This document shows positions 1 to 64,000 of a stretch of DNA of 64,000 nt, in pieces. Below the pieces are notes generated by a model. The model saw only the letters and a list, made by a program, of their open reading frames with translations, was not told the origin of the DNA and did not search any database. A program made the translations under genes and the position numbers. The stretch's first letter is position 1. Every line of letters begins with the position of its first letter. The DNA comes from Candidatus Jettenia sp. (GTDB lineage Bacteria; Planctomycetota; Brocadiia; Brocadiales; Brocadiaceae): contig CP091278.1 of the NCBI GenBank assembly GCA_021650895.1, positions 355,736 to 419,735 of the forward strand, given 5' to 3'.

Positions 1-2
1 AT

Positions 3-707
3 TATACAAATCGTTTCAATATTGACTATACAAAAGATATCAGCAAACAGATTTCTGCTACCGTGCGATATATGAATGATCTAAACGCATTTTCTGAGGT
101 TGATATACAAACTTCATATCTCAACAGTGGAGGTTTTGAAATAGGTTACTTGTTAAGCTCTGCTACCCGTTTCTCTGTATCGTACGATATCCTTCACAGA
201 CAATTTGAAAATGCTGAGGATGCCTTAGTAAACACCATTACTACGGGAATAAGGCAATATATAACGAAAAAGCTTTATTTTGATGGTGGAGTTGGTATCG
301 ATTTCATAGATTCTTTTGACGATAAAAACTACACCAGACCGCTTTATTTCGCATCAGTTACGTATGAAGTGGATGAAAAAACGAGTGCAGGTATTTCATT
401 CTTAAAGAAAAATAGTACCAATGCTTATACCGCAGATATTTTTGATGAGTGGAGGACTGCAATTAACTTCAAACGGCAAATTTTCGAAAGGTTTGGAGGT
501 GCATTTTCTGTTTTTTATGGCGATGGTGAATATGTTTCTTCAAATTTCCAAAGAGAACTGTTTGGAGTAAAAACAGACTTAACTTATGATATTAATAAGA
601 ACTTACGTGCAGATCTAGCCTACTCTTATTCAGATTTGAGCTCTAATATTGAGACTACTGAATACGAAAAAAATACTATCTTCTTAGGATTAATTGCAGA
701 GTTTTAA
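3..707 (+). CDS. Outer-membrane beta-barrel protein, 3' part (gene enters from the left edge)
   Basis: The frame is open to the first base of the window, so only the C-terminal part is present (about 234 residues). It consists of alternating polar and aromatic strands with short turns and ends in ...IFLGLIAEF, a terminal-Phe strand typical of outer-membrane barrels. No soluble domain is visible. It stands directly upstream of a polysaccharide operon on the same strand. Barrels of the putative beta-barrel porin type commonly accompany Wza/Wzz genes and may export or anchor the polymer. The specific role is inferred from position, and the N-terminus and signal peptide lie outside the window. 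Confidence 0.7.
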   Translation, partial: YTNRFNIDYTKDISKQISATVRYMNDLNAFSEVDIQTSYLNSGGFEIGYLLSSATRFSVSYDILHRQFENAEDALVNTITTGIRQYITKKLYFDGGVGIDFIDSFDDKNYTRPLYFASVTYEVDEKTSAGISFLKKNSTNAYTADIFDEWRTAINFKRQIFERFGGAFSVFYGDGEYVSSNFQRELFGVKTDLTYDINKNLRADLAYSYSDLSSNIETTEYEKNTIFLGLIAEF

Positions 708-1420
708 CATAATAAAAAATTAATTAAAGACTCTCTATATAAAATTCCTCTCTCCTTTGTCATTCCCAGGCAAGTGGGAATTCGGATAAAATAACATCTT
801 CTATTACGGACAAGCGAAGTTTGTCCACATCACCCTGTATCACCCTGTATATCAATTTAACTATTCATTGATTGTGATCCTTTTAAGCATAAAAAGTTCT
901 TCCTAAAAAATTCTCCATAAAATCCTCAAAAATTTTATTTCTCATTACTGTGTGACATGTCACGCCTTTGTGACATGTCACAGAAGCGTGACATGTCACG
1001 TTTTCTGTGTTTCATTTTGGTAATCTCTTGTTTTGTATTCATACCATGCTATACCATTCTGCATGTATCCGTACTAAAATCTAAATCCGTAAAAAAATAC
1101 TATCGCAAGGTCCTTTCCTGTGGCTATCCTTATGATATTGTCATACCTTGCCTATTTTCCTGCCATAATTATCCGTACTTTATATAAAAACAACCTGCTT
1201 GGATAGTAGCTTATTTTTTATTTTCTCTCCTGCCACAATAAATGACACTCATTTCTCTATGTTTTTTACGATCCAAAGGTGTACAGAAATTTACTATTAA
1301 AAATAAAACAATCAATTTCCACATTCCTTGAGATATTGGCATATATTTTTCTATATACACTCTCAAGTAATTAAAAAGATTTTTTCAATGTGTTTTCTAC
1401 AGTGCCATATTAATAGTGCT
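708..1420. other. Intergenic leader of the polysaccharide operon
   Basis: About 700 bp of AT-rich DNA between the barrel gene and the sugar-transferase gene. Its main structure is a triplet of perfect 12-bp palindromes at 952-999. A short frame running through the palindromes (957-1187) has no ribosome-binding site and no family resemblance, so I treat it as non-coding. No clear sigma-70 promoter could be picked. Confidence 0.6.
952..999. repeat. Three 12-bp palindromes GTGACATGTCAC at 18-bp spacing
   Basis: Identical palindromes lie at 952-963, 970-981 and 988-999, separated by six-base spacers, giving an exact 18-bp period. The extended form TGTGACATGTCACA has half-sites TGTGA/TCACA separated by four bases, which is the spacing of FNR-type rather than CRP-type operators. 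Position upstream of a long operon suggests an operator array; the binding protein is unknown. Confidence 0.7.
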
Positions 1421-2827
1421 ATGTTAAAAGAACATTATGTCATATTCAGAGGTCTGATGACGTTTTCAGACATGTGTATAGTCTTCGCGACTTTCTTTTT
1501 AGGATTTTACTTAAGAAAACATCCTAATGGTTATTATCAGATGAGTGATTATCTTATCCTTATACCTATACTCCTGATTATTTGGGGAGTCCTTTTATAC
1601 TGCTTTGGAATGTATAATTCCTTCAGAACCAAACATATAGCAGATGTCTTATTTATTGTAATTGAAGCAGCTCTTGTTGGATGTAGTCTTTTTGGAAGCT
1701 TCATCTTCATCACAAAAATGAATTCCGTTAGCAGACTCCATATCGTTTATTCATTTCTCTTCGCAGTAATGTTCATAAGTATCGAAAAAATTGCTCTCAT
1801 ACAATTTTTTCGGTATCAACGGAAAAAAGGTTTTAATACAAGGAACATTTTAATCGTTGGAACAGGTGTAAGGGCGCAACACCTTATCAATTTAATTAGC
1901 AATCATCCTGAGTGGGGAATCAGGATAATCGGTCTCGTGGATAATGATACAACAAAAATAAATACGATGATCTGTGGATACAAAGTAATCGGGTCCTTTA
2001 ACGATGTAAGCGATATCCTTCACAATTGTGTTGTCGACGAGGTTATATTTGTTGTTCCACGCTCATGGCTAAGCAAGATTGAAAAGATAATGTCTATGTG
2101 TGAGATTGAGGGATTAAAGGTAAGTGTAGCGCTTGATTTATTTGAACTTAAATTATCAAAGGCAAAATATAGTAATTTGGAAAGGCTTCCTTTGCTTACC
2201 TTTGAGAGTACACCCGATAAATTATTGCATCTTTTTATTAAGCGATTATTTGACTTAAGTGTTTCTACAACTGCCCTTATATTATCATCGCCAATTTTTG
2301 CATTAGCTGCTATAACGGTAAAAATGACATCAAAAGGTCACGTCTTTTTTAAACAGCAAAGATGTAGCCTGAATGGCAGAACATTTACCATGTATAAGTT
2401 CAGAACAATGGTTGAAGATGCCGAAAGCAAACTCAACGATCTTCTTAAATATAATGAAATGAAAGGCCCTGTCTTTAAAATGAAAAACGACCCCAGGGTA
2501 ACAAGGGTTGGAAAATTTTTAAGAAAATTTAGTATAGATGAGCTGCCACAATTATGGAGTGTATTTAAAGGTGATATGAGCCTGGTGGGCCCAAGACCTC
2601 CCATTCCGAATGAAGTAAGTAAATATGAGCCCTGGCAACGAAGGCGGCTCAGTATGCGACCAGGTTTAACATGCCTTTGGCAGGCATACGGAAGAAATAA
2701 GATAACTGATTTTAACGAATGGATGCGGCTGGACTTAACGTATATTGATAACTGGTCGCTCTGGCTTGATTGTAAAATATTATTAAAAACATTACCGGTA
2801 GTGTTGTTTGGAGTAGGAGCAAAATAG
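1421..2827 (+). CDS. Polyprenyl-phosphate hexose-1-phosphate transferase (exopolysaccharide initiation)
   Basis: This protein should catalyse the first membrane step of polysaccharide assembly, moving a sugar-1-phosphate onto undecaprenyl phosphate. The N-terminal part has four to five hydrophobic helices, followed by a Rossmann-like CoA_binding_3 segment (ILIVGTG). The C-terminal bacterial sugar transferase domain shows KRLFDLSVS, MYKFRTM, SIDELPQLWSVFKGDMSLVGPRPP and RPGLTCLWQ. The frame is open to a TTG at 1328, with ATGs at 1388 and 1421. I prefer 1421 (468 aa) because it begins just before the first membrane segment, but no start has a strong ribosome-binding site. It is the first gene of an eleven-gene plus-strand operon. 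Confidence 0.9.
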   Translation: MLKEHYVIFRGLMTFSDMCIVFATFFLGFYLRKHPNGYYQMSDYLILIPILLIIWGVLLYCFGMYNSFRTKHIADVLFIVIEAALVGCSLFGSFIFITKMNSVSRLHIVYSFLFAVMFISIEKIALIQFFRYQRKKGFNTRNILIVGTGVRAQHLINLISNHPEWGIRIIGLVDNDTTKINTMICGYKVIGSFNDVSDILHNCVVDEVIFVVPRSWLSKIEKIMSMCEIEGLKVSVALDLFELKLSKAKYSNLERLPLLTFESTPDKLLHLFIKRLFDLSVSTTALILSSPIFALAAITVKMTSKGHVFFKQQRCSLNGRTFTMYKFRTMVEDAESKLNDLLKYNEMKGPVFKMKNDPRVTRVGKFLRKFSIDELPQLWSVFKGDMSLVGPRPPIPNEVSKYEPWQRRRLSMRPGLTCLWQAYGRNKITDFNEWMRLDLTYIDNWSLWLDCKILLKTLPVVLFGVGAK

Positions 2828-2910
2828 AATCAAAATTGGAAAATCATATACCGAATAGTTTTAATCACGCCTTGATTTTTGAATTACTCTTTCATGGGGG
2901 GGTAAAGAAA

Positions 2911-3750
2911 TTGAAAAACATATTCATAAGTTTGTTGATATTTTCTAGTGTGTTTATAGTACCGGCATTCAATTATGCTGATGAACCTACAAAACAATAT
3001 ACCGTCGGGGTAGATGATGTACTTGAGATAAGTGTGCTTGGACATGATGAACTAAAAACAGTAGCACATGTTGCATCAGACGGGTCGATATCTTTTCCCT
3101 ATGTAGGGGTACTTTATGTGAAAGGCATGAGCCTTTCAGAAATAGAAAAGGAGATATCGAAAAAGCTCTCAGGCGGTTACATAAAGTATGCTGTAGTATC
3201 AGTAACCCTATCAAGTTATAAGAGCATGAAGTTTTTTGTGTACGGTGAAGTCAGAAGCCCGGGGAGGTTTGATCTCGAAGATAATATCACCGTATTAAAA
3301 GCTATTTCAGCAGCCGGTGGTATTACTCCAGACGGCCTTTATGGCAATGTAAAATTAAGGAGGAAACAGAAAAATAAATCCGGATACAAGGAAATCAATA
3401 TAAATCTGAAAAACACAAGAGAGAGCCATTTACATGCAGACATGCCTATTGAAAGCGAAGATATAGTGATTGTGGAGCGCAGTAATAGTTTTTTTGTCTA
3501 TGGTGAGGTTTTAAAACCAGGTAAATTTATTCTTGAGGAAAATACTACAGTCCTTAAGGCTATATCTCTTTCCGGAGGTTTTGCAAAATATGGTTCTCCT
3601 GACAGGGTTAAGATACTCAGGACAGAACAGGGCAAATCAGGATATAAAAGTATCAAAGTTGATATGAAAGGCGCTGTAAGTGGTCAAATAGGAAAAGATA
3701 TTCTTTTAGAACCAGAAGATATAGTTATTGTATTAGAAGGAATTCTTTAG
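2911..3750 (+). CDS. Wza/Wza-like polysaccharide export protein with two SLBB repeats
   Basis: Periplasmic/outer-membrane export component. A signal peptide (MKNIFISLLIFSSVF...) is followed by a Poly_export domain (YTVGVDDVLEISVLGHDEL) and two SLBB units, FFVYGEVRSPGRF and FFVYGEVLKPGKF, each followed by a TVLKAIS..GG motif. There is no lipobox cysteine, unlike Escherichia coli Wza. The longer frame starts at a TTG at 2836, but the TTG at 2911 has a run of seven G eight bases upstream and begins exactly at the signal peptide, so I chose it (279 aa). It is followed after nine bases by the Wzz-like gene. Confidence 0.9.
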   Translation: MKNIFISLLIFSSVFIVPAFNYADEPTKQYTVGVDDVLEISVLGHDELKTVAHVASDGSISFPYVGVLYVKGMSLSEIEKEISKKLSGGYIKYAVVSVTLSSYKSMKFFVYGEVRSPGRFDLEDNITVLKAISAAGGITPDGLYGNVKLRRKQKNKSGYKEININLKNTRESHLHADMPIESEDIVIVERSNSFFVYGEVLKPGKFILEENTTVLKAISLSGGFAKYGSPDRVKILRTEQGKSGYKSIKVDMKGAVSGQIGKDILLEPEDIVIVLEGIL

Positions 3751-3759
3751 GGGATTACC

Positions 3760-5529
3760 ATGAATTTGAATTTTTCAGGAAGTACGTTACGAGACTATCT
3801 CAGGATTATATTTGGGCACAAGACTGTAATCATCAATACGCTGGTGATCATCATGATAAGCGTCTTAATTGGTCAGGAACTGAAGACTCCCGTTTACCAA
3901 GCTCAGGTTAAGATGTTAGTTTCGGCAGAAAAACAATTTGAGAGTCCCTATTATAGAGTTTTGGAAGGTTATCAGCATATGACTCAGAATGAGATTGTAT
4001 TCTCAAATCCTGTAATTGAACGTGCTGTTAAAGTGCTTAAGCTCCACGAGCGCCCGAGTGATTATGAACTAAATTACTGTTCTGCATTTAAAGCATGGTT
4101 GATTCATGTAAAAGATAAATACCTGGTGAATTTAAAGCCCAACTGGCTGGCAAATCTCCAACAGAAGAAACTGGAATCAAAACATATTTCACCTGAACAA
4201 GAGCGGGCGTATGCCTTCCGGATGAATGTTGAAAATTTAAAAACTACGATAACCGTTGAACCAATAAAAGATACAAACATATTTACCATAGGCGCTACTG
4301 ATTTTGATCCTGTAGCAGCAGCTACGATTGCCAACGTGGTAAGCCGCTCATATATTATTTTTGATCTTGAACAGCAATTGGCACAACTCCAACTGCAATA
4401 TGAGAAAAAACATCCTATTATCGTACAACTGAGAAATGAAATTGATAAGATGACGAGAAATCTTGCGGGCGATACACTTCCCGATTTAGAGGCAATCGGG
4501 CCTGCAACTGTTAAGGTCATTGAGCAAGCACAGGTCCCTCTCAGACCAATAGGAATAAGTAAGCGCATTACTATGGTTATTGCGCTTTTTATGGGTTTAT
4601 TTGTGGGGGTTATGCTTACATTTGGGCTTGAATATATTGATCATACCCTTAAGTCTCCACTTGATGTAGAGACATTTCTCAATGTACCGATTTTGGGTTC
4701 TCTCCCACGGAAAGGGTTTAAAGATAAAAAGTTAATTAAGGATAAAAGGCGGACAACCCCTCTTGCACATTTTTATCAAAACCTTTCTGATCAGGTACAA
4801 ATATTGATGAAAGAGAAAAATGTAAGGTCTATTTTGATAACAGCCTCTTCACCTTCTGACGGCTCCACAACTATTATCGCTAATCTGGGTAATTTCTTAT
4901 CCAACAAAGCAGGCCATAAAGTGCTTATCATAGATGCTAACTTAAAAACTCCAGCTATGCATAAAATATTTAAAATTTCAGATAGCCCGGGTCTCATTGA
5001 CATCATGGAAGGAAGAAGTACTTTCGAAAAGGCGGCTTACCCTGTAAGTCACAATTTAACGGTTTTATCTGCCGGCAAAGCTTTCAATAATTCAAATACT
5101 GTGGTGAATTCTGAGGCGTCTGAAGATATAGTTACCGGTTATGCAAATGTACTGGAAGGAAAAGTTCCTTTAAATAATAAGAAAAATAAACAGATAAGCC
5201 CTAAATTAACGGTTTTACCTGCCACCAGATCCACATTTAGTTCAATTGCCGCCTTAGATTCCTATAAGATGCTCGATGTAATCAACGTAGTGAAAGAACA
5301 ATACGATATTGTTCTCGTTGATTATGCAAACCTGAAAAATGTTAAAGATGTTTATGTCCTTTCTTCTTATTTAGACGGAGTTGCCCTTGTTGTTAGTGAA
5401 GGCAAAACCCGTCGTCATGTTATAAAAGCCTTATTATCGCCATTGGAACAAAAGAAGGCTAATTTTCTTGGTGTCATATTGAATAACCGCTCATTTGCCA
5501 TCCCAAAATTGCTTTACGAAAGATTGTAG
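3760..5529 (+). CDS. Wzz-type chain-length protein fused to a degenerate BY-kinase domain
   Basis: The N-terminal part is a Wzz/GNVR polysaccharide co-polymerase with membrane helices near residues 22-39 and 270-291 and a proline-rich PLRPIGISKR segment before the second helix. The C-terminal domain (about 330-589) aligns with CpsD/Wzc tyrosine kinases, but the Walker A motif reads ASSPSDGSTT (362-371) with no GK lysine. The Walker A-prime aspartate (IIDAN, D392) remains. The usual VDTPP is VDYAN at 521, and the C-terminal tyrosine cluster is reduced to a single Tyr. It probably controls chain length without conventional kinase activity. Start ATG has AGGGGA upstream. Confidence 0.88.
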   Translation: MNLNFSGSTLRDYLRIIFGHKTVIINTLVIIMISVLIGQELKTPVYQAQVKMLVSAEKQFESPYYRVLEGYQHMTQNEIVFSNPVIERAVKVLKLHERPSDYELNYCSAFKAWLIHVKDKYLVNLKPNWLANLQQKKLESKHISPEQERAYAFRMNVENLKTTITVEPIKDTNIFTIGATDFDPVAAATIANVVSRSYIIFDLEQQLAQLQLQYEKKHPIIVQLRNEIDKMTRNLAGDTLPDLEAIGPATVKVIEQAQVPLRPIGISKRITMVIALFMGLFVGVMLTFGLEYIDHTLKSPLDVETFLNVPILGSLPRKGFKDKKLIKDKRRTTPLAHFYQNLSDQVQILMKEKNVRSILITASSPSDGSTTIIANLGNFLSNKAGHKVLIIDANLKTPAMHKIFKISDSPGLIDIMEGRSTFEKAAYPVSHNLTVLSAGKAFNNSNTVVNSEASEDIVTGYANVLEGKVPLNNKKNKQISPKLTVLPATRSTFSSIAALDSYKMLDVINVVKEQYDIVLVDYANLKNVKDVYVLSSYLDGVALVVSEGKTRRHVIKALLSPLEQKKANFLGVILNNRSFAIPKLLYERL

Positions 5530-5602
5530 CTCAGCTGAATAGGCGTTTCGGTGTGAATGTATGCTATAAAAATCTTTAAGAAGAAAGGTAAAAAGTAAAG
5601 CG

Positions 5603-7426
5603 ATGTCTGGTATAGCCGGAATAATCTCATCAGCAAACAGAGAAGACTTGGAAGTATGTATTCAGACTATGATTCAACTTGTGACGCATAAGAGTTGGCA
5701 TAAGATACAAAAATCAATCATGCCAGGCGCCGGTGTTGCTACGATCTCTGTAAATGATCAAAAAACCATTTCAGAGCAAAAGGGTACGGTGCTGACTGTG
5801 ATCGGCGAGATATTTGATCAGGACAAGCTCAGAACAATGCTTTTGGAGAGCGGATACCGTGATACATTTCGTAATATAAGTGATATATTGTTGGGACTTT
5901 ACCTTCAATTTGGTGTTGAGTCCTTGTGTGGCCTTAACGGGCTTTACCTGATTAGTATTTGGGAAGATGACTATAAAAGGTTGACAATCATTAATGATAG
6001 GTACGGCTTTAAAAAGCTCTATTACTGGCTTTTCAAAGACAGGTTCATGTTTGCTTCTGAGTATAAATCATTGATCTGGCATCCTCAGTTTAACAAGAAG
6101 ATTAATGAGGTTGCTCTGTCTGATTTTTTATCAGTAAACTATCTCCTTGATGATCGTACTTTTTTCGAAGATATAAAGGTTTTCCCACCTGGCAGTATCA
6201 TGACATATCAGGAAGGACAAAATACTTTTCATCGTTACTGGGACTATGAGTTTCATACCGGAGAGGCAAAAAAGAGTAAAGAATATTATATAGATGAGTA
6301 TGCGCTAAGAGTTAAAGAAGCTGTCAGAAAAAGGTGTAAAGAGAATATGTGCCTGCCTATAACAGGTGGCTTCGATTCCAGGACACTTGCGGCTATGGCA
6401 GGGCAGTACTTGAGATTTCCAAAGATAGTTACCTGTACAGTCGGACATAAACATTGTTATGATGTTCGATTTGGTAGAAGTATTGCTAAAAGTTTGGGGT
6501 ACAGCCATACCTTTATTCCCATTGATCATGGGTATATAGAAACCTATGCGGATAAAGGTATTTGGGAATTAGAGGGGTTAAATTGTTTCGCATTTTGGAT
6601 TTTTGCTCTTTGCTCATTCCTGGAGGAAAATAAGAGCGAATCTGTTATGTGCGGCTTTCTCGGTGATTGTCTCTCAGGTGCGCATCTGTTTCCATTATTA
6701 TGGGAAGCGACAGATTCAGAAAAGGCAGTTGAGCTATTATACGATACATTTTTTAACACGACCTTTAAAGATAGAGAACTGGCAATACTCTTAAAACCAA
6801 ATATCTATAGAAATATAAGGGGAGAAAGTTTTGCTTCTGTAAAAAGATGTTTTAACACCTTACGCACAGATAATATATTGGATAAGTGTACTTATGTTGA
6901 CCTTCATCAAAGACAGAGGCGGTACATTTCATTTCATATTGATGCTCTGGGGCAATTTTCTGAAGTTCTGGAACCTTTTACTGATAATGAATTCATTGAT
7001 TTTGTGCAAGGTATTCCTGTGGAAATGAAGCGCGGCCAGATGATCTATAAGAAGATGATTGCGCAATATTTATCCAAAGTTAAACAAGTTCCAACAACGA
7101 TAACAGGCTTACCAATAGATACCTCTCAATCTTATGAGGCAGCGTTTAAATTATGGCATCGCTTCTATAGCAGGGTACTTCCCAGGTTTACTGCCGGAAA
7201 GTTAGGACATAATTATAAGCATTATATTCATGAAGCATGGCTAAAGAACACCTTAGAGAATTTTGTAATCTCTACCTTGAAACAGAAAGAGTATTTGGAA
7301 GATTATTTTAATATTGATGTTGTAAATAATCTTGTTGCAGATCATATGTCAGGGAAAAGAAATGCTTATATGAAGATTTGCGTGTTGATGACCTTCTTGC
7401 TTTGGAGAAAACGATTTTGCTCGTAA
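5603..7426 (+). CDS. Asparagine-synthase-like amidotransferase lacking the N-terminal cysteine
   Basis: Overall layout matches AsnB: an N-terminal class II glutaminase fold (1-200) and a synthetase domain beginning near 230 with the pyrophosphate loop ITGGFDSRT (253-261). The protein begins MSGIAGI where glutamine-hydrolysing members begin MCGIAG, so the nucleophile Cys2 is Ser. Glutaminase activity should therefore be absent or altered. Relatives occur often in exopolysaccharide and exosortase loci, where they may amidate sugars or proteins rather than make asparagine. That role is inferred. It lies 73 bp after the Wzz-like gene in the same operon. Length (607 aa) is normal for the family. 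Confidence 0.85.
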   Translation: MSGIAGIISSANREDLEVCIQTMIQLVTHKSWHKIQKSIMPGAGVATISVNDQKTISEQKGTVLTVIGEIFDQDKLRTMLLESGYRDTFRNISDILLGLYLQFGVESLCGLNGLYLISIWEDDYKRLTIINDRYGFKKLYYWLFKDRFMFASEYKSLIWHPQFNKKINEVALSDFLSVNYLLDDRTFFEDIKVFPPGSIMTYQEGQNTFHRYWDYEFHTGEAKKSKEYYIDEYALRVKEAVRKRCKENMCLPITGGFDSRTLAAMAGQYLRFPKIVTCTVGHKHCYDVRFGRSIAKSLGYSHTFIPIDHGYIETYADKGIWELEGLNCFAFWIFALCSFLEENKSESVMCGFLGDCLSGAHLFPLLWEATDSEKAVELLYDTFFNTTFKDRELAILLKPNIYRNIRGESFASVKRCFNTLRTDNILDKCTYVDLHQRQRRYISFHIDALGQFSEVLEPFTDNEFIDFVQGIPVEMKRGQMIYKKMIAQYLSKVKQVPTTITGLPIDTSQSYEAAFKLWHRFYSRVLPRFTAGKLGHNYKHYIHEAWLKNTLENFVISTLKQKEYLEDYFNIDVVNNLVADHMSGKRNAYMKICVLMTFLLWRKRFCS

Positions 7427-7492
7427 ACAGTAACGATACCATGGTAAAAATCTGAAATAATAATGAATACGCTACGAAAAGAAGATATTGCA

Positions 7493-8443
7493 ATGTTCAA
7501 CAGCCAGTTACCTGTTTTCCCAACAGTTTCAATCATTGTTCCTGTTTATAATGCTGAAAAAAATGTTGATACCCTTATAACGTCTTTACTTAATTTAGAC
7601 TATCCAAAAGAACTACTCGAAATTATTCTTGTCGATAATAATTCAAACGACAGAACAAAAGAAGTAATAAGGAGATATCCCGTCAAATTATTGGAGGAAA
7701 CGAGGATACAAAGCTCTTATGCAGCAAGGAATAAGGGGATCAAAAATGCAAAACATGAGATACTGGCTTTTACTGATTCTGACTGCATGGTTACCCCTCA
7801 ATGGGTGAGAGAAGGAGTTACCACGTTAATTTCCAAATCGGCTGATTTAGCGGGAGGAAGAGTTGCATTTATCTACTCAAAACAAAAAACGGCTGCTGAA
7901 TTGTACGATTCAATAACGAATCTGCATACCGAATCATCTATAGAAAGAATAAATGCTGCAACGACTGCAAATTTATTGGTAAAATCATTTTTATTTGAAC
8001 ATATCGGATTATTTCCCGACTCAGTTACATCCGGTGGTGATATTCAATGGACCTCCAGGGCCACAAAAGCTGGTTTTATCCTCGCTCATGCCCCCGATGC
8101 AATCGTTTATCATCCAACACGGCGCTTAAAAGAATTACTCAAAAAAGATTTTCGTGTTGGCACCGGCCTCCTTGATGTTTTTGTAAATACAAAAAAACCA
8201 CTGCCAGGCATTGTCTTTTCTCTGGCAAAGTTATTTTTTCCACGGCGTTTATCATCTCTGCGAAAGGCAGCCAGAGAAAGAGGCGTAGTAGATGCGGACG
8301 AAAAAATATTCCGTCTCTGGTGTATCTCATATGTGTGCAACATCTCAAGGATTTTAGGGATATTGAGTTCAGTTGGTAGTATTTATAGAAAGAGAAATAA
8401 AATACCATCAAACCTTATATTGAAAAATAATACACTCTTATAA
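7493..8443 (+). CDS. Family 2 glycosyltransferase
   Basis: A GT-A fold glycosyltransferase. The first strand is VSIIVPVYNAE, the substrate motif is ILVDNNSNDRT, and the metal-binding DxD lies in TDSDC. Conserved later elements are SGGDIQWTSRATKAGF. No membrane-spanning region is evident, so it is probably a peripheral enzyme on the cytoplasmic face adding sugars to the lipid-linked repeat unit. An ATG at 7463 would add ten residues; 7493 is preferred because GAAAAGAAGA precedes it and it starts just before the first beta strand. It follows the Asn-synthase-like gene by 66 bp. Confidence 0.88.
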   Translation: MFNSQLPVFPTVSIIVPVYNAEKNVDTLITSLLNLDYPKELLEIILVDNNSNDRTKEVIRRYPVKLLEETRIQSSYAARNKGIKNAKHEILAFTDSDCMVTPQWVREGVTTLISKSADLAGGRVAFIYSKQKTAAELYDSITNLHTESSIERINAATTANLLVKSFLFEHIGLFPDSVTSGGDIQWTSRATKAGFILAHAPDAIVYHPTRRLKELLKKDFRVGTGLLDVFVNTKKPLPGIVFSLAKLFFPRRLSSLRKAARERGVVDADEKIFRLWCISYVCNISRILGILSSVGSIYRKRNKIPSNLILKNNTLL

Positions 8444-8460
8444 GAACGGATTAGGAGAGC

Positions 8461-9819
8461 ATGACAACAACTTCGCTTCATACAGGTCTTAAAATTTTTC
8501 TTATGTTCATAGCATCTTTAATTACCTCCTTTCTGGGTGGATATATTTTCTCTCTTTCTATCCCCATATATTTTTATGCGGCAATTTTTGCTTTCTTATC
8601 TATTATTCTTACTTTTTTCATACAACCATTTGTAGCTTTTGTTGCTCTCCTTTTTATCCGGCCACTCATTGATCCACTTTCTAAATATGGTATTGGTCAA
8701 AGTGTAAACTTATTGGCGATATTCAGTATTCTTTACATTTTGTTCTTAATTATCGTTTTATCGAATGATAAACAAAAATCATGGAAGCCTTGTATATCTG
8801 TCTACTTCTATTTCTATCTTTTGATCTCGGTTCTTTCTTTTATTAATATAGATGATTTTAATACCGGAGTAACCTTTTTTTTCAAGCTGTGCAGCCTTAT
8901 AGCAATATATGTATTAGCGTATCACCTCGTACAAAATGAACGTGATGCACATAAGATATTTCTTACCGTTGCCTTATCTTCAATAATCCCCATTGGAAAT
9001 GGTTTCTTACAGTATGCTATGGGCACTGGAGTACAGCAGGGTATGGACCCAACTCTTCGTATTAATTCAACATTTGTCCTTTCGAATCCATATGCAATGT
9101 TTTTGTGTATCATCATATTTGTACTCATCTATTTACTCTTTTTCCAGAAATCCACCTCGAAAAAGTTCAATGTAGTACTCTGTGGATTGCTTTTCCTTGC
9201 AGCAATCTCTCTTGTGCTCACCTATACCCGTGCTGCATGGTTTGCTTTTTTGATTGGATTAATTATTTACTCAATAAAAGAGAAAAGGCTGAGAATATAC
9301 CTACTCTTTATGGGTATTCTCTGCGTAGCACTATTATATGATCAGATTATCGAACGTTTCTCCGATTTATATACCCCAAGAAAGTATGGAACAAACAGTT
9401 TGGTATTCAGGATGGACCTTGCAGGGCAGTTATTGAGAAACGCATTTCCTAAACATTACCTTCTGGGATTTGGTCTTGGCACGAGCGAATATGTTGCTTT
9501 CAAATATACAACGTATCCATTACCTCCGCACAACGATTTTCTCCGCATTCTCATAGAATCGGGAACCATAGGCTTGATCTGTTTTCTTCTATTCTTTTAC
9601 ATGAATTTTAAGTATTACTTTAATAAAATCAGAATATATCCTGCCCGTTCTTATAATGTCTTTATGCTGGTGTTATTATCAGTCTATGTCGTTGCATCAC
9701 TTGGTCAAAACATATTCTTTTTTGTCACAACAACGGGATACGTCTTCTGCTTTTTAGGGGTAACTCAAAAATTAAATGATATGCAAGACCTCCATGAAAA
9801 AAGTCCTGTTACTATCTGA
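8461..9819 (+). CDS. O-antigen ligase/polymerase family membrane protein (Wzy_C type)
   Basis: A 452-residue integral membrane protein with about ten to twelve hydrophobic helices and a periplasmic loop containing the family signature PPHNDFLRILIESGTIG. Proteins of this type join lipid-linked repeat units (polymerase) or ligate polymer to an acceptor; in a Wza/Wzz operon, polymerase is more likely. RTRAAW-like ligase residues appear as TYTRAAWFAF. The ribosome-binding site is GGAGAGC. The 3' end overlaps the following GT4 gene by 26 bases from the chosen start, which implies translational coupling. Confidence 0.87.
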   Translation: MTTTSLHTGLKIFLMFIASLITSFLGGYIFSLSIPIYFYAAIFAFLSIILTFFIQPFVAFVALLFIRPLIDPLSKYGIGQSVNLLAIFSILYILFLIIVLSNDKQKSWKPCISVYFYFYLLISVLSFINIDDFNTGVTFFFKLCSLIAIYVLAYHLVQNERDAHKIFLTVALSSIIPIGNGFLQYAMGTGVQQGMDPTLRINSTFVLSNPYAMFLCIIIFVLIYLLFFQKSTSKKFNVVLCGLLFLAAISLVLTYTRAAWFAFLIGLIIYSIKEKRLRIYLLFMGILCVALLYDQIIERFSDLYTPRKYGTNSLVFRMDLAGQLLRNAFPKHYLLGFGLGTSEYVAFKYTTYPLPPHNDFLRILIESGTIGLICFLLFFYMNFKYYFNKIRIYPARSYNVFMLVLLSVYVVASLGQNIFFFVTTTGYVFCFLGVTQKLNDMQDLHEKSPVTI

Positions 9820-10825
9820 ACTGTTTGTTCCACCCTATGATGAAGGTATGAAGGTGACAGCCTTAAACCTCCTTAAGGGGATTAAGCATCATGTGGATTG
9901 TATTGGATTAGGGCCTTGTGGGGACGAGAATGGTCTTATCCAGCCTACTGCAATAAGCAAGATTCTGTATTCAAAAAAATTACGTAAGGAGATAAACCGT
10001 CAGAAACCAGATTTCATTTTTTATATTCCCGAAGCATCAGCAACACTTCACAGTTTTATACGTTACCGGATCCTTCGCTTTATTTCAAAAGGGGCTGGAA
10101 CCGCTATGGTTGCCTTACAAAACAGGGAATATTCATCTTTAACACAAAGGATTATTATGTTTATTAATCCCCAGACACTCTTTGTTCCCTCAACCCTTAT
10201 GTCGGATATATTTAAAAAAATTGGAATTGATACGCACTTACTGTCCGCAGGGGTTGATATTGAAAAATTTACTCCTGTTTCTCCTGAAACAAAATATGCT
10301 TTACGGGAAAAGTATCAAGTTCCTCAAGATAAATATATTGTTTTACACGTCGGTCATATTCGCGCATCGCGGAATGTGAAGATGTTTCTCAGCCTTATCG
10401 ATCAACCGGAAATGCAAGTGCTTCTCGTTGGCAGTACATCAACCCCTCAGGAAGATGAATTAAAGAGGGAATTACGCCAGGCGGGGATTCTGATTATCGA
10501 TAAATTTGTACCAGAAAACCAGGAACTCTATCAACTCGCTGATTGTTACGTGTTTAACGTAAGAGAAAGAAGCGGCGCTATGGAGTTCCCTATATCTGTG
10601 CTTGAGGCAATTGCCTGTAATTTACCGGTGTTGACTACTCCATTCGGAAGTTTGCCGGAGAATTTTCCTGCTTCAGATGATTTCCGGTATTTTACTACCC
10701 CTGAAGAGCTAAAGAATGAACTGCAAAATATGCGGAATCGTATTTCAAAAACCAGAGAAAGGGTAGAAAGATTTTCCTGGAAGAACGTAGCAAATCAACT
10801 TTTGGGAAAGTGCAGGGTACTATAA
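9794..10825 (+). CDS. Family 4 glycosyltransferase
   Basis: GT-B fold retaining glycosyltransferase. The N-terminal Rossmann half begins KKVLLLSELFVPPYDEGMK. The donor-binding half contains YIVLHVGHIRASRNV and the E-x7-E region FPISVLEAIACNLPVLTTPFG. An ATG at 9776 would add six residues; 9794 is chosen because the first beta strand begins immediately after it. It overlaps the polymerase gene upstream, and its stop shares one base with the start of the next gene (TAATG), so the three are tightly coupled. The donor sugar cannot be told from sequence. Confidence 0.87.
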   Translation: MKKVLLLSELFVPPYDEGMKVTALNLLKGIKHHVDCIGLGPCGDENGLIQPTAISKILYSKKLRKEINRQKPDFIFYIPEASATLHSFIRYRILRFISKGAGTAMVALQNREYSSLTQRIIMFINPQTLFVPSTLMSDIFKKIGIDTHLLSAGVDIEKFTPVSPETKYALREKYQVPQDKYIVLHVGHIRASRNVKMFLSLIDQPEMQVLLVGSTSTPQEDELKRELRQAGILIIDKFVPENQELYQLADCYVFNVRERSGAMEFPISVLEAIACNLPVLTTPFGSLPENFPASDDFRYFTTPEELKNELQNMRNRISKTRERVERFSWKNVANQLLGKCRVL

Positions 10826-11511
10826 TGGCCAGACAATCTTTATTCATATGTTTTATCGGTATTGACGGCTCTGGTAAAAGCTCTCAGGCCCAGTTGCTGC
10901 AAAAGCATCTTAACGCATCAGGAATCGCTGCCGTGTATACCTGGAGTCGCTGGGAGCCATACCTGTTGAAACCCTTTATCAGGAGGTTTAAAGGATCACG
11001 TACTACACCTGAAGCAATGGAATCAAATATTCCAAATCTTCAAAAGAAAAAACGGAGATTTTTGCGGAATCCCATTGTCTTGTGGTTATGGTTGAATATA
11101 GCGCTATTTGACTATTATTTCCAGGCGAAGCGAAGGGTATTTGGTCTCATGAATAAAAACACCATCGTAATATGCGATCGATACCTATTCGACTTTATGG
11201 TAGATCAGGCGGTGAATATGGGTAAAAAAGCTGAAGGGTTGAAACATATTTTTCGGTTAGTTTTAACCCGATTATTCCCTTTGCCTGATTTACTCTTTAT
11301 TTTAGATGTAGAGCCAGAAAAGGGGTATCAGAGAAAACAGGATGGTACAAGGCTGGAATATTTGATGGAAAGGCACGAATTGTACCGCTATTACCGGCAT
11401 TTACCTAATGCTACTCTTATTGATGCCAATAACTCCTTCGATATGGTTGCACACCAGATAACAAAGCGTACGATGACTTTTTTAAAGGAGCAAGGTATTA
11501 TCAATGGCTAA
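10825..11511 (+). CDS. Thymidylate-kinase-like P-loop kinase
   Basis: The P-loop FIGIDGSGKSSQ and the later DRY motif (VICDRYLFD) match the thymidylate kinase superfamily. At 228 aa it is close to the family size, but it has an unusual middle segment rich in basic and aromatic residues (WLWLNIALFDYYFQAKRR). A housekeeping dTMP kinase would be unexpected inside a polysaccharide operon. It may phosphorylate another nucleotide or sugar needed for polymer synthesis, which is an inference from position. The start overlaps the preceding stop as TAATG, and it ends eight bases inside the following gene. Confidence 0.8.
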   Translation: MARQSLFICFIGIDGSGKSSQAQLLQKHLNASGIAAVYTWSRWEPYLLKPFIRRFKGSRTTPEAMESNIPNLQKKKRRFLRNPIVLWLWLNIALFDYYFQAKRRVFGLMNKNTIVICDRYLFDFMVDQAVNMGKKAEGLKHIFRLVLTRLFPLPDLLFILDVEPEKGYQRKQDGTRLEYLMERHELYRYYRHLPNATLIDANNSFDMVAHQITKRTMTFLKEQGIING

Positions 11512-12949
11512 GGTAATGGTTATTGGTATAGACGGGCTAGATCCTGATCTCATTCATACATGGCAAAGTGAACTGCCATCATTCAGAAAGATCATGAATG
11601 AGGGGTATGCCGGTAAGATAGAATCAGTCTTTCCACCCGACTCTGTCTCAGCATGGGCAACCATCTTTACCGGAAAGACCCCAGCTCAACATGGTATCAT
11701 GGAACATGTCAGCTACCTTGATAATGGCAGTACTCATATCAATATCTCTAACATGATCGGCAAAACCTTCTGGGATTTTGCAGGTAAAGCGGGAAAAAAA
11801 GTTTGCGTGGTTAATCCGTTTCTTGCGTATCCTGTTTGGCCTGTCAATGGTGTCATGATTAGCGGTCCGGTGTTTATGAAAGGAGATGTTCAATCCTACC
11901 CATCAAATATCCTTTCAAAGGAAGGTATGCCGGATATTGGGGGAATTACCGATTTTCCAAATAAAAACAAGCTTGCTGAGTTTATTGAAAAAAACAAAGC
12001 GGATATTAAAAGGCTTTACCATTTCTCAAAGGAGCATTTTCGTAAGGATACTTATGATTTATGCTTTGTTACCTTTTTACAATTAGACAGAATACAACAT
12101 TTTCTCTGGCGGTATACAGACCCTGAAGATTGTACATACCCCGGCCCAAATAACTATCGTGAGAGTATTAAGGAATTTTACCAATTGTTTGATGAGATAA
12201 TCGGATGGTTTATGGAAAGTCTCGATAATCAAACAGCTCTCATGATAATCAGCGATCACGGACATGGAAGACGGTGTACGAAGGTATTAAATATTAACGA
12301 AATTCTCCGAAGGGCAGGGTATGTAAAATCGAGAGTAGGCCGTTGTAAATATTTGGATCTAAAGTATCTGGCAGAAAAGGCTAAGCTGGAAACATTAGAG
12401 GCAGTCTACCACCTTAATCTGGAAGATCTCATGTTTGCCATAACAAGGTATATTCCGAATCGTAAGGCGCTAAAAAAATCTACCTTTATTACGAATAATA
12501 CCACAAGCCTTGCCAGTACCTCAGTCTTTGCCGGTACTAATCCCTACGGAGGTATAACAATTCATCGTGAAAATATGAAGCAAACCGGAATGGATTATGA
12601 GGCTTTCCGTCTTGAGGTTATACGCTTGTTACAAGATTTTAAGGATGAAAGAACAGGGAAACGGCCATTTGTATGGTTAAAATGCCGCGAGGATGTTGAT
12701 CATGGCCCCTTTTTAGATATCTACCCGGACATACTTTTCGAGCTTGAAGAATCATATGGGGTAAACTGGGCGCTGCACACGAAAATTACCAGAGTAAATA
12801 CGACACATAAGAAAATATCCGGCGGGCATAGGTACCATGGCTTTTACGGTATTTTTAACTCTAAAAGTATAACGGGAAAAGGAAGGATTGTAGATATAGC
12901 TTCTACTATTCTCAATATTTTACAGACTCCGGCAGGTGAAAAATCCTGA
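11504..12949 (+). CDS. Alkaline-phosphatase-superfamily phosphodiesterase
   Basis: The fold signature of type I phosphodiesterase/nucleotide pyrophosphatases is clear: VIGIDGLDPDLI with the first metal aspartate, the nucleophile region SVSAWATIFTGKTPAQHGI, the second metal site in ISDHGHG, and a final histidine in the SGGHRYHG segment. There is no signal peptide, so it is predicted to act in the cytoplasm or to be exported by another route. In this operon it could transfer or remove a phospho-linked substituent of the polymer. Its start lies inside the 3' end of the kinase gene (eight-base overlap). Confidence 0.85.
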   Translation: MAKVMVIGIDGLDPDLIHTWQSELPSFRKIMNEGYAGKIESVFPPDSVSAWATIFTGKTPAQHGIMEHVSYLDNGSTHINISNMIGKTFWDFAGKAGKKVCVVNPFLAYPVWPVNGVMISGPVFMKGDVQSYPSNILSKEGMPDIGGITDFPNKNKLAEFIEKNKADIKRLYHFSKEHFRKDTYDLCFVTFLQLDRIQHFLWRYTDPEDCTYPGPNNYRESIKEFYQLFDEIIGWFMESLDNQTALMIISDHGHGRRCTKVLNINEILRRAGYVKSRVGRCKYLDLKYLAEKAKLETLEAVYHLNLEDLMFAITRYIPNRKALKKSTFITNNTTSLASTSVFAGTNPYGGITIHRENMKQTGMDYEAFRLEVIRLLQDFKDERTGKRPFVWLKCREDVDHGPFLDIYPDILFELEESYGVNWALHTKITRVNTTHKKISGGHRYHGFYGIFNSKSITGKGRIVDIASTILNILQTPAGEKS

Positions 12950-12974
12950 TAGCAAAACACTTTTATGGAGAGCT

Positions 12975-15221
12975 ATGATGCAGAAAAGATTGCTTTCTTT
13001 GACACAAGGAATTTTCGGGAGAAAAAATTCAGGCATCGCAGTCATTTTTGTGATGCTGATTGTGGCAGAAATAGTTTTTTATGGAATTATCCCGTTCTGT
13101 CTTGCTGCAGATGAGAAGATCACGTGGAAATTGATCGGTCCGGGAGATGCTGATCAGGTAACTTCTCTGTCAGTAGGTGAAGATGGTGCTGTCTATGCAG
13201 GTACAGATATTGGAGGTATCTATTATAGCAGTAACCAGGGAGAAAGCTGGTTTCCTATAAATAACGGGATTAAAAATTATGATATCACAACCCCCGTGAT
13301 TATCGATCCAAAAGATAAAAAGAAACTGTATGTTGGGACACGAGGCGGTTTTTATAAATCAACCGATGGCGGAGTAACGTGGAAGTCCGTATGGAAAGGT
13401 ATTGGGTCCCCACAGTCTGGATCTTTATCTGCCTGTATCGGATCTCTTGTTTTACACCCCGAAGATAATCGTATCCTGTATTTAGGATTCGGTTACCGGC
13501 CAAGTACGGAAGGCGGGCCTGTCATAAAGAAGATTAGTTGGGGTAGTGATATCTATATGAGTAAAGATGACGGAGAAACCTGGAAGTCAAGTTTTTCTCC
13601 TGGTTTTTTTCCTGATGAAGAATTGAAGGTTCGCCATATGGTTATTGACTATAAAAATACAAATATCATGTATGTTGCAACGAATGAAGGTCTGTTAAAG
13701 AGTCTTGATGCCGGTAAAACATGGAGAAATATCCTGAATACTGCAATACGGCATATTGCAACGCACCCAAATGATCCCCGTATGATTTACCTTGCTGCCG
13801 GACCCGAAGGAGTTTTTAAATCTGAAAATGGCGGTGAATCCTGGGAGAAAAAGAATTCCGGGTTACATTTTATAAAAACGAAGTCAAAACATACCGATAA
13901 TTATGCACAAATACTTATTGATAAAAAGAATACGAAGGTTATGTATGCGATAAATAGCACCTGGGGAGAAAGCGGGGGTGTATATAAAAGTGTAGATAAC
14001 GGAGATACCTGGATTAAGGTCACAAAATGGAACGGACCGTTGGGCGGTAAAGGTAACGTTGAAATAGCATGGCTGGAATTAAGCCGGAAAGTTAATGCAA
14101 TTGCTTTAGATCCAGGGAATAGCGAGAGGATATATATTGGAACATCAAGATATATTTATCGGTCCGATAATGGAGGAGCAACCTGGAAGCAATTAATTTC
14201 AAAAGAAGTTTCCCCGGGTAGATGGACTCACAGAGGTATAAATGTGTTTGGCCATACACACGTTGTAGGTATAGATCCAAAAGATCATAACCATCTCTAT
14301 GTCGGCACCGCAGATCATGGCTTAGTTATAAGCGATGATAATGGAAAAAGTTGGTATGCCTCCGTAAATGGTATGAAGTATAAAGATGACATCTTTGATG
14401 TCGCTGTAGATCCCAAAAAACCTAATATCGTTCATGTTATCAATGCAAAAGGGCTTAAAATTGCCGGTTTTGCAACCAGTTCTGATTATGGAAATACCTG
14501 GGTTCAAAGAACTGAAGGACTTCCCGATAACACCCTGTTCAATACTATCTTAATCAACCCTTATCATACAGAAATAATCTTTATTGGTGGTAAACCAGGT
14601 ATTTATAAGAGCGAAGATAAAGGCATAAGCTGGATAAAAAAGGATACTGGTTTACCTCATGAAATAAGAGTACAGAAGCTTGCCTATCACCCTGAGAAAA
14701 AGAGCACCCTCTACGCCGCAACAGATGATGGGTTGTATAAGAGTGACGATGATGGAAATTCCTGGGTTAAAACCCATAAGAACTCCCTGCGAATAGCTTC
14801 TCTTGCCATAGACTCTCACCAACCTGAACATCTCTATGCAGGAGTGGTGAGGAGTAAAAATGGCCCTGGTGGCGTTTATAAGAGTTCAAATGGCGGTAAG
14901 ACATGGACACAAATTTTATCAGGTCCAACAAGAATTGAGTCTGTGGCAATAGTGCCTTCTGTTCCTTCAGTAATTTATGCTGCTTCTAATGATCATCAAT
15001 ACCACGATGAGAGCTCGGGAGAAGGTGTTTTCAGGAGTGTAAATGGGGGAAAGACATGGGAAAATATCAATAACGGTTTGCCTGTACTCCGTGCCTTCAA
15101 TATCAATGTGAATCCATCCCCGCCACACGAGGTTTATCTTTCTGCGAATGGAAGCGGAGTCTATGTTACAGGAGATCCGGCCATGGATTTTTCTTCTTAT
15201 AAAAAAGGTAATCGGGAATAA
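12975..15221 (+). CDS. Membrane-anchored or secreted Asp-box (BNR/sortilin-like) double propeller
   Basis: After an N-terminal hydrophobic signal/anchor (about residues 15-40) the protein is made of thirteen Asp-box repeats of the form S-x-D/N-x-G-x-S/T-W, for example SSNQGESW, STDGGVTW, SDNGGATW and SVNGGKTW, spread over the whole length. This count fits two seven-bladed propellers, as in GH74-type or sortilin-like proteins. No catalytic acid pair could be assigned, so it may bind or cleave the polysaccharide outside the cytoplasm. The frame opens at GTG 12936; ATG 12975 has GGAG just upstream and is preferred. It overlaps or abuts the preceding gene. Confidence 0.82.
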   Translation: MMQKRLLSLTQGIFGRKNSGIAVIFVMLIVAEIVFYGIIPFCLAADEKITWKLIGPGDADQVTSLSVGEDGAVYAGTDIGGIYYSSNQGESWFPINNGIKNYDITTPVIIDPKDKKKLYVGTRGGFYKSTDGGVTWKSVWKGIGSPQSGSLSACIGSLVLHPEDNRILYLGFGYRPSTEGGPVIKKISWGSDIYMSKDDGETWKSSFSPGFFPDEELKVRHMVIDYKNTNIMYVATNEGLLKSLDAGKTWRNILNTAIRHIATHPNDPRMIYLAAGPEGVFKSENGGESWEKKNSGLHFIKTKSKHTDNYAQILIDKKNTKVMYAINSTWGESGGVYKSVDNGDTWIKVTKWNGPLGGKGNVEIAWLELSRKVNAIALDPGNSERIYIGTSRYIYRSDNGGATWKQLISKEVSPGRWTHRGINVFGHTHVVGIDPKDHNHLYVGTADHGLVISDDNGKSWYASVNGMKYKDDIFDVAVDPKKPNIVHVINAKGLKIAGFATSSDYGNTWVQRTEGLPDNTLFNTILINPYHTEIIFIGGKPGIYKSEDKGISWIKKDTGLPHEIRVQKLAYHPEKKSTLYAATDDGLYKSDDDGNSWVKTHKNSLRIASLAIDSHQPEHLYAGVVRSKNGPGGVYKSSNGGKTWTQILSGPTRIESVAIVPSVPSVIYAASNDHQYHDESSGEGVFRSVNGGKTWENINNGLPVLRAFNINVNPSPPHEVYLSANGSGVYVTGDPAMDFSSYKKGNRE

Positions 15222-15256
15222 ACCCAGAGTTAATTTTTCAGAGTAAGGTAATAAAA

Positions 15257-16513
15257 ATGAATATCCTCCAGGTTAATAAATTTCACTACTTACGCGGCGG
15301 AAGTGAAAGAGTCTACTTTGGGACAGCAGACATCTTGGAAAAACATGGGCATACCGTAAAATTTTTTTCTATGTCTCATCCGGAAAACATACCGTGTGAG
15401 ACTTCAAAGTATTTTATGCCTGATGTAGATTTAAACACAAACGGTGGCAATCCTATGAGTCAGCTCAAAATAGCATTTCGTATTTTGTATTCTTTTGAGG
15501 CAAAGAAGCGCATTTCCCGCGTGTTGGATCAATATCCGGCAGATATTGCCCACTTACATAATATCCATCATCAAATTTCTCCATCGATCCTTCATGAATT
15601 GAAAAGGCGGAAGATACCTATTGTTATGACACTCCATGATTATAAGATGGTATGTGGTTCGTACGCACTCATGGCTGATGAGAGAATTTGCGAGGATTGT
15701 AACAGAGGAAGATATTTCAGTGCAATTCGCAAACGCTGCATAAAAGATTCACGCACAAAAAGTATTCTTGCTGCGGTAGAGATGTACCTACACCATACAC
15801 TTCTTGATATATATGGTGCCGTAGACGTTTTTATTTCTCCAAGCCTGTTTCTTAAAAATAAGTTACAGGAAATGGGATTTAAAAAACCTATTATTCATTT
15901 GCCAAATTTTGTAATGAATTTTGAAGATGTCAGGAGTGAACCGGAAGACAACGGAAGCAGGAAAGAAAAGTCTTTAGTTTATTTTGGAAGACTTTCATCT
16001 GAAAAAGGGTTATCGACGCTCATGAAAGCAGTGAAAATTTTACAAGCAAAAGATGGAATCAGGATAAAGGTTAAAATTATAGGGGAAGGACCTCTTAAAG
16101 ATGTGCTTGAAAGAGACGCTGAAGAGCTTAACCATGTTCAATTCTTTGGGTATATGAGGGGGCAATCGCTTTATCATGAAATCAAAAAAAGTACCGTTGT
16201 TGTTCTTCCCTCGGAATGGTATGAAAATAATCCCATATCGGTTTTAGAGGCATTTGCTTTGGGTAAACCGGTAATTGGAGCCAGGATTGGCGGCATACCG
16301 GAATTGGTTAAAAATAATGTTACAGGATTAACATTTGAATCCGGGAATGTTGATGACCTTGTCGAAAAGATCACGGCCATGCTGGAGAGTTCTGATAGAA
16401 TTATACACATGGGAGAAAATGCAAGACTATTTGTAGAACGGGAATTGAATGCTGAAAAATATTATCAAGAACTTATGAAAATCTATCAATCAGTAATAAG
16501 AAAAAGCCGATGA
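15257..16513 (+). CDS. Family 4 glycosyltransferase
   Basis: GT-B fold enzyme. The N-terminal acceptor half begins MNILQVNKFHYLRGGSERVY, with HLHNIHHQISPSILH and a Cys cluster (MVCGSYALMADERICEDC) seen in one GT4 subgroup. The donor half has LVYFGRLSSEKGLSTLMKA, IIGEGPL and PISVLEAFALGKPVIG. Ribosome-binding site AAGGT is present. It is the last gene of the first polysaccharide operon; downstream is a 1.5 kb repeat-rich gap without genes. Confidence 0.88.
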   Translation: MNILQVNKFHYLRGGSERVYFGTADILEKHGHTVKFFSMSHPENIPCETSKYFMPDVDLNTNGGNPMSQLKIAFRILYSFEAKKRISRVLDQYPADIAHLHNIHHQISPSILHELKRRKIPIVMTLHDYKMVCGSYALMADERICEDCNRGRYFSAIRKRCIKDSRTKSILAAVEMYLHHTLLDIYGAVDVFISPSLFLKNKLQEMGFKKPIIHLPNFVMNFEDVRSEPEDNGSRKEKSLVYFGRLSSEKGLSTLMKAVKILQAKDGIRIKVKIIGEGPLKDVLERDAEELNHVQFFGYMRGQSLYHEIKKSTVVVLPSEWYENNPISVLEAFALGKPVIGARIGGIPELVKNNVTGLTFESGNVDDLVEKITAMLESSDRIIHMGENARLFVERELNAEKYYQELMKIYQSVIRKSR

Positions 16514-16569
16514 GGAGAACCATTACCTGTATAACAAGTGGTTTGCCTTAACCCAGCCGGGATAGTAGT

Positions 16570-16760
16570 ACACTGTCAACTTAATTTACCATAATAGACT
16601 CTCTCGTATGTGTCATTGCGAGGGGTATTTTCCCGAAGCAATCTCTTTTGAAATATCCAGGAGATTGCTTCGGACACTACCCTCGCAATGACACAGCCCC
16701 ATGCAGTTGAACCGATACAAACCATATTATCATATTCCTTAAAACGACACAGTATTGACA
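16570..16760. mobile_element. MITE copy 1 (right end degraded)
   Basis: Begins ACACTGTCAA next to GTAGT and contains the long central palindrome ATTGCGAGG...GAAGCAATC / GATTGCTTCGG...CCTCGCAAT. It is an inverted copy of the element at 37171-37352, with matching arms (TTTACCATAATAGACTCTCT and CCCATGCAGTTGAACCGATA). The right end near 16755 reads TATTGACACC and has lost the terminal repeat. It has no coding capacity, so any transposition would need a transposase supplied elsewhere. Confidence 0.7.
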
Positions 16761-16793
16761 CCTCATACTTACTTAAAATATGGTGCAAAAGAT

Positions 16794-16868
16794 GTAGGGC
16801 AAGGCTTTAGCCTTGCCTCCTCGCCTGAATACACACACAGGGGATAGCAACCCGAAAAGATTGCCCTG
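16794..16868. repeat. Double-hairpin intergenic repeat (copy 1)
   Basis: GTAGGGCAAGGCTTTAGCCTTGCC forms the first hairpin, and a second hairpin GGGATAGCAACCCGAAAAGATTGCCC closes the unit, so the ends are themselves complementary. Related copies lie at 31033-31105, 37032-37101 and 54210-54290, with a partial one at 57511-57560. Confidence 0.7.
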
Positions 16869-16914
16869 GTGCGCCTGGGAGTGTGCACTGCCAGATCGGA
16901 GGGAGGGGCGAAAG

Positions 16915-16998
16915 TCCATATGCATCAAGCTAACATATGGAAACGGTGGAGAATAACATAATCCCCCTTAATCCCCCTTTAGAAAAGGGGGAGATGCG
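16915..16998. repeat. Dispersed repeat shared with 55939-56000
   Basis: The segment containing CATATGCATCAAGCTAACAT and GGTGGAGAATAACATAATCC recurs in reverse orientation at 55939-56000. It is followed here by the inverted pair CCCCCTTTAGAAAAGGGGG. It appears to be a piece of a larger dispersed intergenic repeat. Confidence 0.6.
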
Positions 16999-17059
16999 AG
17001 GAGATATGTCTGGCCGGGGACGTCTCTAGAGAAATTTTATTCTCTGTAAGCCTCTTCTT

Positions 17060-17184
17060 GGGTGGCACTGACAAACTCTGTTTGTCAGTGTGGTATATTC
17101 CCTATCCACGGGTGCATTCGAACAACACGGACAAACCATATCCCCGTTCAAGACGTACGGGGACATGGTTCGCCCGTGCCACCC
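17060..17184. repeat. Inverted repeat GGGTGGCAC...GTGCCACCC with inner hairpin
   Basis: Outer arms GGGTGGCAC (17060) and GTGCCACCC (17176) enclose an inner hairpin CACTGACAAACTCTGTTTGT...CAGTG at 17066-17090 and a second imperfect hairpin of the type GGACAAACCATATCCCC/GGGGACATGGTTCG. No coding content is seen. Confidence 0.55.
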
Positions 17185-17225
17185 TGCTTTTCTAAATTTA
17201 TCCTTCTTTCTCCCTTTTTTTAAAG

Positions 17226-17509
17226 CTTATCCTTACCCACAAGTTAGGTAGGGAGCGAAGGTAGAAGCAAGGTAAACCACGAAGTACACGAAGAAAGAAG
17301 AACGTAGAGAAGCAAGATTTTGCGTCTTTACAATTGAGGTAGGGGTGTGTTGCTTTTTGTTTAGTGTCAGTGTCAGTGTTTTCTCACTCACACTCACATC
17401 GCCTCAAGAAGGGATCGATTATAAAAAGAATTTATTGAGATTTGGAACTCTCTTATTCTTCGTGTACTTCGTGTTCTTTGTGGTATTTAAAGATGTGGGT
17501 AAGGACAAG
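17226..17509. mobile_element. Terminal-inverted-repeat element, copy A (about 284 bp)
   Basis: Ends are CTTATCCTTACCCACA and its near-perfect complement TGTGGGTAAGGACAAG. Inside them lies a second inverted pair, CCACGAAGTACACGAAGAA and TTCTTCGTGTACTTCGTG. Copies recur at 42120-42495 and, inverted, at 55699-55938. It is too short to encode a transposase, so it is MITE-like. Confidence 0.65.
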
Positions 17510-17513
17510 TTTT

Positions 17514-17562
17514 TAAAGGGGAGTCAGGGGGGATTAGAGGGGAACATGAACACACGTTGTTC
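17514..17562. repeat. Dispersed repeat shared with 55506-55570
   Basis: AAGGGGAGTCAGGGGGGATT followed by AGAGGGGAACATGAACACAC recurs in reverse orientation at 55506-55570. In both places it adjoins or lies close to a copy of the CTTATCCTTACCCACA element, suggesting one larger composite repeat. Confidence 0.55.
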
Positions 17563-17576
17563 TTTTTACCATGTAT

Positions 17577-17618
17577 CTTGTCTCACTTTTGTTGCATTAC
17601 ACTTCTGTGCCATGTCAC
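17577..17618. repeat. Degenerate array of the GTGACATGTCAC-type palindrome
   Basis: GTGCCATGTCAC (17607-17618) has one mismatch to the palindrome at 952-999. Weaker relatives GTTGCATTACAC and CTTGTCTCAC lie 16 and 34 bases upstream. It lies about 390 bp upstream of the second polysaccharide gene group. Confidence 0.4.
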
Positions 17619-18003
17619 ATGTCCTGATCATTTTCATGGTTTTACTTTTATCTGTTTCTGCGTGTATAAGAGGTCTAAATCAGAGAAAGACAATACAAAA
17701 TTCCTCTTGAGATACTTCTTTTCTCTGTATTCTTATATCCATCCTGCAAAAGCTATGTCTTGGTTCAGTATTTGCACTTCTTCCTTTTATTCTCTTGACA
17801 CAATTCTCTGCTCATCTACAGGAGAACAATCTGTAGCATAACGTTTTTTCTGACACAAGTATGAATTCTACATTGGCAGAGCAAAAGTATCATATTCGAT
17901 TGTATATTCAGGAAATTCAGGAAATGCATACGAAAAAACTTCATTTTAATTTGTTGATAAAAACAGGAAAGATTTAAAAAAAGGATTTATTAAGAATTTA
18001 AAA

Positions 18004-19230
18004 ATGAATGTTTTAATTGGAATTTTAATGTATCCGCCGGACTTTACCGGGGCAGGTTTAAGAATTCACAGATTGTACTCTAACTTGCGGAAAAAAGGAG
18101 TAAACAAAGTCTATGTTATTACGAATAGCATAAACAAAATCGAGAAGAAAACAAGAACGTATGATGGTATAGAGATCATCTATATTGGTTGTAATAAATA
18201 TGCCGGAAGGCAAACGCATATAGGAAAAAAGTTCCTGAAGACTATGTTTGTTTTGCGAATTTTTTTTAGAACTACGATAGCATTTTTAAAACTTCAGTCT
18301 GAAGTCGATATCATTCATACCGTTGATTCAAGTTGGCTCTCTAGTTTAATAGGCTGGTATGCCTTTTTAGTGAAAAAGCCTCTGGTAAAGGAGATTGTTT
18401 CGTTAGGTATGGACGATCCTTTAACGCTTCAGAAAACAAAACTCCCTCTTTTAAAATATTTTTTCTTATTTCCATTTCACTACGCCAGGTTAGTTATCGT
18501 GATATCTCCACCGTTAAAAGACGCATGCATAACCTATGGTTTACCGGCAGATAAAATCTGGTGCAGATTTAATCCAATCTATCTGGATAGCTTACATGAG
18601 GAGAGCGATACGAATATTGCTTCAAGATATTTAGACTTTTCTGCCCGCAGGATATTGTGGGTTGGGGTTATCATACGAAGAAAGAATCTTGAATTTCTCT
18701 TAAACGCAGCATTCTATCTGAAAGGAAAAATTCAGTTACTCATCGTAGGGCCACACCCTGATGAGGAGTATTTCCGTGAAATTATATCTTTATCGGAAAC
18801 GATTACTCAGGAAACAAACGGCAGGATCAAAATTTCATTTTTGGGCAGAATAGACGATAGGAAAGAATTGGTTGCCCTGTATAAAAACTCACATTTATTT
18901 TGGTTCGCTTCACATAATGAGGGATTGGGTAATGTTGTAATTGAATCCCTACTCTGTGGAACACCCATTGTGACTTTACCCGTGAATAATATCATGAACT
19001 ATGTAATTCAAAATACCGAAGATGGCGAAGTTGTAAATACCGATGATCCAAGGTATTTTGCGGATATTGTAAACACATGTTTACATAATAATATTTATCA
19101 CAGAGATCAGATAGCTGAGAGAGCAAAAAAAAGATTTAACCATGATCAGATTGAAAATGAATATGTATTCAAGTTTCACGATATTATGAGATTGAAAATG
19201 ACCGACAGGTATCCTGAAAAAACCCTGTAA
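18004..19230 (+). CDS. Family 4 glycosyltransferase
   Basis: GT-B fold enzyme. The N-terminus MNVLIGILMYPPDFTGAGLR carries the typical glycine-rich acceptor loop. The donor half shows ILWVGVIIRRKNLEFLLNAA, LLIVGPHP and NEGLGNVVIESLLCGTPIVTLP with the conserved glutamates. It is 408 aa, normal for the family. First gene after the repeat-filled gap, followed after 27 bp by a radical SAM gene. Its upstream DNA is very A-rich, and only a weak ribosome-binding site (AAGGATT) is visible. Confidence 0.87.
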   Translation: MNVLIGILMYPPDFTGAGLRIHRLYSNLRKKGVNKVYVITNSINKIEKKTRTYDGIEIIYIGCNKYAGRQTHIGKKFLKTMFVLRIFFRTTIAFLKLQSEVDIIHTVDSSWLSSLIGWYAFLVKKPLVKEIVSLGMDDPLTLQKTKLPLLKYFFLFPFHYARLVIVISPPLKDACITYGLPADKIWCRFNPIYLDSLHEESDTNIASRYLDFSARRILWVGVIIRRKNLEFLLNAAFYLKGKIQLLIVGPHPDEEYFREIISLSETITQETNGRIKISFLGRIDDRKELVALYKNSHLFWFASHNEGLGNVVIESLLCGTPIVTLPVNNIMNYVIQNTEDGEVVNTDDPRYFADIVNTCLHNNIYHRDQIAERAKKRFNHDQIENEYVFKFHDIMRLKMTDRYPEKTL

Positions 19231-19257
19231 AGGAAGAGAAAAAGAAAGTGAGATATC

Positions 19258-20286
19258 ATGGAAGCAGCGATAATTACAACGTACCGGTGTCCGAATAAAT
19301 GTTATATGTGTAATGTCTGGAAGTATCCCACAAAGAGAGAAGAGGAATTCAAGCCATCGCTCTTAGAGAAACTTCCCTCTCTTGAATTTGCCAATGTCAC
19401 AGGCGGAGAGCCATTCTTAAGGGATGATATCGAAGAGATTATTTCTGTATTACGGAAGAAAGCAAAAAGAATTGTAATTAGCACCAACGGGTATTTTACC
19501 CAAAAGATTTTAGCAATAGCACAAAAGAACAAAAACATTGGCATAAGAATAAGCATTGAAGGTTTGCCTGCTGCTAATGATGAACTCAGAGGAGTCAAAG
19601 ATGGTTTTGACCATGGATTAAGGACACTGCTTGAGCTTCAGAGGCTTGGGTTTAAAGATATAGGGTTTGGTATTACTGTATCTGACAGAAATGCTAAAGA
19701 TATGATTGAATTATATCAATTAGCCAAGACGATGAACGTTGAATTTGCAACTGCAGCGGTGCACAACTCATACTATTTCCATAAATACGATAATGAAATA
19801 CAGAAAAAGGAGGAGGTAATCACCTGTTTCGAAGAGATCGTAAGAGATTTATTAAAAAGCAAAAAGATTAAAAACTTGTACCGAGCCTATTTCAATTACG
19901 GATTAATTAATTATATCAGAGGAAACAAGAGATTGCTTCCCTGCGAAGCAGGAACAGAGAATTTCTTTTTAGACCCCTGGGGTGATATCAGACCTTGCAA
20001 CGGGATGGAAGAAAATATTTGGTTTGAGAGTATGGGTAATCTGAAGGAAAAATCTTTCGAGGAAATATGGCGAGGAGAGAAGGCAAAGCAGATAAGAGAA
20101 AAGGTAAAGACCTGTCCCAAGAATTGCTGGATGATCGGTACTGCTGCTCCTGTTATGAAGAAATATTTCATAAAACCAACTGCCTGGATAATAAAAAATA
20201 AGATGAAAACTGATAGGGGAAAAGGAAGGGAATTTGGAAGTTTGGCATTGGAAAAAGATAATAAAGTACAAAGCTGCATAAACTAA
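19258..20286 (+). CDS. Radical SAM/SPASM-type protein of a polysaccharide locus
   Basis: The radical SAM cluster motif is CPNKCYMC starting at residue 11 (Cx3Cx2C), followed by the S-adenosylmethionine-binding GGEPF. A C-terminal SPASM-like region has CEAGTENFFLDPWGDIRPC and CPKNC, suitable for an auxiliary iron-sulfur cluster. The protein starts almost at the cluster motif, so there is no N-terminal extension. Members of this broad group act on peptides, sugars and lipids. Here, between two GT4 genes, modification of a sugar or lipid carrier is plausible but unproven. Confidence 0.85.
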   Translation: MEAAIITTYRCPNKCYMCNVWKYPTKREEEFKPSLLEKLPSLEFANVTGGEPFLRDDIEEIISVLRKKAKRIVISTNGYFTQKILAIAQKNKNIGIRISIEGLPAANDELRGVKDGFDHGLRTLLELQRLGFKDIGFGITVSDRNAKDMIELYQLAKTMNVEFATAAVHNSYYFHKYDNEIQKKEEVITCFEEIVRDLLKSKKIKNLYRAYFNYGLINYIRGNKRLLPCEAGTENFFLDPWGDIRPCNGMEENIWFESMGNLKEKSFEEIWRGEKAKQIREKVKTCPKNCWMIGTAAPVMKKYFIKPTAWIIKNKMKTDRGKGREFGSLALEKDNKVQSCIN

Positions 20287-20354
20287 AACAATCTCGTGAT
20301 AAAAACGGAGATAAGAGAATCTCCCAAATAAACCTATTCAAGAAAATTATATCT

Positions 20355-21617
20355 ATGATAAAAATTACTGCTCTTGGTGACCGTGACTCTTCCCCTGTTC
20401 AAGAAGGAATTGAAACAGATCGTGTAAATTTATATTTTCAACTGATCAGAAGGAGAAGAAGAAAAAAACTTGATGAGCCAAAGATAAAAATTGTTGTTCT
20501 CGGCACTCGTGGCTTTCCTCATGTACAGGGTGGTATAGAGGCACATTGCGAAAATCTTTATCCCCAACTTGTCAAAAAAGGTTATGATATAATCGTTCTA
20601 ACGAGAAAGCCGTATGTTAATCCGGATATTGGTATATATAAAGGGATTAAGTTAATTCCTTTACCATGTCCAAAAAATAAATTCCTCGAAACATTCCTTC
20701 ATACCTTTATCGGAGTTCTCGTTGCCAAGAAGTTTTCTCCTGATATACTGCATATCCATGCTATAGGACCTTCGTTATTTACACCACTTGCCCGTCTCTT
20801 AGGCCTCAAAGTAATCATGACAAATCACGGACCGGATTACCAAAGAAAAAAATGGGGTAAACTGGCAAGGTGTGTCCTAAAACTCAGTGAAAAGTCCGGT
20901 AGTACATGGGCTAACGATATCATATGTGTATCTGAGACTATTGCACATCATGTGAAAAGAAAATATAACAGATATGTAAACATCATTCCCAATGGGGTAA
21001 CCATAACGAAAATTGCGCAAAGTAGCGCTACTCTGAAAAACTACGCTTTGACAAAGGGTCGGTATATATTATCCGTAGGCCGCTTTGTGCCTGAAAAAGG
21101 TTTCCACGACCTTATTGAAGCATTTAACCAGATTTCGACTTCCATCAGTCAGTCTCCAGGCAATACCTGGAAATTAGTTATCATCGGCTGCGCTGACCAT
21201 GAGGATAGATATAGTATGCGTTTAAAAGATCAGGCAGATAAAAATAACAATATTATTTTAACAGGATTTCTGACGGGAGAATCACTACAAGAATTCTATA
21301 GTCACGCAGGGCTTTTTGTAATCCCTTCCTATTACGAAGGATTGCCTATTGTTTTACTAGAGGCTATGAGCTATGGTTTATCCTGCATTGCTTCAGATAT
21401 TTCTGCCAATAAGAATGTAGAATTATCCGAGAACAGATTTTTTAAGGCAGGAGACGTTAAGGGGCTTGCTGAAAAAATACAAGAATATCTCGATAAACCC
21501 TTATGCGAGGAAGAGAAAAAAGAACAAATAACTATGATAGCAGAAAGATATAATTGGGATACCATCGCACATAAGACCGCTAATGTGTATAAGGGTATAA
21601 TGAATGGTAAACGATAA
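20355..21617 (+). CDS. Family 4 glycosyltransferase with a duplicated N-terminus
   Basis: From residue 44 this is an ordinary GT4 (IKIVVLGTRGFPHVQGGIEAHC..., donor half YILSVGRFVPEKGFHDLIEA, PIVLLEAMSYGLSCIAS). The preceding segment, residues 2-33 (IKITALGDRDSSPVQEGIE...), aligns with residues 44-75 without gaps at about 16 of 32 positions. The first 32 residues of the enzyme have therefore been duplicated in tandem, and the upstream copy has decayed. It keeps the only in-frame ATG. The copies are joined by a basic linker (RRRRRKK). The extra segment probably does not form a working Rossmann unit. Confidence 0.87.
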   Translation: MIKITALGDRDSSPVQEGIETDRVNLYFQLIRRRRRKKLDEPKIKIVVLGTRGFPHVQGGIEAHCENLYPQLVKKGYDIIVLTRKPYVNPDIGIYKGIKLIPLPCPKNKFLETFLHTFIGVLVAKKFSPDILHIHAIGPSLFTPLARLLGLKVIMTNHGPDYQRKKWGKLARCVLKLSEKSGSTWANDIICVSETIAHHVKRKYNRYVNIIPNGVTITKIAQSSATLKNYALTKGRYILSVGRFVPEKGFHDLIEAFNQISTSISQSPGNTWKLVIIGCADHEDRYSMRLKDQADKNNNIILTGFLTGESLQEFYSHAGLFVIPSYYEGLPIVLLEAMSYGLSCIASDISANKNVELSENRFFKAGDVKGLAEKIQEYLDKPLCEEEKKEQITMIAERYNWDTIAHKTANVYKGIMNGKR

Positions 21618-21888
21618 ATCACTTGCCGTTCGGTTTTTCAACCATTGATCATAATAATTCAAGACGGAATTTTGTCAGGTTTGTACATCTATAAACGGAT
21701 GTTCACCCCAGTTTACGAAGAGATAAAATTCACCAATGATATTTGTCTGCCAATCACCACCAGGAAACGGCTTCTATCCAAAAATATTGAAATTTTTTCT
21801 CCGTGACTTTTTATATCTTCGTGGCATACAAAGTCAATAAAGGCCAAAATTTTCTTCCTGGCTGTTTTCCGATAATTCCTTTAAGGAT

Positions 21889-23535
21889 TTAATCGCGTTG
21901 TATGGATACATTGAGTGTTTTTCCAACGCTTGGCAGGCGCAATTCTAAACAGTCTTCAGTTATAGATTTTGCATGTAAATATTGATAGATTCTTAATGTT
22001 TGTGGCTGCCATCGGTTTGTTTCAATAGGAATCTCTTTTATCAATCTAAAGGGGCCGGAATTAAGGTAGGAACGTAACTCCTTATGAATTTCAATTCCTG
22101 TCCAATCCTCTTTTTCTACTACGATATATGATATGCCATATGTATCGAAAATCCTCTTAATATCATCATGTGAATAGGCATGAATCTTGAGCCAATGTCC
22201 TGGGGTAATCGATGAAGAAGTAAGAAGTTTATTTCCCCGCAGCACATACATGGATTTTTTTTCATCCAGCACCCGCATTAAATAGATAAAGTAATTTTTG
22301 TGGCGACCATCAAAGAAGATTGTAGATGTCTGGTTTTTTCGTAGTATATAATGGACGGCTTCATCATAGCCCCTGATATAGAATAGGGGTTTTTTGTAAA
22401 TATATGATATCTGATAAATCACAATAGCTACTAAAACAATTACATGAACAAGGTAACAAATTTTATATTTTTGAGAATATACTATGGGTAATGCTGCGAA
22501 CAAACAAAAGGCCGGTATCCAGAAAATTGGATACCGGTCAGTTTTAGCATTGAGAAATGTGAAAAAAAGATATACGCTCATAATTAAAAGGATAAAATAC
22601 ATGCAACGATTATCACGTTTCCAGATTGCCCACCCAAAACCTGTACCACAGAGAATCATGAAAGGCCAGGTTAAATGGTTGTTTACCAGCACAAAAAAAT
22701 AGAGTTTCAAATTTTCCCATGATAATCTGGAATGCTTCGTATACGCAATAGACTGATCTATGTTCTGGTCTCCAAGCCAAAAGGTAATTATGGCGAGAGG
22801 GGTAAACAGAAGTACCACAATTATGCCAGCAATCCAGGTCTCTTTGCGTTTTATAAAGCTTGTGAATTGCCTTCTGACTATGAGATACAGGATAAACCAT
22901 AGTACGATAAAAACGGCTGTTTGTTTAGTCCATACGGTGAGGCTAAAAGTGATTGCCGTGGTATAGAGATAAGCTGGTTTTCCATTTTCTAGAAAACGAT
23001 AGAAGATACACGCAGTGAGCATGGCCATAGATAACGCAGGAATCTCAGCCATTGTGTACCATTCCCATTGAACCAGATAAGGTGTCGTTATGAGTAATAG
23101 TGATGCCCAAAAGGCAGTATGCGTGTCGAAGATGCGCTGGATAAGTTTAAACCAGGCGCTTACTCCAATGAGAGCAAAAAGCAAAATAGCTAAGCGACTA
23201 CTCCAGATGTTAATGCCGAATACTGCGTTAAACATCGCTTCAATACAGGGGAAAAAAGGGGGGTGATAGCCGATACTTATAGCAGGATATCTGGCATAAT
23301 AATGGGTTGTAAAATCATAAATATTACTTATTGGCATTTCACACAGGAAATCAAGAATGAATGCACCACCCATTAAATGCCGTTCTGCATCTGCGAAACC
23401 GCTAACAGTGGGGTCGTAAATTCCACGCAATAAGAGAACTGACATTATCAGGAGAATCAAGATAAGGCTTATACTATCTTTCCCTGTTTGACCCATGCAC
23501 CCGTTACGCTGTTTAGAAAATAAGTTCGGTATCAT
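21889..23535 (-). CDS. GT39/ArnT-like membrane glycosyltransferase
   Basis: A 548-residue protein with about eleven hydrophobic helices. The first external loop contains FADAERHLMGG, with an acidic residue where ArnT/PMT-type enzymes bind metal, followed by YHPPFFPCIEA, and a C-terminal soluble portion follows. Such enzymes move a sugar from a polyprenyl-phosphate donor onto lipid or protein outside the cytoplasm. It faces the polysaccharide operons from the opposite strand, converging with the last GT4. Start ATG has AGGAGG nine bases upstream. Substrate unknown. Confidence 0.8.
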   Translation of the reverse strand: MIPNLFSKQRNGCMGQTGKDSISLILILLIMSVLLLRGIYDPTVSGFADAERHLMGGAFILDFLCEMPISNIYDFTTHYYARYPAISIGYHPPFFPCIEAMFNAVFGINIWSSRLAILLFALIGVSAWFKLIQRIFDTHTAFWASLLLITTPYLVQWEWYTMAEIPALSMAMLTACIFYRFLENGKPAYLYTTAITFSLTVWTKQTAVFIVLWFILYLIVRRQFTSFIKRKETWIAGIIVVLLFTPLAIITFWLGDQNIDQSIAYTKHSRLSWENLKLYFFVLVNNHLTWPFMILCGTGFGWAIWKRDNRCMYFILLIMSVYLFFTFLNAKTDRYPIFWIPAFCLFAALPIVYSQKYKICYLVHVIVLVAIVIYQISYIYKKPLFYIRGYDEAVHYILRKNQTSTIFFDGRHKNYFIYLMRVLDEKKSMYVLRGNKLLTSSSITPGHWLKIHAYSHDDIKRIFDTYGISYIVVEKEDWTGIEIHKELRSYLNSGPFRLIKEIPIETNRWQPQTLRIYQYLHAKSITEDCLELRLPSVGKTLNVSIQRD

Positions 23536-24476
23536 TTTTCGTAATCCTCCTGATTAAGAAATAATGGTATAATCGTTACCTTAGTATAAGGTGGTATGGA
23601 CAAGGGATACAGAAAACCTCCCGGGTCATTTCTCCACGTTTGTTCGTGCATAATGTTTATGTAAGAACGGAAAATTACATTGTCCGTTTATACAACTTTT
23701 TCATGATATTCTTCCTCAATATTAATACTCCATAAATTATCTTTTGTTCTTATTCCCTTTATAATATTTTCTACAGCAACCATTACTGACATCATTGAAT
23801 GATCCTGATTGTTGTAACGATGCATACCATTTAACAATAGCTATCAGAACCGAGGGAAGAGCCGTAGTATAAGGAATAGTGCTATACATAATTTTTTGTC
23901 ATTATTGAGTTTAAGACTTTCCTTCTCCCATTTCTGAGAGGCAAAAAGAGTATGGTTATACAATGCAATTAAATTCTCTTGCATGTCGGGTAACTACCAG
24001 ACCTTTGATGAAGAAAAAAATATGCCAAGATAAGCATAAGATAGGAAAAATACCTAAGTTTCATTAGCAAATCCTTATAAATTTTGCATCAAAATGCATG
24101 ATACTGTAGCACAATTCAATTCATAAGTAATTTATTTATTTATTTAATCTTATTACACAATAGTATCTGTTATTTTCATGTATCATGAAACAAAATAAAA
24201 TACCGTAATACCCATTACTTTTCTGGTGCGATGAAGAAGCAAACCATATAGGGTAACTATGAGATTATCAAAAATATGAGAAATGCGGCATGTCGCATAC
24301 GTGTGATATCACAGGAGTGTGACATGGCAAAGGAGAGGAATGAAGGGGTTCGTATACTATGCGGTATAGGGACGAGGAAGATCCAGAAGACCTTCCTCAT
24401 CCCATGTTAATCTTTTCTGTGCGCCAGAAGTATGGAATACGTAATTCTGTAAACCTGATACTATTAAGATTTAATA
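23536..24476. other. Intergenic region, 0.94 kb, no gene
   Basis: Both flanking genes read leftward. I see no coding frame with support. The notable content is a set of three palindromes at 24285-24330 related to those at 952-999, followed by GTTCGTATACTATGCGGTAT. The remainder is AT-rich and unremarkable. Confidence 0.6.
24285..24330. repeat. Diverged triplet of CATG-centred palindromes
   Basis: GCGGCATGTCGC (24285-24296), TGTGATATCACA (24302-24313) and GTGACATGGCAA (24319-24330) have starts at 17-base spacing. They resemble the exact 18-bp-spaced triplet at 952-999, with half-site changes that mostly keep the dyad symmetry. They lie about 750 bp upstream of the leftward GT39-like gene. Confidence 0.5.
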
Positions 24477-25253
24477 CTATTTAGCCTGTTTTTGGGTTTT
24501 CTTTGATTCATTTTTACATATTGGGCATACCAGGTAATTTTCATTGCAGGTCTCACACTGTTGAATAAGCCATTCCTTTGGTTCTTTCTTACAATCAGGA
24601 CATTTCATTTTCCAGTCTATAGGATGATATGCCTTTCCCTTGATAGGTCTTACCCGTTCTGTTTCACATTTGGGGCACTTACTTTCTATCGATCCGGACT
24701 CTAAACCTTCTTTAGCCTTTTCCTGTTGTGCTTTACAAATTGAGCATGCCAGGAAATCTTCACCGCAGGTATCACAATGCTGAATGATCATCTCTTCCGG
24801 TTTTTGTTTACAGTCAGGACATTTCATTTTCCACTCTACGGGATGATATGCCTTTCCCTTAATAGGTCTTGAGCGTACTAATTTGCATTTGGGACACTTG
24901 CTTTCCATTGTCGTGGCATCTAGCTCAGCAGAAGCTTTTCGACACATAGGGCATACAAGAACGTCTTTTCCACATTTATCACAACGATGAACAGCATCTC
25001 CTGATACTTCATTTTTACATTCGGGACAAACCATGGTCTTGGGTAAAAGTAACCCTCTTTTCCCTGGGGTTAAACTCTTTTCTTTACAGGACGGGCAAAT
25101 GAGAGTCTCTTCGTCTGTTGTGGCTTGTTCTGTAACTTCAGTTCTTTTCCCTGGTTCTTCCTCTGAGTAAACAAGATTATCCAGCCAGGTTACCAAACTA
25201 AAAAACGCAACTACAGAAGCAATTGCAATTCCTAAAACTTTTTTATTCAACAT
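24477..25253 (-). CDS. Secreted or membrane-anchored multi-CxxC zinc-ribbon-like protein (three units)
   Basis: A hydrophobic N-terminus (about residues 6-24) targets the protein to or across the membrane. The rest contains twelve CxxC pairs arranged as three units of four. The second and third units each carry KCPKC...RPIKGKAYHP...WKMKCPDCK...QCxTC...CxIC, and the first is more diverged. Each unit could bind two zinc or iron ions. A one-unit relative is encoded at 57801-58157. I do not recognise a named family. The location after an octaheme cytochrome gene on the same strand suggests a possible link with extracytoplasmic metal or redox biology, which is speculative. GGGGG lies upstream of the ATG. 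Confidence 0.75.
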   Translation of the reverse strand: MLNKKVLGIAIASVVAFFSLVTWLDNLVYSEEEPGKRTEVTEQATTDEETLICPSCKEKSLTPGKRGLLLPKTMVCPECKNEVSGDAVHRCDKCGKDVLVCPMCRKASAELDATTMESKCPKCKLVRSRPIKGKAYHPVEWKMKCPDCKQKPEEMIIQHCDTCGEDFLACSICKAQQEKAKEGLESGSIESKCPKCETERVRPIKGKAYHPIDWKMKCPDCKKEPKEWLIQQCETCNENYLVCPICKNESKKTQKQAK

Positions 25254-25563
25254 CTTTTCAACCCCCTTTCTACGCTTAAAAGTCTAAAATAAGATACATG
25301 TAATATACAAGATGGTAAAGCGAGAAAATAGTATTTGAAAAAAGAAAACATAAATAATAAAAAATTCTTATGTTTAATATGGTATCGTCTAAAATTAGGT
25401 TATACATTGCAAGTAAGAGTATATCTAATCTTTTTTATAAAAATTGTCAACAAATTTATTTTAAGTAAACTATTAATAAATACTTATTGTTTACTTTTTA
25501 TTCGTGCCTATTCGTGTTCATTCGTGGCTAAAATAGTACTTTATCGAGTCTTTTTCATTCCTA
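25254..25563. other. AT-rich spacer, no gene
   Basis: About 310 bp between two leftward genes. It contains the repetitive phrase TTCGTGCCTATTCGTGTTCA at 25501-25520, but no convincing gene. The plus-strand frame through it (25335-25637) runs antisense into the cytochrome gene and has no ribosome-binding site. Confidence 0.55.
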
Positions 25564-27072
25564 TTATTTTCTTTTTGTTTGAATCAAATCCCGTATTTTA
25601 TTCAGGGTTGTTGTTAACTCCCACCAGCCGTTTTTAAATGCAGCATAGTCAGGTCCTTCCATAGCGGATGCGTATCGTACTGAATTAGCATAGAACAGCC
25701 ATTGCCTTATCCACAGATGTTCAATTTCTTCGTCAAAAGGATTCGATGCGTCTGCCAATCCTTCTTTCCATGCTTTCAAAAGTAATTGTGTAGCAGAAGA
25801 AACCATCTTATCTGTTTCAACTATTGTGTCGTCCAGCCTGGCAAAGTGTTTACTAGCCCAATCTGTATTGTGGCAACCCAGACATACCTTTTTCATTTCA
25901 GTTTGCCGCCGCATCTGTTCGTTCTCATCAATAAGGTACTCGGAGGCCAATTCACCAGTAAGACTCGTGGGAAAAGATAGGCCTTCCTTATTTTTGATAC
26001 TATAGGTTCTGCCATCTTTGGGTTGTGGATGAGAATAGATAAGTCCGAAAATCCTTACCCACAACCTTGCGCCGAAATCATGAGTTCTTGGTACAATTAC
26101 CTTGCTGTCAGGAGTAGCTATGAGGCTATTATGACAGGTAGCACATGTGGGAGCCTGAAAATCTTTACCAACCCTCCAGGGAACGTTATTCCAATTCCAT
26201 TCATGCTGGTTTGAGGAGAAAATATTCCCATGTTTACTCTCCTGGTAAATGTTAAAGGCCGGTACATCCGGTTCGATATGGCATTGGGAGCATGTGTACG
26301 GTTTTCTGGCTATCTCTATTGAGAAGCTGTGTCTTGGATGACATGATGTGCATGAGCCGCGGCTCTCATCCGGATTAATCCTTCCGACACCCTGATTTGG
26401 CCAATTTGTAAGATCAGGAACGTATATATCACCCATGCCGGAGGATATCTTTTTCATTCCAAGAACGGTAACTCTGGTTCCATGACAGGCATAGCAACTC
26501 TCTGCTTTTGTGCTATCTGATGCATTGAGGTGAATTATCTTATCATCTTGTATCTCTTTTGTACTTACAATTGCTTCAACAAGGCTATGATACTGAGGGT
26601 TCTTCTGAAGATTATCCAATGCATAGGCCTTCTTGCTAACAGAATACTGGTCGGCTTCTGCAGAATGACAAATCTTACAGTCATTGGGAGATACAATTAC
26701 ATTGATCTTGAATCCGAAATGCTCAAAATTGTCCTTGTGTGCAGAAGGATTCTGACTGTGGCACTCATAACAGCCAACGACTACTGTTTGTAAGGATTCT
26801 GGTATTGTTTCGCTTGAAACCCTTCTTTCTAGTGCAGGTTTTTTAAGCGCTATTTCCGGGGTTGTTTTTGAATGCCTGCTTCTCAGCCAGTCTTCTACTA
26901 TTCCGGGGGTATAATTTTTGTGACATATTATACATACCTGAGTTTGTTCGCTTAAATCGGGTGGAAGGGAGATTGCCTTTCCTTCGTCGGAGAACGTTTC
27001 CGATGGGTATACAAAGGTATATACAAACAGCAAGGTTAAACAAAATGCGTGAATAAATATTTGCTTTATCAT
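25564..27072 (-). CDS. Octaheme hydroxylamine-oxidoreductase-like cytochrome c
   Basis: Signal peptide followed by exactly eight CxxCH haem sites (CIICH, CYECH, CKICH, CYACH, CTSCH, CSQCH, CATCH, CLGCH), with spacing and length (502 aa) typical of the HAO family. Further conserved segments are WPNQGVGRINPDESRGSC and QPKDGRTYS. The C-terminal helices have several tyrosines (LFYANSVRYASAM...PDYAAF). Whether one of them cross-links to haem 4, as in oxidative HAO, or the protein is a reductive paralogue cannot be decided by eye. The start is the second ATG, because AGAAGGAGA precedes it and overlaps the first. It acts outside the cytoplasmic membrane. It lies 65 bp downstream of the ATPase gene. 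Confidence 0.92.
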   Translation of the reverse strand: MIKQIFIHAFCLTLLFVYTFVYPSETFSDEGKAISLPPDLSEQTQVCIICHKNYTPGIVEDWLRSRHSKTTPEIALKKPALERRVSSETIPESLQTVVVGCYECHSQNPSAHKDNFEHFGFKINVIVSPNDCKICHSAEADQYSVSKKAYALDNLQKNPQYHSLVEAIVSTKEIQDDKIIHLNASDSTKAESCYACHGTRVTVLGMKKISSGMGDIYVPDLTNWPNQGVGRINPDESRGSCTSCHPRHSFSIEIARKPYTCSQCHIEPDVPAFNIYQESKHGNIFSSNQHEWNWNNVPWRVGKDFQAPTCATCHNSLIATPDSKVIVPRTHDFGARLWVRIFGLIYSHPQPKDGRTYSIKNKEGLSFPTSLTGELASEYLIDENEQMRRQTEMKKVCLGCHNTDWASKHFARLDDTIVETDKMVSSATQLLLKAWKEGLADASNPFDEEIEHLWIRQWLFYANSVRYASAMEGPDYAAFKNGWWELTTTLNKIRDLIQTKRK

Positions 27073-27137
27073 AAGATGTCTCCTTCTCATAAAGATAATT
27101 ACAAAAATGGTACTCTTTGCAGTTTACCCCTCATCGT

Positions 27138-30100
27138 CTATTTCTTCCTTATAAAACATTTTATTATTTCCATAAGAATGAATGTAAGAGAAGAAAATCC
27201 GAAGATGGCTACCCAATCTTCTAATCCTAATAAGGTTATCTTGAAGATATCATGAAAGTAAGGGATGTAGATAACAGACATCTGCATAGCTAACGAAAAT
27301 GCAATTGCCAATAACAGTTTTTTATTGGTAAAAATACCGATTCTCAAGAGCGAGTGAGTAACATTTCTGCAGTTAAATGAATGAAACAACTGTGAAATAA
27401 CTACAACAAAGAAGGCAATCGTTCTGGCGTGTGCAATATCACCATGTAATTCGTAAGGTATTACTTTGTCGGTAAACCAATTATTGTAGAATGCGAGAAG
27501 TAATGGAATGCCTCCATACAACACATAGAGATAAGCCAAAAGGGTGCTGAATGCTATAAGAAAACTCTGTAATAGGATCAATGCAAAAAATCTTTTATCC
27601 ATGAATCGTTTTGCTGAGCCTCTGTCTGGCAGATTTATGGCACGGGAACCTGCTGTATCAGCACTTAATGCCAATGTCGGTAATATATTTGTTACCATGC
27701 TTATCCATAGTATGTGCAAGGGAAATAATGGTACCGGGAGTTTGAGAACTAAGGCAAAGAGTATAGCCAGAATCTCGCCCGCATTGCAGGAAAGCAAGTA
27801 GTGGATAGGCTTTCGTATGGTAGCATACAAACTCTTTACTTCATCAACAGCTATTTTTGCCACTTCGGCAGCTGCAACACCCATAGGTACTTCTGTTCTT
27901 CTCATAAAGAGTTTTATTATTTCCATAATAATGAACGTAAAAGAGGAAAATCCAAAGATTAAAATCCAATCTCCGGGTTCCAAAGGTATCACCTTAAAAA
28001 TAGTATCAAAATAAGGGATATAGATAATACTCACTTGCATGGCTAATGAAATTCCAGCTGCCAGAAGAAGTTTTTTGTTGGTAAAAGGCCCGATTGCGAA
28101 TAATGAACGTCTTGCGTTCCTGCAGTTAAATGATTGAAATAGTTGTGAGACAACCATGACACAGAAGGCAATCGTTCTGGCCCGCTCAATATCACCGTCG
28201 AATTCGTAGGATACTGTTTTACCGTTAAACCAGTTATTATAGAATGCATCGAATGCCGCATCAAATCCATACAATACATAGAGATACGCCAGGAGGGTAC
28301 TGAATGTTATGAGGAAGCCTTGTAATACAATTAATTTACCAAGACTTCTGTCTATGATTTGTGCTGTTGATCTTCTGGCTTGCCTTCTCATAATATGCGG
28401 ATCTACGGTATCTACACCTAATGCTAATGCCGGTAATCCATCGGTTGCAATGTTGATCCATAATATCTGGATTGGAAATAGGGGGAGAGGGAGATTGAAT
28501 AAGGAGGCGAAGAGCATAGTCAATACTTCACCGGCATTACAGGAAAGCAAGTAGTGGATAGACTTTTTAATGTTATCATAGATGCCTCTTCCTTCTTCAA
28601 CAGCTGCTACGATAGATGCAAAATTGTCATCGGTTATAATAATATCAGATGCCTCTTTAGTAACATCCGTACCGGTAATACCCATAGAGATACCGATACT
28701 TGCCTCTTTCACAGCAGGGGCGTCATTTACCCCATCTCCGGTCATAGCAACAACGGCGCCTTGTTTCTTCCACGCCCTTACGATCCGGATCTTATGCTCA
28801 GCAGAGACTCGTGCATACACGGCTATCTTTGGCACTTCTTTTTCTAAGGTTTCATCAGAGAGGGTATCTAATTCCATTCCATCGATAACCTTTAAGTTGT
28901 CTTTCAAAAATCCCAATTCTTCTCCGATTGCACGTGCAGTATTCTTATGGTCTCCCGTAATCATAACCGTTGTTATACATGCCCTGTGGCAGGTGACAAC
29001 AGCATCTTTGACTTCTGGCCTGGGAGGGTCAATCATAGCTACAAGTCCGGCAAAGATCATATCCTTTTCAATCGTATCAGGGGTTGGTTTCTCAGGCAGG
29101 TGATCAAGTGTCTTGAATGCTATACCAAGAACGCGTAAGGCAGCTCCGGCCATCTTGTCGTTTTCATCCAGGATAACACGGATATCCTCTTCTGTTAAAT
29201 TCCTTACGTTCCCTTCGACATAGATCTTTGTGCAATCCTTTACGATAACATCCGGAGCTCCTTTGGTAAAAACAATAAACTCAGGTGGCATACTTCTCAT
29301 CGTTGACATTTTTTTCCGGTCGGAATCGAAGGGAAGCTCTGATATCAGGGGAGATTTTTTTTCCAGTGCTTCTTTACAAACATCTGCCTTAGCTGCAGCG
29401 CTAATAATAGCGCCCTCTGTAGGATCGCCAATGATTTTCCACGTGCTATCTACTTTTTTAAGATGGGCATTATTACACAATACACCAATTTCAAGGACCT
29501 TCCTGAGTGTTTGATGGTCAGTTTCTGAAAGGGATATGCCCCGATAGGAGAAGTCTCCTATCGGAGCATATCCTGTTCCCGAAACATCAAAGGTTTTACC
29601 ATTGGCAAATATCTTCCTGATGGTCATTTCATTTTGAGTTAGCGTACCTGTTTTGTCTGAGCAAATGACATTAGCACAGCCCAGTGTCTCCACCGAAGGT
29701 AATTTACGGATTAATACATGCCGCCTTACCATACGCTGTACCCCCAGCGCTAAAGCTATTGTTACTATGGCAGGGAGGCCTTCGGGAATAGCAGCAACGG
29801 CAAGGCTGACTGATATGAGGAAAGCCTCCAGTAACGGACCTTTCCTCCATATCTCTAAAAAGAAGACGAGGGCTACGATCCCTAAACATACATACACTAA
29901 CTTTCTTCCAAATACTTCAAGCTTATGCTGGAGGGGGGTTGCCTCCTTTCCTGCCCCCTGAATGAGACTTGCAATTTTACCCAATTCGGTATGCATCCCC
30001 GTTGTTACAACAACGCATTTGGCTTTCCCATTCGTTACCGAGGTGCCCATAAACACCATATTTTTTCTATCCCCAATAGGCAGAGAGGGGTTGGGAAGGG

Positions 30101-30641
30101 GTTCTGCAGACTTGGTGACCGGTGTTGATTCTCCAGTAAGGGATGCTTCCTGAGTACTTAAACTATAGGAAGAGTATAATCTTCCATCGGCAGGGACATA
30201 GTCACCGGCATCCAGAAGAACAATATCCCCAGGTACAACGTCCCGAGAAGGGATAGAATGTACTTCGCCATCCCGTGTTACCCGTGAAAAGGGCGCCGAT
30301 AGCTTTTGCAAGGCTGCAAGAGATTTTTCAGCACGGTATTCCTGGATAAATCCAATAATGGCATTGATAATAACGATAGCAATGATGGCTAACGCATCAT
30401 CCCATTCTTTTAAAACTCCGGAAACTATGGCGGCCGCAATCAATATTAATACAATAAAGTTATTAAATTGTCCCAAAAAAAGCGTAAAGGGAGATACACC
30501 TTTTTTTTCCTCCAATTGGTTATGTCCATATTTTTTGAGCCTATTTTTGACCTCGGCATGGCTAAGGCCTGTATCGGCGTTAGTCTCCAGTTTCCTTATT
30601 ACCTCATCAGCTTGCATGGTATACCAGTGTGTGTTACCCAT
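27138..30641 (-). CDS. P-type Ca2+-ATPase-like pump with a duplicated C-terminal membrane domain
   Basis: Residues 1-915 form a complete type II P-type ATPase: TGES (168-171), PEGLP (286-290), phosphorylation site DKTGTLT (329-335), [14 protein letters not shown], and TM5/TM6 ligand motifs SCNAGE (700-705) and NIATDGLPA (730-738). After IIKLFMRR the whole TM5-TM10 block repeats (about 939-1167), giving 1167 aa instead of about 900. In the second block SCNAGE is kept, but the TM6 motif is SMVTNILPT, so the Asn and Asp ligands are lost. Repeated landmarks include [22 protein letters not shown] and FTNKKLLLA. The pump core should still move cations. The function of the extra domain is unknown. 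Confidence 0.93.
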
Positions 30642-30689
30642 TATTCCTATCCTCTGGAAATAGTGAATTCTTTATAAGGTTAAAAATCT

Positions 30690-30772
30690 TTTTTCTATTA
30701 CCGTATTTTATTATTTCCATGAGGATAAATACAAGAAAAGAAAATCAAAAGACTATAAATCTGCTTCTCGTA
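30690..30772 (-). pseudogene. Remnant of a third copy of the ATPase C-terminal end
   Basis: Read on the minus strand, this gives FIV-F[23 protein letters not shown], which aligns with the two ends inside the adjacent gene: [22 protein letters not shown] and [21 protein letters not shown]. One glycine codon has become TGA. It lies immediately upstream of the intact ATPase start. Confidence 0.7.
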
Positions 30773-31032
30773 AAAGAGTTTATACTTTTTCTCTTCATAA
30801 AGGAGGGTCCGATTGGAGGATTGTTCATAAGACAGGCTTTGTACAGATGCTAATCTGCTATGAGAATTTTTTATTTACATAGTCAAATTAGGTATTGAAA
30901 TTGAGAAAAGAGGATTGATGATTTTTTCGTACTCAGTCTTTTTAGAGTTGTTCAAAAAACTGTTACCCTTAAGAAGGGGGTGGATCCACTTCGCTTAGTT
31001 CATCATGCTTGATGTATTGGAGCTTCAATCCT

Positions 31033-31105
31033 GTAGGGTAACCCCCTTCCGGATTGCTCTCCCGTGTGCATATTCAGGCAGAGCAAGGCTAAAGCCTTGC
31101 CCTAC
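31033..31105. repeat. Double-hairpin intergenic repeat (copy 2, inverted)
   Basis: GTAGGGTAACCCCCTTCCGG at one end and GCAAGGCTAAAGCCTTGCCC plus TAC at the other match the copy at 16794-16868 in opposite orientation. Confidence 0.65.
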
Positions 31106-31176
31106 CTTTTGATAAGAGATAAAAGGAACCGAGCGAAATGAATCCACCAAACTGAAACTGAATTTAGTGGTTCGTT

Positions 31177-31536
31177 TTAATACCCGCCACTTTTACGTTG
31201 CGGTGTGGTTTCTGTTTGTGTATAGGAGTCAGGATCTTTTTTGAATGTTTTCTTGCACTGTTCTGAACAGAAATAGTAAGTTTCTCCGTTATGCTCTTCT
31301 GACGGCGCCTTTTTTATATTGCTTACTTCCATATTACATACAGGATCTTTAGCAGCCCCGCTTTCTTCACTTTCCATCCCTGCTTTTGTTTGAATTATGT
31401 ATCCATTTGACTCATAGCAGTTCTGTTTACTCTCAGCTTCATAAATCCCGTATGCCCATGTAACCGTACTCATATAAGCGCCACCGAAAACTATAATAAA
31501 AACCGGTATTAAAGCTCTTCGTAAGATAGTATTCAT
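31177..31536 (-). CDS. Secreted YHS-domain protein
   Basis: A short N-terminal signal sequence (RRALIPVFIIVFGGAYMS) is followed by a linker and a YHS domain, KDPVCNMEV...GETYYFCSEQCKKTFKKDPDSY. In this family three cysteines and neighbouring side chains are thought to bind a metal, and the domain often occurs next to heavy-metal pumps. Here it lies 0.5 kb upstream of the P-type ATPase gene on the same strand, so a role in handling metal outside the cytoplasm is possible. The ribosome-binding site AGAGGAGA precedes the start. Confidence 0.85.
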   Translation of the reverse strand: MNTILRRALIPVFIIVFGGAYMSTVTWAYGIYEAESKQNCYESNGYIIQTKAGMESEESGAAKDPVCNMEVSNIKKAPSEEHNGETYYFCSEQCKKTFKKDPDSYTQTETTPQRKSGGY

Positions 31537-31746
31537 TGTGTAGTCTCCTCTTAAAAATTATTAAAGATTTAAATAACCTTTGCGTAGTAATTGGAGAGCA
31601 AATTATATACCAATCATAAAGGTAAATTCACGTTACTACATTATTCAACAATATGCCAAATTGAATTTGTGGATCAAATCGTATGCATTATTATTAATTA
31701 AGAGTATATTCCCTGTATTCGGCTTCCTGTTTTATAGATTTTTATT

Positions 31747-31774
31747 TTGTACTTATTAAGCATTATGCTACAAT
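31747..31774 (+). promoter_or_regulatory. Candidate sigma-70 promoter for cstA
   Basis: TTGTAC, 16 bases, TACAAT, placed about 50 bp upstream of the cstA start. It fits the vegetative consensus moderately well. No experimental support. Confidence 0.35.
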
Positions 31775-31826
31775 CTGGAACTTACTATGCTCACTTACCA
31801 TTGACCATTATAAAAATTATCAAAAT

Positions 31827-33767
31827 GTGAAGATATCAACGATAATTCTTACTGTAACTGCGATTATAGGCGCATTTGCACTTGGAGTAGTTACTCAGGT
31901 ACTCTGGCCATCAGAAAAGGTTAACGCACTCTGGCTTATTATTGCCGCCGCATGTTTCTTCGTAATATCTTATCGTCTGTACGGCGCATTTCTTGCAGCA
32001 AAGGTGCTGAGTCTCGATGATAGAAGAACACCACCTTCAAAAAGATTAAGAGATGGCAGGGACTATCACCCTACTCACAAATGGGTACTGTTTGGTCATC
32101 ACTTCGCAGCAATTGCAGGAGCTGGTCCATTGATAGGGCCGGTACTTGCAGCGCAATTTGGCTATCTTCCGGGTTTTTTGTGGATATTGATAGGAGCATC
32201 ACTCGGCGGTGCTGTTCATGACATGGTCATTCTTGCAGCATCGGTAAGGAGAAACGGCAAGTCACTGGCACAGATAGCCGGCGATGAGGTTGGCCCACTT
32301 ACCGGGATTACAGCAGCAATAGCTATCTTATTTATTATTATCGTTGCACTGGCAGGGCTGGGTCTTGCTGTTATCAATGCCCTCTCCCACAGCGCCTGGG
32401 GCGCATTTACCATAGCTGCAACAATACCTATAGCGCTGTTTATGGGACTGTATCTCTACAAAATCAGATATGGAAAGATAGCAGAAGTTAGTATTATTGG
32501 TGTTATTCTTTTGGTGTTGGCTGTCTTTTTTGGCAGTTATATTCCTGGCTCTGGTCTTGAGCCATATTTTAATCTGGACAAAAAACTCCTTGTCTTTCTG
32601 ATGGCCCTTTATGGTTTCATTGCATCGGTTCTTCCTGTCTGGATGCTTCTTTGCCCCAGAGATTATCTTTCTACCTATATGAAAATAGGGACGGTTATAC
32701 TCCTTGCGCTTGGCATACTATTCCTGGCGCCTAACATCCATATGCCCGCCGTTACAAGATTTATTCATGGTGGTGGTCCAGTAATACCAGGAACGCTATT
32801 CCCATTTATGTTCATAACTATTGCATGTGGAGCACTCTCTGGTTTCCATTCTCTTGTTGCGTCAGGGACTACTCCAAAAATGATTGAAAACGAGTCTGAG
32901 ATAAAGATGATAGGTTTTGGTGCTATGCTTGTGGAAGGATTTATCTCGGTGATTGCTATTATTGCCGCAACGATATTGATGCCAGGAGACTATTTTGCGA
33001 TTAATACTCATCTATCATTTGATGAATTGGCACGGCTAGGTTTTCCCATAAACTATATTGTTGAACTTTCCGAAGACGTGGGTACCAATATTGCCGGAAG
33101 ACCGGGAGGCGCAGTTTCTCTTGCAGTTGGTATGGCTTCAATATTTTCAAGCCTTCCAGGTATGAAAACCCTTATGCCGTATTGGTATAACTTTGCGCTC
33201 ATGTTTGAAGCCCTTTTTATTCTTACAACCGTTGATACAGGAACCAGAGTAGCCAGGTTTATTGTCCAGGAACTGGGTAGTCATGTGTACCGTCCTCTGG
33301 GAAGGACAAACTGGATTCCCGGAACAATACTCTCAAGCTTTCTTGTAGTAGGATCATGGGGTTATCTCATCTATTCAGGGAATATATCAACCATTTGGCC
33401 GATGTTTGGCGTTGCAAATCAACTCCTTGCGGCAATTGCCTTCTGTGTGGGTACAACGATTATAATAAAGATGAATAAACTCAAATATGCATGGGCAACA
33501 TTTCTGCCTATGGTATTTATGTTTGTTACCACCTTTACGGCATCTTACAAACTCTTTTTTGATTTTATTGAAAAATCAGCCTCATCGACAATACGGTCGG
33601 AAGCACTTGCCTTCCGGTTTGATGCCATCCTCATTGCCATCATGGTAACCCTTGCCATAATTACCCTCTTTGATTCGATTCACAAGTGGTATGGTTATCT
33701 ATCAGGAAAAAGAAAAATGGTAACAACTGAGGTTATTGAATGGGTTCGCCATGCAGAAACATCTTAA
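31827..33767 (+). CDS. cstA: Carbon starvation protein A family transporter
   Basis: A 646-residue membrane protein with about sixteen to eighteen helices and the CstA landmarks FGHHFAAIAGAGPLIGPVLAAQFG near residue 90 and GGAVHDM. Known members import pyruvate or peptides. In an autotroph-like genome it may recover organic acids. The start is GTG, and no good ribosome-binding site is visible. It is divergent from the YHS gene. A TTGTAC/TACAAT promoter candidate lies upstream. Length is similar to bacterial family members. Confidence 0.92.
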   Translation: MKISTIILTVTAIIGAFALGVVTQVLWPSEKVNALWLIIAAACFFVISYRLYGAFLAAKVLSLDDRRTPPSKRLRDGRDYHPTHKWVLFGHHFAAIAGAGPLIGPVLAAQFGYLPGFLWILIGASLGGAVHDMVILAASVRRNGKSLAQIAGDEVGPLTGITAAIAILFIIIVALAGLGLAVINALSHSAWGAFTIAATIPIALFMGLYLYKIRYGKIAEVSIIGVILLVLAVFFGSYIPGSGLEPYFNLDKKLLVFLMALYGFIASVLPVWMLLCPRDYLSTYMKIGTVILLALGILFLAPNIHMPAVTRFIHGGGPVIPGTLFPFMFITIACGALSGFHSLVASGTTPKMIENESEIKMIGFGAMLVEGFISVIAIIAATILMPGDYFAINTHLSFDELARLGFPINYIVELSEDVGTNIAGRPGGAVSLAVGMASIFSSLPGMKTLMPYWYNFALMFEALFILTTVDTGTRVARFIVQELGSHVYRPLGRTNWIPGTILSSFLVVGSWGYLIYSGNISTIWPMFGVANQLLAAIAFCVGTTIIIKMNKLKYAWATFLPMVFMFVTTFTASYKLFFDFIEKSASSTIRSEALAFRFDAILIAIMVTLAIITLFDSIHKWYGYLSGKRKMVTTEVIEWVRHAETS

Positions 33768-34205
33768 CGGTACATGTGTCATACCATATTCTCACATGTC
33801 TCACCTTTGTGACATGTCACACGTTCGTCAAACCGCATTCTTATAAACCTGTTGCCGTATAGCGTCTTTACATTAAATAATATGAAAAATTTGCTATTCA
33901 TGTATATTCAGGCATAGTCGTCCTTTCAATGCATCATTAAAAGTATTTATGATGTAACATCTTACCCCTTTAATACTGCAATAAACGATAACGAATTTTC
34001 CTATTCTTCTGTAGCATCAAGAATTCAAGAATCTCCTATTAGCACAATTAAATTTTGTTATTTTTCTACTCCTTCTATAACTTTGGTACATTTTTTTCTC
34101 ATGTGTTCTCATAAAACGTTCATAAAAGGGATGCTATGCTCTGGCCGGAGGTATTCCTTTATAAATTAATTTTACAATAGTAAGGTTGGGAGGAAGTAAA
34201 AAGAT
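33768..34205. other. Intergenic region before the tandem-repeat protein gene
   Basis: About 440 bp. It contains a palindrome pair at 33791-33820 and otherwise AT-rich sequence. A good ribosome-binding site (GGGAGGAAGT) for the next gene lies at its right end. No gene is seen. Confidence 0.55.
33791..33820. repeat. Palindrome GTGACATGTCAC with a degenerate partner 18 bp upstream
   Basis: The exact palindrome is at 33809-33820. The upstream sequence CTCACATGTCTCAC has its ACATGT core exactly 18 bases earlier, the same period as in the array at 952-999. A further ACATGT lies at 33772. Confidence 0.6.
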
Positions 34206-36698
34206 ATGAGTCATAAAAAATTATTAACAAGGTTAACAAGCGCATTTTTCATCTTAATTCTTATAAGCCTTTTCTGTGGTAATATCAATACCTCTCAGGC
34301 AGCATGGGTTAAAAATGCCGTGGATGCTCCAAAATGGTTTTCTGAGTTTCAAAGACATTCTTCTAGGGCAATGGCAATTGACTCCTATAAACGATCTCAT
34401 ATTGTTTATGGAGGGGATCACCTTTACTATGCATACCATAACGGTAATACCTGGATTTATCAGACAGTAGATGCATCACCGGGGGTAGGGCAGTATGCCT
34501 CCATAGCAATTGACACGTCAGGCAAAGCACACATAAGCTATTACGATGCAACGTATGGTAACCTTAAATATGCTACCAATAAATCTGGCCCCTGGATAAA
34601 AACCAGTATAGACAGTAGCGGAGATGTAGGGAGCCATACCTCAATAACGGTTGACTCATTAAATAAGGTGCATATCAGTTATCTTTATTTTGATTCTACT
34701 ACGGAAGAAACTAAGCTTAAATATGCCACCAATAAATCTGGCTCCTGGATAAAGACCACCCTTGGTAGCGGGGGTTGGGATAACTCTATAGCAGTTGATA
34801 AATCAGGCAAGGTACATATATGCTATCAAGAGGCTAATGATATCCTGGAGACCAATCTTCTCAATTATATTACCAATACATCAGGTTCATGGGAAATCGT
34901 AGCTATAGACAATTTTGGCATGTTCTCTTCAATAGCAATTGACACGGTGGGTAAGATACATATCAGTTATTATAATGAATCTCATGGCGATCTTAGATAT
35001 GCTACCAATAAATCCGGTTTATGGGCAACAGAGATCGTAGATAATAGTGGGATAAGTGTAGGTATGTTTACCTCCTTAGCACTCGATACGTCCGGCAAGG
35101 CGCATATCAGCTATTACGATGGTTATCCTAATTCTAACCTTAAGTATGCTACCAATAAGTCAGGCTCATGGGTAAAAACTACTATGGATAGCTACGGGGA
35201 TGTTGGTTGGTTTACCTCGTTAACGCTTGATACATCAGGTAAGGCTTATATTAGCTATTATGACGATTCCAAAGGTTACCTTAAATATGCTACCAATAAG
35301 TCAGGCTCATGGATAAAAACTATTGTGGATAAGAATGGGATTGTAGGTGAATATACCTCCTTAGTGCTCGATACTGCAGGCAAGATGCATATCAGTTATT
35401 ATGATTGTTTTAAACGTGACCTTACCTATGCCACCAATAAATCCGGCTCATGGGTGAAAACTATCGTCGACAGTTACGGAGATGTAGGTCGGTGCAACTC
35501 CATAGCGCTTGATACTGCAGGTAAAGTACACATTAGCTATTGTGATAATTCTAAAAACGACATTAAATATGCTACGAATAAATCTGGCTCCTGGGTAAAA
35601 ACCGTTGTGGACAATACGGATGTAGGTCCATATACCTCTCTAGCAGTGGACTCATTCAGTAAGGCTCATATTAGCTACTATGATTTTAATAACGACAACC
35701 TTAAATATGCTACCAATAAATCCGGTGCATGGGTAAAGAAAACCCTGGAGCATGGAGGAATATGGTCATCTATAGCCGTTGATACTTCAGGTAAAATACA
35801 CATCAGCCATTATCATTCCGGCCTTACATATACGACCAACAAATCTGGCACATGGGGAAGCACCCTTGTGGATGGTATTACGCTTATGGGTTTCTCTACC
35901 TCTATGGCAGTTGATACATACGGTAAAGCGCATATTAGTTATACCAATGGCGATCTCAAGTATGCTACCAATAAATCTGGTGCATGGGTAAAAACAACCG
36001 TTGATAGTGCTGCAGACTCAGTAGGTGATTATAACTCAATAGCAGTGGATACATCCGGCAAGGCACACATTAGCTATTATGATGAGAGTACTGATAATCT
36101 TAAATACGCTACGAATAAATATGGCAATTGGTCTAAAGCAATCGTGGACTCACATGGGTCTTTAGGATTATATACCTCCATAGCACTGAATACGTCAAAT
36201 AAGGTATACATCAGCTACTACGATTTGAGTAATGGTGATCTCAAGTATATTACCGATGCCTCTTCCTTATCTCCATCAGACTTGTATGTAAAAGAGGCAG
36301 AAGATAGTGCAGGTGCAGAGATTTCCGATGAGGATACTATCTCCGATACGACATTGGGTATTATGCAAGTCGGCTATCATGGGAATGTTGACAATAAATC
36401 TAATTACACCACTACGTATTCAATTTCCGGATATATCCTAGATGAAAACGGATTTCCAATAGAAGGTGTAAAATTGAATCTTGGAATAAGAGGACATATC
36501 GATACTACAAAGTCAAATACGAATGGGTTCTTTGAGTTTAAAAATTTACGGAAAGGTATTTATCGCATTACAGCGGAAGAAAATAGTTATAAAAAATACA
36601 CACGGGAGATAAAACTTCTCAGAAAAGAAGAGAAAAGTATGGTCATCAAATTGATTAAAAAAAATAAAGAGAAGTATGATATAGCTTTACAGTATTGA
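34206..36698 (+). CDS. Secreted tandem-repeat protein with C-terminal carboxypeptidase-regulatory-like domain
   Basis: A signal peptide ending near QAA is followed by about fourteen repeats of 40-50 residues with the core DTSGKAHISYYD....LKYATNKSGSWVKT.VD. Each repeat looks like one blade or a pair of strands of a large beta-propeller or beta-solenoid. After a linker (about 690-730), a CarboxypepD_reg-like domain begins SISGYILDENGFPIEGVKLNL and ends in a lysine-rich tail. No catalytic motif is apparent. It is probably an extracellular adhesin or matrix protein, inferred from architecture. The near-identity of repeats suggests recent expansion by recombination. Confidence 0.78.
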   Translation: MSHKKLLTRLTSAFFILILISLFCGNINTSQAAWVKNAVDAPKWFSEFQRHSSRAMAIDSYKRSHIVYGGDHLYYAYHNGNTWIYQTVDASPGVGQYASIAIDTSGKAHISYYDATYGNLKYATNKSGPWIKTSIDSSGDVGSHTSITVDSLNKVHISYLYFDSTTEETKLKYATNKSGSWIKTTLGSGGWDNSIAVDKSGKVHICYQEANDILETNLLNYITNTSGSWEIVAIDNFGMFSSIAIDTVGKIHISYYNESHGDLRYATNKSGLWATEIVDNSGISVGMFTSLALDTSGKAHISYYDGYPNSNLKYATNKSGSWVKTTMDSYGDVGWFTSLTLDTSGKAYISYYDDSKGYLKYATNKSGSWIKTIVDKNGIVGEYTSLVLDTAGKMHISYYDCFKRDLTYATNKSGSWVKTIVDSYGDVGRCNSIALDTAGKVHISYCDNSKNDIKYATNKSGSWVKTVVDNTDVGPYTSLAVDSFSKAHISYYDFNNDNLKYATNKSGAWVKKTLEHGGIWSSIAVDTSGKIHISHYHSGLTYTTNKSGTWGSTLVDGITLMGFSTSMAVDTYGKAHISYTNGDLKYATNKSGAWVKTTVDSAADSVGDYNSIAVDTSGKAHISYYDESTDNLKYATNKYGNWSKAIVDSHGSLGLYTSIALNTSNKVYISYYDLSNGDLKYITDASSLSPSDLYVKEAEDSAGAEISDEDTISDTTLGIMQVGYHGNVDNKSNYTTTYSISGYILDENGFPIEGVKLNLGIRGHIDTTKSNTNGFFEFKNLRKGIYRITAEENSYKKYTREIKLLRKEEKSMVIKLIKKNKEKYDIALQY

Positions 36699-37031
36699 TG
36701 GTTATAGGATTCGAGTAGCTACTCAAAATACTGTTGGAGTATAGGAGGGGCGAATCTTGTGTTCGCCTTCACTATGCGCAAATCCGCAACCGGTAAATGA
36801 GAAAATTTATAGCAATGTTAGGAAATTCAAAGTTTTTCATGATGCCGTTAACCCACTCCTAACCCCAATTTTACAGACGCAAGATTTTGCGTCTCTGTAC
36901 AGGGGAATGAACCCACCCCTAACCCCTCCCAGGAGGGGAATAAAAAAGTCTCCTTTCGGAAGGGGATTTAGGGATGGGTAAAAAGGAAAATTCGTTGGGT
37001 TTTGCCTTTTATGCTTAGGAATTTCAATTTC

Positions 37032-37101
37032 GTAGGGGGTAGCCCTTTAGGGTTGCCATCCCCGTCCAGACGAGAGGAAGCAAGGCTAAAGTCTTGCCTT
37101 A
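37032..37101. repeat. Double-hairpin intergenic repeat (copy 3, inverted)
   Basis: GTAGGGGGTAGCCCTTTAGG followed by GCAAGGCTAAAGTCTTGCC. It is bracketed by GCTTAGGAATTTCAA on the left and GAAGGCCTGTTTTAA on the right, the same brackets seen around the palindromes at 37353 and 51338. Confidence 0.6.
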
Positions 37102-37170
37102 TATCTTAATAAGAAGAAAGCTGCAGAAGGCCTGTTTTAATGCATAGGAATTTCAAACTAACTATGTAGT

Positions 37171-37352
37171 ACACTGTCAATATAATTCATGATAATACGA
37201 TTTGTATCGGTTCAACTGCATGGGGCTGTGTCATTGCGAGGGTATTTTCCGAAGCAATCCCCTGGATATTTCAAAAGAGATTGCTTCGGAAAATACCCCT
37301 CGCAATGACACATATGAGAGAGTCTATTATGGTAAATTAAGTTGACAGTGTA
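37171..37352. mobile_element. MITE copy 2, 182 bp, with GTAGT target duplication
   Basis: Ends ACACTGTCAA and TTGACAGTGTA are inverted repeats. The core is the long palindrome ATTGCGAGGGTATTTTCCG...GAAGCAATC. GTAGT occurs immediately on both sides (37166-37170 and 37353-37357). Removing the element plus one GTAGT gives ACTATGTAGTGGC, which matches the uninterrupted sequence ACTACGTAGTGGC at 51334-51346. The insertion and its 5-bp duplication can therefore be read directly. It has no coding capacity. Confidence 0.8.
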
Positions 37353-37380
37353 GTAGTGGCAAGGCACGCCTTGCCACTAC
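37353..37380. repeat. 28-bp palindrome GTAGTGGCAAGGC...GCCTTGCCACTAC
   Basis: A long palindrome that recurs at 51338-51365 with the same flanking brackets. It adjoins the 3' end of the carbonic anhydrase gene and could act as a transcription-stopping hairpin, although no T-run follows. Confidence 0.65.
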
Positions 37381-37408
37381 TGTTATAAAAAACCGCCGAA
37401 GGCCTATT

Positions 37409-38191
37409 TTAATAACTTTCCTTAACGATTCTGCCGTGCTGAGGTTGAATTGGTCTTGCATCCCTCTTAAAAATGGAGGCAAATTTTTCCAATTCTGCTT
37501 TTGATACTTGAATTGGGGTCTTTAAGACAAACCAATTTACAATTTCACTGCAGGGTGGTGTGGTAAGTGAGCCATGATACGTATAATAAGCAGCAGTATT
37601 TTTGGGAAGGATTTGATTGGCATTTATCTTTAAGTCGGTATGTGTATACTCTTTGCCCTGTTCTTTTGGAAAATTACCCCATAAGGTTTTTATGAAATCA
37701 TTTTCTTTGCCCTCTTCCATGAATACAGCAATAACCGCTAATTCTCCATGCGCGCCCTTATGCACTAAATGTGCTTCCATATCGTAAGATTTTCCATGTA
37801 TTTTGTGCTCACTAGGGCAGTGAAAGTGAAACTGTATGAGTTCATACTTCTTGTTACCGATAGATATCGAGCTTCCACACCCGTAATTAATTTGCATAGT
37901 ATGACCATTGTTTATAATTTTCAAAGGGGTTGCATAGTAGTGAAAGTTTATACTATCTAGCTTGGCTTTTTGTGTTATGGAAATACCAATTGGTGATTGC
38001 ATATCTCCCAATTTGCATTTGCAATTTTTGTGTATGAGATCGCCCCAGTGTTCTGGTCCACACTCACCCTCGTAACTCCAATGTTCCGATTTATTATGTT
38101 CATCAGATCCGGCGAATAAAGTCGTTGCGACTATCATCGATGAAAAGAACAGAAAGGTCGGTGTTAAAACAAGGTATTTCAGTGTCTTCAT
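37409..38191 (-). CDS. cah: Secreted alpha-type carbonic anhydrase
   Basis: Interconverts CO2 and bicarbonate outside the cytoplasmic membrane. A signal peptide is followed by the alpha-class landmarks HWSYEGECGPEHWG, QSPIGI, the zinc ligands in LIQFHFHCPSEH and EAHLVH, and the Thr-containing loop SLTTPPCSE. Length 260 aa is normal. Strong ribosome-binding site AAGGAGA. The gene is divergent from the M28 peptidase, with a TTGACA/TATAAG promoter candidate on its strand. The dispersed repeat on its 3' side reaches the stop codon. Confidence 0.94.
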   Translation of the reverse strand: MKTLKYLVLTPTFLFFSSMIVATTLFAGSDEHNKSEHWSYEGECGPEHWGDLIHKNCKCKLGDMQSPIGISITQKAKLDSINFHYYATPLKIINNGHTMQINYGCGSSISIGNKKYELIQFHFHCPSEHKIHGKSYDMEAHLVHKGAHGELAVIAVFMEEGKENDFIKTLWGNFPKEQGKEYTHTDLKINANQILPKNTAAYYTYHGSLTTPPCSEIVNWFVLKTPIQVSKAELEKFASIFKRDARPIQPQHGRIVKESY

Positions 38192-38291
38192 TTTATCTCC
38201 TTAATAATGGATCATGTAAATGTTATGAAACCTTATCAAAAAGCTAAGACAAGCAAATATCATATACTTAATTTATAGATATCTTATTTTA

Positions 38292-38321
38292 CTTATAGCA
38301 TTTTCATAAGGCTTTTGTCAA
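38292..38321 (-). promoter_or_regulatory. Candidate sigma-70 promoter for the carbonic anhydrase gene
   Basis: On the minus strand TTGACA, 18 bases, TATAAG, about 100 bp upstream of the start codon. It faces away from the plus-strand promoter at 38349-38377. Confidence 0.5.
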
Positions 38322-38348
38322 TTACGAAAATTGTCGAAAATTGTCAGA

Positions 38349-38377
38349 TTGACAGTTAGCTGCTCTATAGTTATGAT
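38349..38377 (+). promoter_or_regulatory. Near-consensus sigma-70 promoter for the M28 peptidase gene
   Basis: TTGACA at 38349-38354, a 17-base spacer, TATGAT at 38372-38377. It is the best match to the vegetative consensus noticed in the window. Predicted transcription starts near 38384, leaving a leader of about 150 bases. Confidence 0.6.
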
Positions 38378-38531
38378 ATGGGTATAGTAAAACGGAGATA
38401 TGATAAGCGATTGATAAAATTATGAATTTGATTGTAACATTAAATTTGTAGAATAGTAAAGTGTCCCAGTTCCGCGTGCTTACTCAGTAGGACTGAAAAA
38501 AGTGGTGAATAGGAGGGGAGGAGATTTTGTA

Positions 38532-41189
38532 ATGAGGCGCATGGTTCCAAACGGTATTTTTATCATACTATTAACAGGTATTTTCTTAGCTTTTGCTGTA
38601 AATAGTTATGGAAGTGAAAAAAATAATGAAGAGCAATTTTTAAAGAATATCCAGCAGTTAACTAAGCAGGGGAAAAGCGCGGGTGAAGGATATTTTTCTC
38701 AGGATGGAAAGTTTCTCATATTTCAAAGTGAACGAGAGCCAGGGAATCCTTTCTATCAAATCTACATACTGAGTTTTGAAACGGGAGAAATCCATCGGGT
38801 TTCTTCCGGAGTGGGTAAAACAACATGCTCATTCTTCAGACCTAACTCAGAAGAGGTACTTTTTGCGTCAACTCATTTGGATTCTCAAGCAGAAGCAAAA
38901 CAGCAGGCAGAAATTGAATTCCGTTCTTCAGGAAAAAAACGTCGCTTTACCTGGGATTACGATGAGCATTATGATATTTTCTCCGCGCAGCGAGATGGAA
39001 GCGCTTTAAAACGTTTAACCGATGCCCCTGGATATGATGCGGAGGGAGCTTATTCACCTGATGGCAGTAAAATTGTTTTTTGTTCTCTGCGGAATGCCTA
39101 TCCGGTTGAAAAGCTTTCGTCCGAGGATCAGAAGCGTTTTGAGACTAATCCCGCTTATTTTGGTGAGATATACCTTATGAATGCCGATGGCTCAGATCAA
39201 AAGCGATTAACCGATTGGCCCGGCTATGATGGTGGTCCTTTTTTTAGTCCGGATGGTGAACGGATTATCTGGCGGCATTTTAATGAAAATGGTATGTTAG
39301 CCGATGTTTATACTATGCGTTTGGATGGGTCGGATATACAAAGATTAACAAACTTCGGATCGATGTCATGGGCTCCTTATTATCATCCTTCCGGTGAGTA
39401 TATAATCTTTCATTCGAATAAGTATGGATTTGCTAATTGTGAATTATTCATCGTAGATGTCCATGGTGAAAAAGAACCTGTACGGGTCACCTTTACTCAT
39501 AATGTATTTGATGGGTTGCCTGTTTTTTCCCCCGATGGAAAGCATCTTGTATGGACTTCTGGCCGATCGCCTGCGGGTGAAAGTCAACTATTTCTGGCCG
39601 ATTGGAATCATGATGCCGCATTGGCAGCCTTACAGTCAGCATGCACACAGATTCAGTCTCAACCTTCTCAGATGTTTAACATCCCCGAAAACCCAGGCCG
39701 GGGAGCTTCTCGTAACCCTTCTCACATCGAGCAATTACCTACAGAAAAAAGTGAGCAGGGTTTTTCTCCCGAAATTACCGTTGCAGATTTGCGTACCTAC
39801 GTTCACTATCTTGCTTCTGATGCATTGGAAGGTCGGTTGACCGGTACCAGGGGGACTCAAATGGCTGCCGATTATATTGCAGATTATTTTAGGAAAATCG
39901 GATTAAAAACCCTTGGTGATAATGGAAGTTATTTTCAGGAATTTCCCTTTGTTTCAGGAGTGGAAGTCATTCCCGATAAAAATCACCTTCAAATTATGAA
40001 AAAGGGGATGGAAACGATATCATTCGATATAGACAAAGATTTTCGTCCTCTGGCATTCACGGCAAATGGAGAGGTAGAAGGGCAGGTAGTTTTTGCAGGG
40101 TATGGATTATCTGTTCCCGGGAAAGAAGATGCTAGCTACGATTCATATAAAGGTGTGGATGTAAGAGAGAAAATTGTTCTTGTGCTTCATTATGTCCCGG
40201 AAGAAGTGGACATGAAAAGACGGCAGGAACTTAATCCCTATGCTGGATTACGGTATAAGGCCATGCTAGCCCGTGAACGTGGCGCTAAAGCCCTCTTGGT
40301 AGTTACCGGTCCAAAATCCACAGGTGCAGGTGAGTTAATACCCCTTGCTTTCGATAAAGTTTCAGCTGATTCAGGGATTATTGTTGCTTCAGTAAGTGGT
40401 AAAATTGCAGAAGCACTTTTCGCCGATTCTGGTAAAAGTCTTGAAGCTGTTCAATCAGCATTAGATGTAGAAAATCCTCAGACCGGAGGATGTTTTGAAT
40501 TACCCGGCATTCAGATAAAGATATCCACCGAAGTAAAACAGAAGAAAGAGACAGATCGTAATGTCCTTGGTTTTTTACCCCCTGGCGAAGGAGTGGAAAG
40601 TTCGGAATATGTTCTGATTGGTGCCCATTACGATCATATTGGCCACGGAGGGATTGATTCGCTGGCGCGTAAAGGTGAAGAGGGGCAGATTCACAATGGA
40701 GCTGATGACAACGCCTCTGGTGTCTCTACCGTTTTGGAATTGGCTGGTGTCCTGACTGAAGAACAAAAGAAGAATCCTCAGGCAATTCGACGTGGGCTTA
40801 TTTTTGCTCTCTGGTCAGGAGAAGAGTTAGGATTAATCGGATCCTCCTATTTTGCCAGACATCCGATCATCCCTTTAAACAATATTATTACCTATATTAA
40901 TTTTGATATGGTTGGGCGACTCAACGGGAATAATTTAATCGTTCAGGGGGTAGGTTCATCAAATACCTGGCCACAGCTCATAAAGAAGTGTAATGGAGAT
41001 GCCGGGTTTACTCTAAATCTTCAAAATGACCCGTATTTACCATCGGATGCAACTACCTTTTACCAGGAAAATATTCCTGTAATAAACTTCTTTACTGGCA
41101 GCCATGAGGATTACAATCGGCCTACCGATGACCGGGTACTCTTAATTACAATGGTATGGCAAGAATCGCTGAGTTCGCACGGTCTTTGA
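38532..41189 (+). CDS. Secreted propeller plus M28 metallopeptidase (3' end frameshifted)
   Basis: After a signal peptide there is a TolB/PD40-like beta-propeller (about 40-390) with repeats such as YDAEGAYSPDGSKIVF and YDGGPFFSPDGERIIW. A PA-domain-containing M28 aminopeptidase follows. Its zinc ligands are all visible: GAHYDHIGHGG, NGADDNASG, SGEELGLIG, NFDMVG and GSHEDYNRPTDD. The start at 38532 has GGAGGGGAGGAGA upstream. The last residues after PTDD are out of frame: one missing C near 41132 would restore DDPGTLNYNGMARIAEF and join the PDZ segment that follows. Either a real frameshift or a sequencing error. Confidence 0.88.
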   Translation: MRRMVPNGIFIILLTGIFLAFAVNSYGSEKNNEEQFLKNIQQLTKQGKSAGEGYFSQDGKFLIFQSEREPGNPFYQIYILSFETGEIHRVSSGVGKTTCSFFRPNSEEVLFASTHLDSQAEAKQQAEIEFRSSGKKRRFTWDYDEHYDIFSAQRDGSALKRLTDAPGYDAEGAYSPDGSKIVFCSLRNAYPVEKLSSEDQKRFETNPAYFGEIYLMNADGSDQKRLTDWPGYDGGPFFSPDGERIIWRHFNENGMLADVYTMRLDGSDIQRLTNFGSMSWAPYYHPSGEYIIFHSNKYGFANCELFIVDVHGEKEPVRVTFTHNVFDGLPVFSPDGKHLVWTSGRSPAGESQLFLADWNHDAALAALQSACTQIQSQPSQMFNIPENPGRGASRNPSHIEQLPTEKSEQGFSPEITVADLRTYVHYLASDALEGRLTGTRGTQMAADYIADYFRKIGLKTLGDNGSYFQEFPFVSGVEVIPDKNHLQIMKKGMETISFDIDKDFRPLAFTANGEVEGQVVFAGYGLSVPGKEDASYDSYKGVDVREKIVLVLHYVPEEVDMKRRQELNPYAGLRYKAMLARERGAKALLVVTGPKSTGAGELIPLAFDKVSADSGIIVASVSGKIAEALFADSGKSLEAVQSALDVENPQTGGCFELPGIQIKISTEVKQKKETDRNVLGFLPPGEGVESSEYVLIGAHYDHIGHGGIDSLARKGEEGQIHNGADDNASGVSTVLELAGVLTEEQKKNPQAIRRGLIFALWSGEELGLIGSSYFARHPIIPLNNIITYINFDMVGRLNGNNLIVQGVGSSNTWPQLIKKCNGDAGFTLNLQNDPYLPSDATTFYQENIPVINFFTGSHEDYNRPTDDRVLLITMVWQESLSSHGL

Positions 41190-41539
41190 TACTTGATGTG
41201 GTTAAAGACCCGGTACGCCCTGATTATACAAAACCTAAAATAGGGGAGGAGAGAGTACAACGGCCCCCTCGCAGGAATTATTTGGGAACAATTCCAGACT
41301 TTGCTACTGATGGCGTTGAAGGAGTAAGGATAAATAATATCAAAGCAGGAGGACCGGCAGACAATGCCGGGCTGAAAAATGGTGATATTATTGTAGAACT
41401 GGCGGGTCAAAAAGTTACCAATATTTATGACTATAATTACGTGCTGGATAGTATAAAAATTGGCAAACCTGTAGAAATAGTGGTTCTCAGGGATAGCGAG
41501 CGAAAAACGATGACTATCATCCCGATAGCACGAAAATAA
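41156..41539 (+). CDS. PDZ-domain tail of the M28 peptidase, separated by a frameshift
   Basis: This frame begins MARIAEFARSLILDVV, which is the natural continuation of the M28 domain, and then a PDZ domain (GVRINNIKAGGPADNAGLKNGDIIVELAGQKV...). It has no ribosome-binding site of its own, and its coding frame extends upstream to about 41134, where it meets the peptidase frame. I read it as the C-terminal part of one original protein of about 1,000 residues. If the frameshift is genuine, the peptidase lacks its PDZ substrate-recognition domain. Confidence 0.8.
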   Translation: MARIAEFARSLILDVVKDPVRPDYTKPKIGEERVQRPPRRNYLGTIPDFATDGVEGVRINNIKAGGPADNAGLKNGDIIVELAGQKVTNIYDYNYVLDSIKIGKPVEIVVLRDSERKTMTIIPIARK

Positions 41540-41574
41540 TATCCAAAGATAATTGATTTTGTGGAGGAACAAAG

Positions 41575-42108
41575 ATGATACTTCCATTACAAATTACAGG
41601 TCACGACTTAGAGCTCACCGATGCAATAAAGGCTAATATTCAGGAACATGCTGAGAAGTTAGATAAATATTATAACCATCTTATAAGCTGTAGGATTAGG
41701 GTGGAGGCTATTCCTAAGAGATCACTCTATAATGTGCATATTGATATGACTGTTCCTGGTAAAGAGCTGGTGGTGAGGCGTGAACCAAACCAGGATCTTT
41801 ATTTGGCAATAAGAGATTCCTTCGATGCAGCTCGCCGTGAATTATTGGATTTTGCCAGAGTGCAGCGGGGCGATGTAAAAAATCGTGAAGGTATACCTCA
41901 TGCGCGTATATCAACCCTATTCCTGGATAATGGTTACGGTTTTCTTACTACATTGGATGATGGTTTAAACAGGGAAATCTATTTCCACGAGAACAGTGTG
42001 TTGAACCATAAATTTAAACATCTGAAGATCGGTATGATCGTGCGTTTTAATGAGGAAATGGGTGAAAAAGGACCACAAGCAAGTACGGTAACGGTAGTGG
42101 GAAGTTAG
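41575..42108 (+). CDS. Ribosome hibernation factor fused to a cold-shock-like domain
   Basis: Residues 1-100 match the HPF/RaiA (sigma-54 modulation) family: LQITGHDLELTDAIKANIQEHAEKLDKYY and HIDMTVPGKELVVRREP. Residues about 110-175 form a cold-shock-like OB fold with GYGFL and IYFHENSVL in place of the two RNA-binding motifs. The classic long HPF has a different C-terminal dimerisation domain, so this combination is unusual. It probably binds ribosomes under stress. A strong GGAGGA site precedes the ATG. It lies 35 bp after the PDZ segment, so it may be cotranscribed with it. Confidence 0.88.
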   Translation: MILPLQITGHDLELTDAIKANIQEHAEKLDKYYNHLISCRIRVEAIPKRSLYNVHIDMTVPGKELVVRREPNQDLYLAIRDSFDAARRELLDFARVQRGDVKNREGIPHARISTLFLDNGYGFLTTLDDGLNREIYFHENSVLNHKFKHLKIGMIVRFNEEMGEKGPQASTVTVVGS

Positions 42109-42656
42109 CTGATAACTACCCAAACCCACAAGTTAGGGAGGGAGCGAAGGTAGAAGCAAGGTAAACCACGAAGTACACGAAGAAAAAAGGGCGTAGAGAA
42201 GCAACATCTTGCGTCTCTACAATTGGGGTAGGGGTGTGTTGCTTCATCTCGAGAGGAGATCGATCATAAAAAGAATTTATTGAGACAGGATGAACAGCAT
42301 TATTATTTTTATCCTATTCATCCTGTCTCAATAAAACAAAAATGAGAGGGATCGAGAGATGTGTTTCGAGATCAACAAAATTCTTTGGCTCTCTCCACAT
42401 CAGGAAACCTTCGTTTGTATAGAGATTTGGAACTCTCTTATTCTTCATGTACTTCGTGTTCTTTGTGGTATTTAAAGATGTGGGTAAGGACAAGTTAAAA
42501 AAGGGGGGGAAATGTGGTTATTCCTTTTATTGAGGAAAGAAGATGAACAATCCCTGTATTCCCCTTTGCTAAGGCTTTCCAAATCCCCCTTTTCTAAAGG
42601 GGGACCTAGAGGGATTATTTCCGCTTCACTTCTATTCTATAGATCAAATGAGTTAC
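42109..42656. other. Repeat-filled gap, no gene
   Basis: Occupied by copy B of the terminal-inverted-repeat element (42120-42495) and by an inverted pair AATCCCCCTTTTCTAAAGGG at 42582-42601. The frame at 42512-42742 is repeat sequence running antisense into the transaldolase gene. Confidence 0.65.
42120..42495. mobile_element. Terminal-inverted-repeat element, copy B, with an internal insertion
   Basis: The left end CAAACCCACAAGTTAGG and right end TGTGGGTAAGGACAAG match copy A (17226-17509). About 100 bp extra lie in the middle and include the inverted pair TATTGAGACAGGATGAACAG and TTCATCCTGTCTCAATA at about 42279-42335. So a smaller palindromic unit appears to have entered this copy. Confidence 0.6.
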
Positions 42657-45497
42657 CTATAAAAGCTCATCTATCTTTTTCAACCCCTGTTCGATATCTT
42701 TCCCCAGATGTATGCGGATTAAACGACGCCCTTTGTTATTGAGAGACCGGAAATCGCCCAATGCCTGTCCGCGCTGTAAAACCGCAAAACTCCAGGACTC
42801 TCCTGGGATTTGAATATCCTTATCGGTATCAGCAGTAAAGAGAATAAATATACCTGTGTCCGGGCCTCCTTTATGGAGCTGACCTGTTGAATGAAGATAT
42901 CGCGGACCATATCCTAATGTGGTAGCTACCTTGTAATGGTTGCGAAGTTTATGGCGTAGGGTTTGCAATATTCCGTTTTGCTTTGGAGTATAGAGAAAAT
43001 ACGGCAATAAGGTAATATAGTCCCTAGACCTTGCCAAAGAAAGAAATGTATTAAGAAATTGACTCAGAGAGTCTTGTTTGATATGGGATAGCCATTTCTG
43101 AGAATTATCACAGTAGACAGCTAAACCTTCAGCTTCAATGGCAGGTTGTCCTTCACTGAAGCTGCCTTTTTGCTTCCATTCGCTCAATAAATCATTCGTA
43201 TTTTTTTTGCTTTCTGCAACGTTTGGCTCATCAAAAGGATTAATCCCTATAACTGCACTGGCCACTGCAGTTACTAATTCCCAGCGATAAAACTCTGCAC
43301 CAAGGTTCATCATATTCCGAAGTTCAATACGAACAACCGGATGACCAGACTTTTCTAAAGCAAGGAGTTTCTCTTTTATATCCTTATTTTCCTGATCAAT
43401 GGTATAGAGGTATATGAATATACGGTCATTGTTGTAGACTTCCGGGGAACCAAGGGGTTCACCAATTACCGGCACCAATCCCTGTCCTTCTTTTCCGGTA
43501 CTCTCGGCCAGAAGCTGTTCCACCCAACTACCGAAAGCATCTACAGACTCTGAGAACACAAAGGTTATCTTATTTCGGGAATATCGATGACACATACCGA
43601 GAAGAGCCCCCAAGGTTGCACCCGGATTGCTTTCTGTTGGAATAGCCGGGCCACAACTTAATTGCATCTGATATGCATTGTCGAGTATAGACAGAATGTC
43701 TATTCCAATCAATGCCATCGGTACAAGGCCAAAATAGGACAGGGCAGAATATCTGCCACCAATGTCTTCCGGATTTTCAAAAATATACCGAAATCCTTTC
43801 GTGTGCGCTTCTTTTACGAGGGAAGAACCTGGATCGGTAATGGCAACAAAATGCTTACCGGGGTTTTCTTTACCGGACTGCTTAACCTGTTCATAAAAAT
43901 AGGTATAGAAACATGTTGTTTCCGTTGTAGTGCCTGATTTACTGGAGACGAGGAATAATGTGCTGGTTATATTGATTTGTGATTCTACATCCTGCACAGC
44001 AGTTGGGTCTGTGTTGTCGAGAACTACAAGTTGAGGCCAGCCTGTTGCCGATCCGAATGTTTCCCGGCAAACTTCCGGACAAAGACTACTGCCACCCATG
44101 CCAAGCAAGACCACATGGCTGAAATTATCGTTCTTGACCTCGTCAGCAAATTTTTTAATACCCTCAGCCTTCCTGCAAAACTCCCTAATGCTATCGAGCC
44201 AGCCAAGCCGATTGCGGATAGACTTTATCTGTTCTGGATCTGATTTCCATAACAATGGATCCTTTGCAAATAAGCGCCTTACAAACTGCTGATCATCCAT
44301 TGAACTATAAATTGCAGGAATTATTGACCCTAATTCTCCATAGTTAATCGCTTGACGGGCGATGCTATGAGTAAGGAATTTCTGGCGCATATGTGCAAGT
44401 GTTTTCATAAGAGCATTATATGGGTCGATGAACTTTTGGATGCCTTCGTTGACCAGTTGGCGGGTAACAAAATCCAGATCTATACCGACCTCTCTGAGAT
44501 CATTCAATGTCTGCTGTGCTTTATCGCTATCAGCTTCAACGGAGTTTCCAACAATAATGCCATGATCAGCAAAGGCTTTAATCGTTACCGCAGGCATGGT
44601 GTTTACGGTATTAGGTCCGATAAGAGGTTCTACGTAGCAAAGATCATGATAGAATGGATTTTTAGTGCTTGTGCTAGCCCATAGTGGGCGCTGAACCCTT
44701 GCCCCTTTTTCCACAAGCTTCTCCCATCGGTCCCCACTAAAAATTCTCTTGAAACTCTGGTAGGCTAGTTTCGCACTGGCAATGGCTGCTTTTCCCAGTA
44801 ATTTTTCCGGTTTTGGTGTTTGCTCCTGACTTCGTTCTGGTTTAATCAAATGGCCAAGGAGCTGATCGGTAAGGGTGTCTATCCGACTAAGAAAAAAACT
44901 AGCCACCGAGGTAACATATTGTATCGGTTTGCCTTCTGCCATCCGGCGTTCAAGCGCCCGGATATATGCATTTGCCACTGCCTCGTAGCTTTCGATAGAA
45001 AATAAAAGGGTAATATTGACATTAACTCCCTCATAGAGCATGTGCTCAATTGCCGGAACGCCAGCAGGGGTGCCAGGAATTTTAATAAAAACATTTGGAC
45101 GTTTTACCGCAGTGTACAATCGCATTGCTTCTTCTATCGTGCCTTCGGTATCATGAGCCAAATAAGGAGATACTTCCAGGCTAACATAGCCGTCAATTCC
45201 ATCTGAGGCATCAAACACCGGCCTCAGGATATCACATGCATCTTGCACATCCTTTACAACAAGTTCTTCATAGATTTCTCCTACAGGCCGTTTCTCATCA
45301 ACAAGGTGTTTAATCTGTTCATCATAATCATTGCTGTTCGATATCGCTTTGTTAAAAATATCCGGATTTGAGGTAATTCCGCGTAATCCTTGTTCGGTAA
45401 CACGTTTTTTCAACTCACCGTTTTTGATCATGCCACGAGAAAGGTTATCCATCCAATAGCTTTGGCCATATTCTATGAGCTTGAGTAATGGATTCAT
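42657..45497 (-). CDS. Bifunctional transaldolase/glucose-6-phosphate isomerase
   Basis: The N-terminal 1-370 region is a transaldolase with RGITSNPDIFNKAI and the Schiff-base lysine in VFIKIPGT (K139). The C-terminal part is phosphoglucose isomerase with LGMGGSSLCPEV, VSSKSGTTTET, ITDPGSSL and GGRYSALSYFGLVPMAL. Such fusions are known in several bacteria and link the non-oxidative pentose phosphate pathway with hexose phosphates. It lies 29 bp downstream of the transketolase gene and is almost certainly cotranscribed. Ribosome-binding site AAAGGAAA. At 946 aa the length is typical of the fusion. Confidence 0.93.
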   Translation of the reverse strand: MNPLLKLIEYGQSYWMDNLSRGMIKNGELKKRVTEQGLRGITSNPDIFNKAISNSNDYDEQIKHLVDEKRPVGEIYEELVVKDVQDACDILRPVFDASDGIDGYVSLEVSPYLAHDTEGTIEEAMRLYTAVKRPNVFIKIPGTPAGVPAIEHMLYEGVNVNITLLFSIESYEAVANAYIRALERRMAEGKPIQYVTSVASFFLSRIDTLTDQLLGHLIKPERSQEQTPKPEKLLGKAAIASAKLAYQSFKRIFSGDRWEKLVEKGARVQRPLWASTSTKNPFYHDLCYVEPLIGPNTVNTMPAVTIKAFADHGIIVGNSVEADSDKAQQTLNDLREVGIDLDFVTRQLVNEGIQKFIDPYNALMKTLAHMRQKFLTHSIARQAINYGELGSIIPAIYSSMDDQQFVRRLFAKDPLLWKSDPEQIKSIRNRLGWLDSIREFCRKAEGIKKFADEVKNDNFSHVVLLGMGGSSLCPEVCRETFGSATGWPQLVVLDNTDPTAVQDVESQINITSTLFLVSSKSGTTTETTCFYTYFYEQVKQSGKENPGKHFVAITDPGSSLVKEAHTKGFRYIFENPEDIGGRYSALSYFGLVPMALIGIDILSILDNAYQMQLSCGPAIPTESNPGATLGALLGMCHRYSRNKITFVFSESVDAFGSWVEQLLAESTGKEGQGLVPVIGEPLGSPEVYNNDRIFIYLYTIDQENKDIKEKLLALEKSGHPVVRIELRNMMNLGAEFYRWELVTAVASAVIGINPFDEPNVAESKKNTNDLLSEWKQKGSFSEGQPAIEAEGLAVYCDNSQKWLSHIKQDSLSQFLNTFLSLARSRDYITLLPYFLYTPKQNGILQTLRHKLRNHYKVATTLGYGPRYLHSTGQLHKGGPDTGIFILFTADTDKDIQIPGESWSFAVLQRGQALGDFRSLNNKGRRLIRIHLGKDIEQGLKKIDELL

Positions 45498-45526
45498 AAG
45501 TATTTCCTTTTTAGTAAATGTTGATT

Positions 45527-47554
45527 TTACGAAATATTTTTCACAAGATCCTTTGCTTTGGAAACTACATTTTCAACCGTGAAACCATACTGTTTAAAAA
45601 TATCTTTATAGGGTGCGCTAGCACCATATTTCGTTAAGCCGATACTATCTCCTATATCGCCAACCCAATCCCGCCAGCCCAGAGGAGAGCCAGCTTCAAC
45701 TGAAAGACGGGCTTTTACGTTCGGAGGTAAAACTTTATCGCGATAGTTTTGTGGCTGTTCCCGAAAAAGCTCCCAACTCGGCATGCTTACTACACGCGCA
45801 TCAACACCTCCCAAAGCAAGCTTTTCCTGTGCCTGAAGGATAAGCTGTACTTCTGATCCGGTACCAATCAGGATAATATCGGGATGGTCTCCCTTCTCTT
45901 TTGATAAGACATAGGCGCCTTTTAAAGTTCCTTCTGCGCTGGCAACCTTGTGACGATCGAATATGGACAGATTTTGCCGGCTGAGTACCAACATCGTAGG
46001 ACCTGCCTTGCGTACCATGGCCACACGCCAGGCATATGCAACTTCATTGGCATCAGCAGGACGTATGACACACATATTCGGCATAGCCCTTAGTGAGACA
46101 AGATGTTCAACCGGCTGATGGGTGGGGCCATCCTCACCCAGCCCGATAGAATCATGCGTCATAAGGTAAATTACCGGTAATTCCATGAGCGCTGCAAGCC
46201 GTATAGCAGGCCTGGCGTAATCTGTGAAGATAAAAAACGTTGAGGCAAATGGCAGGACGCCCCCATGCAGAGCAATACCGGAACTTGCACTACACATTAC
46301 GTGTTCTCTTACACCCCATGCAATATTGCGGTTGGCATAATCTCCTTTTTCCAGGTAGTTTGAATTCTTAATCAATGTTTTTGTAGAAGGCGATAAATCC
46401 CCGCTACCACCAATGAACCAGGAAATCTTACTTGCGAATGCATTCATTACTTTTCCCGATGCATCACGCGTTGACATAGGCCCGTCGGAGGGTTTAAAAT
46501 CTGGAATATTTTGATCCCAATCCTGGGGAAGCCGCCCATGGAGGGCTGCCTCGAATCTTTCAGCAAGTTCCGGGTAAACTTTCTTATAGGTATTGAACTT
46601 TTCCTGCCACGCTTCTTCTAATTCTTTACCTCTGACAATGGCTGTATGCATATGTTCGAGTACCTGTTTTGGGACGAAGAACTTTTCATTCTCAGGCCAG
46701 CCATAAAATTTTTTCGTTAATGCAACTTCTTCTTCTCCCAGGGGGGACCCATGCGATTCCGGTGTATCCTGCATATTGGGTGCGCCATAAGCAATATGTG
46801 AACGAACAATAATCAGAGAGGGCCGTTCAGTTTCTTCTTGTGCAAGAGAGAAAGCTTTGGTCAAGGCCTCGAGATCATTTGCCTTTTCCCCCAGATTTTG
46901 CACGTGCCAATGGTAACCCTCGAATCGTTTAGCTACATCATCGGAATAGGTTAGTTCTGTAGCCCCTTCAATGCTAATGTGATTGTCATCATAAACCCAA
47001 ATTAATTTGGAAAGTCCTAAATGTCCTGCGATAGATGCTGCTTCATGAGAAGCACCTTCCATTAAATCACCATCACTGCAAAACGCATAGGTAAAGTGAT
47101 CTACAATTTCATATCCTTTGCGATTAAATACCGATGCAAGATGTGCCTCGGCAATAGCCATTCCTACAGAGTTCATGATACCCTGACCGAGCGGGCCTGT
47201 GGTAGTCTCGATTCCTGGTGTAAAACGATATTCCGGATGTCCGGGAGTCTTACTATCCCATTGGCGGAAATTTTTTATATCATCGAGTGACAGATCATAG
47301 CCTGTCAGATATAATACAGCGTACTGCAGCATCGATGCATGACCATTGGATAACACAAAACGATCGCGGTTAAACCAGTCAGGGTTCCTGGGATTAAACC
47401 GAAGAAATCTTGTCCAAAGTATATAAGCTAAAGGCGCTAACGCCATGGGTGTTCCAGGGTGGCCGGAATTTGCCTTTTGTATAGCATCCATAGCAAGGGT
47501 ACGGATGGTATTAATGCAAAGGTCATCTAAAGGCATGTTATCTAACTCTTTCAT
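45527..47554 (-). CDS. tkt: Transketolase
   Basis: Thiamine-diphosphate enzyme exchanging two-carbon units between sugar phosphates. The sequence shows [27 protein letters not shown], the cofactor motif [20 protein letters not shown] through DDNHISIEG, and the pyrimidine domain [18 protein letters not shown] and [19 protein letters not shown]. Length 675 aa is standard. It is the first gene of a minus-strand pair with the transaldolase/isomerase fusion. AGAGGA precedes the start. In an autotroph using another carbon-fixation route, the pair would serve pentose supply and sugar interconversion. Confidence 0.95.
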
Positions 47555-47731
47555 CTCTGTTCCTCTTAGTTTATTTTAGTATCAAGGTGATTTTTTTAGA
47601 TACTACCATACATAATTTCTTCGTTTCGATGAATAGTATTAAGATGCTGTGTGAAGTCTTTAAGATGAGTTTATTTTATTTTTATCAAGAGTCAAGAAAT
47701 AAGTAAGTAGAGTATCTATAAAATACAAAAT

Positions 47732-50656
47732 TCAGATTTCAGCTCCTGAGTCTGCACGTAAATCAGCTTCTTTTTTTACGGTGTTCGATTGTTTAAAGAT
47801 CCAGAAATTGGTTATTCCGGGAATAAGCGATTTTAGTAAAACCCTTAATCGTCCGGCGGCATTAAAAGCCTGCAAATCATTGATCTCAAATTTTTCAACC
47901 GTGGCCTCTGTTAAAAACCAATCTTCATAGTCACAATTATATTTAAATCCCAGAACTTCCCTGTTTCGAACCCGGGGAAACCGGGTATAATTTTCCAATA
48001 ACCACCAATAATGTTTTTTCAGATAATCCTGATTTTGGAGATCGGTATCCTGTAAAGCCGCAACCATAAAATCGATCATTACTTCCCAGACAGCGCCCCA
48101 ACCGTGGTAAGCATTTTTTCCTAAAAGCTTCCATGGGGAAAGGCTCTTAGGATCCACACCGATCTTTTTTTCCCAGGGTGTTAACAGTAATTCGTATCCA
48201 TTCTTATCGGATAGCATCGGATTCGCTACCGAAAATCCTAAACTTTCTCCATTCTTATCGATGATAGCCAACCCACCCAGAGAGATTGGCAATTCTGTGG
48301 CGAGGATTAGTTCTTCTTCAATCCGCTCTCCCTTCATTGATTGTATAAAGGCTTTAAAACCAAGATCACTATGGAGGATTGGAATTGGCTTTTTACTTTT
48401 GTCGAGAGCCATGGTATACGTGCGAATTACTTTGGGGAACGGATTTCCGTTCGGAAGGAAGAATCTTTCCTCCAGATACTGGAATTGAAACCGTAAACTA
48501 TCTTCCCATTTCTTATCGTCCAAAAATTCTTCAGCAGTAAACCAGACCTTACCCATACCATGTTCTCTCAGATAATACCCTATCTTCATTTTTTTTAAAT
48601 CCTGAATGGAATTATCCTGGTTCTCTGGTTCATTATAAAAGTTTTTTAACCGCATTCGCCATTCATCTAACGGGTAAGTAATGAGAAAAGCTTTTTTCGT
48701 TTTTGTAACCCAACTTTCTATCTTTTCTTTTATCCTTTCATTCTCGAGGCGGAGGAAAGATTCTATGTTTTCAAAACTTTCTTCTGGAAAGGATAGTTTT
48801 GTTTTGGCAAGAAAGTCAAAAAAGATATTTTTTTTATGAATATTGTTTTTACATAACATCAAAAGGTGGAGCAGGTAGGGAACCCATACGGCATTTACAT
48901 CATAAGGATAGGTTCCCCGGGAAAAACTATTAACGGCGTCTCTCCAATTGGCAGAACTAGGATCGTTTTTCCTTTTTAAAGAAATAAGACCATTTCGGTT
49001 AATTATGTTGAGAACATTTTTTAAGTTCCGAAAGATAACCACCGCATTATTCAGGAGCCTATCTGGTTTTTGAGAAACAATAGCATAGCGGTTATTGCTA
49101 TCCGTATAGTTCAAAAATACCTTCATTTCCTCATTATTCATTTCGTTCAGTAATTCAAGGGTAGAAATAGCCATAAGAAAGTCTGTATCCCTCATCCGGT
49201 AATCATAATGCTCTTCCTTTCCTCTGTGAGTGCGGGAATCTATTTCGTGGGCGGCTTCACCTTGCTGATTTGCACGATTTAACAGTTGTTGTACCATCTT
49301 CTGTTGCGTAAGGATCAGAAGGAAAGGTTTGAGTAATACATGGGTGAATACGGTATCTCTTCCAAAATACGTCAGATAATTGAATGCACCGGCAACAACC
49401 GTATTATCCATTATTAAAAAAGAAAGGGATCGGTAGGCTATTTCAAGCATATTAAGCAAAGACATAATTTTTTCTTCAATCAGGTCTCCTCTGCTTTTTG
49501 CATCTTGCAAAAGGTGGATAAACTCTAAGGTCCTTTTTTGAAAAATATCACTGAGTTTAACAGGCTTTGGACGGAAGCGTTCCCTGGTCGTTTCAACGGT
49601 AAATTCGATATCTATCCTGAAAGAAACGCCTGATTTCAGGGGTATGATTTTATATACGGGTATCAGTATTTCTACTATTTCTATATCCTTTTTATAAAAA
49701 TCACAATACTTTTTATAGTGTGGAGGGAGAGATAGGATCTTATATTTTTCAGACGCTGGAATAACCTTGATCTCTTTAGCATTTTCAGAGAAATGGCGGA
49801 GCCTCAACTGTTTTTCCTCAAACCAATCGGGCCCTTTTTTTGTTATTTGTTTCAGTAAATCCCAACCCTTATCGCCCTTGTTCAGATAGCTTTCTACCTC
49901 ATCAAGCACAAAATAACTGAAAACTTCAAGATGCTCATCTTTCCGGATTTCTAAATCTTCGGGGGCGGTATGTTCGAGACCTTTCATAGTAACTTTGAGT
50001 AGATAGGTCTCATCAAGGATTGTTTTTTTTATTGTAAGAGATAGACAACCTTTATGATGTTCTATTTTTTCATAAGGTATCAGAGGAAAAATAGTAGATG
50101 AATCGTCTGCTAAATAACCGAACATATCTTTCAATGCCCTGATATCGGCATTTACTTCTATCATTCGCCGTAAATCTCTCAGACTACGCCCATCGCCCAG
50201 ATAGACCAGAAATTCGATTGGATAATCTCCTTCAACATCCAAATGAAACGAATCAGTTATTCCATAAGCTATGCCCCCAATATTAGAGTCTTTTATTTTG
50301 AGGGGGGTAAGTTGTAAGTCTCCTTTTACTGAATCAGGAAAAAAGGGGGAGAATTTAAATTGAGCAACAATATTTTTAAACAAGGCCAATAACAGTTCCG
50401 ATTGGCTATTTCGTGCTCGTATCCTCTTTCCAAATATTCCTGTTTCGGGGTCTAACTTTAATACCGTATGATGGGAGACCCATAATCCCTCATGAGAAGC
50501 AGCAAAAATCTCTGAAAATTTTTTTCCTGATAACGGAAACCAGATGTCTTTTAAAAAGCTTAAAATAGTCTTTGGAAAGGCGCCTTCAACATCATCTACC
50601 ATTGATTGTTGAAGAAGAGAACTAAGAAAACTATAGCGGGATTGATGGTCAAGCAT
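47732..50656 (-). CDS. Large putative (alpha/alpha)6-barrel glycosidase-like protein
   Basis: I do not recognise a named family with certainty. No signal peptide is seen. The middle contains AFNYLTYFGRDTVF, similar to the WFGRDT motif of glycogen-debranching and glucoamylase-type (alpha/alpha)6 barrels, and later NWRDAVNSFSRGTYPYDVNAVW, like the conserved loop before a catalytic acid. The first about 390 residues are beta-rich and may be an N-terminal sandwich domain. The frame opens at 50731, but ATG 50656 follows GAGAGAAA and overlaps the upstream NUDIX stop by eight bases (ATGCTTGA), indicating coupling. It is 974 aa. A role in intracellular polyglucan turnover is a reasonable guess. Confidence 0.6.
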   Translation of the reverse strand: MLDHQSRYSFLSSLLQQSMVDDVEGAFPKTILSFLKDIWFPLSGKKFSEIFAASHEGLWVSHHTVLKLDPETGIFGKRIRARNSQSELLLALFKNIVAQFKFSPFFPDSVKGDLQLTPLKIKDSNIGGIAYGITDSFHLDVEGDYPIEFLVYLGDGRSLRDLRRMIEVNADIRALKDMFGYLADDSSTIFPLIPYEKIEHHKGCLSLTIKKTILDETYLLKVTMKGLEHTAPEDLEIRKDEHLEVFSYFVLDEVESYLNKGDKGWDLLKQITKKGPDWFEEKQLRLRHFSENAKEIKVIPASEKYKILSLPPHYKKYCDFYKKDIEIVEILIPVYKIIPLKSGVSFRIDIEFTVETTRERFRPKPVKLSDIFQKRTLEFIHLLQDAKSRGDLIEEKIMSLLNMLEIAYRSLSFLIMDNTVVAGAFNYLTYFGRDTVFTHVLLKPFLLILTQQKMVQQLLNRANQQGEAAHEIDSRTHRGKEEHYDYRMRDTDFLMAISTLELLNEMNNEEMKVFLNYTDSNNRYAIVSQKPDRLLNNAVVIFRNLKNVLNIINRNGLISLKRKNDPSSANWRDAVNSFSRGTYPYDVNAVWVPYLLHLLMLCKNNIHKKNIFFDFLAKTKLSFPEESFENIESFLRLENERIKEKIESWVTKTKKAFLITYPLDEWRMRLKNFYNEPENQDNSIQDLKKMKIGYYLREHGMGKVWFTAEEFLDDKKWEDSLRFQFQYLEERFFLPNGNPFPKVIRTYTMALDKSKKPIPILHSDLGFKAFIQSMKGERIEEELILATELPISLGGLAIIDKNGESLGFSVANPMLSDKNGYELLLTPWEKKIGVDPKSLSPWKLLGKNAYHGWGAVWEVMIDFMVAALQDTDLQNQDYLKKHYWWLLENYTRFPRVRNREVLGFKYNCDYEDWFLTEATVEKFEINDLQAFNAAGRLRVLLKSLIPGITNFWIFKQSNTVKKEADLRADSGAEI

Positions 50657-51272
50657 GAAAATTTCTCTCATTTTTTGAGTCTTTCGTTTGACATGATTCT
50701 TCTCCTTTCCATTCAGGACAATCCCATACATTAAAAACTTTTGTAAGTGCTAAAAGGGCTAATGAATGTCTAAAATTGCCAGCTTGGATTTCATGGCGTA
50801 TTTCATCAAGGGTTAATGTTGTAACGATAATGTCCTCCTCTTCCTCCGGACACATTTCTTCTGTTTGATGAGCGTTTTTTGCATGCCAAAAATGACAAAC
50901 GTTATTCAAAAATGCCGGGTTTGGTTCAACAGAGCCGAGATAATGCCATTCGGAACTGGTATACCCCGTCTCTTCTCTCAATTCTCGTATTGCTGCTGTT
51001 TTTGAATCTTCTCCCTGATCAACCATGCCGCCTGGCGTTTCGGTAGTAATCTTTTCTACACCAAACCTGAACTGTTTTACAACCACAATCTCATCTTTTT
51101 GTGTAGTAGCAACAATATTAACCCAATCATTTGCTTCAAAAACTAATCGTTTCAATTCTTTTTGGCTTTTTGGATGTTTTAACCAATCAAAGCGCACTTG
51201 CAGAATTTTAAAATCCGGTCCTTTTTCTATACGCTGTTTTTGCCAAACCTCTGGTTTCTTATATTTATCCAT
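50649..51272 (-). CDS. NUDIX hydrolase (ADP-ribose/nucleotide-sugar pyrophosphatase type)
   Basis: The NUDIX box is complete: GMVDQGEDSKTAAIRELREETGY, matching Gx5Ex7REUxEExGU. The flanking VVKQFRFGVEKITTETPGG is typical of the ADP-ribose and sugar-nucleotide pyrophosphatase subgroup. At 207 aa it is of normal length and has no signal peptide. Its stop codon overlaps the start of the large glycosidase-like gene, so the two products may act in one pathway, for example controlling ADP-glucose. That link is inferred from the overlap. Confidence 0.9.
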   Translation of the reverse strand: MDKYKKPEVWQKQRIEKGPDFKILQVRFDWLKHPKSQKELKRLVFEANDWVNIVATTQKDEIVVVKQFRFGVEKITTETPGGMVDQGEDSKTAAIRELREETGYTSSEWHYLGSVEPNPAFLNNVCHFWHAKNAHQTEEMCPEEEEDIIVTTLTLDEIRHEIQAGNFRHSLALLALTKVFNVWDCPEWKGEESCQTKDSKNERNFHA

Positions 51273-51312
51273 ATCTGTATCCCAGGTAATAATTCTTTAT
51301 CACCTATTTTCG

Positions 51313-51401
51313 TGCATAGAAAATTCAAATAAACTACGTAGTGGCAAGGCGTGCCTTGCCACTACACGTTACTAAAGTTGCCGAAGACCTATTTTAAATA
51401 A
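51313..51401. repeat. Bracketed palindromic repeat, MITE-free version
   Basis: GCATAGAAAATTCAAATAAA, then the 28-bp palindrome at 51338-51365, then GCCGAAGACCTATTTTAAA. The same arrangement at 37139-37412 is interrupted by the MITE. Confidence 0.7.
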
Positions 51402-51467
51402 TTATAAGAATTTAATGCAAGGGAAACTATCAATAAAAAGTGAAATAGTACGTATGCAACATGATAC

Positions 51468-51496
51468 TTGCACTCCGATACAGGATATGATAAAAT
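51468..51496 (+). promoter_or_regulatory. Candidate sigma-70 promoter for the SYLF gene
   Basis: TTGCAC, 17 bases, TAAAAT, about 95 bp upstream of the start codon. Confidence 0.45.
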
Positions 51497-51593
51497 CCCT
51501 CACTTATTTATCTCCTTTCTGTTATCTGGCAAATTTCAAGTATTCATCTCATAGTAATTAGGTTATCTTACAAATTCTTTCTCGAGGAAAAAA

Positions 51594-52157
51594 ATGAAAA
51601 AAGCACTTATTAAGAGCTTTATCGCATTAAGCATTACCGTTGTGTTTACTATGCCTGCATATGCGGGATGGAACCCGCTTGATGCTGAAACAGCAGAAGA
51701 TCGGGATATTACGAATACACAAGTTGCGGCATCTGTTACAAATTTTAAAAATCACTATCCAAGCTTGAAGGTCTATTTTGAGAAGGCTTATGGTTACGCC
51801 ATATTTCCAACCGTTACAAAAGGAGGCGCCGGTATTGGAGCCGCTCATGGCAAAGGAGAAGTCTATGAACAGGGAACTATGATTGGTACTGCGAGTCTGG
51901 TACAAGTAACTCTTGGTGTCCAGCTTGGCGGGCAGCTCTACAGTGAAATTGTCTTTTTTAAAGATAAAGAAACACTCGAAGACTTCAAGACAGGTAATCT
52001 TAAACTAGGGGCGAGAGCCTCTGCTGTAGCCGCAGCCGATGGGATTTCTCTTGATGCCGACTATAATAACGGTGTTGCAATCTTTACTCTGACTAAAAAT
52101 GGTTTAATGTATGAGGCGGCAATAGGTGGGCAAAAGTTTAAGTTCACACCAAAGTAA
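51594..52157 (+). CDS. Secreted SYLF/YSC84-domain lipid-binding protein
   Basis: A signal peptide (KSFIALSITVVFTMPAYA) precedes a SYLF domain: YFEKAYGYAIFPTVTKGGAGIGAAHGKG, QVTLGVQLGGQLYSEIVFF and a glycine-rich tail. Family members bind phosphoinositides in eukaryotes; bacterial ones are exported and poorly understood. At 187 aa it contains essentially only this domain. It is preceded by a good promoter candidate and followed by a stretch without genes, so it is probably transcribed alone. Confidence 0.88.
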   Translation: MKKALIKSFIALSITVVFTMPAYAGWNPLDAETAEDRDITNTQVAASVTNFKNHYPSLKVYFEKAYGYAIFPTVTKGGAGIGAAHGKGEVYEQGTMIGTASLVQVTLGVQLGGQLYSEIVFFKDKETLEDFKTGNLKLGARASAVAAADGISLDADYNNGVAIFTLTKNGLMYEAAIGGQKFKFTPK

Positions 52158-52613
52158 GATATTTGTTTCCTGTTTGGAATATCAACGGTAAGGGAAAAAG
52201 TCGGATCTTTGGCTATATGTAAGGGTATGATAATGTATGGGATTCTTAAAAATGTCATCTATGAAAAAGCATGTCAAGAAAAAATAATGTCCCTGTTGAC
52301 AAAAAAACAAAGGAACTGTTTTCTTGCCATGCGTCCTTCCCGCTTAACTGGGGCTAATCAAGCTATTAAAGTATCGAGTGCATGAATGACAAACGGGTTA
52401 TTATCGTTCTCTTTCTCTTACCTTCTCTGAAATACCTTTGGCAATCGGTTTTCAGTCATCTATCGGTGCTCTTTGCTGAGCATGGTAATTTTAGATTTAA
52501 ACGAGGGCGGATCAACCATTGCGTTGGACCTCTTTGGGTCAATGACATTTGGATCTCATCCCTCTCTCAAGAAAACAAGTGCGAACCAGCCTTTCATGCC
52601 TTCTTACCCTGTT
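52158..52613. other. Non-coding stretch between SYLF gene and transposase
   Basis: About 450 bp with small overlapping plus-strand frames (52382-52621 and 52473-52679) that lack ribosome-binding sites and family resemblance. Part may belong to the insertion sequence, whose left boundary I cannot place. Confidence 0.45.
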
Positions 52614-53624
52614 TTACTTGATGAGATTGCCGGTGATCAGTCTGTCATTATATTTCTCACTCTTCCTCCATACGCTTAAAGATATTGCCGCTATCTTACG
52701 ACATACTGCATTATAGGCATTGTCATGACTGATACCTTTCAATCGCAAGGTATCGTAATAATTCCGTAAACCGCTCTTACCCTTTAAAGCCGAATGTCCT
52801 GCCATCTTGTATACGCATTTTAATATCCGATTTCCCCAAATCTTTTCACTCCCATATCCCCTGCCGTCACTTATCCTCCTATGCCTCACCAACCCACAGT
52901 AGCTGTAATATTTGTACTTACTGCTAAATCTCTCCGGGTCTATTACCTGGGAGACGATCTTCGCCGCCTGGATACTCCCAATACCGGGAATGCTCTTGAG
53001 ATATTTTATCTCTTGAAATCCCTTACTGCATCGAACGATCTCTTTTCCATATTCCTGCCTGCTTTCTTCCATCTTCTCTAAAAGCTGATAGATCTGCGTA
53101 CCAATAAATTTAAAGTCTGCTCGCTCTAATCCTTCAAGGAAACTCTCATCGTTATATAACGCTTCACCTTTGACTTTCTTCCCACTTTTCCGAAATAAGG
53201 ATTTGTATCGGTTCTTTAGCCTCACACCTTCTTCAATGAAATCCTGATACCCTGACATTAAACTCCTCAACCGTTCCCGCTTTGAACCATCATGATATAC
53301 AGCTACGAGAAAGCCTCCTCGTAAAAGATTCGATAGCTTCCGGGCATCCATCTTGTCCGTCTTTTTCTTCTTGTAGTCACCATTTGCTACTGGATTGCAT
53401 ACGATCAACTCATCTACTTCTGGTCTTAATATCTCATAGAGCCAGTTGCTTAATTCACACTCTTCAAAGGTCAGTTTCTTAACACCCTCTATGCCCCTCA
53501 AATACTTCACCAAAAGCCGACCGTTACTCTCAATCGTCGTGTTGTCTACTTCCCTCCCTCTTTCATCCATTACATTGAATGTACATGTTGACGAATGTGC
53601 ATCCAATCCTATATACTTTATCAT
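52614..53624 (-). CDS. IS110-family transposase
   Basis: The N-terminal DEDD RuvC-like domain has GLDAHSS, FEECELS and TDKMDARKL. The C-terminal Transposase_20 domain has LKSIPGIGSIQAAKIVSQV and a serine in GHSALKGKSGLRNYYD, the position of the nucleophile in this family. At 336 aa it is full length and uninterrupted, so it may be active. AAAGGAGG lies upstream of the start. Family members use a structured bridge RNA encoded in non-coding DNA next to the gene to choose target sites; see the finding for 53625-53760. Confidence 0.9.
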   Translation of the reverse strand: MIKYIGLDAHSSTCTFNVMDERGREVDNTTIESNGRLLVKYLRGIEGVKKLTFEECELSNWLYEILRPEVDELIVCNPVANGDYKKKKTDKMDARKLSNLLRGGFLVAVYHDGSKRERLRSLMSGYQDFIEEGVRLKNRYKSLFRKSGKKVKGEALYNDESFLEGLERADFKFIGTQIYQLLEKMEESRQEYGKEIVRCSKGFQEIKYLKSIPGIGSIQAAKIVSQVIDPERFSSKYKYYSYCGLVRHRRISDGRGYGSEKIWGNRILKCVYKMAGHSALKGKSGLRNYYDTLRLKGISHDNAYNAVCRKIAAISLSVWRKSEKYNDRLITGNLIK

Positions 53625-53928
53625 ACAGCCTCCTTTCCAAGGTTTAAAGTCTTACTCTACCTTCATTGGTGGTCTAAAGCCTTTATGATATTTAATATCA
53701 CAAAAGGTTATTGCCTGTTCAAGGCTTTTTAACCTCCTTGGAAGGACGCTGCTTTCTCATATTACCATTGCGAGGGTTTTTTCCGAAGCAATCCCAAAGA
53801 CAGAGATTGCTTCGGAAAAGGCCCTCGCAATGACTCAATAGGTAGTCTTTTCCCTGTTGAAGAGAGGATATGTTCGATTTCATCCTTTGGCTACTATGGT
53901 TTGTCCATGCCTAACCCATATATAAGAT
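53625..53928. other. Upstream non-coding region of the IS110 element
   Basis: Contains paired segments CCTCCTTTCCAAGG (53630-53643) and CCTCCTTGGAAGG (53733-53745), the small palindrome GATATTTAATATC, and a copy of the CATTGCGAGG palindrome (53762-53836). No gene. The segment next to the transposase is a candidate for bridge RNA. Confidence 0.5.
53762..53836. repeat. Stand-alone copy of the MITE core palindrome
   Basis: CATTGCGAGGGTTTTTTCCG and its complement enclose GAAGCAATC...GATTGCTTCGG. It matches the centre of the two MITEs but has no ACACTGTCAA ends, so the palindrome also exists as an independent repeat. Confidence 0.7.
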
Positions 53929-54189
53929 TTAAAAGGGAGGGGCGGTATATCGATCGAGAAATTCCAGATATTCGTATGCTTCCTCGAACGTTTGTCCACA
54001 CATTTCTTTTGAGGGTATAAGATTTGAACAGACCTTAGGTTTTTCTGGTTTGCCGAAAAGGAGACAACGATTATCCGGACCGAGCTGTACACATCGGATG
54101 CCAGCAAGTTTACCATTTGGCATTCCCGGTATTGGGGATGAAATTGACAGTGCAATACAACAAGCTCCACAGCCTATTCTACATTTCAC
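53929..54189 (-). CDS. YkgJ-family cysteine-cluster protein
   Basis: Small protein (86 aa) beginning MKCRIGCGACCIALSISSPI, the CxxxCxxCC signature of the YkgJ family, followed by further cysteines in GIRCVQLGPDNRCLLFG and KVCSNLIPSKEMCG. The family is thought to bind zinc or an iron-sulfur cluster; the reaction is unknown. The start is GTG, with GGAG eight bases upstream. It lies between an IS110 element and a repeat, with no operon partner. Confidence 0.85.
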   Translation of the reverse strand: MKCRIGCGACCIALSISSPIPGMPNGKLAGIRCVQLGPDNRCLLFGKPEKPKVCSNLIPSKEMCGQTFEEAYEYLEFLDRYTAPPF

Positions 54190-54209
54190 GGAATATCTCC
54201 TATTAAAGA

Positions 54210-54290
54210 GTAGGGCAAGGCTTTAGCCTTGCCTTCTCACCTGAACACATACACATATACGGGAAGAGCAATCCCGAAGGTTGCTCTACA
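54210..54290. repeat. Double-hairpin intergenic repeat (copy 4)
   Basis: GTAGGGCAAGGCTTTAGCCT followed, after CACCTGAACACATACAC, by GGGAAGAGCAATCCCGAAGG and TTGCTCTACA. Same orientation as the copy at 16794-16868. Confidence 0.65.
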
Positions 54291-54327
54291 GAACTGGACT
54301 CTCTATGCATGTAAATGAAAACTTTAT

Positions 54328-54813
54328 CTACCTTCCCCATTTACCGTTTATCTCAATTATATCCAGTCTCAACATCCCTAAATTCCTGTATATTTTATCA
54401 TTCGACAGGGATTCTTGTTTTATTTTGTCAGGATTGTCTTCCAGATGATATAAGAGGATGTCCATTGCGTGTTTCTTTTCTTCTAACGTTTCCACAAGAT
54501 ACATGTTTCCCCAGATGATTACCGACCGGAATTCATGTGCGCAATCGTTCATAATATAGCCTCTATCTTCTATAATGGTTGCACATACATGGGGGTTATC
54601 TTTAATAAATTCACATTTCAAACCTTTCTGTCTGCTATGAAAATAGAGTGCATTTTTTATTTCATCATAGCCATAGCTCAGCGTAACAATATATGGCTCA
54701 TTATTTTTGCACATTGCAATCGTAGTGTATTTTCCCTTTTTTATTATTGCAAGTAATTCCTTCGGCTCCTTTATTTCTCTTTCTTTTTTCTGCAGGTGAT
54801 ATCGTGGTATCAT
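54328..54813 (-). CDS. Pyridoxamine-5'-phosphate-oxidase-like flavin split-barrel protein
   Basis: The FMN-binding split-barrel fold is suggested by TIAMCKNNEPYIVTLSYGYDE, LYFHSRQKGLKCEFIKDNPHVCATII and the central EFRSVIIWGNMYLVET strand, an arrangement typical of the NimA/PNPOx-like subgroup. At 161 aa the length is normal, with no signal peptide. Members reduce or oxidise various small molecules with flavin, and true PNPOx residues cannot be confirmed. It has no evident operon partner. Confidence 0.8.
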   Translation of the reverse strand: MIPRYHLQKKEREIKEPKELLAIIKKGKYTTIAMCKNNEPYIVTLSYGYDEIKNALYFHSRQKGLKCEFIKDNPHVCATIIEDRGYIMNDCAHEFRSVIIWGNMYLVETLEEKKHAMDILLYHLEDNPDKIKQESLSNDKIYRNLGMLRLDIIEINGKWGR

Positions 54814-54896
54814 AAAAAATATTGTAACAATTACATAATTTTTTCATCGGTAAGGCTACGTAGACTTTGAATATACTTTAAGAAGGGATAAAATAC

Positions 54897-55355
54897 CTAT
54901 AGGCCAAATTTATTAACAAGATGGACTATGACTGATGTATCTTCTTTACCAACTTGAAACTTAACATCATCCCACCTTGGATGGCGCCTTATTTTTTGAA
55001 CGTCAAGCCTTGAAAACCCGATAGGTTCCTCCGGTATTCCGAGAATGCCACTCCTTTCTAATTTACCGCTATTATTAAGGTCATGATATGCAGAAAGAGA
55101 GTACACCCCTGGCTGTAGGTTTTTAATCCTATATTTCCTGAAATTCTCAGTAGATTCAATAAGTTGTGCATCTATAGTGCTATACCCCTTATCTCTCTTC
55201 TCGTGGCATTCTTCACTATTACACAGTGAAAATTGGACAGGGGCTTTATTATGATGGGTAAATCTATCCACAGTAATAGTTACATCTCCAGCAAAAATTT
55301 GCTGAGAAAACAAGATGGATATGAAACTTAACCAAATTAAGATTATTTTTCTCAT
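54897..55355 (-). CDS. Secreted DUF2141-like protein
   Basis: Signal peptide (KIILIWLSFISILFSQQIFA) followed by a single small beta-rich domain with VQFSLCNSEEC, LQPGVYSLSAYHDLNNSGKL and GIPEEPIGFSR, the pattern of DUF2141. No enzyme function is known for the family. The frame is open to 55421, but ATG 55355 has GGAGG eight bases upstream and begins exactly at the signal peptide. The two Cys in the first half could form a disulfide. Confidence 0.82.
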   Translation of the reverse strand: MRKIILIWLSFISILFSQQIFAGDVTITVDRFTHHNKAPVQFSLCNSEECHEKRDKGYSTIDAQLIESTENFRKYRIKNLQPGVYSLSAYHDLNNSGKLERSGILGIPEEPIGFSRLDVQKIRRHPRWDDVKFQVGKEDTSVIVHLVNKFGL

Positions 55356-55505
55356 CTTCACTTCCTCCATCAAGAGTATTTTGTTAAGGTAAAAGAAAAG
55401 GGTAATTTGATAGTAGAGCAAACCTTTTGGTCTGCCTTTGCAGGGTTAAAACCCATATGCATCAAGCTAAGAATCATGTTCCATAAAAAAGGAGATATCT
55501 CCTTG

Positions 55506-55570
55506 TAAAAAGAACAACGTGTGTTCATGTTCCCCTCTAATCCCTCCTGACTCACCTTTAAAAAGGGGAG
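55506..55570. repeat. Dispersed repeat shared with 17514-17562 (inverted)
   Basis: GAACAACGTGTGTTCATGTT followed by CCCCTCTAATCCCTCCTGAC is the reverse complement of the sequence just right of copy A of the terminal-inverted-repeat element. Confidence 0.55.
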
Positions 55571-55698
55571 GAAAGAAGGATAAGTTTAGAAAAGGGGGAA
55601 AGAAGGAAGGATTTTCCCTTGAGAAAAGTTTGCCCGATCAAACATTTCCCCCTTTCTAAAGCTAATAAAAAATATTAAATATTTTCCCCTTTTCTAAA

Positions 55699-55938
55699 CT
55701 TATCCTTACCCACATCTTTAAATACCACAAAGAGCACGAAGTACACGAAGAATAAGAGAGTTCCAAATCTCAATAAATTCTTTTTACGATCGATCCCTTC
55801 TTGAGGCGAAGCAACACACCCCTACCTCAATTGTAAAGACGCAAAATCTTGCTTCTCTCCGTTCTTCTTTCTTCGTGTACTTCGTGGTTTACCTTGCTTC
55901 TACCTTCGCTCCCTCCCTAACTTGTGGGTAAGGATAAG
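55699..55938. mobile_element. Terminal-inverted-repeat element, copy C (240 bp, inverted)
   Basis: Perfect ends CTTATCCTTACCCACA and TGTGGGTAAGGATAAG (16 of 16 complementary) enclose the inner pair CACGAAGTACACGAAGAA and TTCTTCGTGTACTTCGTGG. It is the most compact of the three copies and probably nearest to the basic unit. Confidence 0.7.
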
Positions 55939-56000
55939 TTTTCTAAAGGGGGATTATGTTATTCTTCACCGTTTCCACATGTTAGCTTGATGCATATGGG
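55939..56000. repeat. Dispersed repeat shared with 16915-16998 (inverted)
   Basis: GGGGGATTATGTTATTCTTC, CACCGTTTCCACATGTTAGC and TTGATGCATATGG are the reverse complement of the segment at 16915-16975. A shorter piece recurs at 55450-55475. Confidence 0.6.
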
Positions 56001-56267
56001 GTCAAAGCCCGACCCTGCGTGCGGTTTTTTTCCTGTTTATTCAGGATCTTTCTGTCCGATTCCATCGTTTTCGAAACTATGGTCTTATCTTATAGCACGA
56101 GCTCAAATTATTTTCAAGAAATTAAAGGTTATGAATGGAAATTAGATTTATCATTGTTTTGCCAGTAAATTATTATATCATTACAGAAGCAAAATATGAT
56201 CACCCTTATACCGCTCATACTTTGGAAAGGTGATATTTATTATCCTATAGCTAGCGGGAGGAGTTTT

Positions 56268-56713
56268 ATGGGTAGAGTGAAAAATCTTCCAAAATTCATT
56301 CATCTGAAAACACCTTTTCGTTATTTTGTAAATAAGATAATACGCATCTCAACAGAATAAGATCCGAGAAATACGATTTAGCAGTTAATGTGAGCTGCTC
56401 ACAGTCAGCCATGTGTTCACTTATTGTAGAATTTTCAGGTGCAGGTCTCCATGTAGGAGCAAAAGGAAAGTGGGATCGATGGTTTAACATTTCTATTCAA
56501 AAGCCAACCGAAATCAACAAATATCTGACTCTTCCGGTACATCTGGCTTGTGCATTAGGTGTGCGTACAATTGTACTATTTCAGAATTCGAATTTTAAAC
56601 GATGGGGACCTCCAACAGAGATAGCTCAAATTGTCTATAAAGACGGTGGTATCTCAGCCGAACATGTTTTAAAAATTTCCCTCTTAGAATTATACAGCAA
56701 GGAGATTACCTGA
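56268..56713 (+). pseudogene. Decayed family 9 glycosyltransferase (heptosyltransferase-like)
   Basis: ATG 56268 follows GGGAGGAG, but the frame stops after 30 codons (MGRVKNLPKFIHLKTPFRYF...). About 10 bp on, another frame gives KYDLAVNVSCSQSAMCSLIVEFSGAGLHVG, the N-terminal heptosyltransferase core. It then jumps at KPTEINKYLT directly to LPVHLACALGVRTIVLF and KRWGPP, the C-terminal core. A frameshift and a large internal deletion make it non-functional. It sits 2 bp before a cytochrome gene. Confidence 0.75.
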
Positions 56714-56715
56714 TA

Positions 56716-57456
56716 ATGAAGTATATGATACCGGTTATTATAGTATTGTGTCATTTTATTGTCTTAACCATCCTCATGGCCCAGGAAACCAAAGATGCTG
56801 TGAATAAGCATCTTTTAGTTGATACAAAATGTTCCCGATGCCATACATTAAAACGGGTATTCATCATGCCAAGACCTGCAGAAACATGGAAGAATATTGT
56901 GGAGGAGATGAGGAATAAGAATCCTGAATGGATTACATCTGAAGAAGCTCAGCAGATTATCAGCGAAATTGTAAGTATATTGCCAGAACGAATCAGGGCA
57001 GCAACGAGTGAAAGAAAGGATTATGAGGATGCGAGGCTTTTATTTGTAGATCGGTGCACTTCGTGTCACTCCATAAACCGGATTCTTCTGAAGGATAAGA
57101 CCGCCGAAGAATGGAAAGAAACTGTTGATCGCATGCAGTCCGAGGCTTCTGAATATATAACCAGAGAGGATGCCAACCGAATTACACAGTTTTTATCAGA
57201 AAGAGCCGATGTGCTGAAAGAAGATGCCGGAGGCAATATATTTGTTGCGAAGTGCCTTATCTGTCATCCTGGAGAACAGATACTTCTTGAGACGCATGAT
57301 AGGGATGGATGGGAGAAGATTGTCAAAAAGATGCAGATGATAGCACGAGATACACTTCCTTCTGCCAGATTCGGTTACGAGGAGGCCAAATTGGTGGTGG
57401 ACCTTCTGGTAAAGACTCAGGGGCCGAAAACAAACAATAGTTCTACTCAACCTTAG
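56716..57456 (+). CDS. Triheme c-type cytochrome
   Basis: A hydrophobic signal or anchor (residues 4-22) is followed by three similar modules, each with one CxxCH haem site: CSRCH (39-43), CTSCH (114-118) and CLICH (180-184). Every module also carries a W-K-x-I/T-V-x-x-M segment that may provide an axial methionine. The modules look like internal duplications of a monohaem unit. The protein is predicted to lie outside the cytoplasmic membrane and to carry electrons; partners are unknown. Confidence 0.87.
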   Translation: MKYMIPVIIVLCHFIVLTILMAQETKDAVNKHLLVDTKCSRCHTLKRVFIMPRPAETWKNIVEEMRNKNPEWITSEEAQQIISEIVSILPERIRAATSERKDYEDARLLFVDRCTSCHSINRILLKDKTAEEWKETVDRMQSEASEYITREDANRITQFLSERADVLKEDAGGNIFVAKCLICHPGEQILLETHDRDGWEKIVKKMQMIARDTLPSARFGYEEAKLVVDLLVKTQGPKTNNSSTQP

Positions 57457-57606
57457 CGAATCGGGAAAAAATATAAAAGAGAAAGAGATAATATATAGGA
57501 ACTTCATTCTGTAGGGCAACCCTTTCGGGTGCTATTCACGTGCAGACTTTCAGGCAGGGAGTTGAGAGTATCTTGCACATCTTCGGATATAGGACAAATA
57601 ACCGCG

Positions 57607-57628
57607 GGGGCATGTTGCAACATGCCCC
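57607..57628. repeat. 22-bp perfect palindrome
   Basis: GGGGCATGTTG and its exact complement CAACATGCCCC. No T-run follows, so it is not a typical intrinsic terminator. It is one of several unrelated palindromes between the triheme cytochrome and the one-unit CxxC protein. Confidence 0.55.
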
Positions 57629-57649
57629 TATTCAGATTTCCATTTATGA

Positions 57650-57739
57650 GTAGGGTGGATTAAGGCGTTGGTTTTTATGCCGGATCCACCCATACTATTT
57701 CCAGAAAAGGCGGATCCGCTATCGCTTAATCGACCCTAC
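57650..57739. repeat. Inverted repeat GTAGGGTGGATTAAG...CTTAATCGACCCTAC
   Basis: About 90 bp. The outer arms pair with few mismatches, and a second inner pair CCGGATCCACC / GGCGGATCCGC is visible. It is MITE-like or a dispersed repeat; only one copy is seen in this window. Confidence 0.5.
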
Positions 57740-57800
57740 CGCAAACCCGCTTCATGAAAATGAAATTCTTCTACAATCAAGTTAGCTGAAGAAATATATC

Positions 57801-58157
57801 TCACCTATTTTTTGCCTTCTTTTGTTCCGCTCTACAAATTGGGCATTCAAGGAAATTCTCACCGCATTCGCCGCAATGAACTATGAGCATTTCTTTTGGC
57901 TCTTTCTTGCATTCCGGACATTTCATCTTCCATTGTATTGGGTGATATGCCCTTCCCTTTATAGGTCTTACCCGTGTCAATTCGCATTTGGGACATTTAC
58001 TTTCCATCGTCTCTGTCTCAGATTCTGCAGTGGCAGTTTCCTTGTGTTTGTGTGTTTCTTCATTGGCATATGAAAAACCATTTCCCCATACTATTATGCT
58101 AACAGACAGAACCGTAGACGCAATCATTCCTCTCCATGTTTTATTTAACATTTTCAT
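57801..58157 (-). CDS. Secreted one-unit CxxC zinc-ribbon-like protein
   Basis: A 118-residue protein with a hydrophobic signal segment (about 8-30) and a single unit of four CxxC pairs: KCPKC, KCPEC, HCGEC and CPIC, around RPIKGRAYHPIQWKMKC. The unit is nearly the same as the second and third units of the 258-residue protein at 24477-25253, so the two are paralogues differing in unit number. It is likely an extracytoplasmic metal-binding protein with no named family that I recognise. Confidence 0.75.
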   Translation of the reverse strand: MKMLNKTWRGMIASTVLSVSIIVWGNGFSYANEETHKHKETATAESETETMESKCPKCELTRVRPIKGRAYHPIQWKMKCPECKKEPKEMLIVHCGECGENFLECPICRAEQKKAKNR

Positions 58158-58796
58158 CCACCTTCCATAAAAAATTTTAGTATAAAGTACCTTTTCAGTA
58201 AAAAGGTATCCACAAGTCTTATATGAATATTCTACAAATATATCGTAATTTGTTTCCTCCCTATTGTAAAGGCTTTTATTACAGTAAATACGTGTTCGGA
58301 TATACTCTTAAGTGAAAGGCATTACAGGAGGCTGTTCAGGTCACTCGTTCCAACGCTCTGCGTTGGAACGCACCATGAGATGCTCTGCGTCCATACCTAC
58401 CATACAATCGGATCTAACTCTAAAATTGAATTGTCATCGTTTATAAAATTCCTTTTCTCATGTTTCAATACCCAATGTGAGACGCAGAGCGTTGGAACAA
58501 GATGAACAGCATGTTGTATGAACGATATGGTCTTTACAAAGTGCCGACCACAGCGGTATGGAGATAAGTGTATGCCTTATGGTGAAGGGAATCGGAAAGC
58601 CGTGTGCGGGAAAACCGCAAGCACAGTTTGATGAGAGAGGACTGGAGAAACAAGCATGGTGAGGCTATTGAGTCACTGCTAGACGAAAGGGGCAGAAACA
58701 GATAGGCCAAACTAAACTATATAGCGCAAGTTCCCTACTCTACCCGGAATTGGAATTCTGTAACAGTACCGTACTGTTAGTTCTTGGTAAGGATTT
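58158..58796. other. Intergenic region with hairpins and a group II intron fragment
   Basis: Holds the hairpin CGTTCCAACGCTCTGCGTTG plus GAACG at 58353-58377, with a further copy of its right arm near 58484-58498 (CAGAGCGTTGGAACA), and an intron domain V-like hairpin (58597-58629). A small hairpin AACAGTACCGTACTGTT lies at 58760-58776 beside the next gene's 3' end. No protein-coding gene. Confidence 0.55.
58597..58629 (+). ncRNA. Group II intron domain V-like remnant
   Basis: AAGCCGTGTGCGGGAAAACC followed by GCAAGCACAGTTT folds like domain V: the AGC triad pairs with GTT, a two-base bulge AA lies in the 3' strand, and a GAAA-type loop caps it. One C-A mismatch in the lower stem suggests decay. 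The downstream GGTGAGGCTATTGAGTCACT resembles sequence often found after intron 3' ends. No reverse transcriptase is present upstream. Confidence 0.5.
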
Positions 58797-59141
58797 TCAA
58801 GATGCACTAGAAGTTCGCTTTGAGCCCCTATCCAAAGCAAGGATTAAATCTTCTAAAGTGTAGATGTTGTTTACGTCCTCTTGCTTGAGCTTGATGTTGA
58901 ACTCTTTCTCGAGGTCCCGCGTAATTCCAAGAGAAAGATCATCTCCGCAAATCATAAGATCGTCAACCAATTTGTCCTTTGGATCAAGAGGTGCTTTTTC
59001 AATTGCTAAATAATAGCGTATTACCCTAAGCACCGCATCACATACCTGACGGTTTACACCCTTGCTTGCAAAATATTTTAGGTAGAATTCCTCATCGCTC
59101 ATTTGTTTCCTGCCAGTAAATAAACGCCACAGTTTGGTCAT
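58797..59141 (-). CDS. Small acyl-carrier-like (DUF1493-like) protein
   Basis: A 114-residue soluble protein. The core DPKDKLVDDLMICGDDLSLGITRDLEKEFNIKL and TLEDLILAL resembles the four-helix acyl carrier fold, but the usual DSL serine context reads GDDLSLG and phosphopantetheinylation is uncertain. Length and pattern resemble the DUF1493 family. It lies downstream of the RHS gene tail on the same strand, a typical place for an immunity gene, but no direct evidence supports that role. Confidence 0.55.
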   Translation of the reverse strand: MTKLWRLFTGRKQMSDEEFYLKYFASKGVNRQVCDAVLRVIRYYLAIEKAPLDPKDKLVDDLMICGDDLSLGITRDLEKEFNIKLKQEDVNNIYTLEDLILALDRGSKRTSSAS

Positions 59142-59223
59142 TTTGCTTCCTTAAATACCACAACATAATTCCTACACTTACAGCTACGGTTAAGCAAATA
59201 GCAAGCAAAGTGCTTGTATTCAT
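59092..59223 (-). CDS. Possible small single-span membrane protein
   Basis: Between the RHS tail and the DUF1493-like gene there is a 43-codon frame starting MNTSTLLAICLTVAVSVG and ending in a charged tail (ATG at 59223), overlapping the next gene by 50 bases. The first half is one hydrophobic helix. No good ribosome-binding site is visible, so it may be fortuitous. Confidence 0.25.
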   Translation of the reverse strand: MNTSTLLAICLTVAVSVGIMLWYLRKQNDQTVAFIYWQETNER

Positions 59224-59252
59224 ACTGTTATATGTCATTCGTTATTTTATCA

Positions 59253-60002
59253 TCATTCACATCTGCTCATGCAGTCGTATGTACACTTTCCAATCAAGTT
59301 GGCATCAAGAGCCGCAAGTCCTGCAAATGCATATGGATTTAAGCGTCCCAGCATACGAAATAAGAACCTCGTATTGAGGAACCTGAATGGCACAGCCGGC
59401 CCCCGCAGTAGACTCAACGGGTTCGTAAAATAATTAGTTCCAGGGTACACTGGAATGCCTAACCAAGGTTTTGGTATAGGAGTCCATAATGCTGTAAGCG
59501 ATTCTAGTCCAAAGTACTCTTTCATACATTTCCATAAGCAGTCCCCAAATGAAGGAGCTAGACCATAAGGATCAGTACCATTAATTGGATTGTTATAGAT
59601 ATAGACATAGAAATTAATCCCGCCTGCAAATCCAATCGGGTCTTCGCTGATAAACCTTCCCATCGAGGGCGAATAATATCTGGCGCGGTAGAAATAAAAT
59701 CTCGTTTCAGCGTCGAACTCACGGCTAGTGAAGCGGAAAGGATTAGAGATCGAACCTGTTGAGGCCGTCAGGTTTCCAAACGAGTCGTATCGGTACATCG
59801 ATACAAGAACACCTTTAGAATCGGATAGAGATGTGACCGAACCGAGCCCATCGGCCTGATAATAGCTCATGGTATTCCCGTGCAGCATTGCTAAGGGTTC
59901 ATCGATGTCGAGGGCCTGGGTGTAACGGGCTAGTAAAGATCCAGTAACGCTTATTTCCTTTATCACATTGTGACCATTATAGACGAAGATGGTCGTGCCC
60001 AT
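59253..60002 (-). CDS. RHS-repeat-associated core and C-terminal tip (fragment of a broken RHS gene)
   Basis: Contains late RHS repeats (YYQADGLGSVTSLSDSKGVLV) and the RHS-associated core RYYSPSMGRFISEDPIGFAGGINFYVYIYNNPINGTDPYGL, followed by a 100-residue variable tip with DCLWKCMKEYFGL and KCTYDCMSRCE. The tip is the toxin position in polymorphic RHS proteins, but I do not recognise its activity. The coding sequence continues upstream to about 60085 in another frame (WDPENRLTSITLPSS), so a frameshift with a small deletion separates them. It belonged to the large gene starting at 63730. Confidence 0.75.
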   Translation of the reverse strand: MGTTIFVYNGHNVIKEISVTGSLLARYTQALDIDEPLAMLHGNTMSYYQADGLGSVTSLSDSKGVLVSMYRYDSFGNLTASTGSISNPFRFTSREFDAETRFYFYRARYYSPSMGRFISEDPIGFAGGINFYVYIYNNPINGTDPYGLAPSFGDCLWKCMKEYFGLESLTALWTPIPKPWLGIPVYPGTNYFTNPLSLLRGPAVPFRFLNTRFLFRMLGRLNPYAFAGLAALDANLIGKCTYDCMSRCE

Positions 60003-60181
60003 TGGCGAAGACTTGTAGATCTTCCTGCTGAACTAGGAAGAGTAATGCTCGTCAACCGGTTCTCCGGATCCCAGGATGAGGAGGTACTGAAAAAATCTGC
60101 GATTTTTTGCTAAGAAAACTCTTTTTCGCTTGACAAAAGCCTTCTAATGAGTAACCCAATGATCCTTTAATCCAATAAATC

Positions 60182-60415
60182 TCAATCCTTAGCTCGCTCC
60201 AGTAATTGTAAGTCTTCATCTGCTTTAATATAATGAATTAAACCAGCCTTATCGGTTTTAATCAGTACGCCTGATTTCAGATAGTCCCATTCCTCTTTTG
60301 GGTAAGCTGGAGTGTATTTGTCGTCGTCCATTGAACAAACTACAACACCATAGCAACCACTCCATAACTGCACTTTATCTCCGACTTTTACTTCTTGTCC
60401 ATCCAAGTATTTCAT
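60182..60415 (-). CDS. Small immunity-like protein within the RHS locus
   Basis: A 77-residue soluble protein, KYLDGQEVKVGDKVQLWSG with YPKEEWDYLKSGVLI and HYIKADEDLQLLE. Proteins of this pattern are commonly found next to polymorphic toxin genes, where they are presumed immunity proteins. Here it lies 25 bp downstream of a displaced toxin-tip frame and upstream of the RHS core continuation, exactly the order expected of an inserted tip-immunity cassette. Function is inferred from context. Confidence 0.55.
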   Translation of the reverse strand: MKYLDGQEVKVGDKVQLWSGCYGVVVCSMDDDKYTPAYPKEEWDYLKSGVLIKTDKAGLIHYIKADEDLQLLERAKD

Positions 60416-60440
60416 CTTTCGCGTCCTCTACTTTTATTGT

Positions 60441-60659
60441 TTACATAGGTACCGCACCTGGTGGAGGAGGAGGTTCCGTTACACCGATAGGTTGCCAGAA
60501 ACATTGACAGTTATTTGGATTTTGATTCATTCTATACAAATGAACATGGGTTCCTGTGAATGGGGAGTGCGGCTTGCTTGGAGGTACATGATCAATCCGA
60601 TACCCAATTGTTCCTATTCTCTTGATCCCAGACGTAGTTGCTGGCTGTGCCGTTGGCAT
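60441..60659 (-). pseudogene. Displaced RHS toxin-tip fragment
   Basis: The frame reads RIGTIGYRIDHVPPSKPHSP, then GTHVHLYRMNQNPNNCQCFW, and ends in a proline-rich tail. This resembles the C-terminal end of RHS-type effector tips. It joins the RHS repeat frame at about 60620 (VWDQENR), one frame off, so it can no longer be translated as part of the RHS protein. Confidence 0.5.
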
Positions 60660-61317
60660 TGCTTTCGCTCAGCAAGTTGCCGTTATTGTCGTATGCGTAT
60701 ATCGTGTCGGGTGTCGATGTGAGTTCGTTTGAAGAGTTGTAGATATAGGAGGAGAGGCCAATCGAACTCAGCCGGTTACCGACTCCATCGTAGGAATAGC
60801 TCTCGACCGTTGATGCGTTCTGGGTCGCCGTTACGAGCTGGTAAAGATTATCATACGCATAGTTTGTGGTGGCGCTGGAGGGCAAAGGTATTCGGCTTGT
60901 GCGGTTTCCGGCTGCATCGATGGCATAGGTGGTGCCGTCCAAAATATTCTGTTGCTTTGCGTGGGAAACGGATAGAAGGCGCGAGAGTGCATCATACGTG
61001 TAACTGGTTACTACCGAATTCGGCCGGGAGAGCTTTATCCTGCGGCCTATCGCATCATAGGTCCAACTGAACAAGTTTCTTTTGGGGTCGGTCAGGGAAG
61101 TGATAAGGTTCAGAGTATTATAGGCGTACGTTGTGATGCCGTTCTCCGGATCAGTCATCGAGGTGCGGTTTGAGGCTGCATCGTAACCGTAGGAAAGCAT
61201 AAAGGACTTACCGGTCAGGAAAGAGTAATTCGTAATTGTTTGCTTCAGCCTGCCCAGGTTGTCGTAAACGAATTGGTACGTGCCCGTGGGATCGCTTACC
61301 TGAGTCAGCCGGCTCAT
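60592..61317 (-). CDS. RHS repeat segment (fragment 3 of the broken RHS gene)
   Basis: YD-type repeats such as LSYGYDAASNRTSMTDPENG, YDAIGRRIKLSRPNS and YAYDNNGNLLSESNANGTA. The N-terminus (MSRLTQVSDPTGTYQFVYD) continues in phase with the preceding fragment only if a frameshift near 61320 is repaired. It ends VWDQENRNNWVSD, where the normal core sequence after VWD-ENR is interrupted by the cassette. It resumes as WDPENRLTSITLPSS near 60077. Confidence 0.75.
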   Translation of the reverse strand: MSRLTQVSDPTGTYQFVYDNLGRLKQTITNYSFLTGKSFMLSYGYDAASNRTSMTDPENGITTYAYNTLNLITSLTDPKRNLFSWTYDAIGRRIKLSRPNSVVTSYTYDALSRLLSVSHAKQQNILDGTTYAIDAAGNRTSRIPLPSSATTNYAYDNLYQLVTATQNASTVESYSYDGVGNRLSSIGLSSYIYNSSNELTSTPDTIYAYDNNGNLLSESNANGTASNYVWDQENRNNWVSD

Positions 61318-61535
61318 GCTATTATAGCTATAGGTCCTGTATAGGCGGCATAGCTTTTCTGAGTCATCCGGTTTAACTGGTCATAGGTGTAAGCAATCGT
61401 CTGGCTGTTGCGGTCCGTCTTGCTGATGAGATTTCCAACATTGTCGTAGCTGTAGGTTTCGAATAGGGCGGATGGGAACGTGGCCTTTGTGACACGGCCC
61501 AGACTGTCATAGGAAAAACTGGTTGTGCGATTCAA
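61314..61535 (-). pseudogene. RHS repeat segment (fragment 2 of the broken RHS gene)
   Basis: A 73-residue piece with NRTTSFSYDSLGRVTKATFP and YTYDQLNRMTQKSYAAYTG. It connects the N-terminal fragment (...IVDT-LNRTTSF, two extra bases at about 61535) with the next one (...TYSYNSMSRLTQV, frameshift near 61320). Confidence 0.75.
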
Positions 61536-63730
61536 TGTGTATCGACGATGGAAGTGAGATTGCCTTCATTATCATAGGAATAGGTCGTTTGGTTATTTGC
61601 TGCATCCAAGACCGTGATCAGCCGGTCCGCATCATCGTAGCTGTAATTCGTGATGATGTTGTTCGCATCAGTAATCGAAATCCGTCGCCCTCGGGCATCA
61701 TAGGCAAACTGCCGGGTCGAATTATCAGGATGAATGATCTTTGTTAAGCGATTCATCGCATCATAAGTAAATGATGTGGTTTGACCTAGTGCATCTTTAG
61801 TGGATGTGCGATTCCCGCGTCCATCATACCCAAATGACGTCACCTTCTTCTGGGCATTTTTGATTGCGCTTATCAGCCCAGCCGGAGAATAAGTAATAGT
61901 GGTCGCGTTGCCTAAAGGGTCGGTGACCTTGGTCAACTCTCCCTTGAGATTGTATTGAAACTGGGTCTTCGGCCCCGGAGTTGCTCCGCCATCAGGTGAA
62001 GGTTCGGTCACCGACGTCAGGTTACCTTTGGCATCATACACATAGGTAGTGGTATTACCTTGAGGGTCTCTGGAGGTTAGGATTTCACCGAAGCTATTAT
62101 ATGTATAGGTCCAGGTCCCGGCTGCGTCTGTCCTGGAGATAATATTGTCGGCCGAATCGTAGGTGTATGAGGTGGTATTGCCGTTTGCATCAGTCCGGCC
62201 CAAACGGTTCCCTGCCCCATCCAGCGTAAAGGTAAGGTCGTTTCTTCCCCCACAACTGCTACACCCCGGACTTTGGACCGCTGTCAGATAATTTTTGTTT
62301 GAAATCGTGGTATATAAATAAGTGGTGAGATCGCCTGTTGAATCCGTCAGTACAGTGGAAGAGCCGGAAGGATACTGGATTGTGATTGAGTCCACAGAGT
62401 TTGCGCGTGAAGAGGATAATCCACGCCCGTTGGTGTCATAGGTATGCGTCTCCAACACCTTCCCTTCACCGTCGGTTACGCTGGTGATATTGTTGGCAGC
62501 ATCGTACGCATAATTGATCTGACTGGCGTCGGCATAGACTACCTGCGTTAAATTGCTGTTGACGTAGCTGAATGCCGCAACTGTTCCGACTGCATCCTGA
62601 GCAATGGTAGCCAGGTTCACATACTGCGGATTGCCGTATGTGAAGGATATCCACTGACCCCCCGGCGCACTGACCCTGGTAATTCGGTCGGAACTATCAT
62701 AGGAAACCGTCGTTTGATTTCCGTTGCGGTCTATCGCCGCCAATAACCGTCCGGAATTGTTGAAGACCTTTTTAGTCCCGTCCGTAAAAGAAAGCGTGTA
62801 TTGTGTAGTTGCGCTGTCATACCGGAGCGAGGCGTGCTCGTTTGGAGGGCTCATCACATTGTATGCACAAGTGGTACATCCGTTGGGCACCTCGAATATC
62901 CAGGTATTCCCGGATCCACGCCAGTATATGATATGGGTACTGTTGAAGACCTGTAATTGCTCCTCAAAATCACTCGTCCAGCCTCTGCCAAACATTCCTG
63001 CTTCAAAGGGAGGGTTGCTGTGGTTCCAGAGGCTGTTCCAGGTTCTTGATATCGACAGTCCACCCGCAAGGCCAGGAGCGGAATAATCATTCTTGGAAAT
63101 CCAAACATCACCGGTTGTTACATTGACCGGCTGGCCCGCCGTACTCTCACAATCCGTGCTGGGCCCAGGATCAATGAGTGATGGCGGTGGGGGTAAGGTT
63201 TGGAAATTTAGATTATCTATCCAGGTATAGGCAGAGTTGGGGGTAATGGCAAATTTATGAATTTTGGGCGGAAAATAAAGACTAAAACTGTACATGTTTT
63301 TGCTATTCGCTTCTTGTTGACTGATGATGGCGCCATTGATGTCATAAAAGGTGAATGTTACAGCATTACCAAACAAAAGATAATAACTAAACTGGACATT
63401 AATAGCTTCGACCGGGATGCCATCACCTGGATTAACGAAAGTTGCGATGGTAGAGCCGGATCCCCATTGCGGGTGTGGTAAAGGATAGCCTTCTAGAGCC
63501 GGATCATCACTTCCAAAGTAAGTAGGGGGATTGATGATCGGAGGTTGCGGCTCGCCTGAAAAAATAACCCCTAAACTTTGGTATTGGTCCGTTATGGTTG
63601 TTCGCACGGGGTAATCGCCGAAGGTGATGAGTTCAGCTCTGGCTTCGTAAATGGCTATCAGCGAGCTTATTGTCAACACTAATATGAAAAAAGCAAACAG
63701 GCAGGTTCTATCGATCATTAGGCGGACCAT
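61532..63730 (-). CDS. RHS/YD-repeat protein, N-terminal part (frameshifted gene)
   Basis: An N-terminal signal segment (LFAFFILVLTISSLIAI) is followed by a beta-sandwich-like region to about residue 185. Then comes a DUF6531-like start of the RHS shell (GQPVNVTTGDVWISKNDYSAPGLAGGLSISRTWNS) and about 450 residues of YD repeats (YDSADNIISRTDAAGTWTYTY...). It ends prematurely at IVDTH because two extra bases shift the frame. GGAGA precedes a different ATG (63754) whose frame closes after 15 codons, so even the start may be disturbed. By eye the base composition is more GC-rich than its neighbours, suggesting transfer. Confidence 0.85.
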   Translation of the reverse strand: MVRLMIDRTCLFAFFILVLTISSLIAIYEARAELITFGDYPVRTTITDQYQSLGVIFSGEPQPPIINPPTYFGSDDPALEGYPLPHPQWGSGSTIATFVNPGDGIPVEAINVQFSYYLLFGNAVTFTFYDINGAIISQQEANSKNMYSFSLYFPPKIHKFAITPNSAYTWIDNLNFQTLPPPPSLIDPGPSTDCESTAGQPVNVTTGDVWISKNDYSAPGLAGGLSISRTWNSLWNHSNPPFEAGMFGRGWTSDFEEQLQVFNSTHIIYWRGSGNTWIFEVPNGCTTCAYNVMSPPNEHASLRYDSATTQYTLSFTDGTKKVFNNSGRLLAAIDRNGNQTTVSYDSSDRITRVSAPGGQWISFTYGNPQYVNLATIAQDAVGTVAAFSYVNSNLTQVVYADASQINYAYDAANNITSVTDGEGKVLETHTYDTNGRGLSSSRANSVDSITIQYPSGSSTVLTDSTGDLTTYLYTTISNKNYLTAVQSPGCSSCGGRNDLTFTLDGAGNRLGRTDANGNTTSYTYDSADNIISRTDAAGTWTYTYNSFGEILTSRDPQGNTTTYVYDAKGNLTSVTEPSPDGGATPGPKTQFQYNLKGELTKVTDPLGNATTITYSPAGLISAIKNAQKKVTSFGYDGRGNRTSTKDALGQTTSFTYDAMNRLTKIIHPDNSTRQFAYDARGRRISITDANNIITNYSYDDADRLITVLDAANNQTTYSYDNEGNLTSIVDTH

Positions 63731-64000
63731 ACAAGGAAGAATGGTGGTTCTTCATAATTTGATCTCCTGAATAATGAAAGTACAATAGGGAATTGCTTTT
63801 TTACTTTGAGGTGATATAAACAAAAATGAAGAAGATATCAAGCTTTTTTTTAATTCCTTCAGTCAAAATGAACACTAAAGAATGGTGTAAAACGGTAGGA
63901 GTATTATTTGTGGATGGGTAATTTGCAGCAAATTACTTGGTCTTTCATAAAGAATTGCTGGGGAATAGGCATACTATTACTATCCCCGCCTCCTGTAGTA

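What the first reader, a model, noticed from the sequence alone, without database searches (positions are those of the whole stretch)
27138..30641. P-type ATPase carrying two tandem copies of its TM5-TM10 membrane domain
The 1167-residue protein is a complete Ca2+-type pump to residue 915, then repeats its own C-terminal membrane block (about 689-915 matches 939-1167, offset 251). The first copy keeps the cation ligands (SCNAGE, N730, T733, D734). The second keeps SCNAGE but has S981 and N985 in TM6, so its TM6 site is broken. Both copies are open with no frameshift, and clear similarity is visible at DNA level, which suggests the extra six-helix module is maintained. It could be an oligomerisation or regulatory module. 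I know of no described pump with this layout.
Basis: partly seen in the sequence, partly recalled or inferred. Interest (0 to 1): 0.75.

Follow-up and report, generated by a model that had tools for sequence, protein, structure and literature searches.

The report
Calcium-type pump with duplicated membrane half
In two genera of ammonium-oxidising (anammox) bacteria, a calcium-type ion pump carries a second, fused copy of the back half of its membrane domain; the copy can no longer couple to the motor or form a full ion site but has stayed intact, so it looks like a built-in accessory part whose job is untested.

Summary
Confirmed. The gene lies on the MINUS strand (30641 to 27138) and encodes a 1167-aa P2-type (Ca2+-type) ATPase, complete to ~915, followed by a second TM5-TM10 block (931-1166; 59% identical to 680-915, ungapped). 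It is not an assembly artefact: the window's genome is one 3.82-Mb contig, and the same architecture is in all three Jettenia species genomes held and in Ca. Loosdrechtia aerotolerans (71% identical). No other of 33 family, 75 class or 392 phylum genomes showed it; relatives have ordinary ~920-945-aa copies. Block 2 is one clade (100/99), so it arose once, most likely when two tandem ATPase genes fused in frame; the linker retains a P-domain relic and a scar of a further copy lies just upstream. Block 2 folds as TM5-TM10 (AlphaFold, SERCA/SPCA match) and is under purifying but relaxed selection (dN/dS ~0.22 versus ~0.1). Conserved residues were lost selectively in the stalk and L6-7 loop, the motor-coupling elements (Fisher p = 1.7e-4); TM7, TM8, TM10 and the luminal L7-8 loop are kept. 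Best reading: a non-transporting membrane module fused to a normal pump as an accessory domain. Function is inferred. A new variant of a known kind.

The parts
27138..30641 (-). Complete ORF, 1167 aa: P2-type ATPase with duplicated C-terminal membrane domain
   Evidence: orthologues at 96-97% (Jettenia) and 71% (Loosdrechtia)
28605..30641 (-). Residues 1-679: A, N and P domains and TM1-TM4; TGES at 169-172, PEGL at 286-289, DKTGT with D329, all intact
27897..28604 (-). Block 1, residues 680-915: stalk 5 and TM5-TM10 of the working pump; N702, E705, N730, T733, D734 present, Q833 at the SERCA E908 position
27852..27896 (-). Linker, residues 916-930; best match in the whole protein is the P-domain motif [14 protein letters not shown] (653-666), read as a relic of a second gene
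   Evidence: shuffle p 2.5e-4; same site in Loosdrechtia, p 8.5e-4
27144..27851 (-). Block 2, residues 931-1166: second stalk 5 and TM5-TM10; S981 and N985 replace N730 and D734, coupling elements degenerate
28173..28316 (-). Tract of block 1 (residues 776-823, TM7 and loop L7-8) that in Jettenia resembles block 2, not other pumps; probable gene conversion from block 2
   Evidence: tract-only tree SH-aLRT 96 with block 2; without the tract, block 1 groups with Loosdrechtia block 1 at 91
30688..30753 (-). 22-residue TM10 tail of a lost ordinary ATPase copy, with an in-frame stop, just upstream of the gene; present in all three Jettenia
25564..27090 (-). 508-aa multihaem cytochrome c (8 CXXCH), 47 bp downstream on the same strand; the ATPase-cytochrome pair is conserved in Brocadiaceae with ordinary ATPases
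31177..31536 (-). YHS-domain protein upstream, part of the conserved neighbourhood

Best explanation
The gene encodes a P2-type ATPase (closest to the P2A Ca2+ pumps) with ten helices and a complete cation site, to which a second TM5-TM10 bundle has been fused, giving sixteen predicted helices. The fusion most likely arose once, before Jettenia and Loosdrechtia diverged (or was passed between them), when two tandem ATPase genes were joined in frame by a deletion that removed the first gene's stop codon and the second gene up to the end of its P domain. The second bundle cannot pump on its own: it has no TM1-TM4, no A, N or P domain, a degenerate stalk and L6-7 loop, and an altered TM6 site. 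It persists as a membrane module beside the pump, presumably packing through TM7, TM8, TM10 and luminal loop L7-8, and acts as a built-in structural or regulatory subunit. Shown: architecture, conservation, single origin, selective decay of coupling elements. Inferred: fusion as the mechanism, the packing, and the accessory role.
For: Same 1167-aa ORF in 3/3 Jettenia and a 1175-aa one in Loosdrechtia. Block-2 clade 100/99 and N-terminal parts of the four extended genes grouped 98/94; separate duplication in Jettenia rejected (AU p 0.0014). No stop and no indel in 236 codons of block 2 in four genomes; dN/dS 0.22 between genera, 0.34-0.44 within Jettenia, versus 0.10-0.12 and 0.18-0.28 for block 1; a neutral simulation at 1 substitution per site gives about 10 stops. 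Block 2 model pLDDT 84, pTM 0.83, matching SERCA and SPCA TM5-TM10. Coupling elements keep 8/28 conserved residues versus 73/106 elsewhere (p 1.7e-4); block 1 shows no such bias (25/28 versus 95/106); L7-8 is 19/28 identical between genera in block 2 and 6/28 in block 1. Fusion: P-domain relic in the linker, TM10 scar upstream, normal and extended genes in tandem in Loosdrechtia, and a further deletion derivative there.
Against: No expression, protein or transport data. dN/dS in block 2 is about twice that of block 1, so constraint may be only on folding harmlessly in the membrane. The full-length model is only moderate (pLDDT 73, pTM 0.52), so the packing of the second bundle is unknown. The other Loosdrechtia-genus genome and the rest of the family do without it. 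The tree does not exclude intragenic duplication (AU p 0.46).
Confidence: 0.5

Rival explanations
1. Block 2 is a harmless passenger: an accidental fusion that persists because it folds in the membrane, constrained only by topology, and is slowly decaying.
For: dN/dS about twice that of block 1; loss of stalk, L6-7 and TM6 residues; present in only two genera.
Against: Intact without indels in four genomes across saturated synonymous divergence, while neighbouring relics (upstream scar, L042) have decayed; residues lost selectively by region, with L7-8 more conserved between genera than in block 1.
Confidence: 0.33
2. Block 2 is a second transport site or half-pathway that changes stoichiometry or lets the pump carry a second ion.
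For: N953, E956, T984 and Q1084 are kept in all four block-2 sequences.
Against: No TM1-TM4 (so no PEGL), no second A/N/P domains, degenerate coupling elements, N to S in all four and D to N in Jettenia in TM6.
Confidence: 0.05
3. Same protein, but origin by in-frame copying of TM5-TM10 within one gene rather than gene fusion (concerns origin only, not exclusive with the functional readings).
For: Not rejected by the AU test (p 0.46); constant 753-nt offset in Jettenia.
Against: P-domain relic in the linker; without the conversion tract block 2 groups with the ordinary G016 paralogue (90/91); tandem genes, scar and deletion derivatives at related loci.
Confidence: 0.3
4. Assembly or sequencing artefact.
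For: None found.
Against: Single-contig genome plus three separate assemblies in two genera at 94-95% and 58% block-2 identity.
Confidence: 0.01

Closest known systems
Ordinary Brocadiaceae P2-type ATPase beside the octahaem cytochrome (e.g. L047, L048, L043)
   Same: 68-77% identical over residues 1-915, same neighbourhood (ATPase then cytochrome)
   Different: About 920-945 aa, no second TM5-TM10 block
Listeria LMCA1 (lmo0841) and PMR1/SPCA-type P2A Ca2+ pumps
   Same: Best solved relatives by sequence; same A/N/P/TM layout to residue 915; TIGR01522 is the best NCBIfam model
   Different: Ten helices; the core 1-918 here falls below the TIGR01522 and TIGR01116 cut-offs; no duplicated membrane block
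SERCA2b (extra TM11 and luminal tail), Na,K-ATPase with beta subunit
   Same: Known cases (from general knowledge) in which an added helix or subunit modulates a P2 pump, partly through TM7/TM10 and loop L7-8
   Different: Those additions are single helices unrelated to the pump; here six helices are a copy of the pump itself
P5A ATPases (12 helices)
   Same: P-type pump with extra helices
   Different: Two N-terminal helices; a 2023 review gives 7 to 12 helices as the range in P-type ATPases (PMC10654040), below the 16 predicted here

Membership tests
P-type ATPase superfamily, P2 (type II) group | DKTGT phosphorylation motif, TGES, and E1-E2, hydrolase, N- and C-terminal cation ATPase domains | tested here: met
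   D329 in DKTGT, TGES 169-172, all five Pfam domains above cut-off
P2A Ca2+ ATPase (PMR1-type TIGR01522, SERCA-type TIGR01116) | Score above the curated equivalog cut-off | tested here: inconclusive
   Full protein passes (844.5 vs 798.3; 779.3 vs 703.4) only because the block counts twice; core 1-918 scores 768.3 and 701.6, just below
P2A Ca2+ ATPase | Cation-site residues of TM4, TM5 and TM6 in the pump core | tested here: met
   PEGL 286-289, N702, E705, N730, T733, D734; Q at the SERCA E908 position
P2A Ca2+ ATPase | Transports Ca2+ | not testable with these tools
   Needs a transport assay
P2A Ca2+ ATPase | Ten transmembrane helices | tested here: not met
   Two TM5-TM10 blocks by sequence, hydropathy and model: sixteen predicted. 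The first 915 residues alone have the ten-helix layout
Cation_ATPase_C domain (PF00689), block 2 | Domain match and TM5-TM10 fold | tested here: met
   Second PF00689 stretch; Foldseek to SERCA and SPCA, E about 1e-8, TM 0.7-0.8

The most novel reading that the evidence does not exclude
A P-type pump has turned a copy of its own membrane half into a covalently attached, non-transporting regulatory subunit (an internal counterpart of a beta subunit or SERCA2b's TM11) that docks through TM7/TM8/TM10 and loop L7-8; loop L7-8 was then copied back into the pump in Jettenia.
Probability: 0.3. Interest if true: 0.7.

Novelty: new variant of a known kind. Interest (0 to 1): 0.5.

Why it matters
P-type pumps are described with 7 to 12 helices and gain regulation from tails, extra helices or separate subunits. 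A pump with a duplicated, decoupled half of its own membrane domain shows another route to an accessory domain and gives a natural test of which membrane parts serve transport and which serve support. It sits beside an octahaem cytochrome in anammox bacteria, whose internal energy-conserving compartment makes ion handling of interest.

Tried and rejected
Assembly artefact: rejected. Independent duplication in each genus: rejected for Jettenia (AU p 0.0014), marginal for Loosdrechtia (0.058). A wider distribution: no hit covering both blocks outside the four genomes in 75 class genomes, none in 392 phylum genomes by the block-2 profile or among the best 80 GTDB loci; plasmid matches said to cover 1-488 are one ~700-770-nt region hit by both blocks, so single-block proteins. 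Many two-domain calls are one block split at a loop gap. Recent gene conversion by fourfold sites: no difference between tract and flanks (4/11 versus 7/17 and 8/17), so the tract is supported at protein level only. The full-length model was too uncertain to place block 2. Literature searches found no described pump with this layout, but the library lacks most subscription journals. Not tested: an exhaustive search for independently duplicated Cation_ATPase_C domains across all phyla.

Full report
What is there. The ORF at 27138-30641 lies on the minus strand and encodes 1167 residues without a stop. Pfam reads a full type II P-type ATPase and a second Cation_ATPase_C domain. Residues 680-915 align to 931-1166 without a gap, 140/236 identical, with codon-position identities 73/79/59%. 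The pump part has TGES, PEGL and DKTGT (D329).

It is not an artefact. The window is part of a single 3.82-Mb contig. The same 1167-aa ORF occurs in the two other Jettenia species genomes held (97 and 96%; G017 is the Ca. Jettenia ecosi record) and a 1175-aa one in Ca. Loosdrechtia aerotolerans (71%). The other family members that have this pump have ordinary copies of about 920-945 aa at 68-77%. Neither the class search (75 genomes), the phylum search (392 genomes) nor the GTDB scan showed another.

One origin. In a tree of all blocks, the four block-2 sequences form a clade (100/99), and the N-terminal parts of the four extended genes group (98/94). Holding Jettenia blocks 1 and 2 together is rejected (AU p 0.0014). 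In Jettenia, residues 776-823 of block 1 look like block 2 rather than like any other pump; the tract alone groups with block 2, and without it block 1 groups with Loosdrechtia block 1. I read this as gene conversion from block 2 into block 1. Fourfold sites do not show it as recent, and holding the four block-1 tracts together is not rejected (AU p 0.11).

How it arose. The linker best matches, in both genera, the P-domain motif just before block 1, as if block 2 once carried a P domain. A 22-residue TM10 tail of a lost ordinary copy lies just upstream of the gene in all three Jettenia. In Loosdrechtia an ordinary copy still stands directly upstream of the extended gene, followed by the cytochrome, and another copy there has lost its middle. 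Fusion of tandem genes explains all of this; copying within one gene is not excluded (AU p 0.46).

What block 2 can do. It models well as six helices (pLDDT 84, pTM 0.83) and matches TM5-TM10 of SERCA and SPCA. It lacks TM1-TM4 and all cytoplasmic domains. Of columns conserved in ordinary copies, the stalk and L6-7 loop keep 8/28 in block 2 and all other regions 73/106 (Fisher p 1.7e-4); block 1 keeps 25/28 and 95/106. TM6 keeps 7/17, TM8 13/15, TM10 8/9. Loop L7-8 is identical at 19/28 positions between the genera in block 2, but 6/28 in block 1, where the Jettenia loop was replaced. The ion-site asparagine of TM6 is serine in all four; the aspartate is asparagine in Jettenia only. So block 2 has lost coupling and the TM6 site and kept the support helices and a luminal loop. 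That the stalk and L6-7 loop couple the P domain to the membrane is established knowledge of P2 pumps, not tested here.

Is it maintained? dN/dS between genera is about 0.22 for block 2, 0.10-0.12 for block 1 and 0.08 for the rest; within Jettenia 0.34-0.44, 0.18-0.28 and 0.08-0.14 (between-genus dS is near saturation). There is purifying selection, weaker than on the pump. A neutral sequence would have gained about ten stops. That supports a function but does not prove one: selection only against misfolding is the main rival.

Known kinds. The core is a P2 ATPase nearest the P2A Ca2+ pumps. The full protein passes the NCBIfam cut-offs for the PMR1 and SERCA types only because block 2 adds to the score; the core alone falls just below, so the ion is not established. 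A 2023 review gives 7-12 helices for P-type ATPases (PMC10654040); sixteen are predicted here. That accessory helices or subunits act on P2 pumps at TM7, TM10 and L7-8 (Na,K-ATPase beta subunit, SERCA2b) is general knowledge, not tested here.

Verdict.

Noticed in passing
L002:1501-5469 (G000:C1:771900 onwards); L174, L175: A second P-type ATPase of 1322 aa fused at its C-terminus to a helix and an ABC-type solute-binding protein (PF01547/PF13416), beside an ABC ATPase gene; also in other Jettenia (two in tandem in G016) and in G022.
   Followed up: partly
L173:789-4076: A 1096-aa P-type ATPase in Jettenia G016 with an N-terminal extension of about 160 aa that resembles a PTS IIA domain (from memory, not tested); similar-sized ORFs in several other Brocadiaceae.
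   Followed up: no
window 25564-27090 (-): An octahaem (8 CXXCH) cytochrome follows the ATPase by 47 bp, and the ATPase-cytochrome pair is conserved across Brocadiaceae; why a cation pump travels with it is unknown.
   Followed up: partly
window 24477-25253 (-): 258-aa protein matching Trm112p-like zinc-binding domains with apparent internal repeats; homologues lie near ATPase genes in several Brocadiaceae.
   Followed up: no
L042:5586-7533 (Loosdrechtia, G021:C22): ATPase copy broken by an internal deletion that joins residue ~581 to the TM10 end, followed by a YHS-domain gene.
   Followed up: partly
window 37409-38191 (-): Eukaryotic-type (alpha) carbonic anhydrase match, PF00194.
   Followed up: no
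window 27138-30641 (-), NCBIfam TIGR01522/TIGR01116: Summed domain scores let a protein with a duplicated block pass an equivalog cut-off that its single-copy core fails.
   Followed up: yes
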